Assembly (NCBI RefSeq): GCF_000166135.1
Contig: NC_014666.1
Coordinates: 1,736,001 to 1,800,000 of the forward strand
Reading direction: 5' to 3'
Origin: Pseudofrankia inefficax
GTDB taxonomy: Bacteria > Actinomycetota > Actinomycetes > Frankiales > Frankiaceae
DNA: 64,000 bases
Positions within the stretch are counted from its first letter, which is position 1. Each line of letters starts with the position of its first letter. Of this stretch, positions 1-64,000 are shown piece by piece. The notes under the pieces were generated by a model that saw only the letters and a list, made by a program, of their open reading frames with translations, did no database searches and was not told the DNA's origin. The translations under genes were made by a program, and so were the position numbers.

Positions 1-161
1 ACCGCGGCGGGCCCGTGCCGGACTCACACCGGCTTCCCGATTCTCCCCGGTCGCCCGGGGCACCCCACAAACGATGCCGTCGGGCACGTTATCAGGGCTT
101 GGCGCGGTCCGCCCGCCCGTCGGGAGCGGATGATGGGGCCGGCGGCCAACACGGCTGGCGC

Positions 162-188
162 AAAAAAAGGGGGGAGTACGCACTCCCC
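162..188 (-). terminator. Terminator-like hairpin reading leftwards
   Basis: Bases 171-177 (GGGGAGT) pair perfectly with 182-188 (ACTCCCC) around a four-base loop. Seven A residues at 162-168 precede the stem on the plus strand, so on the minus strand this is a GC stem followed by CC and seven T residues, the form of a rho-independent terminator. It would stop antisense transcripts coming out of the helR leader. No minus-strand gene that needs it is visible, so its role is uncertain. Confidence 0.45.
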
Positions 189-214
189 GCCACTCTTAAC
201 GTATAGCGCACCTG

Positions 215-233
215 GGGGCTTGCGGCAAGACCC
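215..233 (+). promoter_or_regulatory. Rifamycin-associated element (RAE)-type inverted repeat
   Basis: The 19-bp sequence GGGGCTTGCGGCAAGACCC is a near-perfect dyad (CTTGC-G-GCAAG core, outer GGG/CCC arms, one mismatch). From memory it matches the RAE motif found upstream of rifamycin-resistance genes in actinobacteria. A TATAGC hexamer (202-207) lies a few bases 5' and could be the -10 box, which would place the RAE near the transcription start. It is about 110 bp upstream of the HelR-type gene, the expected target. Confidence 0.75.
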
Positions 234-345
234 GGGTCGTACCGCAGAATCGGCGGTCGGCCCAGAACCTGCGGATATTGAGGACCCTGAATGCGTGTGC
301 TGTTGTCGATGTTGCCGGTGTTGCCGATGTTCCAGGGGGGCTGAC

Positions 346-2505
346 GTGTCCCCTCTGACCACGAGCGCGTTCGACCTCCCGGCGCACCTCGCCGCCAAGG
401 CCGACCCGGCCCTGATCGCCGGCGACGAACAGCATTTCGTGGCGATCGCGGACAGCCTCGCGGAGTCGATCGCCGACCTGTCCGACCGCCTCGACGCCGA
501 GCGCCGGGCTCCCGGCGGCAAGGGCCAGGCGGCGATGGACCGGGACCTGGAGGTCCACCGGCTGACCGCCCGGCTGCGCACCCTGCGCCGCTTCGGCCTG
601 GACCTCTGCCTCGGCCGCATCGTGAGCGCGGACAGCCCGGAGCCGGTGTACGTCGGGCGGCTCGGCCTCACCGACCGCGCCGGGCGCCGGCTGCTGCTCG
701 ACTGGCGCTCGCCCGCGGCGGAGCCGTTCTTCGGGGCGACCCACGCCAACCCGATGGGCCTGGCCAGCCGCCGCCGGTACCGCTGGGCCCGGGGCCGGAT
801 CAGCGACTACTGGGACGAGGTGTTCACCTCGGACGGGTTCGAGGGCCATGCCGCCCTCGACGACCAGTCCGCCTTCATCGCCAGTCTGGGCGGCAACCGC
901 ACCGCGCGGATGCGGGATGTGCTCGGCACGATCCAGGCCGACCAGGACGCCATCATCCGGGCCGGATCGCGCGGCGCGCTCGTCGTCGACGGCGGTCCGG
1001 GCACCGGGAAGACCGTCGTCGCGCTGCACCGGTCCGCCTACCTGCTCTACTCCGACCCGCGCCTCGGCCACCGCCGGGGTGGGGTGCTGTTCGTCGGCCC
1101 GCACCAGCCCTACCTGGCCTACGTCGCCGATGTCCTGCCCAGCCTCGGCGAGGAGGGCGTGCAGACCTGCACCCTGCGGGATCTCGTCGCCGAGGGCGCC
1201 ACGGCGACGGTCGAGGCCGACCCGGCGGTGGCCCGGCTGAAGGCGTCCGCGGACCTGGTGAAGGCGATCGAGGCGGCCGTCCGGTTCTACGAGGAGCCGC
1301 CGACCGAGGGCATGACGGTCACCATCGACGGCGCCGACACCTGGCTGAGCGCCGAGGACTGGGCCGAGGCGTTCGAGGCGGCTGAACCGGGCCTGACCCA
1401 CAACGAGGCCCGCGACAAGATCCTGGAGGCGCTGCTCACGATCCTGACGGACAAGCAGGCCGGCGACCTCCCGCCACGGCTGCTGCGCCGCGCGCTCCTG
1501 CAGAACAAGGAGCTGCTCGGGACGCTGAACAGCGCCTGGCCGCTGCTGGAGGCGGCCGACCTCGTCGCCGACCTGTGGTCGGTCCCCGCCTACCTTCGCA
1601 AGTGCGCCCCGTGGCTGTCAGCGGCCGACGTCCAGAGGCTGCGGCGCCGGGACGCCCAGGCCTGGACGGTGTCCGACCTGCCGCTCCTGGACGCGGCCCG
1701 CCAGCGGCTCGGCGACCCGGCTGCCTCCCGGCGCCGACGTCAGCGCTCGGCTGCCGTCGCCGCGGAGCGCGAGGGGATGGCGCGGGTCGTCGACAACCTG
1801 ATCCAGTCCGACGACGACGGCGAGGGCGTGGTGACGATCCTGCGCGGCGAGGACATCCAGACCCACTGGGTGGACGAGGACGCGCTGGCCGAGCCGGACC
1901 GGGACGTGCTCGCCGGGCCGTTCGCGCACGTCGTCGTGGACGAGGCCCAGGAGCTCACCGACGCGGAATGGCAGATGCTGCTGCTGCGCTGCCCGTCCCG
2001 CAGCTTCACCGTCGTCGGGGACCGGGCGCAGGCCAGGCACGGGTTCACCGAGTCGTGGCGGGAACGGCTCGGCCGGGTCGGGCTCGACCGGGTCACCCTG
2101 GCCTCGCTGAGCATCAACTACCGGACGCCCGAGGAGGTCATGGCCGCGGCCGAGCCCGTCATCCGCGCCGTGCTGCCGGACGCCAACGTGCCGACCTCGA
2201 TCCGCGCGAACGGCCGTCCCGTCGTCCACGGATCCGTCGCCGAGCTGGGCTCGATCCTCGACGGCTGGCTCGCCGAGAACGCCGACGGGATCGCCTGCGT
2301 CATCAGCACCCGTGCCGACCAGGCCCAGACGTTCCCGGCGACGCCGCGCGTCCGGTCGTTGACGCCCGAGCTGTCGAAGGGTCTCGAGTTCGACCTGGTC
2401 GTCCTCATCGACCCGGAGACGTTCGGCACGGGCATCGAGGGAGCCGTCGACCGCTACGTCGCGATGACCCGGGCGACCCAGCAGCTCGTCATTCTGACGA
2501 GCTGA
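346..2505 (+). CDS. helR: HelR/HelD-type RNA polymerase-recycling ATPase
   Basis: Superfamily-1 helicase-like protein of 719 residues. HelD/HelR proteins bind RNA polymerase and use ATP to strip stalled complexes; HelR also displaces rifamycin and gives tolerance. Walker A GGPGTGKT is at about residues 216-223 and motif II VVVDEAQE around D532-E533; the conserved N-terminal coiled-coil region and the DWRSPAAEPFF motif are typical. The GTG start at 346 is chosen because AGGGGGG (about 334-340) sits just upstream and the protein then has normal family length; the in-frame extension to 130 is low-complexity. The RAE at 215-233 predicts rifamycin induction. The 3' end overlaps the convergent gene by 17 bp. 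Confidence 0.85.
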   Translation: MSPLTTSAFDLPAHLAAKADPALIAGDEQHFVAIADSLAESIADLSDRLDAERRAPGGKGQAAMDRDLEVHRLTARLRTLRRFGLDLCLGRIVSADSPEPVYVGRLGLTDRAGRRLLLDWRSPAAEPFFGATHANPMGLASRRRYRWARGRISDYWDEVFTSDGFEGHAALDDQSAFIASLGGNRTARMRDVLGTIQADQDAIIRAGSRGALVVDGGPGTGKTVVALHRSAYLLYSDPRLGHRRGGVLFVGPHQPYLAYVADVLPSLGEEGVQTCTLRDLVAEGATATVEADPAVARLKASADLVKAIEAAVRFYEEPPTEGMTVTIDGADTWLSAEDWAEAFEAAEPGLTHNEARDKILEALLTILTDKQAGDLPPRLLRRALLQNKELLGTLNSAWPLLEAADLVADLWSVPAYLRKCAPWLSAADVQRLRRRDAQAWTVSDLPLLDAARQRLGDPAASRRRRQRSAAVAAEREGMARVVDNLIQSDDDGEGVVTILRGEDIQTHWVDEDALAEPDRDVLAGPFAHVVVDEAQELTDAEWQMLLLRCPSRSFTVVGDRAQARHGFTESWRERLGRVGLDRVTLASLSINYRTPEEVMAAAEPVIRAVLPDANVPTSIRANGRPVVHGSVAELGSILDGWLAENADGIACVISTRADQAQTFPATPRVRSLTPELSKGLEFDLVVLIDPETFGTGIEGAVDRYVAMTRATQQLVILTS

Positions 2506-2821
2506 CCTCCTGGCCGGTGGGGTCGAGGCCGCGGAAGAAGCGCACCACCGGCGGCGGGCTGAGCTGGACGCGTTCCGGCCGGGACATCGTGCCCGACGCC
2601 TGCGCGAGGCCGAGCGCGGCCTTGGCCGCCTCGACGTCACCGTCGATCTCGTAGACCGCGAGGAAGGTGTCGGAGTCGAGGGAGGCCAGCCGGCGGGCGG
2701 AGACGAAGCCGTCCACCTTGAGGATCTCGGGCAGGTGCGTCTGGTCGTACCACTCGTGGTAGGCCGCGAGCTCCTCGGGCGAGCTGGGCCGGGATTCGAC
2801 GATGAGCAGGCCGCTGGGCAT
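2489..2821 (-). CDS. EthD/dimeric alpha-beta-barrel-like small protein
   Basis: 110-residue protein with the HEWYDQTHLPEIL segment seen in ferredoxin-like, dimeric alpha-beta-barrel proteins (EthD/Dabb type) that often accompany degradation oxygenases. The biochemical role is unknown; such proteins can be auxiliary to oxygenases or act as small isomerase or decarboxylase-like enzymes. ATG at 2821 is preceded by AAAGGAC at good spacing. It is the last gene of the six-gene minus-strand operon that begins at 7151, 38 bp after the amidohydrolase, so it is expected to work on the same substrate. Confidence 0.65.
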   Translation of the reverse strand: MPSGLLIVESRPSSPEELAAYHEWYDQTHLPEILKVDGFVSARRLASLDSDTFLAVYEIDGDVEAAKAALGLAQASGTMSRPERVQLSPPPVVRFFRGLDPTGQEVSSSE

Positions 2822-2859
2822 GCGGAGGTCCTTTCGGTCGTGGTCAGGCGCCTTCGTTG

Positions 2860-4104
2860 TCAGGCGCTCTTGTGGACGTGGCCGTCCTTCATGACGAACC
2901 GGACGTCCTGGGTGGCGGTGATGTCCTGGGTCGGGTCGCCGGGCACGGCGATGATGTCGGCGAGGTAGCCGTCGCGCAGGCGGCCCAACTCGTGGTCGCG
3001 TTCGATGAGCTCCGCGCTGGTGACGGTCGCCGCGCGCAGGGCCTGGAGCGGTGTCATGCCGCGGGCGACCAGCGCGGCCAGTTCCTTCGCATTGTCGCCG
3101 TGCGGGACGGCCGGTGCGTCGGTGCCGCAGGCGATCTTCACGCCGGCGGCGATGGCCTTGGGGAGCATGGCCCTGGCCTGGGGAAACACCACGGCGGCCT
3201 TCGCCTGGAGCTCCGGCGCCGCCCGCGCGATGTCCATCGCGTCGGTCAGGTAGGTGGTGGACACGAGGAACGTGCCGGCCTCGGCCATCAGCTTCAGCGT
3301 CTCGTCGCTGGCCAGGAAGCCGTGTTCGACGCAGTCGATCCCGGCCTCGACGCAGGCCCGGACGGCCCGGTCGCCGACCGCGTGGGCGGCGACCCGGATG
3401 TCGGCCCGGTGCGCCTCGTCGGCGATCGCGGCCAGCTCCTCGTCGGAGTACTGCTGGGCGCCGGGGCCGGTGCTGTGCGACATCACGCCGCCCGAGGCGG
3501 ACACCTTGATGACCTTGGCGCCGTGCCGGATCTGGTAGCGCACGCAGTGGCGCACCTGGTCGACGCCGTTCGCGATCCCCTCGCCGACGCTCAGCGGCAT
3601 GATCCCCGGAGCCAGCCGCTGGAACACCGTCGGGTCCAGATGGCCGCCGTACGGGGTGACCGCATGGCCGGCCGGGACGATCCGGGGGCCCTCCACCCAA
3701 CCCTGGTCGACGGCGCGTTGCAGCGCGACATCCAGGAGGTAGCCGCCGGTCTTGACCATCAGGCCCAGATTGCGGACGGTCGTGAACCCGGCCAGCAGGG
3801 TCTTGCGGGCGTTGATGGTCGAGCGCAGCGTCCGGTACGCCGGGTCGTCCTGAACGCCGTGCATCGGCAGCGGCAGGCCCGTCGGGGTCTCCGGTCCGCC
3901 GATCAGGAGGTTGAGCTCCATGTCCATCAGTCCGGGCAGTAACGTCACGTCGCCCAGATCGAGTTCCGTCGCCCCGGTGGGGAGCTGCTCCGGGTTGATC
4001 CCGGTGATGCGGTTGCCCTCGACCACGATCACCGCGGGGGACCGGACCTCGTCCGCGTCGAGGTCCAGCCAGCGGTCGGCCCGCAGGACGATCGGCCCGG
4101 TCAC
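2860..4104 (-). CDS. Amidohydrolase-superfamily protein with altered HxH motif
   Basis: 414-residue metal-dependent hydrolase of the imidazolonepropionase/prolidase-like branch. It keeps the later metal ligands: the Lys of GAKVIKVSASGG, the two His of VAAHAVGD and CVEHG, and the Asp of CGTDAP. The first motif, normally PGLIDxHxH, reads PGLMDMELNL, so both His ligands are replaced (E and N). It may bind one metal, use different ligands or have lost classical activity. The GTG start at 4104 overlaps the stop of the upstream gene as GTGA, implying translational coupling. It probably hydrolyses an amide or lactam or ester-like intermediate made by the Rieske oxygenase; this is inference. Confidence 0.75.
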   Translation of the reverse strand: MTGPIVLRADRWLDLDADEVRSPAVIVVEGNRITGINPEQLPTGATELDLGDVTLLPGLMDMELNLLIGGPETPTGLPLPMHGVQDDPAYRTLRSTINARKTLLAGFTTVRNLGLMVKTGGYLLDVALQRAVDQGWVEGPRIVPAGHAVTPYGGHLDPTVFQRLAPGIMPLSVGEGIANGVDQVRHCVRYQIRHGAKVIKVSASGGVMSHSTGPGAQQYSDEELAAIADEAHRADIRVAAHAVGDRAVRACVEAGIDCVEHGFLASDETLKLMAEAGTFLVSTTYLTDAMDIARAAPELQAKAAVVFPQARAMLPKAIAAGVKIACGTDAPAVPHGDNAKELAALVARGMTPLQALRAATVTSAELIERDHELGRLRDGYLADIIAVPGDPTQDITATQDVRFVMKDGHVHKSA

Positions 4105-4448
4105 GGCGTCGGCTCCACGAAGCAGTCGAAGCTCGTCGCGCCGGTATCCGGGACCCTCGGCTGATGCCAGATCTCGACCGGGAACGACGCCTGGACCATC
4201 GAGTAGAGCAGGTACAGCAGGTTCAGCGCGTCGTCCGGCAGGGCGTCGTACGGCAGCTTCTCCAGGTAGGCCATGGCGTCCTCGGCGCGCGGGGTGATCG
4301 CGGCGTAGAAGGCCTCCATCTCCTCGGTCGTGCTGGCCAGCCGGGTGCCGTAGCGCTCGGGTTCGCTGGGCAGCGCCCACTTCGCGGCGAACGGCTCCAG
4401 ATCGGCAAACTCCACCGGCAGCAGAGTGCCCGTGCTGTCGGTGCTCAC
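4101..4448 (-). CDS. Small unknown protein partnered with Rieske oxygenase (copy 1)
   Basis: 115-residue protein not recognised as a classical Rieske beta subunit. It has no signal peptide, cysteine cluster or iron-sulfur motif. It shares about half or more of its residues with the 111-residue protein at 8922-9257, including ADLEPFA, EMEAFYAA, the LNLLY..YS stretch and WHQPRV.D.G near the C-terminus. Both copies directly follow a Rieske oxygenase and both are joined to it by a GTGA overlap, here at 4445-4448. That repeated placement suggests an obligate partner such as a subunit, chaperone or substrate-handling protein. It is also coupled downstream to the amidohydrolase. Confidence 0.7.
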   Translation of the reverse strand: MSTDSTGTLLPVEFADLEPFAAKWALPSEPERYGTRLASTTEEMEAFYAAITPRAEDAMAYLEKLPYDALPDDALNLLYLLYSMVQASFPVEIWHQPRVPDTGATSFDCFVEPTP

Positions 4449-5704
4449 CGGGACGCCCCCTCATAGTTTTCGATCCACTCGCGCACCTCGGTGTGCAGGG
4501 CGCGGCAGAGGATCTCCTGGTCGTTCAGCAGGAAACGGTCGACGTACCGGGTCTCCAGCATCGACTGGGTGGCCTCCAGTGTGTTGGCGTCCTGCAGGGC
4601 GAACTCCTTGAACGTCACCGCCGACATCTCCTGGGAGATCCGCTCACGGACGTTCGTCGCCGGCAGGAAGTAGACGTTGCCCTCGAAGACGTGCGTGTTG
4701 TGCGACGTCGGCCAGTAGTTGTAGGTCAGGTACCAGCCCTGGCTCCAGATGAGGATCACGAAGTTCGGGAAGAGCTGGAAGGAGTCCAGCCCGTGCGGGT
4801 CGCACTTCGCCGGGTTGACGCCCTTCGGCATCTCGCCGAGGTCGACCTTGTCCCACGGGCCGAAAAGACCGCCTCGGGTGAGGCGCTCCATCGGTTTGAT
4901 CAGGTCGTCGCCCATTTCCCAGAACCGGACGCCGGACGTGCTGACCAGCCGGTGCGGGGGCTCGATCTGGTAGTGGGGCGCCTCGAAGCCGGCCTGGACG
5001 GCGGCCTTCGAGTACTTCTCCGGCGACTGGTTCCCGTGCAGGACGGGCGCGTGGTAGAACTCCGCGAACGCGTCCATGAACAGCTTCCAGTTCGCGCCGA
5101 CCGTGGTGCTGTACCCGAAGCGGGCGGTCATCCGGTCGAACGGGTAGCCCTCCAGGTCGGTCACCATCGGCCCGAGGAACTCGCGCAGCGACTGCGACGG
5201 CTCCCGGGAGAAGTTCACGAAGATGAACCCGGCCCAGACGTCGCAGTGCACCGGGGCCAGGCCCCACTGGCTCTTGTCGACGCCGAAGAACTCGCCCTCC
5301 TGCTGGATGAACGTGAGCGAGCCGTCGAGGTCGTAGCGCCAGCCGTGGTACTTGCAGGCGAACTGGCGGCAGATGCCCTGGCTCTCGTTCTTCGGGTCCT
5401 CGGTCCAGACCAGCTTGTTGCCGCGGTGGCGGCACATGTTGTGGAACGCGCGAACGGTGCCCGTCTTGTCTCGGACGACGACGATCGACGCGTGGGCTGC
5501 CTTGATCTCCTTCGTGAAATAGCTGCCGACGCGGGGCAGCTGCTCGACCCGTCCGACGTTCAGCCACGCGCGCTTGAAGACGGCCTCCTTCTCGCGCTCG
5601 AAGTACTCGGGCGAGATCGAGTCCTCGTAGGACACCGGACCGGTGCCGAGGCTCGGGTAGTGCTCGGTCCAGCTGCCTTCCGGCGGCTTCGGGAAACGCG
5701 GCAT
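4445..5704 (-). CDS. Rieske non-heme iron oxygenase alpha subunit (copy 1)
   Basis: 419-residue aromatic-ring-hydroxylating-type oxygenase. The Rieske 2Fe-2S site is C91-x-H93 and C117-x2-H120 (CKYHGW); the mononuclear iron site is H218/H223 in EFYHAPVLH with bridging D211. ATG at 5704 is chosen over an upstream in-frame start because AAGGAGGAG lies just before it. It sits 38 bp downstream of the CMD-family gene and overlaps the small partner gene by four bases. No ferredoxin or reductase lies next to it, so electrons must come from elsewhere. Substrate unknown. It is a clear paralogue of the oxygenase at 9254-10540. Confidence 0.88.
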   Translation of the reverse strand: MPRFPKPPEGSWTEHYPSLGTGPVSYEDSISPEYFEREKEAVFKRAWLNVGRVEQLPRVGSYFTKEIKAAHASIVVVRDKTGTVRAFHNMCRHRGNKLVWTEDPKNESQGICRQFACKYHGWRYDLDGSLTFIQQEGEFFGVDKSQWGLAPVHCDVWAGFIFVNFSREPSQSLREFLGPMVTDLEGYPFDRMTARFGYSTTVGANWKLFMDAFAEFYHAPVLHGNQSPEKYSKAAVQAGFEAPHYQIEPPHRLVSTSGVRFWEMGDDLIKPMERLTRGGLFGPWDKVDLGEMPKGVNPAKCDPHGLDSFQLFPNFVILIWSQGWYLTYNYWPTSHNTHVFEGNVYFLPATNVRERISQEMSAVTFKEFALQDANTLEATQSMLETRYVDRFLLNDQEILCRALHTEVREWIENYEGASR

Positions 5705-5742
5705 GCTTCTCCTCCTTCGGGGTCGAGTTACGGGGCGTCGGG

Positions 5743-6390
5743 TTACGTGGCGTCGAGGCGGGTCGGGTGCGCGGCCGGGTCGGTCCACGGGACGGGTGGG
5801 GAGTCCGCGGGCGGCGCCAGGCCGGCGCTGTTGAGGACCATGGCGAGGCAGACATAGCTGCCCACGACGAAGATCAGTTCCAGCAGCTCGCGCTCGTCGA
5901 GCTCGCCGGCCAGGCGGGCCCAGAGGACGTCGTCGAGCACGTGCTGGTCCACCAGCTGATCGACGGCGGTGAGCAGGTCACGGTCGCGCCCGGACCATCC
6001 CTCGGCCTCGGCGCCGACCCCGACGGTGGCGACCTCCGCCTCGGTCAGGCCGGCCTCCTGCCCGAGGCGGACATGCTCGGCCCACAGGTAGCGGCTGCGG
6101 GTCCGCACGCCTACCCGCAGGATCAGCAGCTCCCGGTCGCGCGGCCGCAGAGAGCCGTCCTCCAGCAGGCGGCCGCTGAAGGCCAGCCACGGGCCGCCGA
6201 TCCGGGCATGGCGGGCCAGCAGGCCCAGGACCGGTGGCATCGGCGGCGCGTCCGGTTGGCCGGTCAGGTAGCGCTCGGCGCGGGCGAGGTGGCCGCGCAG
6301 CAGCTCCCGGTCCGCCTCGTCCCACTCGGCCGCCGGAAGCGGGCCGATCCGGGTGGCGGGAGCCCCGGTCAGCGCGTTCGTGCCCGTCAC
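5743..6390 (-). CDS. Carboxymuconolactone decarboxylase (AhpD-like) family protein
   Basis: 215-residue protein whose core (RDRELLILRVGVRTRSRYLWAEH) matches the CMD/AhpD all-helical fold. The redox CxxC of AhpD is absent, as in many CMD proteins of catabolic clusters; the Glu and His of the E...H pair remain. The reaction is not predictable; decarboxylation or lactone handling in the same pathway is possible. The GTG start at 6390 forms a GTGA overlap with the stop of the upstream SDR, so the two are translated together. Confidence 0.75.
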   Translation of the reverse strand: MTGTNALTGAPATRIGPLPAAEWDEADRELLRGHLARAERYLTGQPDAPPMPPVLGLLARHARIGGPWLAFSGRLLEDGSLRPRDRELLILRVGVRTRSRYLWAEHVRLGQEAGLTEAEVATVGVGAEAEGWSGRDRDLLTAVDQLVDQHVLDDVLWARLAGELDERELLELIFVVGSYVCLAMVLNSAGLAPPADSPPVPWTDPAAHPTRLDAT

Positions 6391-7151
6391 AGCACCTGCC
6401 CGCCGTTGACGCCGAGGATCTGCCCGGTGATGAACCTGGCCTCCTCGGAGGCGAGGAACGCGACCGCCGCCGCGAGGTCGTCCGGGGTGCCGAGGTGGCC
6501 CAACGGGATGGTCCCGGCCATCACCTCGTTGGACGGCAGGTTCCCCGCCGCCTGGTCGCGGTGCTGCATGGGCGTCTCGATGCCGGACGGCGGGATGCAG
6601 TTCACCGTGATGCCGTCGGCGGCGTAGGCACGGGCCAACGACTTGGTCAGTGTGAGGACACCGCCCTTCGCGGCGGCATAGTGCGCCATCTTCGGCGAGC
6701 CGCGCTGGGCGCTGGACGACGAGATCAGCACCATGCGGCCCCAGTGCGCCTCGACCATGTCGGGAAGGGCGGCCTGGCAGCAGTGGAACGTGCCGGTCAG
6801 GTTCACCTCGATGACCCGGTTCCAGCTCGCCAGCGTGATCTCGTGGAACTCCTCGAAGGCGACGAGGCCGGCGCTGGTCACCAGGATCTCCGTCGGCCCG
6901 AGCGTCGCGCGGATCTCGGCGAAGGCGGCGTCGAGGCCGGCCCGGTCGGTGACATCGACGCCCACCCCGATCGCCCGGGTGCCGTCGGCGACCAGCTCCT
7001 TCGCCACCCTGTCCGCGCCCGCACCGTCGAGGTCGAGCACGGCGAGGCGGTGGCCGCGCGCCGCGAGGTGATGGCAACTGGCCTCGCCGATGCCGGACGC
7101 TCCGCCGGTGACGACCGCCACCCGGGAGCGCGGCGTGCTGCTGAGCGCCAT
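6387..7151 (-). CDS. Short-chain dehydrogenase/reductase
   Basis: 254-residue classical SDR. The cofactor motif TGGASGIG is at residues 15-22, the NNAG-like motif reads TSAG (92-95), and the catalytic set is S145, Y158 and K162 (YAAAK). LDLDG after beta-2 suggests NAD(H) preference. ATG at 7151 follows GAAGGACC. It is the first gene of operon 1 and probably oxidises a hydroxyl or dihydrodiol intermediate of the Rieske pathway. Its promoter region (7152-7458) is shared with the divergent TetR gene and holds the repeated GACTAACA element. Confidence 0.85.
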   Translation of the reverse strand: MALSSTPRSRVAVVTGGASGIGEASCHHLAARGHRLAVLDLDGAGADRVAKELVADGTRAIGVGVDVTDRAGLDAAFAEIRATLGPTEILVTSAGLVAFEEFHEITLASWNRVIEVNLTGTFHCCQAALPDMVEAHWGRMVLISSSSAQRGSPKMAHYAAAKGGVLTLTKSLARAYAADGITVNCIPPSGIETPMQHRDQAAGNLPSNEVMAGTIPLGHLGTPDDLAAAVAFLASEEARFITGQILGVNGGQVL

Positions 7152-7331
7152 CGCTGGGTCCTTCCTCATTCGTAGATCACGGTGGCGGTGACGGACGTGG
7201 CCGGCGTGGCCCGGCAGGGGCGCGGCCGGCCCGCGGCGACCTCGACACCCGCGCCGCGTTCGCCGGTCTGTGCCGTGCTGCTTGTCACGCCGGCCCAGCC
7301 CACCACGTGCCTTCTTCCTGGCTGCCAGGGT

Positions 7332-7375
7332 GTTCTTCAATCGACTAACATTGTTCTCCGCATGACTAACATGGC
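7332..7375. promoter_or_regulatory. Shared operator-like element, copy 1 (GACTAACA repeats)
   Basis: A 44-bp element between the SDR and TetR starts. It contains two direct GACTAACA repeats (7343-7350 and 7364-7371, 21 bp apart), a TTGTTC block between them, and flanking GTTCTTCA and ATGGC. The same arrangement recurs at 10584-10629. The first repeat joins the following TGTT as AACA-T-TGTT, a short dyad. The two-helical-turn spacing and position in a divergent promoter suggest the binding site of the adjacent TetR. Confidence 0.6.
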
Positions 7376-7458
7376 GCTCGGCCGGGGGCAAGCGCCCCGA
7401 CGGCGGCGATCGGCGCGAAACTGGGGGACCGGGCTGCGGGAACCGCGGGAGGATGGAC

Positions 7459-8079
7459 ATGGCGCCGGCACGGCGGAGCGTCGTCGATGAGTCGAGCACG
7501 CGGACGGCGCTGCTCGACGCCACCGCGGCGCTCATGCTCGAGGAGGGCTACGCCGCCGTCACCACCCGCCGGCTGGCCCAGCGGGCCGGCGTCAACAACG
7601 GGCTCGTCTACTACTACTTCGGCACGATGGACGGCCTGTACCTCGAACTGTTCCGCCGCGGCGCCGAACGCAGCCTGGCCCGGCTCAAGGAGGCGTTGCG
7701 GGCCCCACAGCCGCTGTGGTCGCTCTGGGAGCTGACGCAGGACTTCTCCAGCAATGCGCTGACGATGGAGTTCATCGCGCTGGCCAACCACCGCAAGGCG
7801 ATCAGGACCGAGATCGCGTCCTACTCGCGGACCTTCCGGACCCTTCAGCTCGACGCCCTCTCCGGCGTTCTCGCGGGCTACGGGCTCGACCCCCAGCGGT
7901 GGCCGCCGGCGGCGTTGATCGTCATGATCGCCGCGGTCTCCCGGTTCCTGCACATCGAGGACGGGTTCGACGTCGACATCGGCCACATGGAGCTGACCGC
8001 CGTGATCGAACGCGAGATCCGCGCGCTGGAGGGCGACCGTGGCCCGACGCGGGAGACATTGGCCCACCAGGTCGGCTAG
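7459..8079 (+). CDS. TetR-family regulator, likely controlling both Rieske operons
   Basis: 206-residue repressor-type protein. The N-terminal HTH (TTRRLAQRAGVNNGLVYYYFGTMDGLY) is canonical TetR, followed by a variable ligand-binding domain. ATG at 7459 is preferred over the in-frame ATG at 7453 because GGGAGG ends at 7452 and would overlap the first ATG. It diverges from the SDR of operon 1 and its 3' end directly abuts the TauD gene of operon 2. The matching operator-like elements at 7332 and 10584 suggest one regulator for both operons. Confidence 0.8.
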   Translation: MAPARRSVVDESSTRTALLDATAALMLEEGYAAVTTRRLAQRAGVNNGLVYYYFGTMDGLYLELFRRGAERSLARLKEALRAPQPLWSLWELTQDFSSNALTMEFIALANHRKAIRTEIASYSRTFRTLQLDALSGVLAGYGLDPQRWPPAALIVMIAAVSRFLHIEDGFDVDIGHMELTAVIEREIRALEGDRGPTRETLAHQVG

Positions 8080-8925
8080 TCAACGGATCGGCTCGTTGCC
8101 GAACACCGTCGTGCGCAGCAGTTCCCGCGACGAATTGGGGTCGTAGGGCGACGCGCGGTGCACCACACCGGTGTTGTCCCAGATGACGGTGTCTCCTACC
8201 GACCACGTGTGCCGATAGGTGAGCCCGGCCGCGGTCGTGTGGTCGATCAGGCGCCGCAGCAGTGCGTCACTCTCTTCGACGTCCATCCCGACGATGTGGC
8301 TGGCGTGGGCGCCGACGACCAGGGATCTGCGGCCGGTGCGATGCGTCCAGACCAGCGGATGGGTCGAGGTCGGCCGGCGCCGCCACCGCTCCAGCTGGTC
8401 CGGCGTCGGGTCGGGGTAGACCGCTCGCTGGGACGCCTCGAACGTGTGAACCACCCGGAGCGCGGCGAACCGCTCCTTGTCCGCGTCGCTGAGCGCCTCG
8501 TAGCCGGCGTAGGTGCTGGCGAACTCGGTCTCCCCGCCGGTCGCCGCCACCTGCTTGGCGGACAGGATCGTCGCCTTCTGCGGCGGTTCACCGTGCAGCG
8601 GCATGCAGCCGTCCATGTGCCAGGCGAACGTGCCCTTCAGATAGTCGGCCGAGGTGTTCTTCGACTTGTCCAGCGTCACCCGGTAGATGCCCCGCACCGG
8701 GTGGTGGCCGTACTCGAAGTCGATCTCGCCGAGACGGCGGCAGAACGCGACCTGGTTCTCCGGACCGAGGTCCAGGCCCCGGAAGACCAGGACGCCGAAC
8801 CGCTCCAGCGCGTCGAGGACCGCCGCCGCGGCGGCGTCGTCGTGCGCGAGCTGGTCGGCGTCGACGCCGCGTACCTCGGCGCCGACGGTCGCGGCCAGTG
8901 GCTCGCAGGTGAGGGTCGCGGTCAC
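8080..8925 (-). CDS. TauD/TfdA-family Fe(II)/2-oxoglutarate dioxygenase
   Basis: 281-residue protein with the facial triad H103-x-D105 (WHMDG) and distal H256, plus R267 for 2-oxoglutarate binding. The family hydroxylates substrates such as taurine, aryloxyacetates or alkyl sulfates; here the substrate is unknown. The GTG at 8925 overlaps the stop of the small partner gene as GTGA. It is the last gene of operon 2, and its stop abuts that of the TetR gene with no visible terminator. Its place matches that of the amidohydrolase in operon 1, so the cassettes share an oxygenase core with different downstream enzymes. Confidence 0.85.
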   Translation of the reverse strand: MTATLTCEPLAATVGAEVRGVDADQLAHDDAAAAAVLDALERFGVLVFRGLDLGPENQVAFCRRLGEIDFEYGHHPVRGIYRVTLDKSKNTSADYLKGTFAWHMDGCMPLHGEPPQKATILSAKQVAATGGETEFASTYAGYEALSDADKERFAALRVVHTFEASQRAVYPDPTPDQLERWRRRPTSTHPLVWTHRTGRRSLVVGAHASHIVGMDVEESDALLRRLIDHTTAAGLTYRHTWSVGDTVIWDNTGVVHRASPYDPNSSRELLRTTVFGNEPIR

Positions 8926-9257
8926 GGGGTGGGCTCCAGGTAGCGGTCGAAGTAGGCGGTTCCGCTGTCGATGACCCTGGGCTGGTGCCAGACCTCGACG
9001 GGCAGTGAAACCATGATCAGTGAGTAGGTCAGGTAGAGCAGGTTCAGCTGCTGGTCGGGCAGGTCGGCCAGCGGGAAGCCGTCGAGATAGGTCATGGCCT
9101 CGGCCACCCGCGGGTAGGCGGCGGCGTAGAACGCCTCCATCTCGGCCATCGGGCTGTTCACCCGGGTGGCATACCGGGCCGCCTCGGTCGCGAGGCTCCA
9201 TCTTTCGGCGAACGGTTCGAGATCGGCGAACTCGGCTGGCAGCAACGCGTCGCTCAC
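8922..9257 (-). CDS. Small unknown protein partnered with Rieske oxygenase (copy 2)
   Basis: 111-residue paralogue of the protein at 4101-4448. Shared blocks include EFADLEPFA, EMEAFYAA, LNLLYLTYS and WHQPRV.DSG, with the same C-terminal EPTP. No known domain is recognised. GTG at 9257 overlaps the Rieske stop as GTGA, and its own stop overlaps the TauD start the same way. Conservation of both sequence and coupling in two diverged cassettes argues for a functional link to the oxygenase rather than chance neighbourhood. Confidence 0.7.
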   Translation of the reverse strand: MSDALLPAEFADLEPFAERWSLATEAARYATRVNSPMAEMEAFYAAAYPRVAEAMTYLDGFPLADLPDQQLNLLYLTYSLIMVSLPVEVWHQPRVIDSGTAYFDRYLEPTP

Positions 9258-10540
9258 GCTCGGGCGTCCTTTCCGTCGCGCAGGTACGCCTCGACCCAGT
9301 CGCCGACCACCTTGTGGTGGTGGCGGACGGTGAGTTCCTGGTCGGACAGCGGGAACTTGTCGATCGCCCTGGATTCCAGGCCCATCTGCGTCCCGTCGAG
9401 AGTGGCGGCGTCCTGGAGGGCTGCCTCCTTGGAGACGACCGCGGTCACCTCATGGCGAATCCGCTCGCTCGCGGTCCGGGCCGGCGGGAAGTAGTAGGAC
9501 ATCTCCCAGTCGTGGGTGCCGACGGACGTCGGCCAGTACTGGTAGGTGAGATACCAGCCGCGCTCGTAGACCAGGATCACGAAGTTCGGGAAGATCTGGA
9601 AGTTCGAGATCGACCACGGCTGCAGGTTGCCCGGGTTGAGGCCGGGCGGCAGGTTCGCGGGGTCGAGCTCGGGAATGTCCGGCCGGTCCCAGGGGCCCAT
9701 CAGGCCGGACCGGGTCGCGTGCTCGATCGGGTACATCTGGTCAGGCGGCGTGAGGTGGCGCGGCACGCCCTTCCAGCCGCCCGTGCTGACCAGCCGGTGC
9801 GGCCCGTCGATCTGGAAATGCGGGATCTTGTAGCCGCTCTCGAAGCTGCGCAGCGACGGGACCTGCTGCTGTGCATGCAGCACCGACGCGTGGTAGTACT
9901 CCTGAAAGGCGTCCAGGAAGATCTTCCAGTTGCTGGAGATCTCCGACTTGAACGCATACCGCTCGCCGCACAGGTGAAACGGGTAGCCCTCCAGGCCGAG
10001 CACCATCGGCCCGAGGAAGTCACGCAGCGACTGGCTCGGCCGCTCCGCCAGGTTGACGAAGACGAAGCCCTCCCAGACCTCGCAGTGCACCGACACCAAC
10101 GGGAAGTCGGCCTTGTCGAAGTCGAAGAACTCCTCCTCCTGCAGGACGAACTTCAGGGCCCCGTCCACGCCGTAGCGCCAGCCGTGGTACTTGCACATGA
10201 ACTGCCGGCACACCCCGCTGGACTCGGTCCGTGGCGTGTGGTCCCAGACCAGCTTGTTACCGCGGTGGCGGCACACGTTGTGGAAGGCGTGGATCTCGCC
10301 GGCCAGATCCCGGGTGACGAGCAGCGAGGTCTTCGCGACCGCGAGCTCCTTGGTGAAATAGCTGCCCTTGCGGGGCAGCTGCTCGACCCGGCCCACGTTC
10401 AGCCAGGCCCGGCGGAAGATGGCCTCGCGTTCGAGCTCGTAGAACTCGGGCGAGATCGAGTCCTCGTAGGACACCAGACCGGTGCCCAGGTCCGGGTAGC
10501 GCTGCGTCCACTTGGCCGGCGGCGTGGCGAGTTGCGCCAT
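9254..10540 (-). CDS. Rieske non-heme iron oxygenase alpha subunit (copy 2)
   Basis: 428-residue oxygenase. Rieske ligands C90/H92 and C116/H119 (CKYHGW), iron-site H217/H222 (EYYHASVLH) and bridging D210 are all present. It is similar to copy 1 along the whole length (for example GLVSYEDSISPEF and RAWLNVGRVEQLPR). ATG at 10540 is chosen over the one at 10546 because GGAGGG directly abuts the upstream ATG and gives proper spacing only for the second. First gene of operon 2; the divergent ALDH starts at 10680. No electron-transfer partner is adjacent. Confidence 0.88.
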   Translation of the reverse strand: MAQLATPPAKWTQRYPDLGTGLVSYEDSISPEFYELEREAIFRRAWLNVGRVEQLPRKGSYFTKELAVAKTSLLVTRDLAGEIHAFHNVCRHRGNKLVWDHTPRTESSGVCRQFMCKYHGWRYGVDGALKFVLQEEEFFDFDKADFPLVSVHCEVWEGFVFVNLAERPSQSLRDFLGPMVLGLEGYPFHLCGERYAFKSEISSNWKIFLDAFQEYYHASVLHAQQQVPSLRSFESGYKIPHFQIDGPHRLVSTGGWKGVPRHLTPPDQMYPIEHATRSGLMGPWDRPDIPELDPANLPPGLNPGNLQPWSISNFQIFPNFVILVYERGWYLTYQYWPTSVGTHDWEMSYYFPPARTASERIRHEVTAVVSKEAALQDAATLDGTQMGLESRAIDKFPLSDQELTVRHHHKVVGDWVEAYLRDGKDARA

Positions 10541-10583
10541 GGCCATCCCTCCGTCGAGGTCACGCCTCGATCCCGATCGAGGC

Positions 10584-10629
10584 GTTCTTCAGCTGACTAA
10601 CAGCTTGTTCCCCAAGTGACTAACATGGC
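10584..10629. promoter_or_regulatory. Shared operator-like element, copy 2 (GACTAACA repeats)
   Basis: A 46-bp element between the second Rieske gene and the ALDH. It matches the element at 7332-7375: GTTCTTCA, GACTAACA (10595-10602), a TTGTTC block, GACTAACA (10618-10625) and ATGGC. Repeat spacing is 23 bp instead of 21. The first repeat forms AACA-GCT-TGTT, a dyad. It likely regulates both divergent genes through the TetR at 7459. Confidence 0.6.
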
Positions 10630-10679
10630 CGTCGCGGCCGGCGCAAGGCCCGGCCGCCGGGTCCAGGCCAGGAGCGCCC

Positions 10680-12128
10680 ATGAAGGAGCACGGCACGCTG
10701 TTCATCGGAGGCCGGTGGGTCGCCCCCCGCGCCGAGCGGACCATCGAGGTGATCTCTCCGCACACCGAGCAGCCGATCGCCCGCGTCGCGGCCGCCGGGC
10801 CGCCGGACGTCGACGACGCCGTCTCGGCCGCGCGCCACGCCTTCGACGAGGGGCCCTGGCCGCGTCTCGACCCGGCCGAGCGGATCGAGGCGGTCCGCCG
10901 CCTGGCCGACCTCTACGGCACCCGCCGCGACGAGCTGGCCGAGCTGATCACCGACCAGCTCGGCGCGCCGATCTCCTTCGCCCGGCGAGCCCAGGTCGCG
11001 CTGCCGTGGTCGATGATGAACGCGCTGACCGACCTCGCGCGCACCTATCCCTGGCAGGAGAACCGGCCCGGTGTCTACGGCCAGGACATCCTGCTGCGCA
11101 AAGAGCCCGTCGGGGTCGTCGCCGCGGTGATCCCGTGGAACATGCCGCAGTTCCTGACCGTCACCAAAGTCGTTCCGGCATTGCTCGCGGGCTGCACGGT
11201 CGTCCTGAAGCCGGCGCCCGAATCGCCGTTGGACGCCCTTTTCCTCGCGGGCCTCGTCGAGGAGGCCGGGCTTCCGCCCGGCGTCGTGAACGTGATCCCG
11301 GCGGACCGGGACACCAGCGCCCACCTCGTCGCCCATCGGGGCCTCGACAAGGTCTCCTTCACCGGCTCTACCGCCGCCGGCCGGCAGGTCGCGGGAGCCT
11401 GCGCGCAGAACCTCACCAAGGTCAGTCTGGAGCTGGGCGGGAAATCGGCGGCCATCGCGCTCGACGACGCCGACCCGTCGGCCGTGGCGAGCGCCGTGCG
11501 CCTTTCCGGGCTGGGAATGGCCGGCCAGATCTGCAACGCCCTCACCCGCGTCGTCGTCCCGGCCAATCGCGCCGACGACTACGCGCAGGCCCTCGCCGCG
11601 ACGATGTCGGCGCTCAACGTCGGCGACCCCACCGATCCGGCGACCGAGATGGGCCCGCTGGTGGCCCGGCGCCAACAGGAACGCGTGCGGCATTACATCG
11701 ACACCGGCGTGCGCGAAGGGGCCACGCTCGTCACCGGGGGCAGCGACCTGCCCGCCGGTGTCGAACGAGGCTGGTATGTCCGCCCGACCGTGCTCGGCGC
11801 GGTGCATCCGTCGATGACCGTCGCCCGTGAGGAGATCTTCGGGCCGGTCATCGTCGTGATTCCCTACCGCGACGACGAGGAGGCCATTCGCATCGCGAAC
11901 GACAGCGCCTACGGGCTGGCGGGCTCCGTGTTCACCACCGACAAGGCGCGCGGGCTTGACGTCGCCAGCAAGGTCCGTACCGGGACGTTCGGTATCAACC
12001 AGGGATACTCGATGGACCCCGCGGCGCCCTTCGGCGGCGTCAAGGCCAGTGGCTACGGCCGAGAGCTCGGCCGCGAGGGCCTGGAGGCCTACCTGGACGT
12101 CAAGTCCATCTCCGTCGGCCCGATCTGA
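10680..12128 (+). CDS. NAD(P)-dependent aldehyde dehydrogenase
   Basis: 482-residue ALDH-superfamily enzyme. The general-base segment ELGGKSAAI and the catalytic Cys in GMAGQICNALTRV are present, as is the cofactor motif FTGSTAAGR. It oxidises an aldehyde to the acid with NAD(P)+ in the cytoplasm. ATG at 10680 follows a GGAG. It diverges from operon 2 and shares its operator-like element, so it probably acts on an aldehyde from the oxygenase pathway. A second, less similar ALDH lies at 27097-28545. Confidence 0.85.
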   Translation: MKEHGTLFIGGRWVAPRAERTIEVISPHTEQPIARVAAAGPPDVDDAVSAARHAFDEGPWPRLDPAERIEAVRRLADLYGTRRDELAELITDQLGAPISFARRAQVALPWSMMNALTDLARTYPWQENRPGVYGQDILLRKEPVGVVAAVIPWNMPQFLTVTKVVPALLAGCTVVLKPAPESPLDALFLAGLVEEAGLPPGVVNVIPADRDTSAHLVAHRGLDKVSFTGSTAAGRQVAGACAQNLTKVSLELGGKSAAIALDDADPSAVASAVRLSGLGMAGQICNALTRVVVPANRADDYAQALAATMSALNVGDPTDPATEMGPLVARRQQERVRHYIDTGVREGATLVTGGSDLPAGVERGWYVRPTVLGAVHPSMTVAREEIFGPVIVVIPYRDDEEAIRIANDSAYGLAGSVFTTDKARGLDVASKVRTGTFGINQGYSMDPAAPFGGVKASGYGRELGREGLEAYLDVKSISVGPI

Positions 12129-12184
12129 CAGGTCGTGGCCGTCCACCCGTCGCTGGGCGATCGCCCACCTGCCTCCAGGTCGCC

Positions 12185-12367
12185 GATTCGCATACCCAGT
12201 CGGTGATCTTCGGTCGGTCTGGCGACGGCTGGCGCTCCTGATCGCGAACCGCGTATGGATAAATGAGGCAAAACGGGCTCGAACCAGCGATCCGCATACC
12301 CAGTTGGCGATCATGGGAGGCGCTCGGGCGATGACGGGGCCGTGATCGTCAACTGGGTATGGAAATC
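12185..12367. repeat. Cluster of 24-bp palindrome-forming repeats
   Basis: Four related units sit in the 328-bp gap between the ALDH and a methyltransferase. Forward units are at 12185-12208 and 12289-12312; the core is CGCATACCCAGTYGGYGATC. An inverted unit is at 12344-12367, and a weaker inverted unit begins near 12240 (GATCGCGAACCGCGTATGG). Orientation alternates, so neighbouring units could form two long hairpins. No coding potential is apparent. This resembles a REP/BIME-like or MITE-like element, and may also act as terminator for one or both flanking convergent genes. Confidence 0.6.
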
Positions 12368-12456
12368 GGCGGCGGGGCCGCGCCTGAACCGACACGTTGG
12401 CGTGCTCGGCTCGCCAACGCGTGCTGCCCTGGAGCCGATGTGCCTGTCGGTCCGGC

Positions 12457-13125
12457 TCAGATCGCGTGCGGCGGTCCGTCGAAGCTGGGTTTGCTGAAAA
12501 GGAGGAAGGCCCGCAGGAAGCGCTCGCTCTCGGTCGGGACGCGGGTCAGGAGGGCGGTCTCGGTGAAGCCGGCGTCGCGCAGCAGGGCGGCGGCGGTCGC
12601 GGTGGGCCAGCGGTAGGCCGTGGCGACCTTGTGGTCGAACGACTGGGGTGGGCCGTCGGGCTGATCGGTGGTCTGGAAGGCCACCAGCAGCTGGCCGCCG
12701 GGGGCCAGGAGCCGGTGGAACTCGGCGAGGAAGCCGGGCAGGTCGGCGGGCGGGGTGTGGATGATCGAGAACCAGGCGACGATGCCGCCGAGCGTCCCGT
12801 CGGCCCGGCCCAGGCCGGTCATGGTCCCGACGTCGAAGCTGAGGTCCGGACGCTCGCGACGGGCGATGGCGATCATCGCGGGGGAGAGGTCGACACCGAA
12901 CGTGTCGAGGCCGAGGTCGCTCAGGAAGGCCGTCAGACGACCGGGCCCGCAGCCGAGGTCCGCCACCGGTCCGGGCGGGCCGGTGCGGACGAGCTCGGCG
13001 AAGGCGGTCAGCAGCCCGCGCTCCAGGGGCCCGGCGGCCAGCGAGTCGGCGAACAGCGCCGCGTACTCGTCGGCGACGGCGTCGTAGGCGGCACGGGTCG
13101 CGCCGAGGTACGCGGACTGGGTCAT
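12457..13125 (-). CDS. Class I SAM-dependent methyltransferase
   Basis: 222-residue methyltransferase with motif I DLGCGPGRL and the following FGVDLSPAMIAIAR acidic loop, typical of the Methyltransf_11/25 group. The substrate cannot be inferred. ATG at 13125 gives the complete N-terminal helix (TRAAYDAVADEYAALFADS) seen in relatives. It lies about 90 bp downstream of the tyrosine phosphatase on the same strand, so the two may be cotranscribed. Confidence 0.8.
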   Translation of the reverse strand: MTQSAYLGATRAAYDAVADEYAALFADSLAAGPLERGLLTAFAELVRTGPPGPVADLGCGPGRLTAFLSDLGLDTFGVDLSPAMIAIARRERPDLSFDVGTMTGLGRADGTLGGIVAWFSIIHTPPADLPGFLAEFHRLLAPGGQLLVAFQTTDQPDGPPQSFDHKVATAYRWPTATAAALLRDAGFTETALLTRVPTESERFLRAFLLFSKPSFDGPPHAI

Positions 13126-13216
13126 GACCGACAACGTAGTGATCCGCCGCGAAGGCGCTGAGACGCGGTTGGTGTGTTCTCCGGGCGCGAGCCGGCAGGC
13201 TTTGCGGCGATCGCGG

Positions 13217-13990
13217 TCAGTTCGGCTCGATGAGCAGCTCGCGCCAGCGGGCGATCTGGTCCCGCGTCGCGCCGTTGGCGATGAGGTAGCCCGCCGGGCC
13301 GCCCGGCGCGGCCTCGACGAGGTCCAGGACGCCGGCGATGGCCCGCGGCTCGACCACGGGCGGCGCGTCGGGAAGCTTGCTCGCGGCGATCCGCGCGCGG
13401 AGATGGCTGTACTCGGGCTTGCGGGCGAGCGTCTCCCGGATGATCTGAATGCGTTCCGCGGTGGCGAGGTAGTCGGCGATGATCGCGTCCCGCTCGACCC
13501 CGGCGACGGCCAGCAGGACGGCGACGGTGACACCGGTGCGGTCCTTGCCCGCCGCGCAGTGCACGAGGGCCGGGATGCGCGGGCCTGACACGAGGAACTC
13601 CAGGATGCGGGCCAGGCCGGGACCGGCCGGCTCCAGCATCCGCGCGTAGAGCCCGGCGTAGTCACGGCCGTCCTGGGCGTTGATGACCGCCGGGTCTGTG
13701 AGCCCGGTGAGGTCCAGGAGCGGTTCGTGCAGCCAGCTGACGCCGTGGCGCGGCAGCCACTCGGCGGCTCTCGGGTTCTCGAAGGGCGCGCGCAGGTCCA
13801 CGATGGCGCGCAGCCCGACCTCCTCGCCCAGCAACGCGATGTCCTCGCCGGTGAGGCTGTCGAGGTTGTCGCCGCGCAGCAGCACCCGCGGCCGGACGGT
13901 GCCTCCGGCGGCGGGCAGGCCGCCGAGATCGCGCACGTTGTAGGCGCCGGCGAGCTCGATCCAGTGGGGCACATGGTGGGCGGTCGTCAT
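13217..13990 (-). CDS. Tyrosine/dual-specificity protein phosphatase (Y_phosphatase3 type)
   Basis: 257-residue phosphatase with P-loop HCAAGKDRTG (nucleophile C145 and the terminal Arg) and the N-terminal NVRDLGG motif that marks the MptpB-like Y_phosphatase3 group. Members dephosphorylate phosphotyrosine and sometimes phosphoserine or phosphoinositides. No signal peptide is evident, so a cytoplasmic place is likely. ATG at 13990 puts NVRDLGG at about residue 18, normal for the family. A strong terminator hairpin lies upstream at 14106-14145. Confidence 0.82.
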   Translation of the reverse strand: MTTAHHVPHWIELAGAYNVRDLGGLPAAGGTVRPRVLLRGDNLDSLTGEDIALLGEEVGLRAIVDLRAPFENPRAAEWLPRHGVSWLHEPLLDLTGLTDPAVINAQDGRDYAGLYARMLEPAGPGLARILEFLVSGPRIPALVHCAAGKDRTGVTVAVLLAVAGVERDAIIADYLATAERIQIIRETLARKPEYSHLRARIAASKLPDAPPVVEPRAIAGVLDLVEAAPGGPAGYLIANGATRDQIARWRELLIEPN

Positions 13991-14105
13991 GCCGCGACCG
14001 TAGAACCGGACAGTGAAGCGCGGGTGAACAGGTGCTTGTCGCGCCGGCTCCGCCGCCCGAACTCGCGCCCGCCCGCGCGGGTGGTGGGGGCCGGGCCTGG
14101 ACGCG

Positions 14106-14145
14106 CGACGGCCGGCCGGGTACGGGGGTACCCGGCCGGCCGTCG
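14106..14145 (-). terminator. Long perfect GC hairpin, probable terminator
   Basis: Bases 14106-14123 pair perfectly with 14128-14145 around a GGGG loop, an 18-bp uninterrupted stem with core GGCCGGCCGGGTAC. There is no T tract, as is common for actinobacterial terminators. It lies 68 bp beyond the stop of the coiled-coil gene and upstream of the phosphatase, so it most likely ends the former's transcript. Confidence 0.65.
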
Positions 14146-14212
14146 AACCCGCCGCCACGCGGCAGGGGCGGACCTCACCCTGTCGAGGACGGCGAGGTCA
14201 CAGGCGGTGCGG

Positions 14213-15025
14213 TCAGATGGTCGGGCGTCGCGAGGAGTCGACGCCGGGCATCTGGTCCATCCGTCCGGCGATGACGTCGGAAGCGGCCTCCAGGTTCGTG
14301 GCCGGCGGGAGGTTGGTGCCGGCCGTCGTCCCGGTGCCGGTGGTCGTCGGCGGCGTCAGGGGCGTCGGGTCCTCGTCGTGACCGAGGCTCGTCTCGCCCC
14401 GCTGGCCGGAGCCGGGCAGGTACTTGCGGGCCGCGATGGTCGCCGCCGCCCCGCCGCCGAGCAGCAGCATCGTGACCATGCCGCGCCGGCGCCGCCGGTG
14501 CACCCGGGCCAGCTTCCGCTCGGCCTTCCCGAGCCGGTTCTCCAGCACGAGCTGCGCCTTGTCCGCCGCCTCCCGGGCCTTGCGCTCGGCCCGGATGGCC
14601 TTGCCGGACCGGGCCTTCTCGACCCGCAGCTCGGTCGCGCCGCGGGCGCGCTCGGCGGACAGCTCCGCCGCGCCGCGGGCCTTCTCGATCTTCCGCGCGG
14701 TGCGGCCCGAGACGGTCGCGGCCCTGGTCGCGGTCCTGACAGCCGTCCTGGCCGGGACCTTCGTCGCGTTGGTCGCCCGCCGGCTGACCGAGTCGATGCC
14801 GGAGCTCGACGTGTCCGCCACCTTGCTGGCCAGGGCGCTGCCGGCGTCCCGGGTGGCGGAAGCGGCGGTGTGCCCCGCCCGGGCCACGCCGTGACCGGCC
14901 TTGGCCGTGGCGTCGGCGACGGCGTGTCCGGCCCGGTCGGCGGCCGCGCGGGCCGCGTCGGGAAGCTCACTGACCGGGACGGCCTCGGTGACGTGTGAGA
15001 GCCGGTCCTTGATCGTGTTACTCAT
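14213..15025 (-). CDS. Alanine/arginine-rich coiled-coil membrane protein
   Basis: 270-residue protein of unknown function. Residues roughly 20-170 are Ala/Arg/Lys/Glu-rich with heptad-like repeats (for example EKARGAAELSAERARG), suggesting a long coiled coil or histone-like basic rod. A single hydrophobic segment follows an Arg cluster (RRRRRGMVTMLLLGGGAAAT), then a Pro/Thr-rich tail. ATG at 15025 follows GGAAGGGAG. The basic rod plus membrane anchor could link nucleoid or septum to the membrane, but this is speculation. Confidence 0.6.
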   Translation of the reverse strand: MSNTIKDRLSHVTEAVPVSELPDAARAAADRAGHAVADATAKAGHGVARAGHTAASATRDAGSALASKVADTSSSGIDSVSRRATNATKVPARTAVRTATRAATVSGRTARKIEKARGAAELSAERARGATELRVEKARSGKAIRAERKAREAADKAQLVLENRLGKAERKLARVHRRRRRGMVTMLLLGGGAAATIAARKYLPGSGQRGETSLGHDEDPTPLTPPTTTGTGTTAGTNLPPATNLEAASDVIAGRMDQMPGVDSSRRPTI

Positions 15026-15360
15026 CGGTCTCCCTTCCTTGCATGCCCCGGGTGGGTGGGGCGGTGCGGGGTCGGGGCGGGTGGCCCGCCACCGGCTCTC
15101 CAAGATCTGACGACCTTGCCGTACCCCCGGTCGGGCCCAACCAACATTTCCACCCTCCGTGACATGACTGTCACCCCAAAGTCGGGTCGCGCGGCCCGCT
15201 CGGGCACGGTGCTCCAGGCGGTCCCGAAGCGCTCCCAAGGACCGCGAACCGCCCATGACCGCGGCCGGGCCCTACGACATCCATGCCCGCACCCCATGGC
15301 TCGCAACGGCGTGGCCGCCTCGAGCCGAACAGGCCGCGCTCTACGCGATGAGGAGGCCGC
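15026..15360. other. Intergenic region, no gene seen
   Basis: About 335 bp between two minus-strand genes. Open frames here have implausible composition and no ribosome binding sites. The left part must hold the promoter of the coiled-coil gene; no clear -35/-10 pair or strong hairpin was recognised. Confidence 0.5.
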
Positions 15361-18057
15361 TCAGGGCGAGATCGACAGGTTGGTCGGGCTGTCCGGGGCG
15401 TCGCTGTCGATGCGGATCTGGTTCGGGCTGGGTATGCCGACGACGTCGTGCCAGGTGCAGGACGCTCCCACGGCGAGGGTCGTCACGCAGGAGGCCGCAT
15501 TGCTGTCGGCGTCGCCGTTCGAGGTGATCGACGTGATGTGCAGGGGAGCGGTTCCCGTGCTCTTCAGGGTGATGTCGACGCAGTGGTTGCCGAGGTTGTA
15601 CTGCTCGGAGCAGATACCGGCATCGAGGTAGGTGTAGCTGGCCGCTATACCCGGGCTCGTGGTCTGTGTGGTGCCGGAGACGGTCACCGTGGCTTCCTGG
15701 TAGTCGTCCACCGGCTGGCCGTCGGGAAGCTCCACGTCCATGCGGATCGTGTAGGTGCCGGGGTTGGCGTACGTGTACTGGTGGCCGTCGACCGTGCCCC
15801 GCTGGAAGAACCCGCTGTTGGGCTCGGCCGGGTCCCCGAAGTCGAAGTGGTAGTAGGTGCCGTCGGGCCCGGTGACGTGCAGGGTGATCGTCAGCGGGGC
15901 CGCGCCCGACGTCGGGGTCACGGAGAAGTGGGGCTTCTCGTCCGTGACGGTCACCGTCTGCTGCGCCGTGGCGGTCCCCGCCGGTCCGGTCACGGTCACG
16001 CGGACCGGATAGGTGCCCGCCGCGGCGTAGGTGTGGCCCGCGGACGCGCTGGACTGCGGGCCGACCGCCGCCGACCCGTCGCCGAAGTCGAACTGGTACC
16101 GCAGGGCGCCCGAACCGGAGGAGCCGGACGCGTCCGCGGTGACCTGCAGCGGAGCCTGCCCGGACGACGGGCTGACCCCCAGGCGCGCCGTGAGGGCGGA
16201 GCCGGCGGTGACGCCTCTGGTCGCGGTGGCGGTGAGCCCGGCCGTGTCCGTGACGGTCAGGGTGACGGTGTAGCTGCCGGGCTGGGCATAGGTGTGGCTG
16301 GCGGTCTGGGACGACGCCGTGGAGCCGTCGCCGAAGTCGACGCGATAGCTCGCGATCGGCGCCGCGCCGGCGCGGCTGGCCGACGCGTCCGCGGTCACCG
16401 TCAGCGGGGCGTCGCCGGTGGCCGGCGAGACCGCGAGCGCGGCCGTCGGGGGTGTCGGCGCCGCGGCGGGGACGACGGTGATCGCGGTGGCGGCGGTCAG
16501 TGCAGCGCCGCCCGCCACCTGGACCGTGGCGGCCACCCGGTAGGTGCCGGCCGCGGACCAGGCGTGGTCCACCCGCTCGCCGGCTCCCGTCGCTCCGTCG
16601 CCGAACGTCCAGGCCACGTCCGTGAGCCGCGCGGTCGTCGGCTGGCCGTTCGCGTCGACGACCACCGCCCGCAACGTCAGCGAGTCGCCGACCTTCGCCT
16701 GTGCCGCCGAGACCTCGATGCGCGCGCCCGCGGCGCTCGGGCCGGTCGCGGGGCCCTGGCCGGCTGACGGCGTCCCGGTCGGTGGCGCGGCCGGATCGGC
16801 TGGCTGGTTGGTCGGGTCCGGCGCGGCTGGAGTGCTTCGTGGCCGGGTGCCCGGAGCCGAGGCCGGCCCGGTCGGCTGGCTCGTCGGCTGGACCGGTGGC
16901 TGGGAGGGCCGGGTGCCAGGCGGGGCGGTCTGGCCGCCTGGGGTGCCGCCGGTGGGCGTGGGGTCGTACTTCTGGACCGGGCGAACGGAACCGTCGAGGC
17001 CGATGACGCCGGCCCGCGCCGACGCCGGGTCGTTGAAGAACACCGCGCCGTTCTGGCCGACCAGCTCGAACGACGTTCCCGGCGGCAGGACCGACGGGTG
17101 GGCGATGACCCGCTGCGCGGCGACGTCGACGACCAGGACCTCGCCGGCCGTCACATCCGGGATGAACACACGCCCGGCGGCCTCCCTCGGCTGGCCGAGG
17201 ACGTCGCCGGCGGTGCCGAGGTCGACCGCGGTGCCGCAGCGGCCCGTCGTCAGGTCGGTGATCATCAGTGTGCCGCGGCTGCCGCTGGTCAGGTAGACGC
17301 GCGCCGCGCTGGCCGAGCCCACCACGGCCACCGTGTCGTCGCCGGTGGTCGTCCCGACACAGGCGCCGGTGCCGGTCAGGCCTCGTCGGCCAAGCCGCCA
17401 GGCCCGCCGGGCCGAGAGGTCGACGGCGACGGGCCGGCCGTCGGCCGTGACCAGGTGGGTGCGCGCCGCGTCGACGGCGTGCGGCTGCGTCGTGGTGCCG
17501 TCGGGGGTCACCCGGACCAGGTCGCCGTTCCCGGAGTCCACGGCCCACAGGCCGTCTGCCGCGTCCGTGACGATCCCGCCGGCGGGTACGTTCGCCGCCA
17601 GCGAGTAGGTCGCGCGCACGGCCAGCGACCGCGGGTCTGCCACCCGGACCAGGCCCGACGTCCGGTCGACCAAGAACGCCCGGCCCGTACCGGCATAGAC
17701 AGCCAGCGGGTCGGCCGGCCTCGCGAAACGCACCGGCGGGGAAAGCCGGTAGGTCGATCCGTCGATGCGCCGGACCGTGCCGGCGGCGCTGTCGGCGACC
17801 AGCTCGTCCGGGCCCGACTGCGTGCCGGAAAGGCTCGCGCCGCCGAGCGCGACCCGGGTGATGACCTGGCCGGTGTTCCCGTCGACAAGCTCGGCCTCAC
17901 CGGCCCCGCGCGACAGCAGCCAGGCAGAGACGTCATCCAGGCTGACGGAACGGGCCGTCGCCGCGCCGGCCCGGGTCACCGCCAGTCCTGCCGCGACGCC
18001 GAGGATCAGCACAGCCAGAAGAATTCGCGGCGCCCACCGCGAACCAGGCACGCCCAC
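15361..18057 (-). CDS. Exported PKD-domain protein with propeller-like N-terminus
   Basis: 898-residue envelope protein. An N-terminal hydrophobic segment (RILLAVLILGVAAGLAVTRAGA) acts as signal or anchor. Residues about 40-380 show repeated beta-strand blocks like a beta-propeller. A Pro/Thr-rich linker follows (about 390-450), then four PKD-like domains marked by WTFGDG, VDFGDGS, FDFGDGS and FDFGDP with HxY..PGxY ends, and a C-terminal ASH/choice-of-anchor-like domain with paired cysteines (SCVTTLAVGASCTW). A surface adhesion or carbohydrate-binding role is likely. Start is uncertain: GTG at 18057 or 18051. Confidence 0.75.
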   Translation of the reverse strand: MGVPGSRWAPRILLAVLILGVAAGLAVTRAGAATARSVSLDDVSAWLLSRGAGEAELVDGNTGQVITRVALGGASLSGTQSGPDELVADSAAGTVRRIDGSTYRLSPPVRFARPADPLAVYAGTGRAFLVDRTSGLVRVADPRSLAVRATYSLAANVPAGGIVTDAADGLWAVDSGNGDLVRVTPDGTTTQPHAVDAARTHLVTADGRPVAVDLSARRAWRLGRRGLTGTGACVGTTTGDDTVAVVGSASAARVYLTSGSRGTLMITDLTTGRCGTAVDLGTAGDVLGQPREAAGRVFIPDVTAGEVLVVDVAAQRVIAHPSVLPPGTSFELVGQNGAVFFNDPASARAGVIGLDGSVRPVQKYDPTPTGGTPGGQTAPPGTRPSQPPVQPTSQPTGPASAPGTRPRSTPAAPDPTNQPADPAAPPTGTPSAGQGPATGPSAAGARIEVSAAQAKVGDSLTLRAVVVDANGQPTTARLTDVAWTFGDGATGAGERVDHAWSAAGTYRVAATVQVAGGAALTAATAITVVPAAAPTPPTAALAVSPATGDAPLTVTADASASRAGAAPIASYRVDFGDGSTASSQTASHTYAQPGSYTVTLTVTDTAGLTATATRGVTAGSALTARLGVSPSSGQAPLQVTADASGSSGSGALRYQFDFGDGSAAVGPQSSASAGHTYAAAGTYPVRVTVTGPAGTATAQQTVTVTDEKPHFSVTPTSGAAPLTITLHVTGPDGTYYHFDFGDPAEPNSGFFQRGTVDGHQYTYANPGTYTIRMDVELPDGQPVDDYQEATVTVSGTTQTTSPGIAASYTYLDAGICSEQYNLGNHCVDITLKSTGTAPLHITSITSNGDADSNAASCVTTLAVGASCTWHDVVGIPSPNQIRIDSDAPDSPTNLSISP

Positions 18058-18797
18058 GCCAGGACCCCCGTCCCCTCGCTCCGGCTGGTGACAGCATCCC
18101 AGATCCGGACCGGGTAAACCCGCCCCGCCTGAAACGCGGCGGAGGCGAGGACACGGGGGTCCCACATTGCGTCGAGAGTGCCGGCATCCGCCCCCGCCCT
18201 CGGCGGTGCCGGAATCCTCGGCAGGATTCCTCGGGCCGGGGCGGCGCGGAAAAGTCGGTCCGGCCTCCCGGGAGGCATTCATCGGGGTGTCTCGTCAGAC
18301 CGTCAGCGGCGCCATGGACTTTATTCGCCAAGTCCACGCGTCATTCTTTGGTGAGCCGCCGCCCGTCGTCGTGCCCGGCCGAGGAGCGTGGCCACAAATG
18401 CGGCGAGTCGGATTACGAGCAGATTACGGTCGGTGCCGCAGCTGGCAGGCCGGCCTCGGTCCGAGATCGGCAAGATCGGTGTTTTCGCCCTCGCGTGGCT
18501 GTAACCGCCGCGGTTCTGTGACCAGGTGAGGGCCAAAACGGTGATCAAGCCAGCGGGCCGGCCGCGCCGGACCCGGCGCCGGCCGGGTGGGCGGCTGCCG
18601 CGTGAGCGGGCGCAAGGCCGTTCCGACGGCTGTCGCCCGAGCGGGCGCACCCGATCCGACCCTTATCGCCAGATATGGGCTGTTACAGGATGTCTGCGCA
18701 GATAGTGGCCTTTGCGGGCGTTACGCTGGGCCGGAGCGCGGGCAGCCCACGTCCCACCCGCCCGCCGCCATGACCTCGCGGAGCGGAGGCGACAGAC
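18058..18797. other. Divergent intergenic region
   Basis: 740 bp between the PKD-protein gene (leftward) and the SapA-like gene (rightward). No convincing gene. It contains a direct repeat, GATTACGAGCA then GATTACGG (around 18411-18430), and a 12-bp inverted repeat with one mismatch (GTTTTCGCCCTC at 18481-18492; GAGGGCCAAAAC at 18528-18539). The right part (18660-18725) is relatively AT-rich and probably carries the rightward promoter. Confidence 0.5.
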
Positions 18798-20027
18798 GTG
18801 GACGTCACCAGTCCCTCGGAAGCCACAGCCGAGGCGCCCGCCTCGGCCGATCCCGACATGACGACCCCGTCCGGCCTCGCGACGTCCGGGCCGGCGGACG
18901 CCGGCCTGCCAGCGGCCGCTTCGGCGGGCGCCGGTTGGCCTGGGGCCGCGTCGGCGGGCGCCGGCCTCTCGGCGGCGAACCTCCCGGACTCGATCCACGA
19001 CGCGCCGACCGGCCCGCTGCCCTCGGGCCGCGACGAGCTGGCGGTTCCGACGCGACCCGCCGCCCCGGACAGCCAGGCCGGACCCGCGGTTCCCGGGCCG
19101 CGGCTCGGGCCGGCCGGTGCGCCCGAGCCCGGGGGAGCGGTCGTACCACCGGCCTCGGGGCGGGGACAGCCGCCGACGGGGCGCCGACGCGCCGCCAGGC
19201 CGGCCTCGAACCGGCGCCGCGCCGTGCTGGTCGGCGCCGCCGGCCTGGCGGCGCTGATCCTGGTGGCCTCGGTCCTGGCCTGGGCGCTGCACGGCTCGGG
19301 AACCGCGACGCAGGCGGGGCGGGCCGGAGGCAACCAGCAGGCCGCCGGCGCGTCGCAGGGGCCCGGCGGGCTGGTCCCGAAGGACGGGCGGGGCCGCGCG
19401 CGGTCCGCCGGCGACGGCCCGGTCCAGGGCGCCGAGGCCGCGGGCTCGGCCGGCGCGGCTCCCGGCGCGCTCGGCCAGGTTCCGGGGGACACCGCCGGGG
19501 CCGCCGGCCAGGGCGGCGCGAACGCGGGCGCGGGAACGGTGCCGGCATCCGGCGCCGGCTCAGGCACCGTCACGGGTTCAGGCCCCGCCACCGTCCCGTC
19601 GCCGGGCACCGGCGCGGGTGGCGGTACCGGCTCCGGGACCGCGGCCACGCACACCGCCGCACCGGCACCCGCCACGCCGGCCACCGCCAGGAAGAACCCC
19701 TACACCGCCGCCCAGGTGTGCGGCTCCGGTTACTCGCAGATCGACAGCCACACGCTGACCAGCGGTTCCACGACGGTGACGATCGTCCTGATGTACAACG
19801 GCGGCACCAACTGTGTCGCGACGATGAAGTCCGGTGCCGGCGTGGGCACGGCCCAGTCGGTGTCGGCCTCGGTGCAGGCGCAGAACGGGTCGGCGAAGGT
19901 GACCGACTCGGGCTCCTACCAGTACTACGCCGGGCCGGTGAAGGTAGCGGCCAAGGCCATCTGCGTGAAGTGGGGCGGCAGCCTCGGCAGCGTCTCCTGG
20001 ACCAGCGGCTGGTCACACTGCGGCTGA
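18798..20027 (+). CDS. Membrane-anchored protein with C-terminal SapA-like domain
   Basis: 409-residue protein. Residues 1-140 are a Pro/Ala/Gly-rich, probably disordered cytoplasmic tail ending in basic residues. One transmembrane helix (AVLVGAAGLAALILVASVLAWAL in part) follows near 142-163, then a Gly/Ala/Ser-rich extracellular linker. The last about 110 residues (NPYTAAQVCGSGYSQIDSH to WSHCG) resemble the domain of Streptomyces spore-associated protein A, with four conserved cysteines and the YYAGPV..AK.ICVKWGG pattern; similar ectodomains occur on actinobacterial Ser/Thr kinases. Here no kinase is attached. The ligand is unknown. It overlaps the convergent GGDEF gene by 15 bp. Confidence 0.7.
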   Translation: MDVTSPSEATAEAPASADPDMTTPSGLATSGPADAGLPAAASAGAGWPGAASAGAGLSAANLPDSIHDAPTGPLPSGRDELAVPTRPAAPDSQAGPAVPGPRLGPAGAPEPGGAVVPPASGRGQPPTGRRRAARPASNRRRAVLVGAAGLAALILVASVLAWALHGSGTATQAGRAGGNQQAAGASQGPGGLVPKDGRGRARSAGDGPVQGAEAAGSAGAAPGALGQVPGDTAGAAGQGGANAGAGTVPASGAGSGTVTGSGPATVPSPGTGAGGGTGSGTAATHTAAPAPATPATARKNPYTAAQVCGSGYSQIDSHTLTSGSTTVTIVLMYNGGTNCVATMKSGAGVGTAQSVSASVQAQNGSAKVTDSGSYQYYAGPVKVAAKAICVKWGGSLGSVSWTSGWSHCG

Positions 20028-22598
20028 CCCGCCACCGGCCGCCCGGCTGTCGGCCTGGCGGTGGTGCAGGTCCGGGCCGACCGCGCTGCCCTGGAAGAGG
20101 TCACAGTTCAGCGCGCGGACCGCGGCCAGCTCGCCCGGTGTGTCCACTCCGCGGACGGTGACGTCCAGCCGCAGCAGGTGCAGGATGCGGATCAGGCCGG
20201 CGAGGATCGCCTGCGCCGTCTCGTCATGCTCGACCGCGCGGGCGTTCTTGTCGCTGAGCCGGACCCCGACGAGCCCACGGGGCAGGCTGTCCACCGTCAC
20301 CGCCCGGATGGGGCCGAGCTCGGCGAAGTCGAGCCGGACCGCGACGCCGGCCTCGGCGAGCTCGTCGATGATCGCGTCGGACTGCTGACGGTCCGCCCGC
20401 CTGAGCGTGTCGGGGACCAGCACGCAGGGCACCGGGCCTCGAGCCGCCGGTTCCCCGCAACCCGCGGCGTGCGCGATGAGCTCCTTGCGCAGCGCGGCAT
20501 CGCGCAGGCCCCGGTCGGAGAGGCGGAGCCAGAGCTCGCGCGGCCGCCCTGGCTCGCCACGGCCGGCCGGGCCCGGGATCCCGGGTGCGTCCGGCCGCCG
20601 CAGCGCCTCCAGGTAGCGGATCATGTTGTCGACCAGCCAGCCGTCCAGGTCGCCACTGAGCCCGGCCTCGAACGCGATCGGCTCGATGTCCTCCGGTCCG
20701 AGCCAGCTGCGGGTGGGGTGCAGCCAGCACGCGACCGCCTCGGCGGCGAAGACCGTGCGGGAGCGGTCCGCGACGGGCCGGAACCGCGGTCTCAGCTCGT
20801 CGGCGCCGAAGGCCCGGCGCAGCTCGGTGATGTCGCGCAGCCGGGTCGCGATCGTCGCGCGGACGCGTTCGTCGTAGGCGACACAGCGTCCGGGGCCGCC
20901 CTGCTTGGCCTGGTACATCGCGACGTCCGCGGCGTCCAGCAGCTGCTCGGCGTCCGTGAGGTCGGGGCCGGACAGCGCCAGCCCGACACTCCCACCGACG
21001 CTGACCGGCCGGTGCAGCTCCACCGGCGGCGCGAGCTCGTGCATGACCCGCTCGCCGATGGCGCGCAGGTCGTCCAGGCCGTCGACGCCCTCGCACAGCA
21101 TGGCGAACTCGTCGCCCCCGAGCCGGCTGACGACGTCGCCGGGCCGGATCACCCGCCGCAGCCGGTCACCGATGACCTTCAGCAGCTCGTCGCCGGCCTG
21201 ATGGCCGAAGGTGTCGTTCACCGCCTTGAAGCCGTCCAGGTCGATGAACAGGACACCGGTCCGGTGCCCGTCCCGTTGGGCCCGGCGCAGGCTTCGGCGC
21301 AGCCGGTCCAGCAGCGCCCCCCGGTTCGGCAGGCCCGTGAGCGGGTCGTGCAGAGACCAGAACCGCGTCGCCGCCTCCACCCGGATCCGCAGCACCGCCG
21401 ACCCGAGGACTGCGCCGACCGACCGGGCGAAGTCGACGTCCTCACAGGTCAGCCCGCGGGCCGCCCGGCAAATCGTGATCGTCGCGATCGGCTCGGTGGC
21501 GGAGCCGACCGGGATCCGCACGACGGACGGTTCCGATCCCGGCTCCTCGGCGGCGCGCTCGCCGGCAGGGTGGTCGCCGGCGCGGTGGTCGCCGGCGCGG
21601 TGGTCGCCGGTGCCGTGGTCGCCGGTGCGGTCGGCCCACCGCTCCGCGCCCGGCCATGGGCGCTCCTCGTCGCCCGCCGGGGTGGGCGGGGGATCGGGTG
21701 CCGCCCAGCCAGGCGGCCCCGCCAACCCGTCGGCCGCGTCCTCGTCGACCAGGTGCCTGCGTACCACCACCTCGTCGGCGCTTAGCTGCTCGGTCAGCGT
21801 CCGGACGCAGTGATCCCACAGGGGCTGCTCGTCGGCGCTCTCCAGCGCGCGTTGCGCGAGGTCCGCGAGCGCCGTCTGGCGGGCCGTGCGGACCAGCAGC
21901 TCCGCGGTCGCCCGCTCGCGGTCCGTGACGTCGCTGGCGACACCGGCGAGCGACGAGGGCCGCCCTCCCGCTCCAGGCAGCGGGACGAGATGCAGGTCGT
22001 ACCAGCGTCCGTGAGCCTCGAGCACCTCGTGCACGTACTCCCCGCCCATCGAACGGCGCATCAACGCCACCAGGTCCGGCCGGTCGCGGAACGCCGCGCG
22101 GATCCGCGACTCGTCGAACCTGCCCGGCGACGCGACCGGATCGTGGGTGGCGGACCCGCCGCGGGCGACCACGCGGCCGTCCTGGTCGAGCAGGAAGACC
22201 GCGACGGGCACATGGTCGAGCACCGTCTGCAGCTGGACCTGGGTCGAGATCAGCTCGCTGATGTCCTGGAACTGGGCGAGAACGCACTGCTCGCCGTCGG
22301 CCTCGATGATCACGCCGGACGACAACGCATGGGTGATCGTCCCGTCCGGGCGGACCAACCGGACGAGCCGCTGACCCCCCCTCTTCTCGCCATCGACGAC
22401 AACCCGCTCCATCGTGACGAACAGGTCATCGAACTGCGCAGGGTCGACCAGGTCGCGCCAGTCCATGCCGACCAGGTCGGCCTCGTCACGGCCGGCCATC
22501 TGGCACGCGGCCGCGTTCGCGCGGCGAATCCGCCGGTCCTCGACGCCGCTGAGGGTCAGGCCCATCTCGAGCACGTCGAACAGCTCGACTGCCCACAT
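20013..22598 (-). CDS. PAS-GGDEF protein with degenerate EAL domain
   Basis: 861-residue soluble signalling protein. Two PAS-like domains (about 5-115 and 120-250) and a GAF-like region precede a GGDEF domain with intact active site GGDEF (about 494-498) and inhibitory site RPGD five residues before it, so c-di-GMP synthesis with product inhibition is expected. The following EAL domain is eroded: EAL reads EAV and the DDFGTG loop reads LDFAELG, so phosphodiesterase activity is doubtful. A 15-bp tandem repeat at 21570-21629 encodes a TGDH/AGDH linker. ATG at 22598 has GAGGG upstream; GTG at 22658 is an alternative. Confidence 0.8.
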   Translation of the reverse strand: MWAVELFDVLEMGLTLSGVEDRRIRRANAAACQMAGRDEADLVGMDWRDLVDPAQFDDLFVTMERVVVDGEKRGGQRLVRLVRPDGTITHALSSGVIIEADGEQCVLAQFQDISELISTQVQLQTVLDHVPVAVFLLDQDGRVVARGGSATHDPVASPGRFDESRIRAAFRDRPDLVALMRRSMGGEYVHEVLEAHGRWYDLHLVPLPGAGGRPSSLAGVASDVTDRERATAELLVRTARQTALADLAQRALESADEQPLWDHCVRTLTEQLSADEVVVRRHLVDEDAADGLAGPPGWAAPDPPPTPAGDEERPWPGAERWADRTGDHGTGDHRAGDHRAGDHPAGERAAEEPGSEPSVVRIPVGSATEPIATITICRAARGLTCEDVDFARSVGAVLGSAVLRIRVEAATRFWSLHDPLTGLPNRGALLDRLRRSLRRAQRDGHRTGVLFIDLDGFKAVNDTFGHQAGDELLKVIGDRLRRVIRPGDVVSRLGGDEFAMLCEGVDGLDDLRAIGERVMHELAPPVELHRPVSVGGSVGLALSGPDLTDAEQLLDAADVAMYQAKQGGPGRCVAYDERVRATIATRLRDITELRRAFGADELRPRFRPVADRSRTVFAAEAVACWLHPTRSWLGPEDIEPIAFEAGLSGDLDGWLVDNMIRYLEALRRPDAPGIPGPAGRGEPGRPRELWLRLSDRGLRDAALRKELIAHAAGCGEPAARGPVPCVLVPDTLRRADRQQSDAIIDELAEAGVAVRLDFAELGPIRAVTVDSLPRGLVGVRLSDKNARAVEHDETAQAILAGLIRILHLLRLDVTVRGVDTPGELAAVRALNCDLFQGSAVGPDLHHRQADSRAAGGGSAAV
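21570..21629. repeat. 15-bp tandem repeat, four units, in coding sequence
   Basis: Four consecutive 15-bp units of GTGGTCGCCGGYGCS lie inside the GGDEF gene. Because 15 is a multiple of three, copy changes keep the frame. They encode the repeated GDH(R/P/G)(A/T) linker between the GAF-like region and the next segment. Variable linker length between strains would be expected. Confidence 0.7.
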
Positions 22599-22826
22599 CC
22601 CGCCATCACCCTCGGTAGCCGGCACCGCTGGTCGCACCACCTCTGTCGCCGGTGGCACGGCAAGAGACCGATCTTCGACAGCGACGCCATCGACGTGCCA
22701 CCAGGCATGGCTACCCGGACCGCCGCCGAGGAATCCGACGGGCGATCCCTCGGCGGCCGTCGGAGACCCCCGGGCCGCTTGCTCACTGTGAGTAGCTGTT
22801 CGGGTTGACGGCGGCCCGGCGGCGGG

Positions 22827-23864
22827 CTAGCCGACCTGGTCGCGGGTCAGCAGGTGGCGGCCGGTGACGAACGGCAGGCCGGTGTGGTTGACGATGCCCG
22901 GTGGGGCCGCGACGACGTGGGGGATCGCGTTGACCGCCGGCATCGCGGTGGCGATCGCGCCGGAGAAGTGCGCCCCGCCGAGGGGTGCCAGCTGGACCCG
23001 CACGCCGGGACTGCCCTCGATCTCCAGCACGTAGCCGTCCTCGACCGGCCAGTTCGGGGTCAGGTCGTGCCCGAGCTTCCAGACGAACCGGCACTCGATC
23101 ACCGAACGGCCGCGGTGCATCCCGGCGGTGACGCCCTTGAACCCGGCGATCTGGCCTTTCCGCAGCTTCATGAACCCGAAGTCGAGATCGTCGTTCGCCA
23201 CCCCGAACTCGGCCGTGAACCGGATCTCGTCGAGATCGACGGCGAGCGCGCCGGCCATGACCCGGATCTGCTCCTTGAACGACCCGCAGTTGGCCTCGAT
23301 CATCCCCGGCGCGGCCGGGTCCGCCGGGTCCAGCCCGATGCTCATCGCCCGGAACATCCGCTCGTTCGGGTAGCCGCTCATCTCGACCGACTCCAACAGC
23401 GAGATCCGGTCGATGCGGCTGCACATCGCGCTCACCGCGAGCGCCGTCATCCCCATGTGCCCGGGGTAGACGCCCGTCGTGTAGAGCGACGCCCCACCGC
23501 GTTCGCAGGCCGCCGCGAGCCGGTCCCGGACCTCCTCGCCGTAGCCGGCGCCGGCCAGCATGTACATCGTCGTCACGACGTTCACACCGGCTTCGAGGAT
23601 CCGCTCCAGATGCTCGAAGTCCGGCCGGTAGGCCAGGTAGGTCACGCAGTCCGGCCGCAGCGCCAGCAGCGCGTCGACGTCGTCGGTCGCCGTCACCCCG
23701 ATCGGACCGATCCCGGCCAACTCCCCGACGTCACGCCCGACCTTCTCCGGCGAGTACGCGTAACACCCGACGATCTCCAGCGCCGGATGGCCGACCATCC
23801 CACGCACGGCCGCGGTCCCGGTCTTCCCGGTGGTCCACTGGACCACCCGCAGCCTGCTACCCAC
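22827..23864 (-). CDS. DapB-like NAD(P)-dependent dehydrogenase
   Basis: 345-residue protein of the dihydrodipicolinate-reductase-like N-terminal family, similar in layout to 2,4-diaminopentanoate dehydrogenase-type proteins. A modified Rossmann start (RVVQWTTGKTGTAAVRG) is followed by the long alpha/beta substrate domain with YTTGVYPGHMG. In actinobacteria these genes often occur in lipid or steroid catabolic regions; substrate unknown. GTG at 23864 is chosen because GGAGGAG lies just before it; a TTG at 23909 would add residues without a ribosome binding site. Confidence 0.7.
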   Translation of the reverse strand: MGSRLRVVQWTTGKTGTAAVRGMVGHPALEIVGCYAYSPEKVGRDVGELAGIGPIGVTATDDVDALLALRPDCVTYLAYRPDFEHLERILEAGVNVVTTMYMLAGAGYGEEVRDRLAAACERGGASLYTTGVYPGHMGMTALAVSAMCSRIDRISLLESVEMSGYPNERMFRAMSIGLDPADPAAPGMIEANCGSFKEQIRVMAGALAVDLDEIRFTAEFGVANDDLDFGFMKLRKGQIAGFKGVTAGMHRGRSVIECRFVWKLGHDLTPNWPVEDGYVLEIEGSPGVRVQLAPLGGAHFSGAIATAMPAVNAIPHVVAAPPGIVNHTGLPFVTGRHLLTRDQVG

Positions 23865-23943
23865 CGGCTCCTCCGTATCCCCGACCGACCAAGAGGATAC
23901 TTTATCCAATATCGAGGGAGCTCGTCGGACAGCCCGAGCCGGG

Positions 23944-24411
23944 TCAGGGGCGGTTGAGCGCCCAGGCGGCGGCCAAACCCAGACCCGTGGCGACCAGCAC
24001 CAGCGCCACCCCGCCGAGAAAGAAGAACCCGACCGTCTTCGCCAGCGCCACCGCGACCGGGATGGTGGCGGCCAGGACGAGGAAGCCCCGGGCCGTCACC
24101 GGGGCTCGCAGCAGCGTCAGCCACGTCCTCGACGTGCCGGCCCCTTCCTCGCTCAGGTCCGCCAGCATGGCCGGAACGAGCCGCAGCGTCCCCCAGGAAA
24201 GCACCGCGAACGCGCCGGACAGCACGAGGGCGTAGAGGAAACCGATGCCCGCGCCGAACGCGTTGAATGACGCGCCAGCCCCGATCGCGGTACCGACGAA
24301 CGCGAGATACCACGGCACGGTGCGGTCCTGCCGGGCCTGGCCGACCAGCCGGCGGGCCTGGGCCATCCGCTCGGCCCGCCGACCGCCTCCCGCGGAACCC
24401 GTGACGTCCAT
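23944..24411 (-). CDS. Small four-helix membrane protein
   Basis: About 155 residues with four predicted membrane helices in two hairpins (YLAFVGTAIGAGASFNAFGAG and following; GFLVLAATIPVAVALAKTVGFF and following) after a short basic N-terminus. No family recognised. The start is uncertain; ATG at 24411 is used and an upstream GGAGGG is rather distant. It precedes the DapB-like gene by about 80 bp on the same strand and may be cotranscribed with it. Confidence 0.55.
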   Translation of the reverse strand: MDVTGSAGGGRRAERMAQARRLVGQARQDRTVPWYLAFVGTAIGAGASFNAFGAGIGFLYALVLSGAFAVLSWGTLRLVPAMLADLSEEGAGTSRTWLTLLRAPVTARGFLVLAATIPVAVALAKTVGFFFLGGVALVLVATGLGLAAAWALNRP

Positions 24412-24574
24412 CGCAGACCCGTTCCCTCCACGCTCGTGAAGCCTCGGACACCCGACGTCCATCGTCTCGCCCCGAGTCCACGCACGCAGGACATCGCGCG
24501 ATTCGACCGGCCAACCAGGCACGTCGCCGCCGGTACGGTGCCGAACCGCCGCCTGCCTCAGCCGCTGAGGCGGC

Positions 24575-25177
24575 TCACTCGGCTGGCTGGCCGGTGGCGG
24601 GCCGTGGCGCGGCGAAGAGGCCGTCGAGGATGACGTTGAGAAGTCGCTCGATCGCGGCGTTCCGGTCGCCGCCGACCGCTTCGACCGTGGAGGCGCTCGC
24701 CGCGTCGATGTCGGTCGCGGCGGTGAGCATGGCCATGATCCACGCGAGATCCGTCGGTCTGACGTCGTCGCGCAGCTGGCCCGCTGCCTGCGCGAGGTGG
24801 AAGGGAGGGCTCAGGACGGCGATGAGTTCCGTCGTGTACTGCTGCTGAGCGTTGGGCGGCAGTTCCCCCATGAGCGTGACGAGCGGGCGCATCGAGACCC
24901 CCGTCTCCAGCACCCACTGGAGAAGGTCGCGGAAGGTGCGCCGCCCGTTCATCGTCGCGTCGACGGCCTCCTTGAGCGCGCCGAAGTACTCCGCGACCAC
25001 GGCGCCGGCCAGCGCATGACGATCGGGAAAGTGGCGATAGACCGTCGCGCGCCCGAGTCCGGTGCGACGCGCGATCTCGTTGAGTGGAACGACCTCGGGG
25101 CTTTCCGAGAACGCCTCTCCCGCGACCTGGAGGATGGCCCGCCGATTCCGACGCGCGTCACCGCGGCGTGTTCTCAC
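24575..25177 (-). CDS. TetR-family regulator
   Basis: 200-residue TetR protein. The HTH is LNEIARRTGLGRATVYRHFPDRHAL at about residues 32-56, followed by a C-terminal domain of the type often annotated as TetR_C with QLRDDVRPTDLAWIMAML. GTG at 25177 gives the usual short basic arm (RTRRGDARRNRRAIL). A promoter-like pair with a small dyad between the boxes (25211-25238) lies upstream, consistent with autoregulation. The target may be the membrane-protein gene downstream or the divergent SGNH hydrolase. Confidence 0.8.
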   Translation of the reverse strand: MRTRRGDARRNRRAILQVAGEAFSESPEVVPLNEIARRTGLGRATVYRHFPDRHALAGAVVAEYFGALKEAVDATMNGRRTFRDLLQWVLETGVSMRPLVTLMGELPPNAQQQYTTELIAVLSPPFHLAQAAGQLRDDVRPTDLAWIMAMLTAATDIDAASASTVEAVGGDRNAAIERLLNVILDGLFAAPRPATGQPAE

Positions 25178-25210
25178 CGCACGTGGCTTCGCCGACGTGA
25201 CATGCGTCGT

Positions 25211-25238
25211 ATCCTACTCATCGAAGTGAGACTTGCAA
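25211..25238 (-). promoter_or_regulatory. Promoter of the TetR gene with internal dyad
   Basis: Reading leftwards, TTGCAA (25233-25238) and TAGGAT (25211-25216) are separated by 16 bp, a fair sigma-70-type pair for this genome. The spacer contains CTCA-N6-TGAG (25217-25230), a short inverted repeat placed where a TetR dimer could block polymerase. Start of transcription would fall near 25204, some 27 bp before the GTG. Confidence 0.5.
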
Positions 25239-25629
25239 CGCCATCCGTTCTCGTTTCCGCGCCGAGCCGTCGCCGGGATGTGCGCGTCGTCGACGGTGCT
25301 ACTCCCGCGTTCTCCTGGTCGCCGGTTCGCGAACCGGCGGCGTCGCCGAGGGCGGTCCGCGCCCCGCGGCCCGGCGCCGTCGAAGGTGCGGGTATGCGCG
25401 GGGGCCTGGTCGCCTATTCAAATCGCGATGGCCGGCCAACGGTTGTGGGATTCGCCGGTACTTCCGAGTCTCGCTTCTTTTCCCTATGCTTCGGGCCGAC
25501 CTGGCGGAAGCTGTCGAAATATCCATCGGCCACGCCCCATGCCCGGTTGAGTCGAAGGAAAGGTCGAATGAACTGCTTCGCCGTGCCGACTGCCGGGAAC
25601 GGGGCCCGAACTTCAAAGTCAGGAAGAAA
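25239..25629. other. Intergenic region upstream of the SGNH hydrolase
   Basis: About 390 bp without a credible gene. The hydrolase frame is open back to 25486, but that part lacks a signal peptide-like sequence and encodes an unlikely mixture of charged residues. The AT-richer stretch around 25410-25535 presumably contains the promoter; no clear box pair was identified. Confidence 0.45.
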
Positions 25630-26952
25630 ATGCGCGCACGAAGAATTACCACGGTCTTAGCCGCCGCGGGACTGGCCCTGGTGGCAGCGGGCCTGGCCGA
25701 GACGCCCCTGGCCAGCGCGAGCGCCACCCGCAGCACGGGCGGCGCGGGAACGTGCCCCTCGCCGCGGTGGGTCGCGGCGTGGGCCGCGAGCCCGACCGAC
25801 GGCTCGGTCCCGTTCGACGCGTCGCTGGGCACCCTCCCGCTGCAGTTGAAGAACCAGACGGTCCGGATGGTGGTCACCCCCCACATGGGCGGATCGTCCA
25901 CGCGATTTCACCTGAGCAACCGGTTCGGCGGCGGACCGCTGACGTTCACGCACGTCACCGTCGCGCCGCAGGGAGCGGGAGCGGCCATCGGAACTCCGGT
26001 GACGGTGACGTTCGGCGGCGCGACCTCGGTGACGGTGCCGGGTGGCCAGGACATCGTCAGTGACCCGGTGGCCGTGAACGTCAGTGCGTTCAGCCCGCTG
26101 TCGGTCAGCATCTATCTGGCGGGCTCCACCAGTGCGTTGACCAAGCACTGGAACGCGAACGCGACGTCCTACTACGCGAACGCCAACACCGGTGATCTCA
26201 CCACCCAGACCAGCGGGTCGGGCTTCCCGAACAAGTCCCTCAGCTGGCTGTATGTCGACGGCGTCGATGTGATGGCGAACGCCAGCTCAGTCGTGGCATT
26301 CGGCGACTCCATCACCGATGGCTTCGTCGGTGGCGGCCTCTTCAGTATTCCGGCGGACAAGTCGGTCGCGGACCAGAACGGCCGCTACCCCGACGACCTA
26401 CAACGGCGGGTGACCGCCTCGGGCCTGCCCCTCTCGGTGGTCAACGCCGGCATCGGGTCAAACCAGCTCCTGGGCAGCCTCGGCCTCATGGACGGCCCCA
26501 GCGGCGTCTCCCGCTTCCAGGCCGACGCGCTGAACCTCCCGGCCGTCTCGGGCGTCCTCGTCCTCGAAGGGATCAACGACCTGGGCCTCGGCAACAACGT
26601 CACCCCCCAGCAACTGGAGGACGGTTACACCCAGCTCATCGGGAAGACCCACGACGCCGGCCACAAGATCTGGCTCGGCACCATCACCCCGGCGTCCAAC
26701 GCCCTCGTAGACGGGAGCCTGACGGCTCCCAACAGCGAGAAGTACCGGGAGCAGGTGAACGCCTGGATCCGGAACCAGCACCTCGCCGACGGCGTCGTCG
26801 ACTTCGACGCCGCCCTGCGCGACCCGGCTCATCCCACCCAGCTGCTCCCCGCCTACGCCAGCGTGGACAACCTGCACCCCAGCCTCGCCGGCTACCAGAA
26901 GATGGCCGACTCGATTCCCCTCGACCTGCTCGCGGCCGCCACCTGCGGCTGA
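25630..26952 (+). CDS. Secreted SGNH/GDSL-family hydrolase
   Basis: 440-residue exported esterase or lipase-like protein. A signal peptide (RRITTVLAAAGLALVAAGLAETPLASA) is cleaved near ASA. After a beta-rich N-terminal domain, the SGNH core shows block I GDSITDG (S227), block II GIGSNQ, block III GINDLG and block V DNLHPS (D413, H416), so the triad is complete. ATG at 25630 follows AGGAAG. Substrate could be acylated polysaccharide or lipid. A strong terminator follows at 26978-27008. Confidence 0.85.
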   Translation: MRARRITTVLAAAGLALVAAGLAETPLASASATRSTGGAGTCPSPRWVAAWAASPTDGSVPFDASLGTLPLQLKNQTVRMVVTPHMGGSSTRFHLSNRFGGGPLTFTHVTVAPQGAGAAIGTPVTVTFGGATSVTVPGGQDIVSDPVAVNVSAFSPLSVSIYLAGSTSALTKHWNANATSYYANANTGDLTTQTSGSGFPNKSLSWLYVDGVDVMANASSVVAFGDSITDGFVGGGLFSIPADKSVADQNGRYPDDLQRRVTASGLPLSVVNAGIGSNQLLGSLGLMDGPSGVSRFQADALNLPAVSGVLVLEGINDLGLGNNVTPQQLEDGYTQLIGKTHDAGHKIWLGTITPASNALVDGSLTAPNSEKYREQVNAWIRNQHLADGVVDFDAALRDPAHPTQLLPAYASVDNLHPSLAGYQKMADSIPLDLLAAATCG

Positions 26953-26977
26953 CCGGTCGACCTCACCGCGGCCGGGT

Positions 26978-27008
26978 GGCTGGCTCCGCGATCCCGACGG
27001 AGCCAGCC
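26978..27008. terminator. Bidirectional terminator hairpin
   Basis: GGCTGGCTCCG (26978-26988) pairs perfectly with CGGAGCCAGCC (26998-27008) around a 9-base loop, followed by GCCTTT. It lies between the convergent SGNH hydrolase and ALDH genes and probably ends both transcripts. Confidence 0.75.
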
Positions 27009-27096
27009 GCCTTTCGCCCCGTCAGCCCGGTCCGGGCGCCGGCCTGAGGCCAGGCCGGGACCTGAGGATGCCGTCGGCGCCGTCGGGCCTCCGCGG

Positions 27097-28545
27097 TCAG
27101 TGGCTCATGTAGACGGCCTTGGTGTTGAAGTAGCCCTCGATGCCCTTCCAGCCGCGCTCGCCGCCCCAGCCGGACTCCTTGTGGCCGGAGATCGGCATCG
27201 CGGGGTCCGCCGCGATCGCGCAGTTCACCCAGACCTGCCCGGCGCGCAGCTCGTTGGCGACCCGATGGGCGCGGCTGAGGCTCTCGGTCCAGATGGAGCC
27301 GGCCAGCCCGTAGCGGGTGTCGTTCGCGGCGGCGAGGACTTCGTCCTCCTCGTCGAAGGGGATCACGCAGCCGACCGGCCCGAAGATCTCCTCGCGGATC
27401 AGGCGCATGTCGGGTGTGGTGTTGGTGACGATCGTCGCCTCGACGAAGTAGCCGCGGCGGTCCATCACCTTGCCGCCCGTCACCACCTCGGCGCCGCCGG
27501 CCACGCCGTCGTTCAGGATGCCGAGCACTCGCTGGCGCTGCTTCTCGCTGATCAGCGGCCCGAGCAGCGAGCCGGGCTCGTCGCTGCCGCCCATCGGTAG
27601 TTTCTGGGCGAAGGCGGCGAGCTTCGCGACGACCTGGTCGTAGATGCCGCGCTGGACGTAGATGCGCGAGGTGCAGGAGCAGTTCTGGCCCGAGCCGGCG
27701 AGCAGGCCCATGCCGGCGCCGGGAATGGCCTTCTTGAGGTTGGCGTCGTCGAACATGATCAGCGGTGACTTGCCGCCGAGTTCGAGGGTGAGGCGCTTGA
27801 GGTTGCCGGCGGCTGCCTTGACGATGAGGCGCCCGACCTCGGTCGACCCGGTGAACGAGATCTTGTCGACGTCGGGGTGGGCGGTGAGTGCCGCGCCGGT
27901 GGTCTCGCCGTAGCCGGTGATGACGTTCAGGACGCCGTCGGGCAGCCCGGCCTCGCGGAAGATCTCCTCCAGTTTGAGCGCGCTGAACGGCGTCTCCTCG
28001 GCGGGCTTGAGGACGGCGCTGCAACCGGCCGCGAGCGCGGGCGCGACCTTGAGCATCGCGACGAAGAACGGCCCGTTCCAGGGAATGATCAGCCCGACGA
28101 CGCCGACCGGCTCGAGCTGGGTGAAGTTGTGGTAGTTCTCGTAACGGCCGAGCAGGCCGTCGGACACGACGTTGCTCGACTCGCCGTGGATCTTGCCGAC
28201 CCAGCCGGCGTAGTACATCAACATGTCGTACGACACGGTGATGATGTGGCGCGCGGCCGCCAGGTTCAGGCCGTTGTCGCGGGACTCGATCGCGGCGATC
28301 TCGTCGGTCCGGTCCCGGATGATCTGCGCGGCGCGGAAGAGGACCTCCGCGCGACGCGTGGCGGGCAGCTTGCGCCAGACCCCGGACTCGAACGTCTCGC
28401 GGGCGCGTGCCACCGCGGCGTCCACGACCTTCTGGTCGGAGTCGGGCACCTCCCCGATCCGCTCCTCCGTCGACGGGTCGAAGACCGGAATGATCCCCGA
28501 GGCGTGACCCTCACCCGCGGGATCGGCCTCGATGACGTCACTCAT
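27097..28545 (-). CDS. NAD(P)-dependent aldehyde dehydrogenase
   Basis: 482-residue ALDH. It carries PWNGPFF, the cofactor motif FTGSTEVGR, the general-base segment ELGGKSPLI, the catalytic Cys region GSGQNCSCTSR (two nearby Cys, the first in the usual place) and the EEIFGPV motif. ATG at 28545 follows AGAGGATG. It stands alone, with convergent and divergent neighbours. An elaborate dyad at 28585-28626 sits about 40 bp upstream and is a likely operator. Physiological aldehyde unknown. Confidence 0.85.
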   Translation of the reverse strand: MSDVIEADPAGEGHASGIIPVFDPSTEERIGEVPDSDQKVVDAAVARARETFESGVWRKLPATRRAEVLFRAAQIIRDRTDEIAAIESRDNGLNLAAARHIITVSYDMLMYYAGWVGKIHGESSNVVSDGLLGRYENYHNFTQLEPVGVVGLIIPWNGPFFVAMLKVAPALAAGCSAVLKPAEETPFSALKLEEIFREAGLPDGVLNVITGYGETTGAALTAHPDVDKISFTGSTEVGRLIVKAAAGNLKRLTLELGGKSPLIMFDDANLKKAIPGAGMGLLAGSGQNCSCTSRIYVQRGIYDQVVAKLAAFAQKLPMGGSDEPGSLLGPLISEKQRQRVLGILNDGVAGGAEVVTGGKVMDRRGYFVEATIVTNTTPDMRLIREEIFGPVGCVIPFDEEDEVLAAANDTRYGLAGSIWTESLSRAHRVANELRAGQVWVNCAIAADPAMPISGHKESGWGGERGWKGIEGYFNTKAVYMSH

Positions 28546-28584
28546 TGTCTTTCATCCTCTCGTCGAGGCGTGCGGGCCTGGGTG

Positions 28585-28626
28585 GTCGACCAGCCTGCTG
28601 GGCGGTCGCCCAACATGCTGGTCGAC
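28585..28626. promoter_or_regulatory. Nested dyad operator upstream of the ALDH
   Basis: GTCGACCAGC (28585-28594) is exactly inverted as GCTGGTCGAC (28617-28626). Within it, TGGGCG-GT-CGCCCA (28599-28612) forms a second perfect dyad with the same centre of symmetry. The 42-bp element therefore offers two concentric half-site pairs, well suited to a dimer pair of a TetR-type repressor. No regulator gene is adjacent. Confidence 0.6.
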
Positions 28627-28809
28627 TGCTTAACACGATCCAGACGACGGTCGCAACCAACCCCGCGGCGGCCTCGACGCGCGCACGGCGGTGATCGGCG
28701 GTGGCGGGCGCGGCGCGCTCGGACACCCTCGCTCGCACGTCCCGGACCGGACAGCGCCGGCCCCCCGCGGGCACACCTCACGGCGAAAGGCCGCCGTTAG
28801 GCTGGAACC

Positions 28810-30147
28810 ATGGCCGGCTCGTTCTCCACCGTGGCCGGTGGCCGGTCGTTCCCGGGTGCCGGCCCTGTCGTCCGGATAGGGCGTCGCACGCTGAAGGAGT
28901 CGCTCTACCTGCTGACGGGTCCCGTCAGCGCGGTCGCGGGCCTCCTGATCGTGCTCGGCGGTCTCGGCGTGGGAATGCTGGGCCGGCTCGTCGGACGGGC
29001 GCCGGTCGCGGCCGGTGCCGCGGCGCCGGTGTACTGGTCCGCCGATCTGGAGCGGTGGCGGATCGACCGGGTCCGCACGGCGGCACCTGGCCGGGAGCGA
29101 CTCGGGCGGCAACCGAGGCCGAGCGGGCCCGCCTCCGCGTCCGACCCGGGATTGTGGCTGAGCCTGGCGCATGCGGTGATCCTGCCGCCCATCACCGTGG
29201 CCACCGCCATGATCACTGCGATGTGGTGGTTCGTCGGCGTAGGCGCCGCGACGACCGCGGTACGCAACTGGGGCACGGCCGCCGGGACGCCGCCGCCGTT
29301 GACGCTGAGCACGGGCGGCGGTCCCAACCACGTCGACGTCAGCCTGGGCCTGACCTCGCCGACCATGCGGCTGATCTTCGGCACCGTGCTCGGGCTGCTG
29401 CTGGTGCTGGCCTTGCCGCTGCTGACCAGGGCGTGCGTGGCGGTGCAGGCCGGTCTCGGACGGGCGCTGCTCTCGGACGCCTCTCGATGGCACCGCAGGA
29501 TCCGCGGGCTGGAGCAGGAGCGCGACACCGCCCGGGCGCAGACCGTCGCCGCGCTGACCGCCGAGGCGGTGGCGCTGCGTCGCCTCGAGCGCGACATCCA
29601 CGACGGGCCGCAGCAACGCCTGGTCCGGCTGGCGATGGAGCTGGGCCGCGCGCAGCGCCATCTCGACCGCCGGCCCGAGACCGCGCGGGAAGCACTCGCC
29701 GACGCCATGATCCAGGCCGAGGAGGCGTTGGAGGAGCTGCGGGCCCTGTCGCGGGGCATCGCCCCGCCGATCCTCGTCGATCGTGGCCTGCGCGCGGCGC
29801 TCGCCGAACTGGCCATGCGCTCGACGGTTCCCGCCCACCTCGACGCGGGAACCCTGAGCCACCGGCCGGCGGCAGCCGTCGAGACAGCCGCGTACTTCGT
29901 CGTCTCCGAGGCCCTGACCAACGTGGCCAAGCACAGCCAGGCCAGCCGGTGCGTGATCGGGCTCCACCACGAAGCGGACCTCCTGCGCGTCTGGGTGACC
30001 GACGACGGGGCTGGCGGCGCCGCGTTCGACAAGGGCCACGGGCTGCGCGGGCTGCGGGACCGGGTGCACGCGGTCGGCGGCCAGCTCCGCCTCACCAGCC
30101 CGCGTGGCGGCCCGACGACGATCACCGCGGAACTGCCGTGCCGCTGA
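28810..30147 (+). CDS. NarL-type sensor histidine kinase
   Basis: 445-residue membrane kinase. The N-terminus (RTLKESLYLLTGPVSAVAGLLIV) matches the actinobacterial putative-sensor domain, with about four membrane helices before residue 220. A HisKA_3 dimerisation domain has the phospho-acceptor H264 in ERDIHDGPQQRL. The ATPase domain keeps the N box (EALTNVAKHSQA) and G boxes (DDGAGG, GHGLRGL). It overlaps the response regulator by 10 bp. The signal is unknown; relatives respond to cell-envelope stress. Confidence 0.85.
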   Translation: MAGSFSTVAGGRSFPGAGPVVRIGRRTLKESLYLLTGPVSAVAGLLIVLGGLGVGMLGRLVGRAPVAAGAAAPVYWSADLERWRIDRVRTAAPGRERLGRQPRPSGPASASDPGLWLSLAHAVILPPITVATAMITAMWWFVGVGAATTAVRNWGTAAGTPPPLTLSTGGGPNHVDVSLGLTSPTMRLIFGTVLGLLLVLALPLLTRACVAVQAGLGRALLSDASRWHRRIRGLEQERDTARAQTVAALTAEAVALRRLERDIHDGPQQRLVRLAMELGRAQRHLDRRPETAREALADAMIQAEEALEELRALSRGIAPPILVDRGLRAALAELAMRSTVPAHLDAGTLSHRPAAAVETAAYFVVSEALTNVAKHSQASRCVIGLHHEADLLRVWVTDDGAGGAAFDKGHGLRGLRDRVHAVGGQLRLTSPRGGPTTITAELPCR

Positions 30148-30836
30148 CGGCCGCCGACGAGACGCCCGAACGACCTCAGCCCGCCGGCGGGCTGAGGATC
30201 GTCGTGGCCGATGACGCCGTGCTGTTGCGGGAGGGCCTCGTCCGGCTGCTCGCCGAGGAGGGCCACCGGGTGGTGGCCGCGGTCGGTGACGCCCCGGCCC
30301 TGGTCGACGCGGTGCTGCTGCACCGCCCGGACGTCTCGGTCGTCGACGTCCGGATGCCGCCGACGCACACCGATGAGGGCCTGCGGGCGGCGATCGACGT
30401 CCGCGCGCGCCTGCCCGGCTCGCCGGTGCTGGTGCTCAGCCAGTACGTCGAGACCTCCTACGCGGCTGACCTGCTCGCGGACGGCTCGGGCGGGGTCGGC
30501 TACCTGCTGAAGGACCGGGTCGGCCGGGTCGGGGAGTTCCTGGACGCGCTGGAGCGGGTCGCCGGCGGCGCGACGGTGCTCGACCCGCAGGTCGTCGTGC
30601 GCCTGCTGGACGGGCAGCGCGGTGGCAGGGCACTGGCGTCGCTGACGCCGCGAGAGCGAGAACTGCTCGCTCTGATGGCCGAGGGCCATTCGAACACGGC
30701 CATCGCCCGGCGGCTGGTGCTGTCCGCCAGCGCGGTCGAGAAGCACATCGGCAACATCTTCGCCAAGCTCGGCCTGCCACCCGACGACGCCCAGCACCGG
30801 CGCGTGCTCGCCGTCCTCGCCTATCTCCGCGCCTGA
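30138..30836 (+). CDS. NarL/FixJ-family response regulator
   Basis: 232-residue regulator. The receiver has the acidic pair in VVADDAVL, phospho-acceptor D70 (VSVVDVRMP) and the conserved Lys of YLLKDRV. The C-terminal LuxR-type HTH reads LTPRERELLALMAEGHSNTAIARRLVLSASAVEKHI in successive helices. GTG at 30138 lies inside the end of the kinase gene, indicating coupled translation and a cognate pair. Target genes are unknown; the next plus-strand membrane-protein gene is a candidate. Confidence 0.85.
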   Translation: MPLTAADETPERPQPAGGLRIVVADDAVLLREGLVRLLAEEGHRVVAAVGDAPALVDAVLLHRPDVSVVDVRMPPTHTDEGLRAAIDVRARLPGSPVLVLSQYVETSYAADLLADGSGGVGYLLKDRVGRVGEFLDALERVAGGATVLDPQVVVRLLDGQRGGRALASLTPRERELLALMAEGHSNTAIARRLVLSASAVEKHIGNIFAKLGLPPDDAQHRRVLAVLAYLRA

Positions 30837-30956
30837 CGGCGGCCGGCGGGGTGCCCATTCCGCGGCGGGTCCGGCTGACCGGGTAGGGCCTGCCACACCT
30901 CCGATGTCCGGCTCGCTCCGGTGACCGGGCGGCGCGACCGCGAAATCGTCAAAGCC

Positions 30957-31934
30957 ATGCTCACACCCTCACCCGCCACGGGTCCCCGCCCGAATCCGGA
31001 ACGGTCTCCGGGCGGTGCCGCCCGGAGCCTGGACGCCCAAGGTCAGCCGAGCCGGGGGCTGGCCCGCCGCCACCGCTCGGCGCCGAGCCGGCACCGTTCC
31101 CCGCGCAGCTCCGCCGGCCCGGCGGGCACCTCAGGCCGCGGGCTCCTGGCGTTGGCGCTCTGCGCCGCCGCTCTCGTCGGCGCCTTCGTCGTCGCCCCGA
31201 GCCGACTGGCGGCAGGCGGTGGGGACGGCGACCTCGTCCACCACCACCAGCTCGTCGCTGCCGTGCACAGCGGGTTCGTCGAGTACTGGCGTACCGGAAA
31301 CCGGCGGCTTTCCCCGCACCTCGCGCGGGTCGTCGACTACTGGTACCGATACCACCTGGTCAAGGGCCTGATCTCCGCGCTCCTGCTGGCCGTCCTGATC
31401 GTGCTGACCAGCGGGCTCTGGCGGAGTTTCCTGACGGCCGGCGCCACGGCAAGGCGGGCCGGCCTCGCGTCGGCCGGCGTGCTCACGGCCGCGCTCGCGC
31501 TGCTCGCGCTGGCGGCGGTGATGGCGAACATCCAGGGCGCGGCCGCGCCGTTCTCCTCACTGGTGCCCATGCTGCGGGAGGGCGGGACCGACCCCGCGCT
31601 CGCCGGCACGCTCGACCAGGCCACGCGACAGCTGGCCGACTCGCGCCCGGGCGCGCGGACCGCGCCGGCCCTCCAGGTGATGACGGCCGGCTTCGCCGGC
31701 TACCACGTGGCACTGGCCGTGGTCGCCGCGGTTGTCGCGGCCGCGTTCCTCACCGTCAGCGTCCTGCTGTGGAGAAGGGCTCCGGCCGACCGGACGGCCA
31801 GGCGGCTGACGCGCGCCTTCGGCGTCCTGACGGCGGTGCTGACACTGGCCCTGCTCGTCCTCGTCGCGGCGAACGTGACCACCGCGGCCCACTCCGCCCC
31901 CGCTCTGCTCGACGCGCTGAATGGCGGCCTGTGA
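30957..31934 (+). CDS. Multi-pass membrane protein of unknown function
   Basis: About 325 residues with an Arg/Pro/Ser-rich N-terminus and roughly five membrane helices: GLLALALCAAALVGAFVV, LISALLLAVLIVLTSGLW, GVLTAALALLALAAVM, ALAVVAAVVAAAFLTVSVLLW and GVLTAVLTLALLVLVAA. A periplasmic loop of about 70 residues (SLVPMLREGGTD...) lies between helices. No enzyme motif seen. ATG at 30957 is used; a GTG at 30921 is in frame but neither has a clear ribosome binding site. It may belong to the two-component system upstream. Confidence 0.55.
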   Translation: MLTPSPATGPRPNPERSPGGAARSLDAQGQPSRGLARRHRSAPSRHRSPRSSAGPAGTSGRGLLALALCAAALVGAFVVAPSRLAAGGGDGDLVHHHQLVAAVHSGFVEYWRTGNRRLSPHLARVVDYWYRYHLVKGLISALLLAVLIVLTSGLWRSFLTAGATARRAGLASAGVLTAALALLALAAVMANIQGAAAPFSSLVPMLREGGTDPALAGTLDQATRQLADSRPGARTAPALQVMTAGFAGYHVALAVVAAVVAAAFLTVSVLLWRRAPADRTARRLTRAFGVLTAVLTLALLVLVAANVTTAAHSAPALLDALNGGL

Positions 31935-31968
31935 GCGGGAAACCCGGGTGGGCCGGCGGGACGGGTCG

Positions 31969-32181
31969 TCAGCGCGCGTCATCGATGGGCGAGAGCCGGA
32001 GGGCCTCCGTCGGGCATTCGGCGACGACGTCGCGCAGGAAGGCGTCGTCGCCGTCGACCTTTCCGACGACGGTCGCGAGGGAGCGGTCGTCGAGGCGGAA
32101 GACCTCGGGGGCGGCGTAGGCGCAGGCGCCGGTACCGACGCACCGGCGCCGGTCGACCTCGATCCGCCAGGCGTCCGTCAC
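31969..32181 (-). CDS. 3Fe-4S/4Fe-4S ferredoxin for P450
   Basis: 70-residue ferredoxin. The cluster ligands are the Cys residues in RRRCVGTGACAY and AECPTEA; the second position of the classical CxxCxxC set is not a Cys, typical of the 3Fe-4S ferredoxins that serve actinobacterial P450s. GTG at 32181 overlaps the P450 stop as GTGA, so the pair is co-translated and almost certainly works together. The reductase must come from elsewhere. Confidence 0.85.
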   Translation of the reverse strand: MTDAWRIEVDRRRCVGTGACAYAAPEVFRLDDRSLATVVGKVDGDDAFLRDVVAECPTEALRLSPIDDAR

Positions 32182-33449
32182 GAACGGCCGCCGCGGGCTG
32201 TGCTGATGGGAAGCCTGCTGATCCGGCGGGCATTGAAGTGGCTCGGGTCGTACTCGATCTGGCCGGCGATCCGCGCGCTGTCGCCGAACCGCCGCTCAAA
32301 TTCCTCGATCATGAGCTTCCCCTGGACCTTGACCAGGTTCAGGCCGATGCACAGGTGCGGGCCGGCCCCAAAGATGATGTTGCCGGCGTGGTTGCGGGTG
32401 ACGTCGAAGAGCAGTGGATCCGACCATTTCGCCGGGTCGAGCCCGGCCGCGGAGAACATGAGCATCACGTGGCTGCCCTTCTCCAGCAGCTGGCCGCCGA
32501 TCTCGACGTCCTCGCGGGGGAAGCGAGGAATCGCGCCGAACTTGCCGTGCCCGCCCCAGCGCAGCACCTCGAGGATGACGCTCTCCATCAGGTCCGGCCT
32601 CGCGCGCAGGAGCGCCCACTGCTCGGGATGCGTCAGGAGAGCGCGCAGCGTCAGCGTATGGAGATCCACCGCGGTGTCGGCGCCGGCGGTGACCAGCGCC
32701 GTGATGACGCTGACGATCTCCCAGTCGGTCAGCTGCTCGCCGTCGACCTCGGTGGCCAGCAGGGTTCCCAGGAAGTCGTCGTGGTCGCCCGGGGACCGGC
32801 GCCGCTCGGCGACCGTGTCCAGCAGGTACTGGAGGCCTGGCAGCGCGCCCTCGGCGTACTGCGCCCGCTGCTGCGCGCTGTAGAGCGGGTTCGACGCGCG
32901 CACGAGGTTCCAGCCGAGCCCGTGTTCGAAGAGGGTCTCGGACTCGGCGGGAACACCCACCATCCGAGCGATCGCCCGGATCGGGACCTTCGCCGCGATG
33001 TCCGTCGCGGCGTCGAACTCGCGCGGATCGTCGATCTCGTCGAAGATCCCGGCGACGGAGTCCCGGATCCGGTCCTCGATCTGGTCCATGACCCGGCGGG
33101 AGAACGCGGGCGCGGTCAGCCGCCGCAGGCGCATGTGCGCGGCGGGCGGCACGGTCCCCATCGACATCGACTGCTGCTGGTCGTACAGGGTCCATTCGGA
33201 CCTCGGCTTCGGCTTCGGCGCGTTGTTCCAGTCGGCGAAGTTGGTGCTGAACCGTGTGTCGCGGAGGATCTCGGCGATCAGGTCGTGCCGGGAGACCATC
33301 CAGGCGTTGATCTCCCGATGAAAGGCCACCGGGTAGTCGGCGATCAGCTTCCCGAAGACGGGGTACGGGTTCTCGACCGACTCGATGTCATAGGGGTTGT
33401 AGACGTCGAGGTCGATTTCGACCCGGTCGGCAAGGGCCGGTGCGGACAT
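32178..33449 (-). CDS. Cytochrome P450
   Basis: About 423 residues, class I soluble P450. The oxygen-binding I-helix motif AGADT is near 255-259, ExxR is in VILEVLRW, and the heme loop FGAGPHLCIGL puts the thiolate at C367. It hydroxylates an unknown substrate using electrons from the coupled ferredoxin. Start is either ATG 33449 or ATG 33461; neither has a strong ribosome binding site. The divergent TetR (33777) probably represses it through the AT-rich dyad near 33694-33711. Confidence 0.85.
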   Translation of the reverse strand: MSAPALADRVEIDLDVYNPYDIESVENPYPVFGKLIADYPVAFHREINAWMVSRHDLIAEILRDTRFSTNFADWNNAPKPKPRSEWTLYDQQQSMSMGTVPPAAHMRLRRLTAPAFSRRVMDQIEDRIRDSVAGIFDEIDDPREFDAATDIAAKVPIRAIARMVGVPAESETLFEHGLGWNLVRASNPLYSAQQRAQYAEGALPGLQYLLDTVAERRRSPGDHDDFLGTLLATEVDGEQLTDWEIVSVITALVTAGADTAVDLHTLTLRALLTHPEQWALLRARPDLMESVILEVLRWGGHGKFGAIPRFPREDVEIGGQLLEKGSHVMLMFSAAGLDPAKWSDPLLFDVTRNHAGNIIFGAGPHLCIGLNLVKVQGKLMIEEFERRFGDSARIAGQIEYDPSHFNARRISRLPISTARGGRS

Positions 33450-33690
33450 CGCTGTTCCCATCTGCTCGTCTGTTCCCGTTCGACGGTCAGGGCCCGGACG
33501 GCGCGGCCGGTCGCCGCCGGGATCACGAGAGATCCCCGCCGCCTGTCGGCGTGGCGCGTCCAGGCCGGCGCGGGCCTCGACGCGCCAGCGGCGCGCCCGC
33601 CTGGTCGTCCTACCGTTGGTGGATGTGTCACCGGAGGCCGCCAGAACGACCTGGGCATCGCTCAGCCAGGCCGCCCGCGCGACAGCTCTA

Positions 33691-33716
33691 ATATTACCTG
33701 ACGACATGTAACATAA
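33691..33716. promoter_or_regulatory. AT-rich operator/promoter between P450 and TetR
   Basis: In the 327-bp divergent gap only this stretch is AT-rich: ATATTACCTGACGACATGTA and flanks. It contains TTAC (33694-33697) and GTAA (33708-33711) as an inverted pair spaced by 10 bp, followed by CATAA. It is the most likely TetR operator and shared promoter core. The rest of the gap (33450-33690) shows nothing recognisable. Confidence 0.45.
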
Positions 33717-33776
33717 CTCGGCGCCGCGTTGCAAGGGCCCGAGACCTGATCGACTACTACCGCGAAGGGAGCGGCA

Positions 33777-34478
33777 GTGAGCGCCAGCAACGCGGCCGCG
33801 CGTGAGGACCCTGAGGGCGACGGGCTCGCGCGGTCGCGACGCCCGTCGTCCCCCTCGATCACCGAGGCGGCGGGCGCGCCGTCCGGGCGACCCCGGGATC
33901 TCTCCATTGACGAGCGCGTACTCGCGACGACCCGCGCGCAGCTGCTGAGCCTCGGCTACACGGACATGAGCCTCGGCACGATCGCCCGGGAGGCCGGGGT
34001 GAACCGCCCCGCCATCTACCGCCGCTGGCCCTCGAAGATGCACCTCGTCTTCGACGCCGTCGCCCCCGCTCAGCCCGCCGTCAAGGAGTACGACTCGGGC
34101 GACTTCGAGCGTGACCTGCGCGACCTCATCCGCCGCGCCGCCGCGTTCTTCGACCTGCCTGAGGTGCGCGCGGCACTTCCCGGGCTGATGGCGGACGTGG
34201 GAAGCAACGAAGCGCTGCGGGTCAGCGTGGTGGAGCGTCTCGAGACGGAGGCGCGTCACCGCGTCGCACACCTCGTCGCCCTCGCGACGGAACGCGGGCA
34301 GATCCTGCCCGGGGTCGATGCCGACGCGCTGTTCGACTCGATCAGCGGAGCGCTTATCTACCGCCTGGTCCTGCGCGACCAGCCGTCGTCGTCGTTCGCC
34401 GACACCCTCGCGACGCTTTTCCTGAACCCGATCATCCGTGCGCCGGTCGCCGACGAACCGAGGGAGCTCCCGAGGTAG
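33777..34478 (+). CDS. TetR-family regulator
   Basis: 233-residue TetR protein with a 40-residue disordered N-terminal extension. The HTH reads TDMSLGTIAREAGVNRPAIYRRWPSKMHLVFDAV, with the IYRRWPSK recognition segment common in the TetR_C_11-type group. GTG at 33777 follows AAGGGAG. It diverges from the P450-ferredoxin pair and is its likely repressor. Confidence 0.8.
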   Translation: MSASNAAAREDPEGDGLARSRRPSSPSITEAAGAPSGRPRDLSIDERVLATTRAQLLSLGYTDMSLGTIAREAGVNRPAIYRRWPSKMHLVFDAVAPAQPAVKEYDSGDFERDLRDLIRRAAAFFDLPEVRAALPGLMADVGSNEALRVSVVERLETEARHRVAHLVALATERGQILPGVDADALFDSISGALIYRLVLRDQPSSSFADTLATLFLNPIIRAPVADEPRELPR

Positions 34479-34551
34479 TCGGGAAGCGTCCGCCTACAGC
34501 ACAGCCGACGATCATCGTCAGTTGACGGGACCCGCCCTGATTCCACTCGGC

Positions 34552-34579
34552 TTGACATATGCCGATATCGGCATACGAT
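34552..34579 (+). promoter_or_regulatory. Leaderless promoter with embedded perfect palindrome
   Basis: TTGACA (34552-34557) and TACGAT (34574-34579) are 16 bp apart. The spacer is an 18-bp perfect palindrome, TATGCCGATATCGGCATA (34558-34575), running into the -10 box. The ATG at 34586 starts seven bases past the -10, so the transcript should begin at or near the start codon. An ArsR dimer on the palindrome would block polymerase, giving autorepression. Confidence 0.75.
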
Positions 34580-34585
34580 CGGGCC

Positions 34586-34927
34586 ATGGCACGAGCAGCG
34601 ACGACGTCGGACGTCTTCAACGCGATCGCCGAGCCGCAGCGCCGGGAGATCCTGGTGCTGCTGCGGGCGGGGGAGAGGCCGGTGACCGAGCTGGCGCAGG
34701 AGCTCGGGATGACCCAGCCGGGGGCGTCGAAACACCTGCGGGTGCTTCGGGAGGTCGGACTGGTCCGGGACCGCAGGGCAGGCAAACAACGCCTGTACGG
34801 CCTCGACGCCCGCGGGCTGCGCCCGGTTCACGAGTGGGCCGGCGGGTTCGAGCGGTTCTGGAACGAGAGCTTCGACCGGCTGGACGCCTACGTGCGGGAC
34901 CTCAAGCAGGCAAGGCAGGGGGAGTAG
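34586..34927 (+). CDS. ArsR-family regulator
   Basis: 113-residue winged-helix protein: IAEPQRREILVLLRAGERPV, then the recognition region MTQPGASKHLRVLREVGLV. No ArsR metal-binding ELCVC motif is present, so it belongs to the metal-independent group that pairs with AHSA1 proteins. Start at ATG 34586 is set by the promoter; an in-frame ATG at 34559 would lie inside the palindrome. First gene of a four- or three-gene run with the AHSA1 and RibD-like genes. Confidence 0.85.
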   Translation: MARAATTSDVFNAIAEPQRREILVLLRAGERPVTELAQELGMTQPGASKHLRVLREVGLVRDRRAGKQRLYGLDARGLRPVHEWAGGFERFWNESFDRLDAYVRDLKQARQGE

Positions 34928-34930
34928 CTG

Positions 34931-35437
34931 ATGAGCGCGACGGGACGAGAGGCGCCGGCGCGGTCCGCGACGGCCGACCGCGAGATCGTGATCTCCCGGG
35001 TCATCGGTGCCCCTCGGGAGCTGGTGTTCGAGGCGTTCACCGAGGTGCGGCACCTGTCGCGGTGGTGGGGCCCGGACGGGTTCACCACCACCACGCGGGC
35101 CTTCGAGTTCCGCGTCGGCGGGGAGTGGGACTTCGTGATGCACGGGCCGGACGGGACGGACTACCAGGAGTGGATCTCCTGGACCGAGATCGCCCCGCCG
35201 GAGCGGATCGCCTTGCTGCACGGTGAGACCCGCGGCGACCCGAACGCCTTCGAGTCGGTCCTGACGTTCGCGCCCGACGGCGCGGCGACCCGGATCGAGA
35301 TGCGCACGGTGTTTCCCACGAAGGAACTGCGCGACGAGGTGGTCGAGAAGTACCACGCGATCGAGGGTGGCCAGCAGACCCTGAGCAACCTGGCTGCCTA
35401 CGTCACCGAGAGCCTTCAAAAGGGAGCAGCGGACTGA
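34931..35437 (+). CDS. AHSA1/SRPBCC-domain protein
   Basis: 168-residue START-like protein of the activator-of-Hsp90-ATPase-homologue-1 group: RVIGAPRELVFEAFTEVRHLSRWWGP at the N-terminus and EKYHAIEGGQQTLSNLAAYV at the end. These bind hydrophobic ligands in a helix-grip cavity; the in vivo ligand is unknown. ArsR-AHSA1 pairs are common in actinobacteria. ATG at 34931 follows GGGGGAG, three bases after the ArsR stop. Confidence 0.85.
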   Translation: MSATGREAPARSATADREIVISRVIGAPRELVFEAFTEVRHLSRWWGPDGFTTTTRAFEFRVGGEWDFVMHGPDGTDYQEWISWTEIAPPERIALLHGETRGDPNAFESVLTFAPDGAATRIEMRTVFPTKELRDEVVEKYHAIEGGQQTLSNLAAYVTESLQKGAAD

Positions 35438-36057
35438 TGGCCGGCAAGGTGTTCTTCAGCGTGTCGATGGCGCTGGACGGTTTCATCGCGCCCGAGTCTC
35501 CCGAGGAGTTGATGGGACAGCTGTGGATGGAGCTGCAGGGGTGGGCTTTCCCGCTGCGGTTCTTCCGGGAGAACCTCAAGCTCGGCGAGGGCGGTGAGGA
35601 GGGGCGCGACAACGACATCGCGCGGGAGACGTTCGAGCGCACCGGCGCGAGCGTGATGGGCAAGCGCATGTTCGAGGCCGGCGAACACGCGTGGCCGCCG
35701 GAGGCGCCGTTCCACACGCCGGTCTTCGTCGTGACGCACGAGAAGCGTGACCCCTGGGAGCGGCAGGGCGGGACCACCTTCCACTTCGTCAACGACGGCA
35801 TCGAGGCCGCGCTCGACCGGGCCCGCGAGGCCGCCGGCGACCGGGACGTCCGCATCGCGGGCGGCGGGGCGACGATCCTGGAGTACCTGAACGCCGGGCT
35901 GATCGACGAGTTCACGATCGCGCTCTCACCGGTCCTGTTCGGCTCCGGCATCCGCCTGTTCGAGGGCGTCGACGCGGGCCGGGTCGCCCTGGAGCTGGTC
36001 GGCACGCAGGCGTCGCGGCGAGTGACCCACCTGACCTACGCGGTCCGGGAGCGGTAG
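35437..36057 (+). CDS. RibD C-terminal/dihydrofolate reductase-like protein
   Basis: 206-residue protein of the RibD_C family: VFFSVSMALDGFIAPE at the N-terminus, GASVMGKRMFE, and IAGGGATILEYLNAGLIDEFTIALSPVLFGSG near the C-terminus, the NADPH-binding and strand pattern of DHFR-fold reductases. Substrate unknown. The TGATG overlap with the AHSA1 stop shows translational coupling and membership in the ArsR operon. Confidence 0.85.
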   Translation: MAGKVFFSVSMALDGFIAPESPEELMGQLWMELQGWAFPLRFFRENLKLGEGGEEGRDNDIARETFERTGASVMGKRMFEAGEHAWPPEAPFHTPVFVVTHEKRDPWERQGGTTFHFVNDGIEAALDRAREAAGDRDVRIAGGGATILEYLNAGLIDEFTIALSPVLFGSGIRLFEGVDAGRVALELVGTQASRRVTHLTYAVRER

Positions 36058-36103
36058 CGGTCTCGACCGCGGCGCCCCCCGTCCAGCGGGGTATCGAACT
36101 CGT

Positions 36104-36601
36104 ATGCGTGTCTCGAACCTCGCCAGGACGGGCCTGGCCACGGCGGTGGCCGCCGCCGGTGGCGCGATCGGTGCCAGCCCGGACTCCGACTGGTACCGAT
36201 CGCTGGACAAGCCGGCGTGGCAGCCGCCGGCGGCGGTGTTTCCGGCGGTGTGGACGCCGCTGTACGCGTCGATCGCGTTCGCCGGGGCCCGGGCGCTGGA
36301 GGCGAGCGCCGGCGGGGCGCGGCGAACGCAGCTACGGCGCGCGTTCGGGATCGACCTCGCGCTGAACGCCGGGTGGACGCCGCTGTTCTTCCGGGCCAGG
36401 CGTCCGCGCCTCGCGCTGGCCGAGATCATCTCCCTCGACGTGGCGAACGTGGTTCTGCTGCGCCGGGCCTGGCGGGCCGACCCGCTGGCTGGCGCCGCGC
36501 TGCTTCCGTACGCCGCCTGGACCGGGTTCGCCACCGGGCTGAACGCCGCGATCGTCCTGCGCAACCCGGGCCGTGGCGCTGGGCGTGGTCCGGGTCCTTG
36601 A
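36104..36601 (+). CDS. TspO/MBR (translocator) family protein
   Basis: 165-residue, five-helix membrane protein. The signature WYRSLDKPAWQPPAAVFPAVWTPLYA and a second NAGWTPLFF block are diagnostic for TspO. Family members bind porphyrins and are linked to tetrapyrrole handling and stress response. ATG at 36104 is 46 bp after the RibD-like gene, so it may be read from the same promoter. The final residues are Gly/Arg-rich. Confidence 0.85.
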   Translation: MRVSNLARTGLATAVAAAGGAIGASPDSDWYRSLDKPAWQPPAAVFPAVWTPLYASIAFAGARALEASAGGARRTQLRRAFGIDLALNAGWTPLFFRARRPRLALAEIISLDVANVVLLRRAWRADPLAGAALLPYAAWTGFATGLNAAIVLRNPGRGAGRGPGP

Positions 36602-36617
36602 GCGTGCCGCGGAGCCG

Positions 36618-37487
36618 TCAGGCTTCGTCGAAGAAGTCCAGCAGGACTGGCGCGGCCTGTACCCAGGGGTCGAACAGGTTCCCGGTGCCGGCGAAGGACG
36701 CCGCCAGGGCCCGCTCCCACGCGTCCTCGGGCCACGGAGGCTCGACCAGCCGCGAACCCGCGATCAGCGCGTGCACCTCCATCGAGGTCCGCTTCGGGTG
36801 GTTGAAGTCCCGCTCGCCGCCACGGACGATCAGCGTCGGCACCTTGATGTCCCCGAACTCCCAGTCGCTGACGCCGGGGATCGGCTCGTTCGGCTTGGGG
36901 ACGTAGGCGTCCAGCCAGCGGTTCATCACGTGCTCGAAGCCCTCGGTCCCCAGGGCGAGCAGCCGCTCCCGGTTGCGCGGGTTCGCCTCGATGAGGCCGG
37001 CCCATTCCGGCAGCTTCAGCACGCCCTCGATGCCCTCGGACCGCACGGTTCGCAGCTCGTTCATGACGTAGACGTTGGCCAGCGAGATCGTGCTGTACGT
37101 GCCGCCGACGATCGACCAGAGCGCCAGCTTGCGCACCATCCGCGGCCACATCAGGGTGAAGACGATCGAGTCCCGGGCGCCGCCGGAGCCACCGGCCACC
37201 AGGACCCGCTCGATGCCGAGCGCCTGCAGCAGCCGACCGAGCGTGTCGGCCCGCATGTGTGACTCCGTACGGCCGTAGAGCTGGACGTCGGACCGCCCGC
37301 AGTTCGGCCGGTCCCAGAGCAGCACTCGCTTGCCGTTCTTGGCCAGCGCCGCGGCCAGTTCGTGGATGCCGCCCACATCCTTGCTGAACCGACCACCAGG
37401 AGTGACAACGATGACCTCGCCGTCATCTGGGCCTACGAACTCGTAGACGACGACACCGTCGTTGATCTCGATTTCCCGGTCGACCAT
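36618..37487 (-). CDS. Alpha/beta hydrolase-fold protein lacking the usual catalytic His
   Basis: 289-residue alpha/beta hydrolase. The oxyanion region (VVTPGGRFSKD), the LLWDRPNCGRSD strand-helix and the nucleophile elbow GGSGGA (S101) are normal, and the acid is probably the Asp of RGGERDF. The His normally found in a GH..E.P motif near the end is absent: the segment reads EPPWPEDAWERA and no His follows it. It may use another residue or be a non-hydrolytic relative. ATG at 37487 follows GGGAGGAAG. Divergent from a FadR-type regulator. Confidence 0.75.
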   Translation of the reverse strand: MVDREIEINDGVVVYEFVGPDDGEVIVVTPGGRFSKDVGGIHELAAALAKNGKRVLLWDRPNCGRSDVQLYGRTESHMRADTLGRLLQALGIERVLVAGGSGGARDSIVFTLMWPRMVRKLALWSIVGGTYSTISLANVYVMNELRTVRSEGIEGVLKLPEWAGLIEANPRNRERLLALGTEGFEHVMNRWLDAYVPKPNEPIPGVSDWEFGDIKVPTLIVRGGERDFNHPKRTSMEVHALIAGSRLVEPPWPEDAWERALAASFAGTGNLFDPWVQAAPVLLDFFDEA

Positions 37488-37536
37488 GCCACTTCCTCCC
37501 TCGCGCGTACCTCGGCGAGCCCACAGCACTCTCTGC

Positions 37537-37546
37537 ATCGTATATA
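37537..37546. promoter_or_regulatory. CGTATATACG palindrome in divergent promoter
   Basis: A 10-bp perfect palindrome between the hydrolase and the GntR-type gene, in an AT-rich stretch that also holds TGATATA (about 37568-37574). GntR/FadR regulators commonly bind short palindromes of this kind, so autoregulation and control of the hydrolase are likely. Confidence 0.5.
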
Positions 37547-37608
37547 CGTTGCAGACAAGCATTTCAATGATATAGACAGAAGGCTCGAAGGGTGCTACGG
37601 TTCCGGTC

Positions 37609-38445
37609 ATGGTGCACGACGACCGGCAGCGGACCGGCGAGCAGCCGATGCCCGCCATCCAGGCGCCGAAGGTGGCCGAGCTGGTAGCCGCGCAGCTGCG
37701 GCGACGGATCGTCACCGGCGAGCTCAGCGACGGCGCGGTGCTCCCACGCGAGGCGAACCTGCTCGACGAGTTCGGCGTCAGCAGGCCGAGCCTGCGGGAG
37801 GCGCTGCGGATCCTGGAGACCGAGGGCCTCGTGCGCATCCGGCGTGGGAATGTCGGCGGCGCCGTGGTCACCCGGCCCACGGCGACCAGCGCCGCCTACC
37901 ATCTCGGCCTGACGCTGCGCGCGAACGAGGTCACCTGTGACGACCTCGCGGTCGGCCGGCTCGCGATCGAGCCCACGTGCGCCGCTCTCGCGGCCGCCCT
38001 GCCCGATCGGCAGGCGATCGTCGCCCAGCTCACCCGCCTCATCGACGAGAGCGAGGCCAGCGAGGCGGCCGCGGAGTTCCACGACGCGGCGCATGCCTTC
38101 CACCTGGGCCTCACCGAGCTGTGCGGCAACACGACCATGCGGCTGATCGCCGGAACGCTCGAAGCCGTCTGGAACGCGCAGGAGGACCGCGTGCTGCGGG
38201 CCGACTACCAGTCGGACCAGCGCGCCCGTCGGATGTCCATCGCGTCGCACCGCCGCATCGTCGCCGCGATCGAGGCAGGCCGGGGCGACCAGGCCAGCCG
38301 CGAGATGAGCCGCCATCTCGGTGACACGCACGACCTGATGACCGCCCGGTACGGGTCCAGCGTGATCGAGCTGCCGGCCCCCGCCTCGCTGAGCACGCTG
38401 CGCGCCGTCAGCGGACTGTCCCTCGCGGGCACGTCCGCTCCTTGA
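37609..38445 (+). CDS. GntR-family regulator, FadR (FCD) subgroup
   Basis: 278-residue regulator. The N-terminal wHTH is VAAQLRRRIVTGELSDGAVLPRE then FGVSRPSLREALRILETEGLV. The helical FCD ligand domain has the metal-type positions (FHDAAHAFHLGL, SHRRIVAAIEAG). Ligands are usually small carboxylates. It diverges from the alpha/beta hydrolase and precedes the TauD-family gene by about 110 bp, so either or both may be targets. ATG at 37609 is used; an in-frame ATG lies 14 codons later (MPAIQAP). Confidence 0.82.
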   Translation: MVHDDRQRTGEQPMPAIQAPKVAELVAAQLRRRIVTGELSDGAVLPREANLLDEFGVSRPSLREALRILETEGLVRIRRGNVGGAVVTRPTATSAAYHLGLTLRANEVTCDDLAVGRLAIEPTCAALAAALPDRQAIVAQLTRLIDESEASEAAAEFHDAAHAFHLGLTELCGNTTMRLIAGTLEAVWNAQEDRVLRADYQSDQRARRMSIASHRRIVAAIEAGRGDQASREMSRHLGDTHDLMTARYGSSVIELPAPASLSTLRAVSGLSLAGTSAP

Positions 38446-38554
38446 CCAACAAATCAGCCATGACGCAGGGCCGACCCGAAAACCAGGACAGCCGGATCGG
38501 CAGCACCGTTCGGGGCTGATCCCCGACCGGGCCAGTGAGGAAAGGCGCGGGTAC

Positions 38555-39505
38555 ATGAGCACGATCACCGTCAAGGACCTGCGGGACGGCCTGCCGTTCG
38601 GTGCGCGGATTTCCGGCATCACCTCGGCCGCGCTGGCGGACCAGGCCGTGCGCCAGGAGATCGCCGACACCTTCGAACGTCGCGGCGTGATCGTCTTCGA
38701 GGGCGTGGAGCCGAGCACCGAGCTTCAGGTACAGATAAGCAACGTCTTCGGCCCGCTGAAGGACCACCCGAGCAAGACCACCACCCGCGTCGACGCCGAG
38801 CGGTGGCCGGGCGTGATCGCGATCAGCGCGACCCCCGACATGTGCATCGTCGAGATCGACGGCAAGCCGCGCATCAGCTGGCAGCCCTGGCACTTCGACC
38901 ATTGCTACAACGACGAGCTCAACCGGGCCGGCGTCCTGCGCGCGGTGACGGTCGCGCCGGATGACGGCCTGACCGGGTTCGCCGACGGTATCCAGATCTG
39001 GAACGACCTGCCCGCCGAGGCGAAGGCCGTCGCCGCCGACCTGAACGTCATCTACACCCTCGACCTGCTGTACCCGCATCAGCGTTTCGGGCTGCCCGCG
39101 TCGTTCAAGGAGCTGCGGCCCTACGCGAACGCCGAGCAGATCCTGCGGAACGCCGCGGCGCTCCCGCGCGCCATTCACCCTGCCGTGTGGACGCGCGAGA
39201 CCGGGGAGAAGGTCATGCACCTTTCTCCGTACATGGCGGTGGGTTTCGAGGGACAGGAGACGCCGGACGGCGAGGAGAAGTTCCACTACGTCTGGGCCGA
39301 GGTCCTGAAGGTGATCCGTCCTTACTGGCACAGCTGGAAGACGACGGACATGCTCATCTGGGACAACTGGCGCATGCTGCACGAGGCCGGCGGGTGCGAC
39401 CCGAGCCTCGACCGTGTCATGCACCGGACCACGATCAAGGGCGACTATGGCCTGGGCCGCTTCGAGGGCGGCGTGAAGGTCGGCGCGACCACGTCGGCGA
39501 TGTGA
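38555..39505 (+). CDS. TauD/TfdA-family Fe(II)/2-oxoglutarate dioxygenase
   Basis: 316-residue dioxygenase with H113-x-D115 (WHFDH) and distal H276 (MLHEAGG), plus R287 or R291 for the 2-oxoglutarate carboxylate. It is only distantly similar to the TauD gene at 8080. ATG at 38555 follows GAGGAAAGG. Position behind the FadR regulator suggests control by it. Substrate unknown; herbicide-, sulfonate- or acid-type substrates are known for the family. Confidence 0.85.
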   Translation: MSTITVKDLRDGLPFGARISGITSAALADQAVRQEIADTFERRGVIVFEGVEPSTELQVQISNVFGPLKDHPSKTTTRVDAERWPGVIAISATPDMCIVEIDGKPRISWQPWHFDHCYNDELNRAGVLRAVTVAPDDGLTGFADGIQIWNDLPAEAKAVAADLNVIYTLDLLYPHQRFGLPASFKELRPYANAEQILRNAAALPRAIHPAVWTRETGEKVMHLSPYMAVGFEGQETPDGEEKFHYVWAEVLKVIRPYWHSWKTTDMLIWDNWRMLHEAGGCDPSLDRVMHRTTIKGDYGLGRFEGGVKVGATTSAM

Positions 39506-39589
39506 CGCGTGGCGTCGAGCCGCCGCATGCCGCATGTCGTGCGCTGACGGGGATCGTCGTCCGGCTGGACCTGCTCGGCTGCCCGCTCC

Positions 39590-40375
39590 TCACACGAGCG
39601 ACCGCAGGCGGTCGGTGGTCTCGCGATCGGCGGGGTAGAAGGTCTCGATCGTGAGTTCGTCGACGGTGACGTCGCCGGCGGTCTCGACCTTCGCCGCGAT
39701 GGTGAAGAACGACAGTTCGCCTGCCTCGTGCCGGAGCCGCAGCGGTAGCACCACGTTGCTGGGCGCCAACGTCGAGTCGGTCCCGCCGGGGTAGTCGGCG
39801 AGCTCATCGTGCAGTTCCGTCAGCCGTTCGTCCCCGGTCTCGCCGGCCCGTCGGCGCACCTGACCCAGCAGGTGTGTGCGCCATTGCGCGAGATTCGCGA
39901 TCCGCGGCGCCATCCCGTCCGGATGCAGGCTCAACCGCAGCACGTTCACCGGCGGCTTGAGGAGATGCGGAGCGCAGCCGGCAGTGATGACGCCGACCGC
40001 GGCGTTCGCGTCCAGAAGCTCCCACCACCGGTTGATCACCAGAGCCGGGCATGGCTCGTGCCCGGCGAGCACGAGGCGCAGTGCCGTCCGCACGCTCGCG
40101 AGTTCCGGCTCATCAAGCCCGTGCTGCGGATACGCGGGTGCGTAGCCGCCTGCCAGGAGCAGCAGGTTGCGTTCCCGCAGCGGAACGTCAAGGCGCTCGC
40201 TGAGCCGCAGGATCATCTCCGGCGTCGGGCGTGACCGTCCCGTCTCCACGAAGCTTAGGTGGCGCGTCGATATCTCGGCCTGGTTGGACAGCTCGAGCTG
40301 GCTCAGTCGCCGCCGTTCGCGCCAGTCGCGCAGCAGCTGACCGACCGGGCGGGTGGGTAGCGCGGTGACGCTCAT
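39590..40375 (-). CDS. XRE-family regulator with MmyB-like C-terminal domain
   Basis: 261-residue regulator. Residues about 10-70 are an HTH_XRE domain (RRLSQLELSNQAEISTRHLSFVETGRSRP). The rest matches the MmyB-like, PAS-related ligand domain (NRWWELLDAN, VLRLSLHPDGMAPRI, LSFFTIAAKV). These regulators typically control a divergent neighbour in response to a small molecule. The SnoaL-like gene diverges from it across a promoter with a TTACC-N5-GGTAA dyad. Confidence 0.85.
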   Translation of the reverse strand: MSVTALPTRPVGQLLRDWRERRRLSQLELSNQAEISTRHLSFVETGRSRPTPEMILRLSERLDVPLRERNLLLLAGGYAPAYPQHGLDEPELASVRTALRLVLAGHEPCPALVINRWWELLDANAAVGVITAGCAPHLLKPPVNVLRLSLHPDGMAPRIANLAQWRTHLLGQVRRRAGETGDERLTELHDELADYPGGTDSTLAPSNVVLPLRLRHEAGELSFFTIAAKVETAGDVTVDELTIETFYPADRETTDRLRSLV

Positions 40376-40409
40376 CCGGCAACCGTATCTCCCACTCGCG
40401 CGCCCGCGA

Positions 40410-40424
40410 TTACCTCACGGGTAA
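40410..40424. promoter_or_regulatory. TTACC-N5-GGTAA operator-like dyad
   Basis: An inverted repeat in the divergent gap between the XRE regulator and the SnoaL-like gene, with a further TTACCTC about 25 bp to the right (40436-40442). Likely binding sites of the MmyB-like regulator. Confidence 0.5.
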
Positions 40425-40522
40425 CGAGATCGCTTTACCTCGGAGGGAATCGACCGGGACCTATTGCCACCGGCAGGATCGTCATCGACCGATGGAAATC
40501 CGGTGGTGAAAGGAAAATCGCA

Positions 40523-40876
40523 GTGTCTGACCTCGTTGACCGTTATCTGGCGTGCTGGAACGAGACCGACGCCGACACCCGTCGTGCTCTGATCGACCGC
40601 CATTGGAGCGCCGACCCCAGCTACGTCGACCCGCTGGCGCAGGTCCAGGGCCGGGAAGCGCTGGCCGCGACCATCGCCGCCGTCCAGGGCCAGTTCCCTG
40701 GCTTCGTCTTCTCGCAGGCGGGCCCGATCGACACCCACCACAATGTCGCGCGGTTCACCTGGGGCCTGGGGCCCGAGGGCGCCGAGCCGATCGTGGTCGG
40801 CTTCGACGTCGTGGCCACCGACGCGGACGGGCGCATCGACCGGGTGCTGGGCTTCCTCGACCGCGTGCCCGGCTGA
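40523..40876 (+). CDS. SnoaL/NTF2-like protein
   Basis: 117-residue NTF2-fold protein (LVDRYLACWNETDADTRRALIDRHW... SYVDPLAQVQGREAL). Such proteins act as small cyclases, isomerases or binding proteins. GTG at 40523 follows AAAGGA. It is the sole obvious target of the divergent MmyB-like regulator. Confidence 0.8.
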   Translation: MSDLVDRYLACWNETDADTRRALIDRHWSADPSYVDPLAQVQGREALAATIAAVQGQFPGFVFSQAGPIDTHHNVARFTWGLGPEGAEPIVVGFDVVATDADGRIDRVLGFLDRVPG

Positions 40877-41128
40877 CCTTCCCGGCTGTCCTGATCCGAT
40901 GACCACTCCCGTTGACGTCCGGCCGGTCTCGGGAGTGGCGTCACGGCGGCCAGCATCGCGAGGACGGCGCCGCCGCGCCTTCGGCCCTGACCTGGGCGGA
41001 CGATCCCGTTTTCGGGTCAGGGCCGGCGGACGGGGCGCCCCTTCACGAACTGCTGCTCCTTTCTCCTCCTCGCGTTCTCCTGACTCCGCCGCAGGAGGCC
41101 CAGGAAAATCTGATCGCCCTCCCCCGTC

Positions 41129-41227
41129 GACAGCGGGCCGCTGGTAGCCAAAGTCGGTGACGAGAAACTCGAGCTCCGACCCGACGGCCGCCAGGAAAAC
41201 GTCGTACGCGTCTCCGCTGGGCATCAT
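41129..41227 (-). pseudogene. Truncated start of a small unknown gene
   Basis: A GGGAG ribosome binding site is followed by ATG ATG and about 33 sensible residues (SGDAYDVFLAAVGSELEFL, then VTDFGYQRPAV). After this, the frame turns into Gly/Arg/Pro-rich sequence typical of non-coding GC-rich DNA. It looks like the 5' end of a small helical protein gene that lost its remainder. The surrounding 40877-41357 holds no other gene. Confidence 0.4.
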
Positions 41228-41357
41228 GGACTCCCAAGCTAGAAGGCCGCCGCGCCTTGGCCGGTCAGAAGTCGCGCGGGCCGGGTGGTCAAGCGGAGGC
41301 GGGCACAGCCCGTCATCGGGGTCACAGACCTGTGAATTGTCGTGGGTCTCCACGCGC

Positions 41358-42752
41358 TCAGTACATGCGCCACAGCCGTACCGTCCCGTCGTGGTCGCCG
41401 GTGGCGAGGGTGTGTCCATTGGCTGTGAACGCGACAGACATCACGGCCTCCGTGTGACCGGTGAGGGGTTGGCCGATCGGTCGGGGTCGGGTGCGATCAG
41501 CTACGTCCCAGAGTCGCACCATCCGGTCACAGCCGACGGTGGCGAGGGTGTGCCCGTCCGCGGCGAACGCGACCGACATCGCGGTGCCGACATAGCCGGT
41601 GAGGGGTTCGCCGATCGGTCCGGGTCGGGCGGGATCAGTGACGTCCCACAGTCGCACCGTTCCGTCACAGCCGACGGTGGCGAGGGTGTGTCCGTCCGCG
41701 GCGAACGCGACCGAGACGACGCCGCCTCTGTGACCAGTGAGGATCTGGCAGGTCTGCTCGGGTCGGGCGGGGTCGGTGATGTCCCAGAGCCGCACCATCC
41801 AGTCATAGCCGACGGTGGCGAGGGTGTGTCCGTTCGCCGCGAACGCGACCGACACGACGCCGCCAGCATGCCCGGTGAGAGGATGACCGATCTGCTCGGG
41901 TCGGGCAGGATCGGTGATGTCCCACAGCCGCACCAACCAGTCGACGCCGACGGTGGCGAGGATGTGCCCGTTCGCCGCGAACGCGACCGACACGACGCCG
42001 CCAGTCTGACCGGTAAGAGGTCGGCTGATCTGCTCGGGTCGGGTGGGATCGGTGACGTCCCACAGCCGTACCGACCAGTCGGCGCCGACGGTGGCGAGGG
42101 TGTGTCCGTCCGCGGCGAACGCGAGCGACACGACGCCGCCGACGTTGCCGGTGAAAGGTTCGCAGAGCGGGCCGGGATCGGTTGGCGGCGGGACGGGTGC
42201 CCGTCGAGCCGGCGAGGGGAAGGCATGCTCATCCACGGACCGGCTGTCGGGTACGGATATGGGGAACGTGGGCTGGGTGGTGGGCTTGGCTCGGCCAGAA
42301 ATCGAGCTTTGAACCTGGTCGAGCAGGTGCTGGGGGGCGTCGGCGGCGGTCCGGTCGAACAGGTCGATGGACACGACGGTATCGAGGAGACTCGGGCGAA
42401 GGCAGTCCTCGACACGGATGGGCAGGAGCTTGCGAGCGAAGCCGTTGGGGTCGGCGGCCTGGGCGGCCTGCCACTCCTGCTCGCCGTAGACCGACTTCAA
42501 GTAGGCAGCGGACAGGATCGCGATCGTCCGCTCCGCACGCTGGGCGCCTTCGCCCATGCGGAATCGCCAGTTCGTTCCGGGGACGAAGTCCCATGCCTCG
42601 ATCAGGACGCTGTACCCGGCTTCTTCTAAGTGCCAGGCCACCCACTCGGCCCAAGTGCGGTCAACACGCGTGTAGGAGACGAAGAAGTCCCACGCCTTCG
42701 CCTGCGGCGAAGCCCCCGAAGCACCCACGGCACAGATCTTCGCACCACGCAC
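41358..42752 (-). CDS. TIR-domain protein with six WD40 repeats
   Basis: 464-residue protein. Residues about 20-150 are a TIR domain of the TIR_2 type (WDFFVSYTRVD, AWDFVPGTNW, SAAYLKSVYGEQEW); E93 is at the place of the catalytic Glu of NAD-cleaving TIR domains. A Pro-rich linker leads to six near-identical 46-residue WD40 repeats (about 202-464), each with GGVVSVAF, DGHTLATVG and VRLWD. Known bacterial TIR proteins degrade NAD or make signals during phage defence; the propeller would sense or scaffold. Start is uncertain (GTG 42752, or GTG 42728); no strong ribosome binding site. Confidence 0.82.
   Translation of the reverse strand: MRGAKICAVGASGASPQAKAWDFFVSYTRVDRTWAEWVAWHLEEAGYSVLIEAWDFVPGTNWRFRMGEGAQRAERTIAILSAAYLKSVYGEQEWQAAQAADPNGFARKLLPIRVEDCLRPSLLDTVVSIDLFDRTAADAPQHLLDQVQSSISGRAKPTTQPTFPISVPDSRSVDEHAFPSPARRAPVPPPTDPGPLCEPFTGNVGGVVSLAFAADGHTLATVGADWSVRLWDVTDPTRPEQISRPLTGQTGGVVSVAFAANGHILATVGVDWLVRLWDITDPARPEQIGHPLTGHAGGVVSVAFAANGHTLATVGYDWMVRLWDITDPARPEQTCQILTGHRGGVVSVAFAADGHTLATVGCDGTVRLWDVTDPARPGPIGEPLTGYVGTAMSVAFAADGHTLATVGCDRMVRLWDVADRTRPRPIGQPLTGHTEAVMSVAFTANGHTLATGDHDGTVRLWRMY
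41361..42149. repeat. 138-bp tandem repeats encoding WD40 blades
   Basis: Six units of about 138 bp, highly alike at DNA level (for example GGCGAGGGTGTGTCC recurring every unit). They encode the WD40 repeats of the TIR protein. The low divergence suggests recent amplification or gene conversion. It is not a CRISPR array: units are long, in frame and without spacers. Confidence 0.8.
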
Positions 42753-43084
42753 GGAACCGCATGACGTCAGAGGGCGCTACCACACAGGCAGCTGCCGGGC
42801 GTCGGATAACTCTCCCGCCGATCCTTGCTGGCTCATCACGATTGACCCGTCTGGATGTCCTGTGGTTGGGTTTCCGGTGTGGCGCTTCGGCCGCGTGGAC
42901 GGCCCGGGTCGCGGAGCGCCCAGAAGTGAATCGTGAGAATCAGCAGTCACGCTTTTTAGCATCCCACCTCTGCATCAGCGTGATTGCCGAGTTCGAGCGT
43001 GCGAGCGAGCGTTCGCGCGTGATCGCCGCTGACTTCGAGCTCGACGAACCAGGGCGCACCCTCGCGCTGGCGATGTCAGCCTGC
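42753..43084. other. Intergenic region without a gene
   Basis: Between the TIR-WD40 gene and a TetR remnant. It is less GC-rich than its surroundings. No ORF with plausible composition or ribosome binding site was seen, and no clear promoter for the TIR gene could be defined. Confidence 0.4.
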
Positions 43085-43283
43085 GTTTTGTCTACCTGCT
43101 CCTGATCGAGGATTTCGCCCGTCACGCCGGCCATGGTGACGTTCTCCGAGAACAAATCACCGCCGCACGACAGGCGTTGGCAATGGGTCGATGCGCCGTG
43201 CCCGCGCCGACCCCGGCTCGGCGCGCGATCTCGTCCAGGGGAACAGCGAGCCCCTCGACGGCGAACGGCTCTCGGGCGAGTGC
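43085..43283 (-). pseudogene. Remnant of a TetR-family gene
   Basis: Minus-strand translation gives AREPFAVEGLAVPLDEIARRAGVGAGTAHR, clearly a TetR HTH (compare LDEIARRAGVGxGTxYRHF). Downstream of this the frame breaks; a nearby frame continues with LFSENVTMAGVTGEILDQEQ. There is no intact start or ligand domain. It is a decayed regulator gene and marks this region as one of gene turnover. Confidence 0.5.
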
Positions 43284-43350
43284 CGCCGGGGTCCCGACTG
43301 CTCGAATATGTGTTTGCCCGTTGGGTCGCGGGCCGGGACACTCAGATGCT

Positions 43351-43869
43351 GTGGGCCTGGGGATCTCTGGTTTCAAGCCGTCCTTCCTGGTCGGCATCGA
43401 GGCGGTTCGGCAGGCGCATGGATCACGTCTGGCGATGCTCGCTGGTAGGCCGCTGACGGGGTTCGCCGTGGTGCGCTACGTCGAGGACGGGGAGTGGTTC
43501 GCCGACTGCCCGGTGGTGCTGGATTTCGACGGTGTCCAGGTCGAGGTGTGCCACTGCTACCTCGACAACCTCTCGCTGGGCTGGGACACGATCGACACCA
43601 CGGCGGCCATCACCGGGTGGGAGGGGTTCGAATTCACACCGGCGTGGTCCCACCGCGATGAACGCCTGGAACCGTTCGTCGGCCAGGAACTGCGCGAGGT
43701 CGCGCTGCTTGAGTGGCGGCCAGCGGAGTTCGACATGGCGGCTGGAACGGTGGCGGTCGAGTTCGTCTTCGCCGGGGACTGTGTGCAGATCTTCAACGGC
43801 CTTGACGAGAACCGCATCGAGGTCGGTCCGACGCACCCGGATTACCTTCGACACCGGCTGGACAGCTGA
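43351..43869 (+). CDS. Hypothetical protein
   Basis: About 172 residues; no family recognised. It is acidic and rich in aromatic residues (FADCPVVLDFDGVQVEVCHCYLDNLSLGW), soluble, with a mixed alpha/beta pattern reminiscent of small immunity-type or SMI-like proteins, though no diagnostic motif is seen. The start is unclear: GTG 43351 is used, and the frame is open further upstream with poor composition. It lies between the TIR-WD40 gene and a small secreted protein. Confidence 0.5.
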   Translation: MGLGISGFKPSFLVGIEAVRQAHGSRLAMLAGRPLTGFAVVRYVEDGEWFADCPVVLDFDGVQVEVCHCYLDNLSLGWDTIDTTAAITGWEGFEFTPAWSHRDERLEPFVGQELREVALLEWRPAEFDMAAGTVAVEFVFAGDCVQIFNGLDENRIEVGPTHPDYLRHRLDS

Positions 43870-44346
43870 GCACCGCTGTCACGTTCGTCGATACCCGTCC
43901 GAGCCCGGACCGACAGCCGAAGGCCACCCGCCGTGAGGGCGACCTCTGCCCCTGATCATGCGGCAAGGAGGCCCGTTTGCGGAGCCGCGGCTCGGCCTGG
44001 GTGACCGCCCACGCGACGCGCCGCGGCGGCCATGGTCCTGCCGCTGCGGCGGCGCGGGCAGGACGGTGTCGACCGGGCGTTCCGGTGGGCGCGGCACCAT
44101 GCGCTGGCCCAGGTCGACGCCTGTCGGGAGGACCTGCGCGCCGGCCGGGCAATTGACGGGGCCTCATATGTGATCACGATGTCAATATTGGCTCCGGCTG
44201 TCGCCAGGAGTGCTCGCAGGAGTCGGGTGGAGGTCAGCGGCCGTGCGCTGGCGGCGCGCCTGCTGGCGGCAGGCGCGACCAGACGGCATACGAGTGCCGA
44301 ATCTCATCGCCGGTGCCCAACGGCGCCAGCTACCCGACGCCGTCGC
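43870..44346. other. Intergenic region, no supported gene
   Basis: About 477 bp. A plus-strand frame around 44050-44170 encodes RAFRWARHHALAQVDACRED, which has protein-like character but no start, motif or conserved continuation; it may be a gene remnant. No repeats or strong hairpins were noticed. Confidence 0.4.
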
Positions 44347-44799
44347 CTACACCTGGATGGTGATGCAGGCGACGCTCCGGTATCCGTCCGTATAGGTGGC
44401 GGCGCTGCACACCCCTGAGCCCGAGGGCACCCATCGCTGAGCCCCCCACTCTCGATACGGATTGACGTCGTTCGGATTTACGTTCGACGAGAAATAGAAG
44501 TTGGAGGACCACGATTCCAGCTTCACGATGCCGTTGGAGCCGCCCCAGCCGTAGGATCGGACCCAGCCGACCCATTGAGTGTGGTTCTGGAAGTTCTTGC
44601 TACCGGTCGTCGCCTGCACACAGTTACCGGATATCAAGCCGGTGCACCCGCCGACCGTCGTGTCGGCGCGTGCGGCCGTCGGAGCGAGACCCACGGTGAC
44701 GAACATCGCTGCCAGCAGGCTGCCCGCGGCGGCGAGCGCCCTCGCTCGGCTGCGTCCCTGGAAGGATCGTTTGGGTGCCCCATCGTGTACAGATCTCAT
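44347..44799 (-). CDS. Small secreted protein
   Basis: 150 residues. An N-terminal signal peptide (basic RSRARALAAAGSLLAAMFVTVGL, cleavage near ARA-DT) precedes a mature domain of about 100 residues rich in Trp, Ser, Asn and Tyr with four Cys (two in GGCTGLISGNC, one in SGVC, one in VACI). No catalytic motif. ATG at 44799 follows AGGAAGA. Family not recognised; an extracellular toxin, coat or lectin-like role is conceivable. Confidence 0.65.
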   Translation of the reverse strand: MRSVHDGAPKRSFQGRSRARALAAAGSLLAAMFVTVGLAPTAARADTTVGGCTGLISGNCVQATTGSKNFQNHTQWVGWVRSYGWGGSNGIVKLESWSSNFYFSSNVNPNDVNPYREWGAQRWVPSGSGVCSAATYTDGYRSVACITIQV

Positions 44800-45137
44800 G
44801 CCAGTCTTCCTGTCCGATGTGATTTCTGCTGGTGGCCGGCGTTTTATGATTCGCATCGTCACCCAGAGGCCCGACGGCTGGTACAACGCCGAGATCGAAT
44901 TGTCGTGACCTGCGTCGATGATCTAGCTGGAGCGTGCCGTCACGTCGGGCCGGCGCTCCCCTTCGAGTGAGGTTCCATGACGATCCTTTCCCTCGACGGT
45001 GGTCCGGGTGGCCCCGTGACGCCACGAAACCACTGCGAAAGATCGGAGGGAATATGGTCGAATAGACTCGTACAATGCCGTACAGCCCGTACGGGCTCGG
45101 GATGTACGGCCATGATGTGAGCGCGGGGGATGCGACC
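44800..45137. other. Divergent intergenic region with GTAC repeats
   Basis: 338 bp between the secreted-protein gene and the STAND gene. The right part carries four GTAC motifs (45070, 45080, 45089 and 45104), including CCGTAC-N5-GTACGG (45078-45094). Bases 45066-45071 and flanks are AT-richer and may be a promoter. The repeats are likely operator sites for the HTH domain of the downstream protein. Confidence 0.45.
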
Positions 45138-47693
45138 GTGATAGACAACCGCCGGATGCATCACGAGGATCCGAATCCAGCCATGATCCGCTCCCGCGAC
45201 GACTTCACCGCCGCGCTGCGACGGGTGCAGCACCGGTCCGGGATGTCGGTCCGCGAACTGGCCGCCGCGTCAGGCATACCGGCCAGCACGCTCGGCGGCT
45301 ACCTGTCCGGCGCTCACCTTCCGGCCCGCCGCCCCGCCGGGCTGCTGGGAAACCTCCTGCGGGCCGGCGGCATTCACCAGCCCGACCGCATCGAGGGCTG
45401 GGAACAGGCGTTGGCTCGCGTCAGGCACGGAAGCCCGGCCGAGCCCCTGCACGAGGGGATTAGCGAGGTCGCGGCGGTTCTTGGCTCCGTACGGCCGCCG
45501 TTCGGGCGGTTGGCGGACCGCCCGGCGGTACGCGGGCGCGACGGACTCATCGGTCTACTGGTCGAGGGCCTCATGGACACGGATGGCCGCGAGGCGCGCC
45601 CGCCCGACGGCCCTCGCGCCGCTCGTGTCCACGCGCTGACCGGAATGGGCGGCGTGGGCAAGAGCACCGTCGCGTTGGAGGTCGCGCATCGTGCCAGGCA
45701 GCTTGGTGTTCGCACCTGGTGGGTGAACGCCGGGGCAAGCCAGACCGTGGTGGCCGGCATGACCGCGGTAGCGATCGACCTCGGCGTGCCTGCCGAGCTC
45801 CTCCGGATCGGAAGCCTGCCGGATCTGACCCTGCGCGCGCTTGACGAGCTCGCCGAGCCCTGGCTGCTGGTGCTCGACGATGCTGATGACCCCGTCGGCG
45901 TCCTCGCGATGCCAGGCAGCGACGTCGCCGACGGGACCGGCTGGCTCCGGCCGGTCGACAGCCGTTATGGCACGGTGATCGTGACGACCCGTGACGGGTC
46001 CGACCAGACCTGGTCCGCGGGTGGTTCCGTGAACGGGAGCCGCTGGCTGCGCCGACACCGACTTGCGCGTCTGGACTCAACTGCCGGTGCGATGGTCCTG
46101 GCTGACGTCGCAGGGGAGCGGATCGGGCCCGCCGACGCCGCACGAGCCCTCTCGGACCGTCTTGACGGGCTGCCACTCGCGCTTGTCCTGGCGGGCCGGC
46201 TCATGGCCGAGGCTCGCCTCACCCCGGCGGCCATCCCGGGCCCGAGGCTCCCGAGTACCTGCGCCGAGTACGTGACGATGCTGGACCGGTCCGGGAATGA
46301 ACTGCTCCACAGAGCGGACACGGCGGACCTCCGCGCGCCCGAGGCGCCGGCGCGCAGCAGCCTGACTCGGACCTGGGATCTGTCTCTCGACCTGCTGGCC
46401 AGTCGTGGCCTGCCGCTCGCGCGGCCATTGCTGCGCCTGTTGTCATGCTTCGGGGCGGCTCCCATCGACGTCGGGCTCGTCCTCGACCTGAGCAGCCTGC
46501 CCCGCCCGGCGGTGCTTGAGAACCTCGGCGGGCCCGAGCTGTGGCGGCTGCTGCGGTCGCTGGCCGACGTCGGCCTGGTGGAGCTGAGCCATGAGCGCGA
46601 CCCCGGTGACCAGCTGGACCTTCCGATCGCGGGCTCAGACCTGCAGGTCGTCGTCCATCGGACGGTACGGGACGCGGCTAGAGCCGACCCGGACGTTCGA
46701 CGCCGAGCGCTGGACTACCACGGCGCCGTCGCGGCGATGCTCCTCAGGGCCGCGACGGGCGCCGATCCTCGCTCGCCGAGTTCCTGGCAGAGGTGGCTCG
46801 CCATCGCGCCGCACTGCGACCCGTTGGTAGATGTGGTGCGCGAGCAGGGCGCGGACCATGCCGGTCTGGCCGAGTCCGCGCTGGGCCTCGCCGCCTCCTG
46901 CGCCGCGTTCCGCCGGTCGGTTGGCTGGCTCGCCCTGTCCAAGGCTGCCTGCGCTTACGCGCTCCGAACCGGCACGGCGATGCTCGGGCCACGATCCCCG
47001 ATCGTCCTTGAGCTACGGCACCAGCACGCTCGGGCCCGCTACGCGAACGGGGAGCTGGACGCCGCGCAGGTCGAGTTGCGAGCAGTGCTCGAGACCCGGG
47101 CCGGCATGCTCGGGACACTCCATCCGGACACCCTCACCACTCGGCACTATCTAGCCAGGACGTTACGTGATCTTGGGTTTGTCGATGAGGCGGAGGATCT
47201 GTTCGCACGCACAGCCCAGGACCGTGCGAGCACCCTGGGCGCGCATCATCGGGACACACTCACCAGCCGCAACAATCTGGCGGATGTGCTGCGGGAGCGT
47301 GGCAAGTACCAGGAGGCTGAGGTGATTCTCACCGACGTACTGACGGCGCGGGCCGCGCTTCTCGGCGCGGACCATCCTGCGACCCTCGTGACCGAGTACC
47401 ACCTGGCCAGGTTAGAACGCGGCCAGGGCGACCTGCCCGCAGCTCGGGTGCGTCTGCGGAGGCTGCACCAGACCAGCAGGCGAGTACTCGGACCGTCGCA
47501 TCCACGGACTTTGGCGGTCGAGCAATCCATCGTCGAGCTTCTACGAGAACTTGGGCACCATGAGGAAGCGCGACGACGTGGCCGCGCCCTCCTTGACGCG
47601 AGAACCGAGGTGCTGGGCGCCGATCACCCGGCGACCAGGCAGACCCGTCAGGTTCTTACGCTGGTCATGGCGGATCTGGCTCGTTCCAGGTGA
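45138..47693 (+). CDS. HTH-NB-ARC-TPR protein (STAND NTPase)
   Basis: About 851 residues. An N-terminal XRE-type HTH (about 20-65: RSGMSVRELAAASGIPASTLGGYL) is followed by an NB-ARC NTPase with Walker A GMGGVGKST (169-177) and Walker B WLLVLDDADD (242-251), GLPLAL motif, winged-helix part, and C-terminal TPR_10/12-like repeats (GTLHPDTLTTRHYLARTLRDLG, GAHHRDTLTSRNNLADVLRERG). STAND proteins oligomerise on sensing a trigger. GTG at 45138 is chosen for GGGGGA at the right distance; the frame is open from 45075 and another ATG lies at 45183. The kinase-like STAND gene follows 65 bp later. Confidence 0.82.
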   Translation: MIDNRRMHHEDPNPAMIRSRDDFTAALRRVQHRSGMSVRELAAASGIPASTLGGYLSGAHLPARRPAGLLGNLLRAGGIHQPDRIEGWEQALARVRHGSPAEPLHEGISEVAAVLGSVRPPFGRLADRPAVRGRDGLIGLLVEGLMDTDGREARPPDGPRAARVHALTGMGGVGKSTVALEVAHRARQLGVRTWWVNAGASQTVVAGMTAVAIDLGVPAELLRIGSLPDLTLRALDELAEPWLLVLDDADDPVGVLAMPGSDVADGTGWLRPVDSRYGTVIVTTRDGSDQTWSAGGSVNGSRWLRRHRLARLDSTAGAMVLADVAGERIGPADAARALSDRLDGLPLALVLAGRLMAEARLTPAAIPGPRLPSTCAEYVTMLDRSGNELLHRADTADLRAPEAPARSSLTRTWDLSLDLLASRGLPLARPLLRLLSCFGAAPIDVGLVLDLSSLPRPAVLENLGGPELWRLLRSLADVGLVELSHERDPGDQLDLPIAGSDLQVVVHRTVRDAARADPDVRRRALDYHGAVAAMLLRAATGADPRSPSSWQRWLAIAPHCDPLVDVVREQGADHAGLAESALGLAASCAAFRRSVGWLALSKAACAYALRTGTAMLGPRSPIVLELRHQHARARYANGELDAAQVELRAVLETRAGMLGTLHPDTLTTRHYLARTLRDLGFVDEAEDLFARTAQDRASTLGAHHRDTLTSRNNLADVLRERGKYQEAEVILTDVLTARAALLGADHPATLVTEYHLARLERGQGDLPAARVRLRRLHQTSRRVLGPSHPRTLAVEQSIVELLRELGHHEEARRRGRALLDARTEVLGADHPATRQTRQVLTLVMADLARSR

Positions 47694-47758
47694 CCTGCTG
47701 CCCGTCGAACGCCGCCGTGCGTCATGGACCGGACTGACTCACCCGATTCGGAGGGCCG

Positions 47759-50416
47759 ATGGATCCCGATGTTGTGGACCGGCTCGGCGCGGAACTCGCG
47801 GCGGGACTCGGTGAGCCGGCGGCGCGCGCCCTGACCGAATGGGCCGCTCAGGAGGACACCAGGTTCCGTCTCGACCGCTGGCTCGTCAACGGCAAAACGA
47901 ACGCGGTGCTAGCGGTCGTTGAGGAGAACGACGACCTTGCGGAGCGGGCGCGCAAGCTGGTTCTCAAACTGGACCGGGTGCCCGCCGGCGACGCTGGTAC
48001 CAGCGAATACGCTCGGGCCAGGCGCGCGATCAAGGACTCGCCCGAGTTCGCGAGGGTGCACCTGGCCGCTCCGGTTCGCGGGCCGGTCAGGGTTGGTGAC
48101 GGAACCTGGCTGGCGTTCCAGGAGATCGCCGGCCATGATCCCACCGACTACCGCGTGCTCGCCGCGCTGTTCGCCGGAATGCTCGGTAGCGCTCTGGGCA
48201 CAAGCGACGGCGTCGACCCTGTTACCTGCGACCCGGCGACCTTCGTGGCGACCTGCCGTCGCCTGGTCGACGGGGTTCTCGTTGAGTGGGCCCGCCAACC
48301 GAAAACGGAGGTCTGCACCAGCCAGCATTTCCTCCGCGCCATCCTTGGGAATCGGCTCGCCCCCGGCCAGCCGCTGCATCGGCTGGCGTCCGAGCTACCC
48401 CGGGACCGGATCGACCTCGAGGGCGAGCCGGAATCGCTTCCCAACCCTTTCGCGCTCGCCATGGGCGCCGCACCGGGCCCCACGCTGTCCATGCTCCTCG
48501 GGCGCTGCCACGCCGACCTGCACAGCCAGAACGTACTCGTCCGGGTGAACCCGGCCATTGACGCTGCGGACTATGTGTTCGTCGACCTCGCCAAGTACGA
48601 ATCGGCGGGCCCACTCGTTCGCGATCCTGTCCACCTCGTCCTGTACGTCATCTCGCGGGCGATGCCTACGTTGAGCGCGCACCACCGCGACGTACTGCTC
48701 GACGTGCTGGTCAGGCCCGCCAACGCTCCAGACGGCCGCGGTTCGTTCCTTCCGCTCTGGCTCGGAGACCTCGTCAACGGCGTATGGGAGACGGGGGAGT
48801 CCTGGATACGTGAGTTCTCCTACGGCCCGGAGTGGAGACAGCAGCGGCTGCTCGCCCTGCTCGCCTGCGCACTGATCTTCTACGGTCGCGAATCCACCGC
48901 CGAGGATGTGCGTCCTTGGTTCCTGCGCCTGGCGGCCCGCTGCGCTTCGGTGGTCGGCGGCGACGGATGGGGCGTCGGCCCGACCACCGCCGGGACGCAG
49001 CCAGGGGGCTCCGCTGCCGACGGGGTCCCGGCGGCTGGCGTAAGGGCGTCGGGCGTGGCTGCGAACGCGTCGTCGACAGGGGCGACGCCGCGGTCACGGG
49101 AGCTGTCCGACACCGAGTCGTACATGGTCGGACGGGGCCAGGAGCTCCAGATGCTCGGCGAGCTGGTGTCGGGCACGTCCGACCAACGGCTGGTCAACAT
49201 CTATGGACCTGGGGGGATCGGTAAGTCCGAGGTCTGCCGGGCGTTCCTCCGCCAGGAGCGAGCCGCTCTGCGGGGCGTGGTCACCTCGGTGGACCTCAAC
49301 CGACCAGATCTCACCCCGAACGTCATCCTGCGTGATCTGACCGAGGGTCTGGTCATGACAGCGCGACCGGATGACGACCGGGTCCGATCCGTTCTGGCCG
49401 GCGTCCTCGCCCGGCTGGACGAGCATGCTTTCGTGTCGAACCTGGTCGACACGAGCGGCGGTATCGACGCGATGTTCGACGTGCTCGGCAGGCCACTGGA
49501 TGAGGCGACGCTGGCCAGGGCGACCGCCGCCGCTGACGTCGACGCCGCGGTCTCGCCGATGGCGCGGCGGGCGCTTGGCAACCGGTTCGCGCTGGATCGT
49601 TATCTGCGAGGCGCGGAACGCGACCTGGCCAGGACGTTCGCGGCCGCCCTGGCGACTGCCTTCGAGGACGAGAGCCGGCCGGTGGTGATGCTGCTGGACA
49701 CCTATGAGGAAATCGGTTCTCTCGACGACTGGCTATGCCGGCGGCTGGTCCCAGAGCTTCCCCAGTCGGCTCGGCTCGTTCTCTTCGGTCGTAACCAGCT
49801 AACGAAGGAAAACCTCGACTGGGCGGACTACGGCGACTCCCTGCGGATGCAGCCGCTTCCCGAACTGGCGGAGGACGACGCCAAGACATTCCTGCGCCAT
49901 CACGGTCTCTCCGATCCTACGGCGCTGGACGAGGTCTATCGGTTCACCGGCGGGTATCCACTCCTGCTGGTGCTGGTACGGCTACTCGCCCGTGAATCCG
50001 GGAGCTGGTCAGCGATCGGCGAGATGCGCGCGTCCGGGAACCGCGACCGGGTGGCGAGCCGGCTGCTGGACCGCATCCTGCGCGAACAGCGAGCGGCCGA
50101 GGTGCGCGAGGTGCTGGAGAAGTGCGCCGTCGCGTCCTGGATCGACCCTGAGATCATCGCGACGTTGCTGGAGATCGGATCCGACGAGGCCAGAGGCGTC
50201 TACGAGAAGATCCAACGCCACTCCTTCATGGAGCCGCATCCGTTCGGAGTGCGACTCCACGACAAGATCCGCGAACTACTGGTCGAGCGGATGCGGTTCA
50301 CGAGCGAGTCGGAGTACCAGCGGCTGGACGGCCTGCTCACCGAGATGCACCGGGCTCGGGCCCGGATCGCCCAGCCGAAAGAGGACGAGGATGACGGGCC
50401 CAGGCCGGAGGCGTGA
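47759..50416 (+). CDS. Kinase/phosphotransferase-like domain fused to STAND NTPase
   Basis: 885 residues. The N-terminal about 400 residues look like a protein-kinase or aminoglycoside-phosphotransferase fold: Lys70 in LVLKLD, the catalytic loop HADLHSQN (H251, D253, N258) and a VFVDL metal-binding strand; it may be the ternary-complex-associated kinase-like type (TCAD9) known from conflict systems. A disordered Gly/Ala/Thr linker (about 410-450) leads to a STAND NTPase with Walker A GPGGIGKS (483-490), Walker B VVMLLDTYEE (about 642-651) and helical sensor region. The 3' end overlaps the TPR gene by 26 bp. It could phosphorylate a target or nucleotide on activation; this is inference. Confidence 0.75.
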   Translation: MDPDVVDRLGAELAAGLGEPAARALTEWAAQEDTRFRLDRWLVNGKTNAVLAVVEENDDLAERARKLVLKLDRVPAGDAGTSEYARARRAIKDSPEFARVHLAAPVRGPVRVGDGTWLAFQEIAGHDPTDYRVLAALFAGMLGSALGTSDGVDPVTCDPATFVATCRRLVDGVLVEWARQPKTEVCTSQHFLRAILGNRLAPGQPLHRLASELPRDRIDLEGEPESLPNPFALAMGAAPGPTLSMLLGRCHADLHSQNVLVRVNPAIDAADYVFVDLAKYESAGPLVRDPVHLVLYVISRAMPTLSAHHRDVLLDVLVRPANAPDGRGSFLPLWLGDLVNGVWETGESWIREFSYGPEWRQQRLLALLACALIFYGRESTAEDVRPWFLRLAARCASVVGGDGWGVGPTTAGTQPGGSAADGVPAAGVRASGVAANASSTGATPRSRELSDTESYMVGRGQELQMLGELVSGTSDQRLVNIYGPGGIGKSEVCRAFLRQERAALRGVVTSVDLNRPDLTPNVILRDLTEGLVMTARPDDDRVRSVLAGVLARLDEHAFVSNLVDTSGGIDAMFDVLGRPLDEATLARATAAADVDAAVSPMARRALGNRFALDRYLRGAERDLARTFAAALATAFEDESRPVVMLLDTYEEIGSLDDWLCRRLVPELPQSARLVLFGRNQLTKENLDWADYGDSLRMQPLPELAEDDAKTFLRHHGLSDPTALDEVYRFTGGYPLLLVLVRLLARESGSWSAIGEMRASGNRDRVASRLLDRILREQRAAEVREVLEKCAVASWIDPEIIATLLEIGSDEARGVYEKIQRHSFMEPHPFGVRLHDKIRELLVERMRFTSESEYQRLDGLLTEMHRARARIAQPKEDEDDGPRPEA

Positions 50417-51500
50417 CGTCGACGAGCTGACCCACCTGGTCGAGTACATCCGCCGGGTGCTGGCACGGGACACCATGGTCGGTCTGCGGGAATGGTCGAC
50501 CCACTTCACCGCGAGCCGGCAGTCGGGGGCCTACGACAGATGCCAGCGCCTGCTGCATGCCGTGAAGAGTGTGCCTCTGCCGCCGCATGGAATCGGCATC
50601 GTCCGCTACGGAGAGGGCTGGCTGTACGACCGGATGGGTCTGTGGCAGGAGTCGATCACCGCATATCGCGCCAGCCTGAAGGCATTCGAGGCGGTCGGGC
50701 TGCCGCTGGCGACCGAGGTCTGGATGAACATCGGGTCCGTCTACCAGGACCAGGGTGACTGGGGCGCCGCAGAGGATGCTTATCGCAAGGCGCTCGACGT
50801 CGCGGACGATCCTCGGTCGCGCGGTGCGGTCTACAACAATCTCGGCGGCTTGCTGCTGCTTCGTGACGACCTGGATGGCGCGGCGGAAAGCTACGCGCAG
50901 GCGCGTGCCCTACTGCGGTCCGCGGAGGATCACTACAACTACGCGGCGGCGACCGTCGGCGAGGCGGGTGTCCTGCGTGACCGCGGCCTCTTCGGAGACG
51001 CGCAAAAGCTCCTCATGGAGGCTCTGGGGATCTATCAGCGGCTGCGGGATCCGCACGCGGTGGCGATGACCTTGGGTGCTCTCGCCGTGACATACCAATA
51101 CGCCAACGAAGTCGGTGAGGCGATCCGCTGGTACGAGATCGCGCTCGCCATCGGCGTTGCCGCCAAGGACCAGACAGTCGTCGTCCGTACCCTCGCGAAC
51201 CTTGCACTCACCAACGAATCGGCCGGCGACCATGACAAAGCACTCGACTACCTGGAACAAGCAGTTGAGGGTTACCGCGAGCTTGGCGACCGTCACGGCG
51301 AGGCGGTGGCGTTGGTGAACCTGGCCCGCTTGCAGCAACGCCGCGCGGACCATGCCGCGAGCGCGGTGGCTGCGGAGGCCGCCGCCAGACTGTGCGACAC
51401 CTACGGGTACCCGGAGGAACTCGCGCGGCTGCGCGAGCAGGTATCCACCATCGCTGAGATCGGCCCCGCCCCCGGCTACCGAGTCCACGGTGCCGACTAG
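50391..51500 (+). CDS. TPR-repeat protein coupled to the kinase-STAND gene
   Basis: 369-residue all-helical protein with about six or seven TPR units (for example EVWMNIGSVYQDQGDWGAAEDAYRKAL, RGAVYNNLGGLLLLRDDLDGAAESY, VVRTLANLALTNESAGDHDKALDY in parts). No enzymatic domain. It overlaps the preceding gene by 26 bp, so they are translated together. The TPR array that STAND proteins usually carry in cis seems split off here, making this the likely sensor or adaptor partner. Confidence 0.8.
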   Translation: MTGPGRRRDVDELTHLVEYIRRVLARDTMVGLREWSTHFTASRQSGAYDRCQRLLHAVKSVPLPPHGIGIVRYGEGWLYDRMGLWQESITAYRASLKAFEAVGLPLATEVWMNIGSVYQDQGDWGAAEDAYRKALDVADDPRSRGAVYNNLGGLLLLRDDLDGAAESYAQARALLRSAEDHYNYAAATVGEAGVLRDRGLFGDAQKLLMEALGIYQRLRDPHAVAMTLGALAVTYQYANEVGEAIRWYEIALAIGVAAKDQTVVVRTLANLALTNESAGDHDKALDYLEQAVEGYRELGDRHGEAVALVNLARLQQRRADHAASAVAAEAAARLCDTYGYPEELARLREQVSTIAEIGPAPGYRVHGAD

Positions 51501-51618
51501 TGCTGCGTCAGGCAACGTTCGAGACGGCTCGTGGGATGAGTCGGGCGCCGTGGCGCCGGGCCCCGACCGTCGTTGTCGCGGATCCCGGTGAATCCGTCAG
51601 AGGGCGGCCAATTCCCGG

Positions 51619-51789
51619 TCAGCCCCAGCCGTCGCTGGCGGCCGTCCGGGTGACGTAGTCCTCGAAGGGCGTCGGCGGCCGGTCGAGGGCGCGCTCGACG
51701 CCGTCGGCGAGAGCGGAGTCATGACCGTCGCGAATAGCCGACCGGTTCTTGCCCGTGCCGCCAAGGATCAGATTCTCGTCCGTGGCATC
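51619..51789 (-). pseudogene. NmrA/NAD(P)-binding-type gene remnant with internal deletion
   Basis: A short minus-strand frame reads ATDENLILGGTGK, like the start of an NmrA/SDR_a5 protein (ILVTGxTGKTGR), and then at once DGVERALDRPPTPFEDYV, like the C-terminus of the same family. The roughly 200 residues between are missing, so this is an internally deleted gene. No other gene is seen between 51501 and 51995. Confidence 0.5.
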
Positions 51790-51995
51790 AGACAACAGCA
51801 CCGGCCCCAAGCGGATCCATGGGAGAATGCGATCTTGTGGCCGATTCCGTGAGGCCGCATGCGATTCCCGCAGCGTCGGAACTCTGAGTCAACGCCTTTG
51901 CGCTTGGCTGCGGCGGGCGCGCGCTCGGCGCGGGCCGCATCGCTCACGGCGCCGGGCGGGCGAAGAAGGATGTTTTCGCTCACCCTCTGGCTGCG

Positions 51996-53165
51996 TTAGC
52001 ACAGCAGGGATGGCGGTACCTCCTGTGGGGTGAAGCGTACCGACCGCTCCTGCCGGTAGCTGTCAAGGTCGATGATTCCGCCCTGCAACGTGTTGCGCCG
52101 CCGCAGTTCCTCCCAGTATCCCGGGTCGAGGTATACCGCCGGGTTCTCCCGCGACAGGGTAAGACTGTCCGGCTGGCCTACGTAGAGGCCGGCGTCGAGG
52201 ACCGATTCGAGCGCGACGCCGCACATGGCGTTGGTTGGCTGACTGCCGGATCCTCTGATCACGGCCGGAAAGAGCAGGCCCGCGTTGAAATCGCCGAGCC
52301 AGGTACCAGAGGTTGGAATGACGGTGCGCCGCGGATACCCGGTCAGACGCCTGGCCAGACCTTCCGGATCTCCGGACAGTGGCACGAGGCTGGCGACCGT
52401 GTAGACACGTTCGCCCGTCTGGTTTTCGATCACGGAGACGAGTCCCGGGGGCAGCGCGGGCTGCTTGCTCGTCCTGATGACGTGGCCTACGCCGTAGCAG
52501 ATGAGGGCTCGGCGCCCCTTTCGGAGAACCTCGCGCTCGACGACGGACGCAGCATGAGCGTCGCGCTGGACAAGGAACGCTTCGAGGTCCTTCCGTTTTT
52601 CGATCTTCGACCAATCGATGGGTGGGTCGCCGAGGAGCACGCGCATCCGCTTGTCCGGCGCCAGCGTCCCGTTGACCGCCCGGACCGTACGGTAGACGTG
52701 CTCGAACACCGGCTCCTCCCAGGTGCCGAGAGGTGATTGCGTGGTGTCCCGCCACACCGGTCGCAGATCGGTGTTGCCGACCGGTTCCCCCGCGGTGAAG
52801 CGGTCCATCGTCGCCTGGTAGCGAGCATTGCCGAACTCGACGACGACATCGTTGACCACCTCGGGCAGCCGAGGATCGGCGAGCAACATGGCGAGCGCGT
52901 CGTGATGTTCCTGGAGACCGTGGGCACCGCCCTCTCCTACAGCTACGAGGCGGTGATTCCGGAAGGCGGCTAGCACCGCTTCGACGAATCCAGCGCCGTT
53001 CTGTCCGCCGCCGCCCGGTCTCGTTCGTCCCGGCGCATCGGCCGCACGGGCGCTGGTGGCGTCCCATGATGCCGCGACCCCAGCGGCCGAGGCCGCGCCG
53101 AGTGTCATGGCTGATACGACCAGGAACCCGCCCCGCGTCAGCATCGGGCGGTCATGGTTTGACAT
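51996..53165 (-). CDS. Exported EreA/ChaN-like protein
   Basis: 389 residues. An N-terminal signal-like stretch (LTRGGFLVVSAMTLGAASAAGVAAS) suggests export; only one Arg precedes it, so Tat use is doubtful. The body resembles the EreA/ChaN/TIKI superfamily: HRLVAVGEGGAHGLQEHHDAL and VVEFGNARYQ match the GE..HG and E motifs. Members include erythromycin esterases and haem-binding ChaN. Function here is unknown. ATG at 53165 follows GGGAGAA. It lies just downstream of the ABC permease. Confidence 0.6.
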   Translation of the reverse strand: MSNHDRPMLTRGGFLVVSAMTLGAASAAGVAASWDATSARAADAPGRTRPGGGGQNGAGFVEAVLAAFRNHRLVAVGEGGAHGLQEHHDALAMLLADPRLPEVVNDVVVEFGNARYQATMDRFTAGEPVGNTDLRPVWRDTTQSPLGTWEEPVFEHVYRTVRAVNGTLAPDKRMRVLLGDPPIDWSKIEKRKDLEAFLVQRDAHAASVVEREVLRKGRRALICYGVGHVIRTSKQPALPPGLVSVIENQTGERVYTVASLVPLSGDPEGLARRLTGYPRRTVIPTSGTWLGDFNAGLLFPAVIRGSGSQPTNAMCGVALESVLDAGLYVGQPDSLTLSRENPAVYLDPGYWEELRRRNTLQGGIIDLDSYRQERSVRFTPQEVPPSLLC

Positions 53166-53294
53166 AAAGATTCTCCCAGCATTGTCGGTTGGTGCTGCGC
53201 GCCGGGTCCTTGGATTCGGGAGAGCCTTCCTGCCCGTACAGCGGGCTGCGCGCGCGGCTCCCATTGGCGACGCTGATCGTCTCGCCGTTTCGGG

Positions 53295-54500
53295 TCAGAC
53301 GGTCCATAGCGCTTCGGTCGGTTGGAGGCGTGCGGCACGGACGGCCGGGATGATGCCGGCGACGGCCCCGATAAGGAGGGCGGCGCCGAGGCCGCCGGCC
53401 CAGGCGAGGGTAGGTATGACGATGGCCCAGTGCTTTGTCTGGGCGTAGACGGCGGTAGCCGCCGCGCCGAGTCCGACGCCACCAGCTCCGCCGAAGACAG
53501 CGAGCAGCGCTGCTTCGCTGAGGAACTGGATGCGGATGTGACCCTTGGTGGCGCCGAGCGCGCGGCGCAGCCCGATCTCCGACCGGCGTTCGAGGACCGA
53601 GATGATCATAGTGTTGGCGACGCCGACCGCGCCAACGAGCAAGGAGACGGCGCCGAGGCCGAGGAATAGACCGCTCAGCGCGCTCTTGGCCTGAGCCCGG
53701 GCGACGAGGGCGTCCGAGGGCCGGCTGACGGTCACCTCGTGGGGGGACTGCGGATTGGCGGTGGTGGTGAGGCGTGCGTGTACCTCACTGACGTGATCGC
53801 TTTGCGCGCGCACGTACACCGTCGAGGGGTGGCCGTCGAATCCGAGGTATTTCTTGGCGGCGGGGTAGCCGACGAGTACTGCGTCGTCGACCGCCGGGGC
53901 GAGCACGGCGGGGTTGAGGATTCCGACGACATAGAACCATTGCCCGCCAACCAGGATGCGTTCGCCTGGGTGTACCTGGGCGATGCCGAGCCGCTGCGCG
54001 GCCGCTGCGCCGAGGACCGCGACGGGCTGTTGTGCCGTTGCCGCGTTGAGGTACTGACCGTGTGCGACGCTGGTGCCGATGCAAGGCAGCAGGTCGAGGC
54101 TGGCGGCCTGGACGGACAGGGCGTTCGTGTCGATCGCCGGGATCAGGTTGCTGCGGTAGGCGTTGACGTGCACGGTGCCGGTGTCCTGCACGTCTTCGAC
54201 CGAGGCGATGCGGCCGATCATCGGCGGCGCGGTGGTGGGCAGTTCCGCGGGCTGGCCGAAGAGGGTTTGCCCGTTGGTGACGGTAAGCAGGTTGGTGCCC
54301 AGTCGGTCGATCTCGGCGAGCAGCCCGGCCTGGGAAGACGACGAGAGCCCGAGTACGGCGACGATGGCCGCGACGCCGATGGCGATGCCGAGCGCGGACA
54401 GCGCGGCCCGTAGTTTGCGGGTGCGCAGCCCGACGCTGGAGATTCGGCCGAGGTCGGCCGCACGCAGCCGGGCCACTGGCGGAGCGGGAGTCTGCGTCAT
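53295..54500 (-). CDS. MacB/FtsX-type ABC transporter permease
   Basis: 401-residue permease. A first helix (ALSALGIAIGVAAIVAVLGL), a large extracytoplasmic MacB_PCD domain, and three C-terminal helices in the FtsX domain (RRSEIGLRRALGATKGHIRIQFL motif) are all present. With the ATPase and adaptor it forms a mechanotransmission-type exporter of the MacAB kind, which moves antibiotics, peptides or lipoproteins. ATG at 54500 overlaps the ATPase stop as ATGA. Confidence 0.88.
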   Translation of the reverse strand: MTQTPAPPVARLRAADLGRISSVGLRTRKLRAALSALGIAIGVAAIVAVLGLSSSSQAGLLAEIDRLGTNLLTVTNGQTLFGQPAELPTTAPPMIGRIASVEDVQDTGTVHVNAYRSNLIPAIDTNALSVQAASLDLLPCIGTSVAHGQYLNAATAQQPVAVLGAAAAQRLGIAQVHPGERILVGGQWFYVVGILNPAVLAPAVDDAVLVGYPAAKKYLGFDGHPSTVYVRAQSDHVSEVHARLTTTANPQSPHEVTVSRPSDALVARAQAKSALSGLFLGLGAVSLLVGAVGVANTMIISVLERRSEIGLRRALGATKGHIRIQFLSEAALLAVFGGAGGVGLGAAATAVYAQTKHWAIVIPTLAWAGGLGAALLIGAVAGIIPAVRAARLQPTEALWTV

Positions 54501-55264
54501 GGTCGCCCGGCCGCGGTGTCGGAGACGATCTGCCCGTCCCGGACGTGGACCTGGCGGGGCATTCTGGCAGCGACGTCGCGGTCATGGGTGATGATCACGA
54601 TCGTCGTGCCGGCCCGGTGTAGCGCGTCGACCAGCGTGAGGATGGCCTGCCCGGTGGCGTGGTCGAGGTTGCCTGTCGGTTCGTCGGCCAGGACGATGGC
54701 CGGGCTGCCGACCACCGCGCGGGCGATGGCGACGCGCTGCCGTTGCCCCCCTGATAGCTGGGTGGGGCGGGCGTGCAGCCGGTGGTCGAGTCTCACGGCG
54801 GCCAACGCCTCGGCGGCGCGTTCGTACCGTTCCCGGTGCGGGATTCCGGTGTAGAGCAGACCGTCGGCGACGTTGTCCAGCAGGGTCGCGTGCTCGGCGA
54901 GGAAAAACTGTTGGAACACGAAGCCGATCCGCTGGGCGCGCAGGCCGGCCAACTCGCGGTCCGGCAGTTCTGACGTCTCGAAGCCGGTCAGGCGTACCGT
55001 GCCGGAGCTGGGCCGGTCCAGCGTGCCCATCATGTGCAACAGGGTTGTCTTCCCCGAGCCGGACGGGCCGACGATGGCCACTAGTTCACCTTCTAGGATC
55101 GTCAGGCTCACCCCACGCAACGCAGGCACCGGCGGCGTGCTCGGGTAGGTCTTGTGCACGTCACGTAGCTCGAGCACGAGACGACGCTCCGGTGGCTTCG
55201 CTCGTTCCCCACCGGAACAGCCGGTCGCGTCCGGCGCAGAGCGGGTGGTGGTCGGCAGGCTCAT
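54497..55264 (-). CDS. MacB/LolD-type ABC transporter ATPase
   Basis: 255-residue ATPase. Walker A GPSGSGKTT, signature LSGGQRQRVAIARA, Walker B IVLADEPTGNLD and the switch His in ITHD are intact. It powers the permease at 53295. ATG at 55264 overlaps the adaptor stop as ATGA, and its own stop overlaps the permease start. A 27-residue variable N-terminus precedes the core. Confidence 0.9.
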   Translation of the reverse strand: MSLPTTTRSAPDATGCSGGERAKPPERRLVLELRDVHKTYPSTPPVPALRGVSLTILEGELVAIVGPSGSGKTTLLHMMGTLDRPSSGTVRLTGFETSELPDRELAGLRAQRIGFVFQQFFLAEHATLLDNVADGLLYTGIPHRERYERAAEALAAVRLDHRLHARPTQLSGGQRQRVAIARAVVGSPAIVLADEPTGNLDHATGQAILTLVDALHRAGTTIVIITHDRDVAARMPRQVHVRDGQIVSDTAAGRP

Positions 55265-56475
55265 GACGCGGGCACCACGACACGCTGTCCGGCCGCCAGT
55301 CCTGGGCCGGTGACCTGGACGAGGCCGTCCGCGTCGTCGAACAGTCCGGTCTGCACCGTGACCAGGCGGTGCGGCCCGTCACCGTCGGCGACCTCGACGA
55401 CGTACTGCCCGCCGGGCTGGGAGAGCAGTGCGGTAACCGGGACGGCCAGCACGTCCCTGACCGTGGCGGCGACGACGGTGACCTGGATCGGGGCTTGGTC
55501 CAGGTTCCCGAAAGCCGCGGGGTCACCAGGGGTGATGTCGACCGCGATCGTCGGCGCGGAGCCGCTCGATCCTCCCGGCGATCCCGCGGAACTTGAGCCC
55601 GAGGATGACGAGGAGCCCGAGGAGGTCGCGACGGTGCCGACGGCGGCGACGACACCGGGTGTGGTGCGTCCGCTGGGCAAGGTGATGGTGACCTTGTCAC
55701 CGGCGTTCACCTGGGTCTGTTGAGCCGCGTCGAGGGCCACGGTCACCTGCCGTTCGGTGGACGTGGCTTGCATGATCACCGCGCTGGTTGGCGTTGGCGC
55801 GCCGACAGTGGCCGAGACCGCGATGATGCGCGCCGCCGTGGGCAGGAAGACGATCTGGCCCAGGTCAAGACGGCCGGTCTGATCCAGGCCGAGGTGGTCC
55901 TGCAGCCGCTCGATGGCGAGCTTCGTGGCCCAGCCGAACTGGTCAGAGTCCGGGTCCAACCCGAGCTCGTTGGCATACCCAAGCCTGACCAGGGCCTGGT
56001 TGAGCTGCCGGACATCGCTGCCGGCGATCTCGGATCCGGTGGTGCCCTGCGCCATGCTCCGGTACATCGGCGTGGATCCCTGCAGGAGGACGATCGGCTG
56101 GCCGTCGCGCCGGTACAACACCTGACCTTCGCTGATCACGGCGCTGACCTGCGGCAGCGCAGTGATGATCCCGGCTCGCGGCGTGACGATGGTGTAACTA
56201 GCGGCATAGCCGATTCGGCCGTTGACCTGTGTTCGTGACGACAGCGCCGCCACCCTCGTCACCGTGGCCAACGACGTCGCATGGTTGGAGGTACCGTCAG
56301 CGGGTCGCTGCCCCGTGCCGCCTGATCCGTGTTGCCAGACGGCCATCGCCGTACCCGCCGCGATGAGCGGCGCGACCGCGAGCGCGATGATCAGACGATG
56401 CCTGCGGACCGGACCGGGCCGCGCGGGTTGCGTGAGCGCATCGGCGCTGGGGGATGGCACCTGGGTCGTGGTCAC
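55261..56475 (-). CDS. Membrane-fusion-type adaptor with peptidoglycan-binding domain
   Basis: 404 residues. One N-terminal membrane helix (HRLIIALAVAPLIAAGTAMAVW) anchors the protein. A PG_binding_1-type helical domain (SDVRQLNQALVRLGYANELGLD...) sits between HlyD-like beta segments, a Ser-rich linker follows, and the end is beta-rich (VLAVPVTALL...). This is the actinobacterial version of a MacA adaptor. GTG at 56475 overlaps the upstream stop as GTGA. Confidence 0.82.
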   Translation of the reverse strand: MTTTQVPSPSADALTQPARPGPVRRHRLIIALAVAPLIAAGTAMAVWQHGSGGTGQRPADGTSNHATSLATVTRVAALSSRTQVNGRIGYAASYTIVTPRAGIITALPQVSAVISEGQVLYRRDGQPIVLLQGSTPMYRSMAQGTTGSEIAGSDVRQLNQALVRLGYANELGLDPDSDQFGWATKLAIERLQDHLGLDQTGRLDLGQIVFLPTAARIIAVSATVGAPTPTSAVIMQATSTERQVTVALDAAQQTQVNAGDKVTITLPSGRTTPGVVAAVGTVATSSGSSSSSGSSSAGSPGGSSGSAPTIAVDITPGDPAAFGNLDQAPIQVTVVAATVRDVLAVPVTALLSQPGGQYVVEVADGDGPHRLVTVQTGLFDDADGLVQVTGPGLAAGQRVVVPAS

Positions 56476-57029
56476 GGAGCGCCCCCAGGCAGGCCTGCGG
56501 GAACCAGCTTCTGGCACGCCTTGCTCGCGGCCTGGAACTGCGGTGAGTTGGGGTCCACGCCGCTGTCGAACGAAAGCTGCCCGTTCGCGCCGGCGGAGAT
56601 GGGTTGGCCGTGCTGCTGCATGCACGTGGCGTACTGGGCCAGGCCCGCCAGGTTCTGAGGTGCGGTCACCCGACCCGGCCCGGCGTCGGGTAGCAGCGAT
56701 GCGCACGCCTGGCCCGCCGCCTGGAACTGGGGCGTGTTCGGGTCGATTCCTTGCGGCAACGTCAGGTATCCCTGCGCATCCGGGTCCGGAAAGTTCGTGA
56801 CGCCGTGGGCGCGCATGCACTGGGCGAACGCCAACGGACCGCTGCCGCCCTGGCCGCTGCCGCCAGCGCCAGCAGCCGCGTCCGAACCCGATGCGCCACA
56901 GGCGGCAGCCAGCATGACGGCGGTCAGTAGCACGCCGCGGACGGCCAAACGCCGGCGCCGGACGGCCCGACGGCTGGCGTGGGTCGGGGAGCGGTCACCC
57001 GACCCACGACTGCGGAATGTCGATGGCAA
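56472..57029 (-). CDS. Lipoprotein-like protein with internal duplication
   Basis: About 185 residues. After a basic N-region, a hydrophobic stretch (VRGVLLTAVMLAAACGAS) ends at a Cys; the lipobox is weak (AAAC). Two repeats follow, each with CM..HG..., D.NSPQFQAA and a second Cys (FAQCMRAHG... QACASLLP; YATCMQQHG... KACQKLVP). It heads the MacB-type operon and could be a periplasmic sensor or substrate-binding partner. A TTG at 57029 is chosen because AAGGAG lies seven bases upstream; an ATG start would need a much longer arm. Confidence 0.65.
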   Translation of the reverse strand: MPSTFRSRGSGDRSPTHASRRAVRRRRLAVRGVLLTAVMLAAACGASGSDAAAGAGGSGQGGSGPLAFAQCMRAHGVTNFPDPDAQGYLTLPQGIDPNTPQFQAAGQACASLLPDAGPGRVTAPQNLAGLAQYATCMQQHGQPISAGANGQLSFDSGVDPNSPQFQAASKACQKLVPAGLPGGAP

Positions 57030-57214
57030 AGGCGTTCTCCTTGCGTGACTGCGAACCAGAAGTGATCCCGTTCTATGCGGGCACTGGTTGCAGTCCGGTG
57101 ACAGCCAGGCGGGTGCCGTACGCTGACCCGCGTAACCATTCCGCAACCCCGGATCAGCGATTCTCGGCCGGGACGAGCAGGCGCGGCGCCGAAGTCGACG
57201 GGAGAGAGGATCAC

Positions 57215-57868
57215 GTGCGGGTACTGGTGATCGACGACGACGCCGAGTTGGCCGAGATCGTCGCGCTGGGACTTCGCCGCGCGGCAATGGCCGTCGACGT
57301 CGCCGTCACCGGATCCGGCGGCCTCGAATCCGCAATGACCAACCGCTACGACGTGATCGTCCTGGATCGTGACCTCCCCGACCTGCACGGCGATGACGTA
57401 TGCAGCCGGCTCGCCGCCGCCGGCGGCGAGGGACGAGTGCTCATGCTCACCGCCGCGGCGACGACCGAAGACCTGGTGGACGGGCTGGCACTCGGGGCCG
57501 ATGACTACTTGGCCAAGCCGTTCGCGTTCGCCGAACTGGTCGCACGTGTCCGTGCTCTGGCACGCCGCGCGCATCCCCTGGCCACGCCGACGTTGACGCA
57601 CGATGACCTCGAACTGGACACGGCGCGCCACCGTGCATTCCGCGCCGGCCGCCTCCTGGATCTGGGGCCCAAGGAGTTCGGCATTCTCGAACTCCTGCTC
57701 GCCTCCGCCGGACGTGTCGTGTCGGCCGAGGAACTGCTCGAACGCGTCTGGGACGAGGCCATTGACCCGACGACCACGGCAGTCAAGGTGACTTTGAGCC
57801 GGCTACGCCGCAAGCTAGGCGATCCGTCGGTGATCGAAACAATTCCGAAGTTCGGATACCGGATCTGA
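57215..57868 (+). CDS. OmpR/PhoB-family response regulator
   Basis: 217-residue regulator. Receiver: acidic cluster VIDDDAEL, phospho-acceptor D51 (VIVLDRDLP) and Lys in YLAKPF. The C-terminal winged helix has DLGPKEFGILELLLASAGRVVS and VKVTLSRLRRKLG in order. GTG at 57215 follows GGAGAGAGGA. Divergent from the MacB-type operon across 185 bp and followed after two bases by its kinase; it most likely controls that exporter. Confidence 0.88.
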   Translation: MRVLVIDDDAELAEIVALGLRRAAMAVDVAVTGSGGLESAMTNRYDVIVLDRDLPDLHGDDVCSRLAAAGGEGRVLMLTAAATTEDLVDGLALGADDYLAKPFAFAELVARVRALARRAHPLATPTLTHDDLELDTARHRAFRAGRLLDLGPKEFGILELLLASAGRVVSAEELLERVWDEAIDPTTTAVKVTLSRLRRKLGDPSVIETIPKFGYRI

Positions 57869-57870
57869 CC

Positions 57871-59112
57871 ATGCCGTGGCGCCACCCGGCCGTTTCGTTG
57901 ACCAGCCGTCTCCCGCCGCGATGCCGGACAGTTCGCGTGCGGCTCACCGCCTTCTACGGCGGTCTTTTTCTCCTCGCCGGTGTCGTCCTGCTGACCATCA
58001 CCAACATCCTTGTCAACCACACCACCGGCGACGTCGTCTACTCCGCCCGACCAGCTGATCGCTTCCAACCAGCGTCGCCCGACGGCCGATCCGCCCGGTC
58101 GGACCACCTCCCGATGGACGCCCGTCAACTGCATGCCGAACTGGGAAGACTGCATGCCCGGGATGTCCACCAGTTCCTCGTCCAGTCGGGCGTCGCCCTG
58201 GCCATAACCGCTGTGGCGTGCATCGCGCTCGGCTACGTCCTCGCCAGCAGAGCGCTACGACCCGTCCGCACCATCACCGCCCAGGCCCGCACCATCTCCG
58301 CACACAACCTGCATAAACGGGTCAAGGTCGAAGGCCCGGCCGACGAGCTCAAACTCCTCGGCGACACCTTCGACGAGCTGCTCGACCGTCTTGAACAGGC
58401 GTTTGACGCCCAGCGTCAGTTTATCGCGAACGTGTCCCACGAACTCCGGTCCCCACTCGCCCGGCAACGCGCCATCACCGAGGTAGCCCTCGGCGACGCG
58501 GAGGCAAACGCCGCAACACTGCGCGCTGCACACGAACGCGTGCTCGTCGCCGAAGTGCAGCAGGAAAGACTCATCGACGCCCTGCTGGCCCTCGCCCGTG
58601 GACAAGCCTCCGTTCAGCACCCACGCCCCGTCGATCTCGCCGACATCACTGCCCGCGTACTCGACGCGCGCCGCGACGAGGCAAGCCGTCGCGGCCTCAA
58701 AATCAGCACGTCATTGGACCACGCCGAGACCACAGGCGACCCGCGGCTCGTCGAGCGCCTCGCGACGAACCTGATCGACAACGCCATACGACACAATCAG
58801 GCCGGCGGGCGCGTCGACATACGAACCAGTACGCACAGCGGGAGCGCCCACCTTGACGTCGCCAACACCGGCCCTGTCGTACCTGCGGCGGCCGTCGAAC
58901 GAATCTTCCAACCATTCCGCCGGCTAGACCCCGACCGCACCCACAGCGGCGACGGCCTCGGGCTCGGACTCTCCATCGTCCAAGCCATCGCCAACTCCCA
59001 TGGCGCCGCAATTACCACCTCCGTCCGGCCGGAAGGTGGACTACACATACGTATCAGTTTTACCCCCATCGCCGACACGGAACCGAACAGGGCCAGTACC
59101 GTCACGAGCTAG
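57871..59112 (+). CDS. Sensor histidine kinase (VanS-like)
   Basis: 413 residues. Two membrane helices (LTAFYGGLFLLAGVVLLTITNIL and GVALAITAVACIALGYVL) frame a short extracytoplasmic loop of about 75 residues, then HAMP (RALRPVRTITAQARTI), HisKA with H190 in NVSHELRSPL, and the ATPase domain with NLIDNAIRHN, NTGPVVP and GDGLGLGLSIV. Such short-loop kinases sense membrane-active compounds. It is the cognate partner of the regulator just upstream. Confidence 0.88.
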   Translation: MPWRHPAVSLTSRLPPRCRTVRVRLTAFYGGLFLLAGVVLLTITNILVNHTTGDVVYSARPADRFQPASPDGRSARSDHLPMDARQLHAELGRLHARDVHQFLVQSGVALAITAVACIALGYVLASRALRPVRTITAQARTISAHNLHKRVKVEGPADELKLLGDTFDELLDRLEQAFDAQRQFIANVSHELRSPLARQRAITEVALGDAEANAATLRAAHERVLVAEVQQERLIDALLALARGQASVQHPRPVDLADITARVLDARRDEASRRGLKISTSLDHAETTGDPRLVERLATNLIDNAIRHNQAGGRVDIRTSTHSGSAHLDVANTGPVVPAAAVERIFQPFRRLDPDRTHSGDGLGLGLSIVQAIANSHGAAITTSVRPEGGLHIRISFTPIADTEPNRASTVTS

Positions 59113-59504
59113 GAAAACCGCCGGGTCACCGGGTGGGTGTAGCCAGGTGCGGCAGCCCGGCGCGGAAATCGGCCAACGCTGACCGCGTTGACCCCGCGTC
59201 ATTTTCCGGTCATACCCCTGTTGCCTCCCACATTCGCGTGGCGCCTGGCGGGCGGTGCGGTGGCGGGCCGCGGGGTCGCGACTCGCCGTAGGCAACGCGA
59301 GGTGGACGAGCGGCCCGTCGGAGCGAAGTTGCCGCCAGGCTGGACCTTTCCAAGATCGTCCAGGTGGCGACTGGATCGCCCTTGTTGCCTCGGCCCACCG
59401 ACGTTACGATGCGCACGCTCCGCGCTGCTTCACTCGGAACGCGGATGGTGTGCCGGGAAGCCTGGTCGGCGGTCGATGTCCGTATGCGGCGCCGGAGGCC
59501 CTGA
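59113..59504. other. Intergenic region, nothing recognised
   Basis: About 390 bp between the kinase gene and a membrane-protein gene on the same strand. Open frames have poor composition. No distinct hairpin terminator, promoter pair or repeat was seen. Confidence 0.45.
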
Positions 59505-60605
59505 TTGGCGACGAACACCTGGGCACCCCCGCCTGGTAGCCCGCCGCCCTACCACGGGGCTGCCAGGAGGGTGCGTTCCGAGGACCAGGCGATGATGATC
59601 AGCTTCGCGGCCATCGCCGCGGTTGCGGTCCTGTTGGTCGCCCTGGTTGCGTGGTACTTCGCCCAGGTCCGCGCGGAACGGGCCAGGGCGACCGCGGTAG
59701 CGGTGGGCCAGGTCGTCGCCGTCGATTCCGCGACGAAGCCCGGGGGTGCGGACTGGATCCGCGTCCGGTGGAACGACAACACGGGCAGAGAACATCAAGA
59801 AGGCTTCTTCGGGTCCGAGTCGACATTCCCCGTCGAGTCGACGTTTCCCGTCGCGTACGACCCCACCGACCCGACTCCACACGGGTATCCAGTGGATCCA
59901 CGAGCCGAAGACTCCGGGAACCAGACTACGATCGTGACAGTCCTCACCGTGATGTCGTGGCTTTTCCTCGTTGCGCCGTGGTTCGGACGTCTCGTCCAGC
60001 TCGATATGCGTCTGCCTGCGCGGGCAGACATAGGCCTCGCGACGGCCTGGTCTGTAAGCGTTCCAACGAACCGGGGCGGCCGTCTACCACTGCCCTATTT
60101 CTATGTTCAGCTGACAAACCCTGGCGGCTTCACCACCAGTTGGCGCAGGGTGATGTGGAGCCCGGCGCTTGAACGGCTCGGCCGTGGGGTGCCCGTCACG
60201 GTGCACAAGAAAGACCGAGATATGCCCTTGGGTCGCGGCAGCGGTCGCCCCGTCCTCGTTCTACCGGACGGTTCGCGGCTGATGCAGGCCAGCCTCTTCG
60301 GCCGTGGACTGTGGCCGGCCAGTTGGTTGACCCCGCTGGCCACGCCCGCTGGCGGTCGATCCCACGTCTCGTACTCCGGTCGAGGCGCCCGAGGGCTGCG
60401 CTACGCCGTCACGGGGCTGCTCCTCGGCTGCCTCACCGACTGCCTCGTGTACATCGTGGCCAGCGCGGTCCGCGGTGGCGCTCTCGGCAGTCTCGGGGTG
60501 GTCCTTCCTCTGATCGCCGCCGGTTCCCTGCTTGGCTCGAGCCTGGCGGTGTATGCCTGGGCTCTCGCCGGCGCACCGCCCGACATCCCCGCCACCATGG
60601 AGTAG
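59505..60605 (+). CDS. DUF3592-like membrane protein
   Basis: 366 residues with about four membrane helices ([84 protein letters not shown]). The segment after helix 1 ([28 protein letters not shown]) resembles the DUF3592 beta domain. An 18-bp tandem duplication (59817-59852) encodes ESTFPV twice. TTG at 59505 is chosen for GGAGG at ideal spacing. Function unknown. Confidence 0.6.
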
Positions 60606-60725
60606 CGCCCGGTTCGCTCGAGGTGGTGGCGCAGCGCGTACAGGCCGGCCGCGGCGATCACCCCGGCCTGGCGCATCCCGCCGCCGAGCCGCTTTCCTTT
60701 CCGGCGCGAGCGACTTGACGCGGCC
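60604..60725 (-). pseudogene. Fragment of an L-threonine aldolase gene
   Basis: Minus-strand translation reads [20 protein letters not shown], then [14 protein letters not shown], which matches the conserved [21 protein letters not shown] region of low-specificity threonine aldolases. No upstream PLP-binding part and no downstream end exist, so only about 35 codons of a PLP enzyme remain. It overlaps the 3' end of the DUF3592-like gene by two bases. Confidence 0.65.
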
Positions 60726-60789
60726 TGCCCGGCGAGCCCTTGGCCCTGAAGCACTACTGACCAGCGGACTCGGGCGCGAGGATAGGGCT

Positions 60790-61170
60790 ATGGCTGATAG
60801 TCGTGGGCCGGCCGCGGACCGGTCGGGTTTCGTCTACGAGGCCTGGGTGCGGCTCGCGGCGGGCGCCGACAGTCGGGCGTTGGGGGGCGCGGTAACGGTC
60901 GCCCTGTGCGGGCACTGGGAACACGAGGGCGCGTGCACCTGGCCGCACAACGTCCGGGTTGGGGAGCACGTTGACGGGATGCTCGCCGTCCGGGTCGTCG
61001 CTGTCAGTGCGCAGGCCGAGCAAGCGGTGGTGATGCAGCTGATCGACGGTGCTCTCGCGGTTGGCAGGCTCGCCGGACCGGACGGGGCGAGCCAGTGGTC
61101 GGTCATCCGCGCCGGTTCCGCCGAGCTGACCGCCGACGAACGCGCCCTGGTCGCGCGCCTGAACCGCTGA
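60790..61170 (+). CDS. Small hypothetical protein
   Basis: 126 residues, soluble, no recognised domain. The core CGHWEHEGACTWPHNVRV has His, Glu and Cys residues arranged as if for metal or cluster binding, but this is unproven. The C-terminus ends in a short helix (ELTADERALVARLNR). ATG at 60790 follows GAGGA. Flanked by the threonine-aldolase fragment and a CDF transporter. Confidence 0.55.
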   Translation: MADSRGPAADRSGFVYEAWVRLAAGADSRALGGAVTVALCGHWEHEGACTWPHNVRVGEHVDGMLAVRVVAVSAQAEQAVVMQLIDGALAVGRLAGPDGASQWSVIRAGSAELTADERALVARLNR

Positions 61171-61388
61171 CGACCGCATCCGGTGCCTCACTTATCCGCG
61201 GAACCCGGAGCTGCCGGTCAGCCGAGAAGGCGTCGGGCTTGGTGCTGGTAGCGCCTGGGGCTAAAGGCGAAGGCGCGTGTGCTGCGCGGCGAGTTCACAG
61301 CGCCCGGCGAGATCCGGCTGCGTCGGGAGAGTCGGACAACACGTCGCCCGCCGTTCTCACCCCGCCGGGGCTCTGCGATGGTGGGCCG

Positions 61389-61982
61389 GTGTCCACGGTG
61401 GAGACGTCCGGCCGGCTGCTGCGCCGCGGTGTCGTGTTGGAGTGCGTCACGCTTGGTTGGAACGTCATCGGGATCGCGGTGCTCGTCGTCGCCGCGATCG
61501 CCGCGCGTTCGGTGGCGCTCGCTGGGTTCGGCTTGGACTCGCTCATCGAGATCGGCGCGTCCACGGTGGTGTTGTGGGAGCTGTCCGGGAGCGGCGAGGA
61601 GCGTCGGCGCCGCGCGCTGCGTCTGATCGGGGCCGGCTTCGCTCTCCTGGCGGGCTACCTGCTGGTGCAGTCGACCTGGGCGCTGGCGGTCGGGTTCCGT
61701 CCGCACCACTCGCCGCTGGGCATCGCGTGGACCGCGGCGACCGCGGCCGTGATGTTCACCCTCGCCGCGGGAAAATCGCGGACCGGCGCCGCGCTGGGCA
61801 ACCCGGTGCTGACGACCGAGGGCCGGGTCACGCTGATCGACGGCCTGCTCGCGACCGCGGTACTGGCCGGTCTGGTCCTCAACGCCACGTTCGGCCTGTG
61901 GTGGGCGGATCCGGCCGCCGGCTACGTCCTGGTGTACTACGCGGCCCGCGAGGCGAAGGACATCTTCTCCCACCGCGACTGA
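61389..61982 (+). CDS. Cation efflux (CDF-like) membrane protein
   Basis: 197 residues with about five to six membrane helices. The GFGLDSLIEIGAS segment in helix 2 corresponds to the CDF metal-binding (H/D)SxxD-type motif, and VTLIDGLLATAVLAGLVLN to the helix-5 site. The cytoplasmic C-terminal domain of classical CDF transporters is missing, so it is a short form. GTG at 61389 is used; another GTG lies two codons on. It probably exports Zn, Co or another divalent cation. Confidence 0.7.
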   Translation: MSTVETSGRLLRRGVVLECVTLGWNVIGIAVLVVAAIAARSVALAGFGLDSLIEIGASTVVLWELSGSGEERRRRALRLIGAGFALLAGYLLVQSTWALAVGFRPHHSPLGIAWTAATAAVMFTLAAGKSRTGAALGNPVLTTEGRVTLIDGLLATAVLAGLVLNATFGLWWADPAAGYVLVYYAAREAKDIFSHRD

Positions 61983-62038
61983 GCCCCGAGCCGCCCGTGG
62001 GCGCTGCTCACAGCGCTTTCGGGCAGGCGGCGACTAAG

Positions 62039-62488
62039 TCAGTGCACGAGGCCCTGGTGTCCCCAGCGTGGGGTGGGTCCGGGATCGCCGAGGTCGGTTC
62101 CGGCGGGGTCCAGGGAGACCTGTTGGGCGATGGCGGTGCCCCAGCCGAAGTAGTCCATGAGCGTCGCCGCCAGTTCCGGCCGGCCGGGGAGTATCTCGTT
62201 GATCGCGTCGGCCATCAGGTCGAGCCAGCGTTGGCGGTGTTCGTCGCGGATGCCCAGGCCGAGGTGGCTGCGTAGCAGTGCCTGATGGCCGCCGAGGTGT
62301 GCGGAGAAGTCGGCGGGCCCGCCGAAGACCTCGGCCAGCCAGACGGCCACGTGATCGAGGTGGGTCGGGGTGAAGTGGGCGAACACGGGAGCGAGGAGTT
62401 CGTCGGCGAGCACGCGGTCGTAGAACGCCGCGGACAGCCGCCGCAGGCCGTCGAGACCGCCGACCTCGGAGTAGAGCGAGGAACCCAC
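62039..62488 (-). CDS. Truncated haemoglobin (group II type)
   Basis: 149-residue globin. The core SLYSEVGGLDGLRRLSAAFYDRV with ADFSAHLGGHQALLRSHLGLGI matches group II (GlbO-like) truncated haemoglobins; the His in LRSHLGL is the proximal haem ligand region. Such proteins bind oxygen or detoxify NO and peroxide. GTG at 62488 is preferred because GGGAGG precedes it at good spacing; longer frames start at ATG 62536 or 62560. Confidence 0.8.
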   Translation of the reverse strand: MGSSLYSEVGGLDGLRRLSAAFYDRVLADELLAPVFAHFTPTHLDHVAVWLAEVFGGPADFSAHLGGHQALLRSHLGLGIRDEHRQRWLDLMADAINEILPGRPELAATLMDYFGWGTAIAQQVSLDPAGTDLGDPGPTPRWGHQGLVH

Positions 62489-62623
62489 GATGACCTCCCG
62501 AGGGCTGGTACGCGGGGGCGCCCAGAGGTCCACCATGCCAGACCCGTCGCTGCGGGTCATGGCTGGGGTGATCTTGAAAGCTGGTCGGTCGCGTTCGTCT
62601 CACGGTGCTGGTCGTCGCTGGGT

Positions 62624-62800
62624 CAGGTGGCTTCGACGAGGTAGAGGACGGCGAGCGCGATCGCGAGGCCGCCGAGGACCAGTCGCAGGGCGGCATTCGG
62701 CAGCCTGCCCTGGAGCCGGGCGCCCAGATAGCCGCCCGTGAGACCGCCCGCGCCGCAGGCGAGACCGAGCGCCCAGTGAGGAGCGATGTTTCCCGGGGTC
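62624..62800 (-). pseudogene. C-terminal fragment of a TauE/SafE (TSUP) permease gene
   Basis: Minus-strand translation gives NIAPHWALGLACGAGGLTGG, then YLGARLQGRLPNAALRLVLG and GLAIALAVLYLVEAT before a stop. This is the typical end of a TSUP-family anion exporter (LTGGYLGARLQ..LP motif). About 60 codons remain; upstream the frame degenerates within 20 codons and no start exists. The rest of the gene has been lost. Confidence 0.65.
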
Positions 62801-62874
62801 GTCAGCCTCCGCCGTCGCCGAAGGCCGCTCGGGGAGACACGCCGATCGGACCAGCCGGGCTCCGGGCCCTCTGA

Positions 62875-63393
62875 TCAGAGGGGTCGTGGGGATGTGTTCC
62901 TCGTCGCCGCGGCCGTTCTGGCGGCGGCGAGGGTGGTCGCGGTATGGAGCGCCGCGACGATGGCCGCGATGACGGCGACCGACACGGTTCCCTCGCGCGC
63001 CTGGTGGTGGATCTCAGCGATGTCGAGGACCGCCGCGCTGGCGGCGAACAGGGCGACGAGCGCGCAGACACCTGTCGACGGGCGGCGCCAAACAGCCGCG
63101 GCGAGGAGCAGCGACGCGGCCACGAAGGCCGCGACGGTGCCGGGTGACTCTGCGGGGATCCCGAACACGGTCTCGGACTCGTGCGCGTCGCCGGCCGCGC
63201 GTTCCCCGCTTTCACCAGCCTCGCGGCTTTCGCTGTCTGCGGTGCCGGTCCTTTCGTCGGCTTCACTGGTTTCGCTGTGCCCGCCTTCCGGTTCGGTCCC
63301 GGCGGTTTCGCCGGGATGCGCTGGCTGTTCGGAAGCGGCCTCGTGATGGGGGCGGGCCTCCACACGTCCGCCTGCCCGGTATGTCCGCGTCAT
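62875..63393 (-). CDS. Membrane protein of the small metal-type operon
   Basis: 172 residues. The first about 75 are acidic and Glu/Ser/Gly-rich, probably disordered, followed by three membrane helices (GTVAAFVAASLLLAAAVW; GVCALVALFAASAAVLDIAEI; VSVAVIAAIVAALHTATTLA). Two His follow helix 2 (EIHHQ). No known transporter family recognised. ATG at 63393 follows GCGAGG. It lies 44 bp downstream of the CC-motif protein and likely shares its transcript. Confidence 0.6.
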   Translation of the reverse strand: MTRTYRAGGRVEARPHHEAASEQPAHPGETAGTEPEGGHSETSEADERTGTADSESREAGESGERAAGDAHESETVFGIPAESPGTVAAFVAASLLLAAAVWRRPSTGVCALVALFAASAAVLDIAEIHHQAREGTVSVAVIAAIVAALHTATTLAAARTAAATRNTSPRPL

Positions 63394-63437
63394 CCTCGCG
63401 GCTCACCGGCACCGCACCGCCGGGTTGTCGGTGCGAA

Positions 63438-63719
63438 CTATCGATGGGCGCGAGGGGTGGGCAGGCCCAGGTCGACCGGGCCGGGAACGGCCCGGCAGGC
63501 CGCATGGCGGCGACGGCGGACCACGACGACCCCGACCAACGCGGCGACCGCCATCACGGCGAGCACGGGAACCCACAGGGCGGCGACCGTCGCGGCGGCG
63601 GCGACCGTGCCGAGGACGGCGAGCAGCGGGCCGGCACAGCACACCGCACACGCCGCGACCACGGCGACGCCGGCGCCGATCCGCGACCACGGACCAGACC
63701 TGCCAGGCGAGGCGCTCAC
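63438..63719 (-). CDS. Small membrane protein with MerT/MerC-like CC motif
   Basis: 93 residues, two membrane helices. The first contains CAVCCAGPLLAVLG, a paired-Cys motif similar to that of mercury transport proteins; the second is VLAVMAVAALVGVVVVRRRR with a basic tail. It could pass Hg(II) or another soft metal. GTG at 63719 overlaps the upstream stop as GTGA, so it is coupled to the CC-containing protein before it. Confidence 0.65.
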   Translation of the reverse strand: MSASPGRSGPWSRIGAGVAVVAACAVCCAGPLLAVLGTVAAAATVAALWVPVLAVMAVAALVGVVVVRRRRHAACRAVPGPVDLGLPTPRAHR

Positions 63720-64000
63720 GCCGTCACTCCGAACAGATCAGCCAGCAAGCCAGTAGCGGCCTGGGGTGCGCGGACGGTCAGGACCAGCGCGCCAGCAGCG
63801 AGTTCGAGGGTGAACGCGAAGAACGCGCAGCAGTCCTGCTCGGCCGCCGCAAGCGCGGCAACCCGGCCGGCGAGATCCGGGCCGGGCGGGAACGTCAGAC
63901 GCAGCCCGTCCGTGATCTCCTGCCGGCTGACCGCAGTGCCGAGGAGCTCGCGCCACTGGCCGGCACGGTCGGCCTGCTCGTCCCCACCGAGGGCGCATGC
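63716..64000 (-). CDS. C-terminal part of a CC-motif metal-associated protein (runs off the window)
   Basis: 94 residues of the C-terminus are present; the start is beyond position 64000. The sequence includes ACALGGDEQADRAGQWRELL, the paired Cys in AAAEQDCCAFFAFTLEL and LTVRAPQAATGLLADLFG at the end. This module is familiar as a standalone protein or as a C-terminal extension of MerR regulators in actinobacterial mercury-type operons. Its stop overlaps the next start as GTGA. The full architecture cannot be judged here. Confidence 0.65.
   Translation of the reverse strand, partial: ACALGGDEQADRAGQWRELLGTAVSRQEITDGLRLTFPPGPDLAGRVAALAAAEQDCCAFFAFTLELAAGALVLTVRAPQAATGLLADLFGVTA

Follow-up and report, generated by a model that had tools for sequence, protein, structure and literature searches.

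Nuclease, TIR and protease outputs, among others, are known for the NLR-like proteins of bacteria. The STAND proteins MalT and PH0952, in the account of Lisa et al. (2019, PMC6468293), combine an ATPase core with a TPR superhelix that autoinhibits it. In the vWA-MoxR ternary systems of multicellular bacteria, as outlined by Kaur et al. (2020, PMC7159879) and in a 2021 paper (PMC8195603), an active kinase of the APH superfamily has been proposed as a conflict effector. A 64,000-nucleotide stretch of the genome of Pseudofrankia inefficax, an actinomycete of soil (contig NC_014666.1), here called the window, carries a cassette of three genes, X-K-T, with the following features.

41358..42752, - strand: TIR-WD40 gene, possible effector (TIR_2 118.8 bits, WD40 168.3 bits)
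45075..47693, + strand: gene X, 872 aa, XRE-type HTH, NB-ARC-like STAND and C-terminal TPRs (Pfam, motifs)
47759..50416, + strand: gene K, 885 aa, kinase-fold domain, linker and STAND-type ATPase (ORF, Pfam, model, motifs)
47759..48973, + strand: predicted kinase-fold domain of K, residues 1-405, APH/choline/MTR-kinase type, TCAD9-like (model, PDB matches, TCAD9)
48509..48532, + strand: catalytic loop of K, HADLHSQN, residues 251-258 (motif, alignment)
49127..49780, + strand: AAA_16/STAND ATPase core of K, residues 457-674 (Pfam)
49205..49228, + strand: Walker A of K, GPGGIGKS, residues 483-490 (motif)
50391..51500, + strand: gene T, TPR protein of 369 aa, in the +1 frame relative to K (ORF, Pfam, codon-frame score)

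The ORF of K is unbroken from its ATG start to its end. X lies 65 bp upstream on the same strand, and T overlaps K by 26 bp. A first-pass annotation had described an 885-residue fusion of kinase-like and STAND parts with a separate, overlapping TPR gene. Both features are borne out, the fusion by the ORF, the model, the AAA_16 match and the motifs, and the TPR gene by a separate ORF that is coding by codon-frame score. Gene X, which adjoins K upstream, was absent from that account. It has a Walker A motif at residues 190-197 and LLVLDD from residue 264, and its residues 154-864 resemble the TPR protein of the FxSxx-COOH system (NCBIfam FxSxx_TPR, NF040586) at 257.2 bits, yet below the cut-off of 300. 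With PADLOC, X matched mad1 at 16.2 bits, K had no match, and the T repeats matched TPR models and PDC-S39 (E 5.8e-6).

Core and TPR parts are common to K-T and to MalT and PH0952 as described; K-T differs in having the TPRs on a separate gene and a kinase-fold domain at the N-terminus of K. The likeness to the vWA-MoxR kinase effectors, so far as those are outlined, is an APH-like small-molecule kinase in a conflict setting. The vWA-MoxR-VMAP core is missing from X-K-T, where the kinase of K sits on a STAND core instead, and a scan of X, K, T and six neighboring genes of the window found no vWA or MoxR gene. X-K-T looks like a variant of known bacterial immune-type switches. The reading favored here, to which we give an even chance, is that of an NLR-like (STAND) switch for conflict or stress, with the kinase as output and the TPR sensor in trans.

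Kinase-fold domain and ATPase core of K

The AF2 model of the kinase domain (pLDDT 90.8, pTM 0.90) has the fold of APH, choline kinase and MTR kinase. Foldseek gave 26 PDB matches at E<=0.001, for example MTR kinase 2pu8 (E 4.6e-6) and choline kinase (E 4.8e-5). A kinase is named in 25 of the titles (MTNK being read as MTR kinase); the 26th match is Rv3168, which we take to be APH-like. VIA gave Z 18.1 (rmsd 3.8, 287 aligned) for the LxmKY lexapeptide complex, whose chain A we take to be the kinase LxmK; Z was 16-17 for MTR kinase and for 25-hydroxysteroid kinase, and 15.0 for APH(4)-Ia. Sequence searches of K against the PDB gave no match at E up to 1; a profile gave chance-level matches, all of them kinase entries (best E 0.41, RNase L).

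The catalytic set of such kinases (β3 Lys, helix-C Glu, HxDxxxxN and the following Asp) is complete in K. K70 and the loop H251-N258 are at the positions first assigned to them, D276 is where expected, and K70, E83, H251/D253/N258 and D276 fit the strands and helices of the model, as judged by position. All six residues are the same in every one of the 32 aligned domains, a set that leaves out L057, L058, L074, L078, L079 and L080 as fragments, partial or weak, and also in a separate 12-row alignment. Because HGDLH and a WF.RLAA stretch were used in the contig pattern scan, invariance of those residues among the sequences from that scan is partly by construction; K70, E83, N258 and D276 lie outside the scan patterns.

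With an E limit of 1, TCAD9 (Ternary complex associated domain 9, PF19974) matches every one of the 32 aligned domains, the best at 2.3e-11. In K the alignment is confined to the surroundings of the catalytic loop (residues 214-299; 13.6 bits for the whole protein, 14.3 for the domain, against a cut-off of 40). A search of the P. inefficax genome with TCAD9 matched five other places, all below the cut-off, but not K. By sequence, the domain is a distant TCAD9 relative below the family cut-off. The earlier view that the N-terminal region is kinase-like is upheld by the model and the structure matches, together with this sub-threshold TCAD9/APH-type relation. The modelled fold and the catalytic set place the domain in the protein-kinase-like/APH fold superfamily, and it is probably active. 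A plain aminoglycoside-resistance kinase is unlikely, as the domain is distant and fused to an ATPase core.

The ATPase part of K is recognized as AAA_16 at 36.9 bits (cut-off 32.6). With its Walker A and a Walker-B-like VMLLDTYEE from residue 643, it has the P-loop NTPase core of a STAND protein, although K falls below the cut-off of every STAND-named Pfam model (nSTAND1: 15.7 bits, cut-off 27.1). In a full-length model of K this part is mostly at pLDDT <50 because the alignment is poor there, a confidence too low for the helical and winged-helix subdomains that close a STAND core to be read from it. NACHT matches in the P. inefficax genome are located elsewhere than the cassette.

Related loci and their partners

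Kinase, STAND and TPR parts occur in one polypeptide at eight of 37 related loci (L026, L063, L070, L072, L073, L075, L076 and L077), in Streptomyces, Dactylosporangium, Actinophytocola, Actinomadura and Rhizocola. The part order is that of K-T and the total length is similar. An ATPase model exceeds the Pfam cut-off in three of the eight (L063, L075, L076). L072 is weak (AAA_16 13.9 bits, TPR_12 28.3 of 30.1) and its assignment leans on its near relative L026. Seven of the 37 loci (L049, L050, L053, L057, L058, L078 and L080) had no full-protein Pfam scan under their own id; by BLAST all of these except L080 have TIR-like tails. The Frankia loci L047, L051, L054, L055 and L071 were Pfam-scanned as their copies. 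In a class-wide search, with the best four candidates per genome scored, the kinase was present in at least 14 of 393 genomes. Viral contigs and phage records, searched at the limits used, gave no relative, and the literature titles and abstracts searched gave no description of kinase-STAND-TPR with S_4TM.

The kinases of these fused proteins lie outside the clade of K. In a tree of 34 rows (the 32 aligned domains and two rows for L026), a single clade for the window kinase and seven of the eight fused kinases, L063 being outside the test, was rejected (AU p 8e-8). The architecture has therefore probably originated repeatedly, although an old fusion lost many times could give the same pattern. 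A profile of the eight fused proteins aligned with K only through the P-loop, and then with the TPRs of T, so the STAND cores are not close. The device first proposed holds in kind, as STAND with TPR, but the claim that it is a distinct kind is not supported, since the fused form occurs elsewhere.

The two-gene arrangement of that device is not borne out. On sequence grounds X, rather than T, is the conserved partner of K's kinase branch: an X homologue is upstream of the kinase, on the same strand, in nine of the 13 tree rows of K's clade, and none was found with the fused proteins. An order-level survey of 35 genomes found X and kinase together in 12, one alone in two and neither in 21. Co-occurrence is here confounded by kinship, because for both the kinase and X 12 of the 13 carriers are from one other genus, the 13th being the genome of the window. 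In Frankia a UbiA gene (by Pfam for one locus, by BLAST for the rest) lies between X and kinase, so the pair there is not one operon and, judged from this neighbor, forms no obvious defense island.

Several partners of the kinase family in relatives are, by their sequences, conflict-type. Kinase-TIR fusions are found in Frankia, bDLD3 is present on one kinase and on a nearby nSTAND1 protein, and EAD8 is a further partner. A TPR-CHAT gene directly follows the kinase in L048 (by BLAST) and is convergent with it in L071. A gene of S_4TM type, predicted to encode a membrane pore, is in the examined flank of all eight fused loci as against three of the 29 others, an association noticed before it was counted and with flanks short at several of the 29; the calls were made by BLAST, except for L073 (Pfam) and L026 (annotation).

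Such a separate effector gene means that the kinase may not be the output. It could be a sensor, adaptor or regulator, with killing left to another effector, the TIR-WD40 gene or an unlinked one, an alternative that is credible if somewhat doubtful. It also fits the associations with TIR and the CHAT protease, and the occurrence of bDLD3 on both a kinase and an nSTAND1 protein. However, the S_4TM gene and the kinase ORF are 1.8, 3.3 and 4.9 kb apart in L063, L072 and L074, and the window gave no S_4TM-like ORF. A search of the whole P. inefficax genome also gave no match, and as the control panel was silent too, absence is not implied. The TIR-WD40 gene resembles the TIR tails of Frankia kinases, but it lies 2.3 kb from X on the opposite strand, and its association with X-K-T is putative. 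Promoter and terminator scans were at chance level. The intact active site favors catalysis, though this is compatible with a regulatory kinase.

Gene T as a separate ORF

T matches TPR_12 at 119.4 bits. It occupies 50391-51500 if the ATG at 50391 is its start; in the ORF list the same frame opens at a GTG at 49992. The codon-frame score changes from the frame of K to that of T at the overlap, so T is coding. Core and sensor in one polypeptide, as in MalT, are not seen here, the two ORFs being separate unless frameshifted.

It is rather unlikely that K and T are one kinase-STAND-TPR gene split at the 26-bp overlap by a single frameshift, natural or from assembly error. The coding signal changes frame without a gap, the fused proteins are 1202-1459 aa long against 885 and 369 for K and T, and a search of 197 genomes gave no other with a separate T. 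The kinase of K is, however, outside the clade of the fused proteins, which therefore do not imply a fused ancestor. The ATG of T is preceded at a plausible spacing by a purine-rich AGAGGA (a weak sign), and K ends in a hydrophilic tail beyond its last predicted helix (at low model confidence), where a domain boundary is expected. The first-pass annotation had named a TPR gene unlinked in homologous loci as grounds for refutation, and this is half the case: a separate T was seen at no homologous locus, because no close T homologue was found at all (best other match 29% identity). Fusion of the three parts in eight other loci is the argument that K and T act together.

A proposed switch with kinase output

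From the domains and neighbors we infer a role in immunity for X-K-T; the autoinhibition, oligomerization, substrate and outcome given here are likewise conjectural. K would carry an APH-type kinase as output domain on a STAND ATPase core, while T would contribute, as a separate chain, the TPR superhelix with which the single polypeptide of relatives ends. In the resting state the core would be kept shut by contacts with the TPRs, as suggested by STANDs of the MalT/PH0952 type. The core would open on a trigger that T binds or that X, the second STAND protein, passes on; ATP would then displace ADP and K would oligomerize. The clustered kinase domains may phosphorylate a small molecule or peptide, so that the cell is arrested or an effector is turned on.

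A bolder version, which we regard as unlikely, is a relay of two NLRs in which X senses and activates K, the STAND of K controls an APH-type kinase whose phosphorylated product, a small molecule or peptide, is the signal, and the TPR protein is a free, exchangeable subunit. The kinase family would then be an interchangeable output or relay module recruiting TIR, 4TM pore, CHAT and death-like partners across actinomycetes.

A role in development or metabolism, with X-K-T as a regulator like MalT or AfsR, the XRE part of X controlling transcription and the kinase acting on a metabolite, is quite improbable. In its favor are the HTH in X, sub-threshold matches of T to the TPR region of MalT (39.5 bits, cut-off 45) and AfsR (39.8 bits, cut-off 1430), a fold nearest to small-molecule and peptide kinases and the UbiA gene between the Frankia pair. 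Against it, the recurrent TIR, bDLD3, EAD8, CHAT and S_4TM partners point to conflict, and a search of the seven other genomes of the genus, at the limits used, gave neither X nor K, which is unlike a core regulator.

If X-K-T is a conflict or stress switch with kinase output, a STAND-gated APH-type kinase with its active site intact would make phosphotransfer to a metabolite or peptide a further output of NLR-like proteins. With a split sensor, the two parts, sensor and switch, could be purified separately and recombined. The kinase family, with its 4TM pore, TIR, CHAT and death-like partners, provides a set of loci for the question of output versus relay.

The three-gene cassette

The first-pass annotation described a two-gene device, a kinase-like/STAND fusion (gene K) with its TPR sensor in a separate gene (T). 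The pair is real by its open frames, its motifs and a codon-frame score, with coding signal in the frame of K until the 26-bp overlap and in that of T thereafter. The count of genes is not, because an overlooked third gene, X, precedes K by 65 bp on the same strand; the cassette is X-K-T.

45075-47693, +, gene X: XRE-HTH, NB-ARC-like STAND, TPRs
47759-50416, +, gene K: single open frame, 885 aa
50391-51500, +, gene T: +1 frame, 369 aa, TPR by Pfam
41358-42752, -, TIR_2-WD40 gene
44235-44319, tRNA-Ala(GGC)

K contains K70, HADLHSQN at 251-258 and D276, together with an AAA_16 match (residues 457-674, above the Pfam cut-off) and a Walker A motif, GPGGIGKS, at 483-490. X is close to the FxSxx_TPR cut-off, yet under it. 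The genome (G000) is abundant in FxSxx_TPR-type STAND genes, with 44 such stretches, 11 of them above the 300-bit cut-off on their own.

The TIR_2-WD40 gene lies 2.3 kb from X, and among the matches listed its TIR shares 28-33% identity with the tails of the Frankia kinase-TIR proteins, a single match of 39 residues reaching 44%. The tRNA gene immediately upstream of the cassette and a mild GC dip (0.67-0.70 at 42-54 kb, with 0.67-0.69 also elsewhere in the window) mark a possible insertion site.

The kinase domain

Of 35 genomes of the order, 13 carry the kinase domain (K residues 1-405); in the class at least 14 of 393 do (best four candidates per genome scored). Relatives were gathered from order and class searches, a Streptomyces plasmid (locus L026) and a genome-contig scan (36 loci). 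Across 32 aligned domains (the window's and 31 others, drawn from 30 loci with six loci set aside), K70, E83, H251, D253, H255, N258 and D276 are invariant. The HGDLH part of this invariance was partly imposed by the search pattern of the contig scan; the residues also hold in 12 rows gathered without that pattern.

TCAD9, named in a figure legend (PMC10910872), is far under the Pfam cut-off in K. All 32 aligned domains, that of K among them, match it with E no higher than 1, the strongest at 2.3e-11. The next profiles, EcKL (10), Kdo (8) and APH (5), are kinase-like by name. The AlphaFold2 model is confident (pLDDT 90.8, pTM 0.90). Of the 26 PDB matches that Foldseek returned (E ≤ 0.001), 25 bear kinase names and the other is Rv3168, which we take to be APH-like; their query TM-scores are low (0.26-0.41) over long, gapped alignments. 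The top VIA-align match was chain A of the LxmKY lexapeptide complex (Z 18.1, rmsd 3.8, 287 residues), followed by MTR kinase, 25-hydroxysteroid kinase, N-acetylhexosamine kinase, choline kinase and APH(4)-Ia. The modelled fold is of the APH/choline-kinase type, from which a substrate is not deducible.

Partners of the kinase in relatives

In 37 loci surveyed (36 plus L026), the kinase is followed by TIR in Frankia, bDLD3 in L071 (scanned as L040), TPR in L066, EAD8 and an FGE-sulfatase domain in L079, and nSTAND5, under cut-off, in L059; L068 has the order STAND-TPR-kinase. Other tails are without a Pfam domain. Kinase, STAND and TPR form one protein in 8/37 loci (L026, L063, L070, L072, L073, L075, L076 and L077), with ATPase matches above cut-off in three (L063, L075, L076) and TPR matches in seven (not L072). 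In Rhizocola (L063:7857-12236) one protein holds kinase, VMAP-M0 region, NB-ARC and TPRs, and is a bridge to vWA-MoxR systems.

An S_4TM gene, a predicted membrane pore-type gene, occurs near the kinase in 8/8 single-protein loci against 3/29 others (L066, L071, L074), a post hoc count over flanks of unequal length. It was recognized by Pfam PF18159 in L073 (216 bits), by annotation in L026 and by BLAST elsewhere. Its ORF overlaps the kinase ORF start by 4 bp in L070, L073, L075 and L076, and lies 1.8, 3.3 and 4.9 kb away in L063, L072 and L074; in L072 it adjoins a second kinase ORF. Kinase-STAND-TPR with S_4TM was not described in the literature titles and abstracts searched.

L071 brings together kinase-bDLD3, a bDLD3-nSTAND1 protein whose repeats, under cut-off, are propeller-like, and TPR-CHAT, as expected if like death-like domains recruit the kinase. 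A TPR-CHAT relative (50% identity) directly follows the kinase in L048. Related uncharacterised proteins of 272, 275 and 309 aa adjoin it in three genera (L045:3946-4764, L056:9583-10410, L052:6922-7851); those of L045 and L056 have hydrophobic segments and no Pfam match, and the protein is possibly the effector of its branch. In Nocardia farcinica the kinase (L046:3-1580, +) ends in GLQVGDGNRQENNFH, and its convergent neighbour (L046:1626-2378, -), with a hydrophobic stretch and NPCBM, contains GVVVGEGNTQINNHF; the two resemble a shared RHIM/BASS3-type amyloid signalling motif. A pattern for the GLQVGDGNRQENNFH form matched 1/3749 ORFs. BASS motifs of bacteria have been described (PMC7889193).

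Assembly of the cassette

A tree of 34 rows places the window kinase in a 13-row clade (support 100/100) with Frankia kinase-TIR proteins and Micromonospora, Dactylosporangium, Nocardia, Streptomyces LUP30 and Catellatospora. X is upstream on the same strand in 9/13 rows, the window included: 36 bp away in L045, overlapping by 4 bp in L056, and at up to ~2.4 kb in six Frankia loci, with an opposite-strand UbiA gene between (identified by BLAST there and by Pfam in L030). In L048 it is ~5 kb downstream on the opposite strand; none was found in the available flank of L052, and the contigs of L046 and L049 are too short to judge. Outside the clade X was found in no locus at E up to 1e-40, nor in L026 at E 1e-4. 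Among the 35 genomes of the order, 12 have both X and kinase, one the kinase alone, one X alone and 21 neither (Fisher p 2e-7, ignoring kinship; limits E 1e-3 and 1e-30). Of eight genomes of the window's genus only the window's has either, a pattern that gain as a unit would fit.

T is a separate ORF here, as first claimed, but a second separate T was not found in 197 genomes of the class or on plasmids: its best match besides itself in those genomes is 29% identical, with comparable matches on plasmids. The last predicted helix of K ends at 871, before a hydrophilic tail modelled at low confidence. Both a genuine split gene and a fused gene broken by a frameshift fit; we consider the frameshift rather unlikely.

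Relatives of K's STAND core occur in 17/296 genomes (the window's counted) and on plasmids, at 24-34% identity where they align; their ORFs measure 685-1142 aa, and no kinase domain was detected in them. Of five scanned, L087 has TPRs; L082, L084, L089 and L098 have none at E up to 0.01. The structure model of this part of K is unreliable. A profile of the eight fused proteins scores 200.6 bits on K, in an alignment that starts at residue 10 and includes the P-loop, and 32.5 bits on the repeats of T, but does not align to the remainder of the STAND core, so order and parts agree and the switch is no close homologue. The fused proteins fall outside the window's clade, and a tree that forced the window into one clade with seven fused rows, L063 not among them, was rejected (AU p 8e-8). 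Together with the distant STAND cores, this rejection suggests that the architecture came together on at least two occasions; an ancient fusion followed by many losses is still conceivable.

Kaur et al. 2020 report that VMAP ternary systems have a few active kinases of the APH superfamily among their effectors, and that AP-ATPase-TPR proteins adjoin FxSxx peptide systems (PMC7159879), a 2021 paper describes small-molecule kinases, as well as bDLD3, from systems related to these (PMC8195603), and Lisa et al. 2019 describe autoinhibition by a TPR sensor (PMC6468293). X-K-T reads as a machine of known kind, a STAND switch with a TPR sensor, in which X is a second STAND partner and the sensor T may be detached. 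What is unusual is the kinase, which is probably active and would serve as output or relay.
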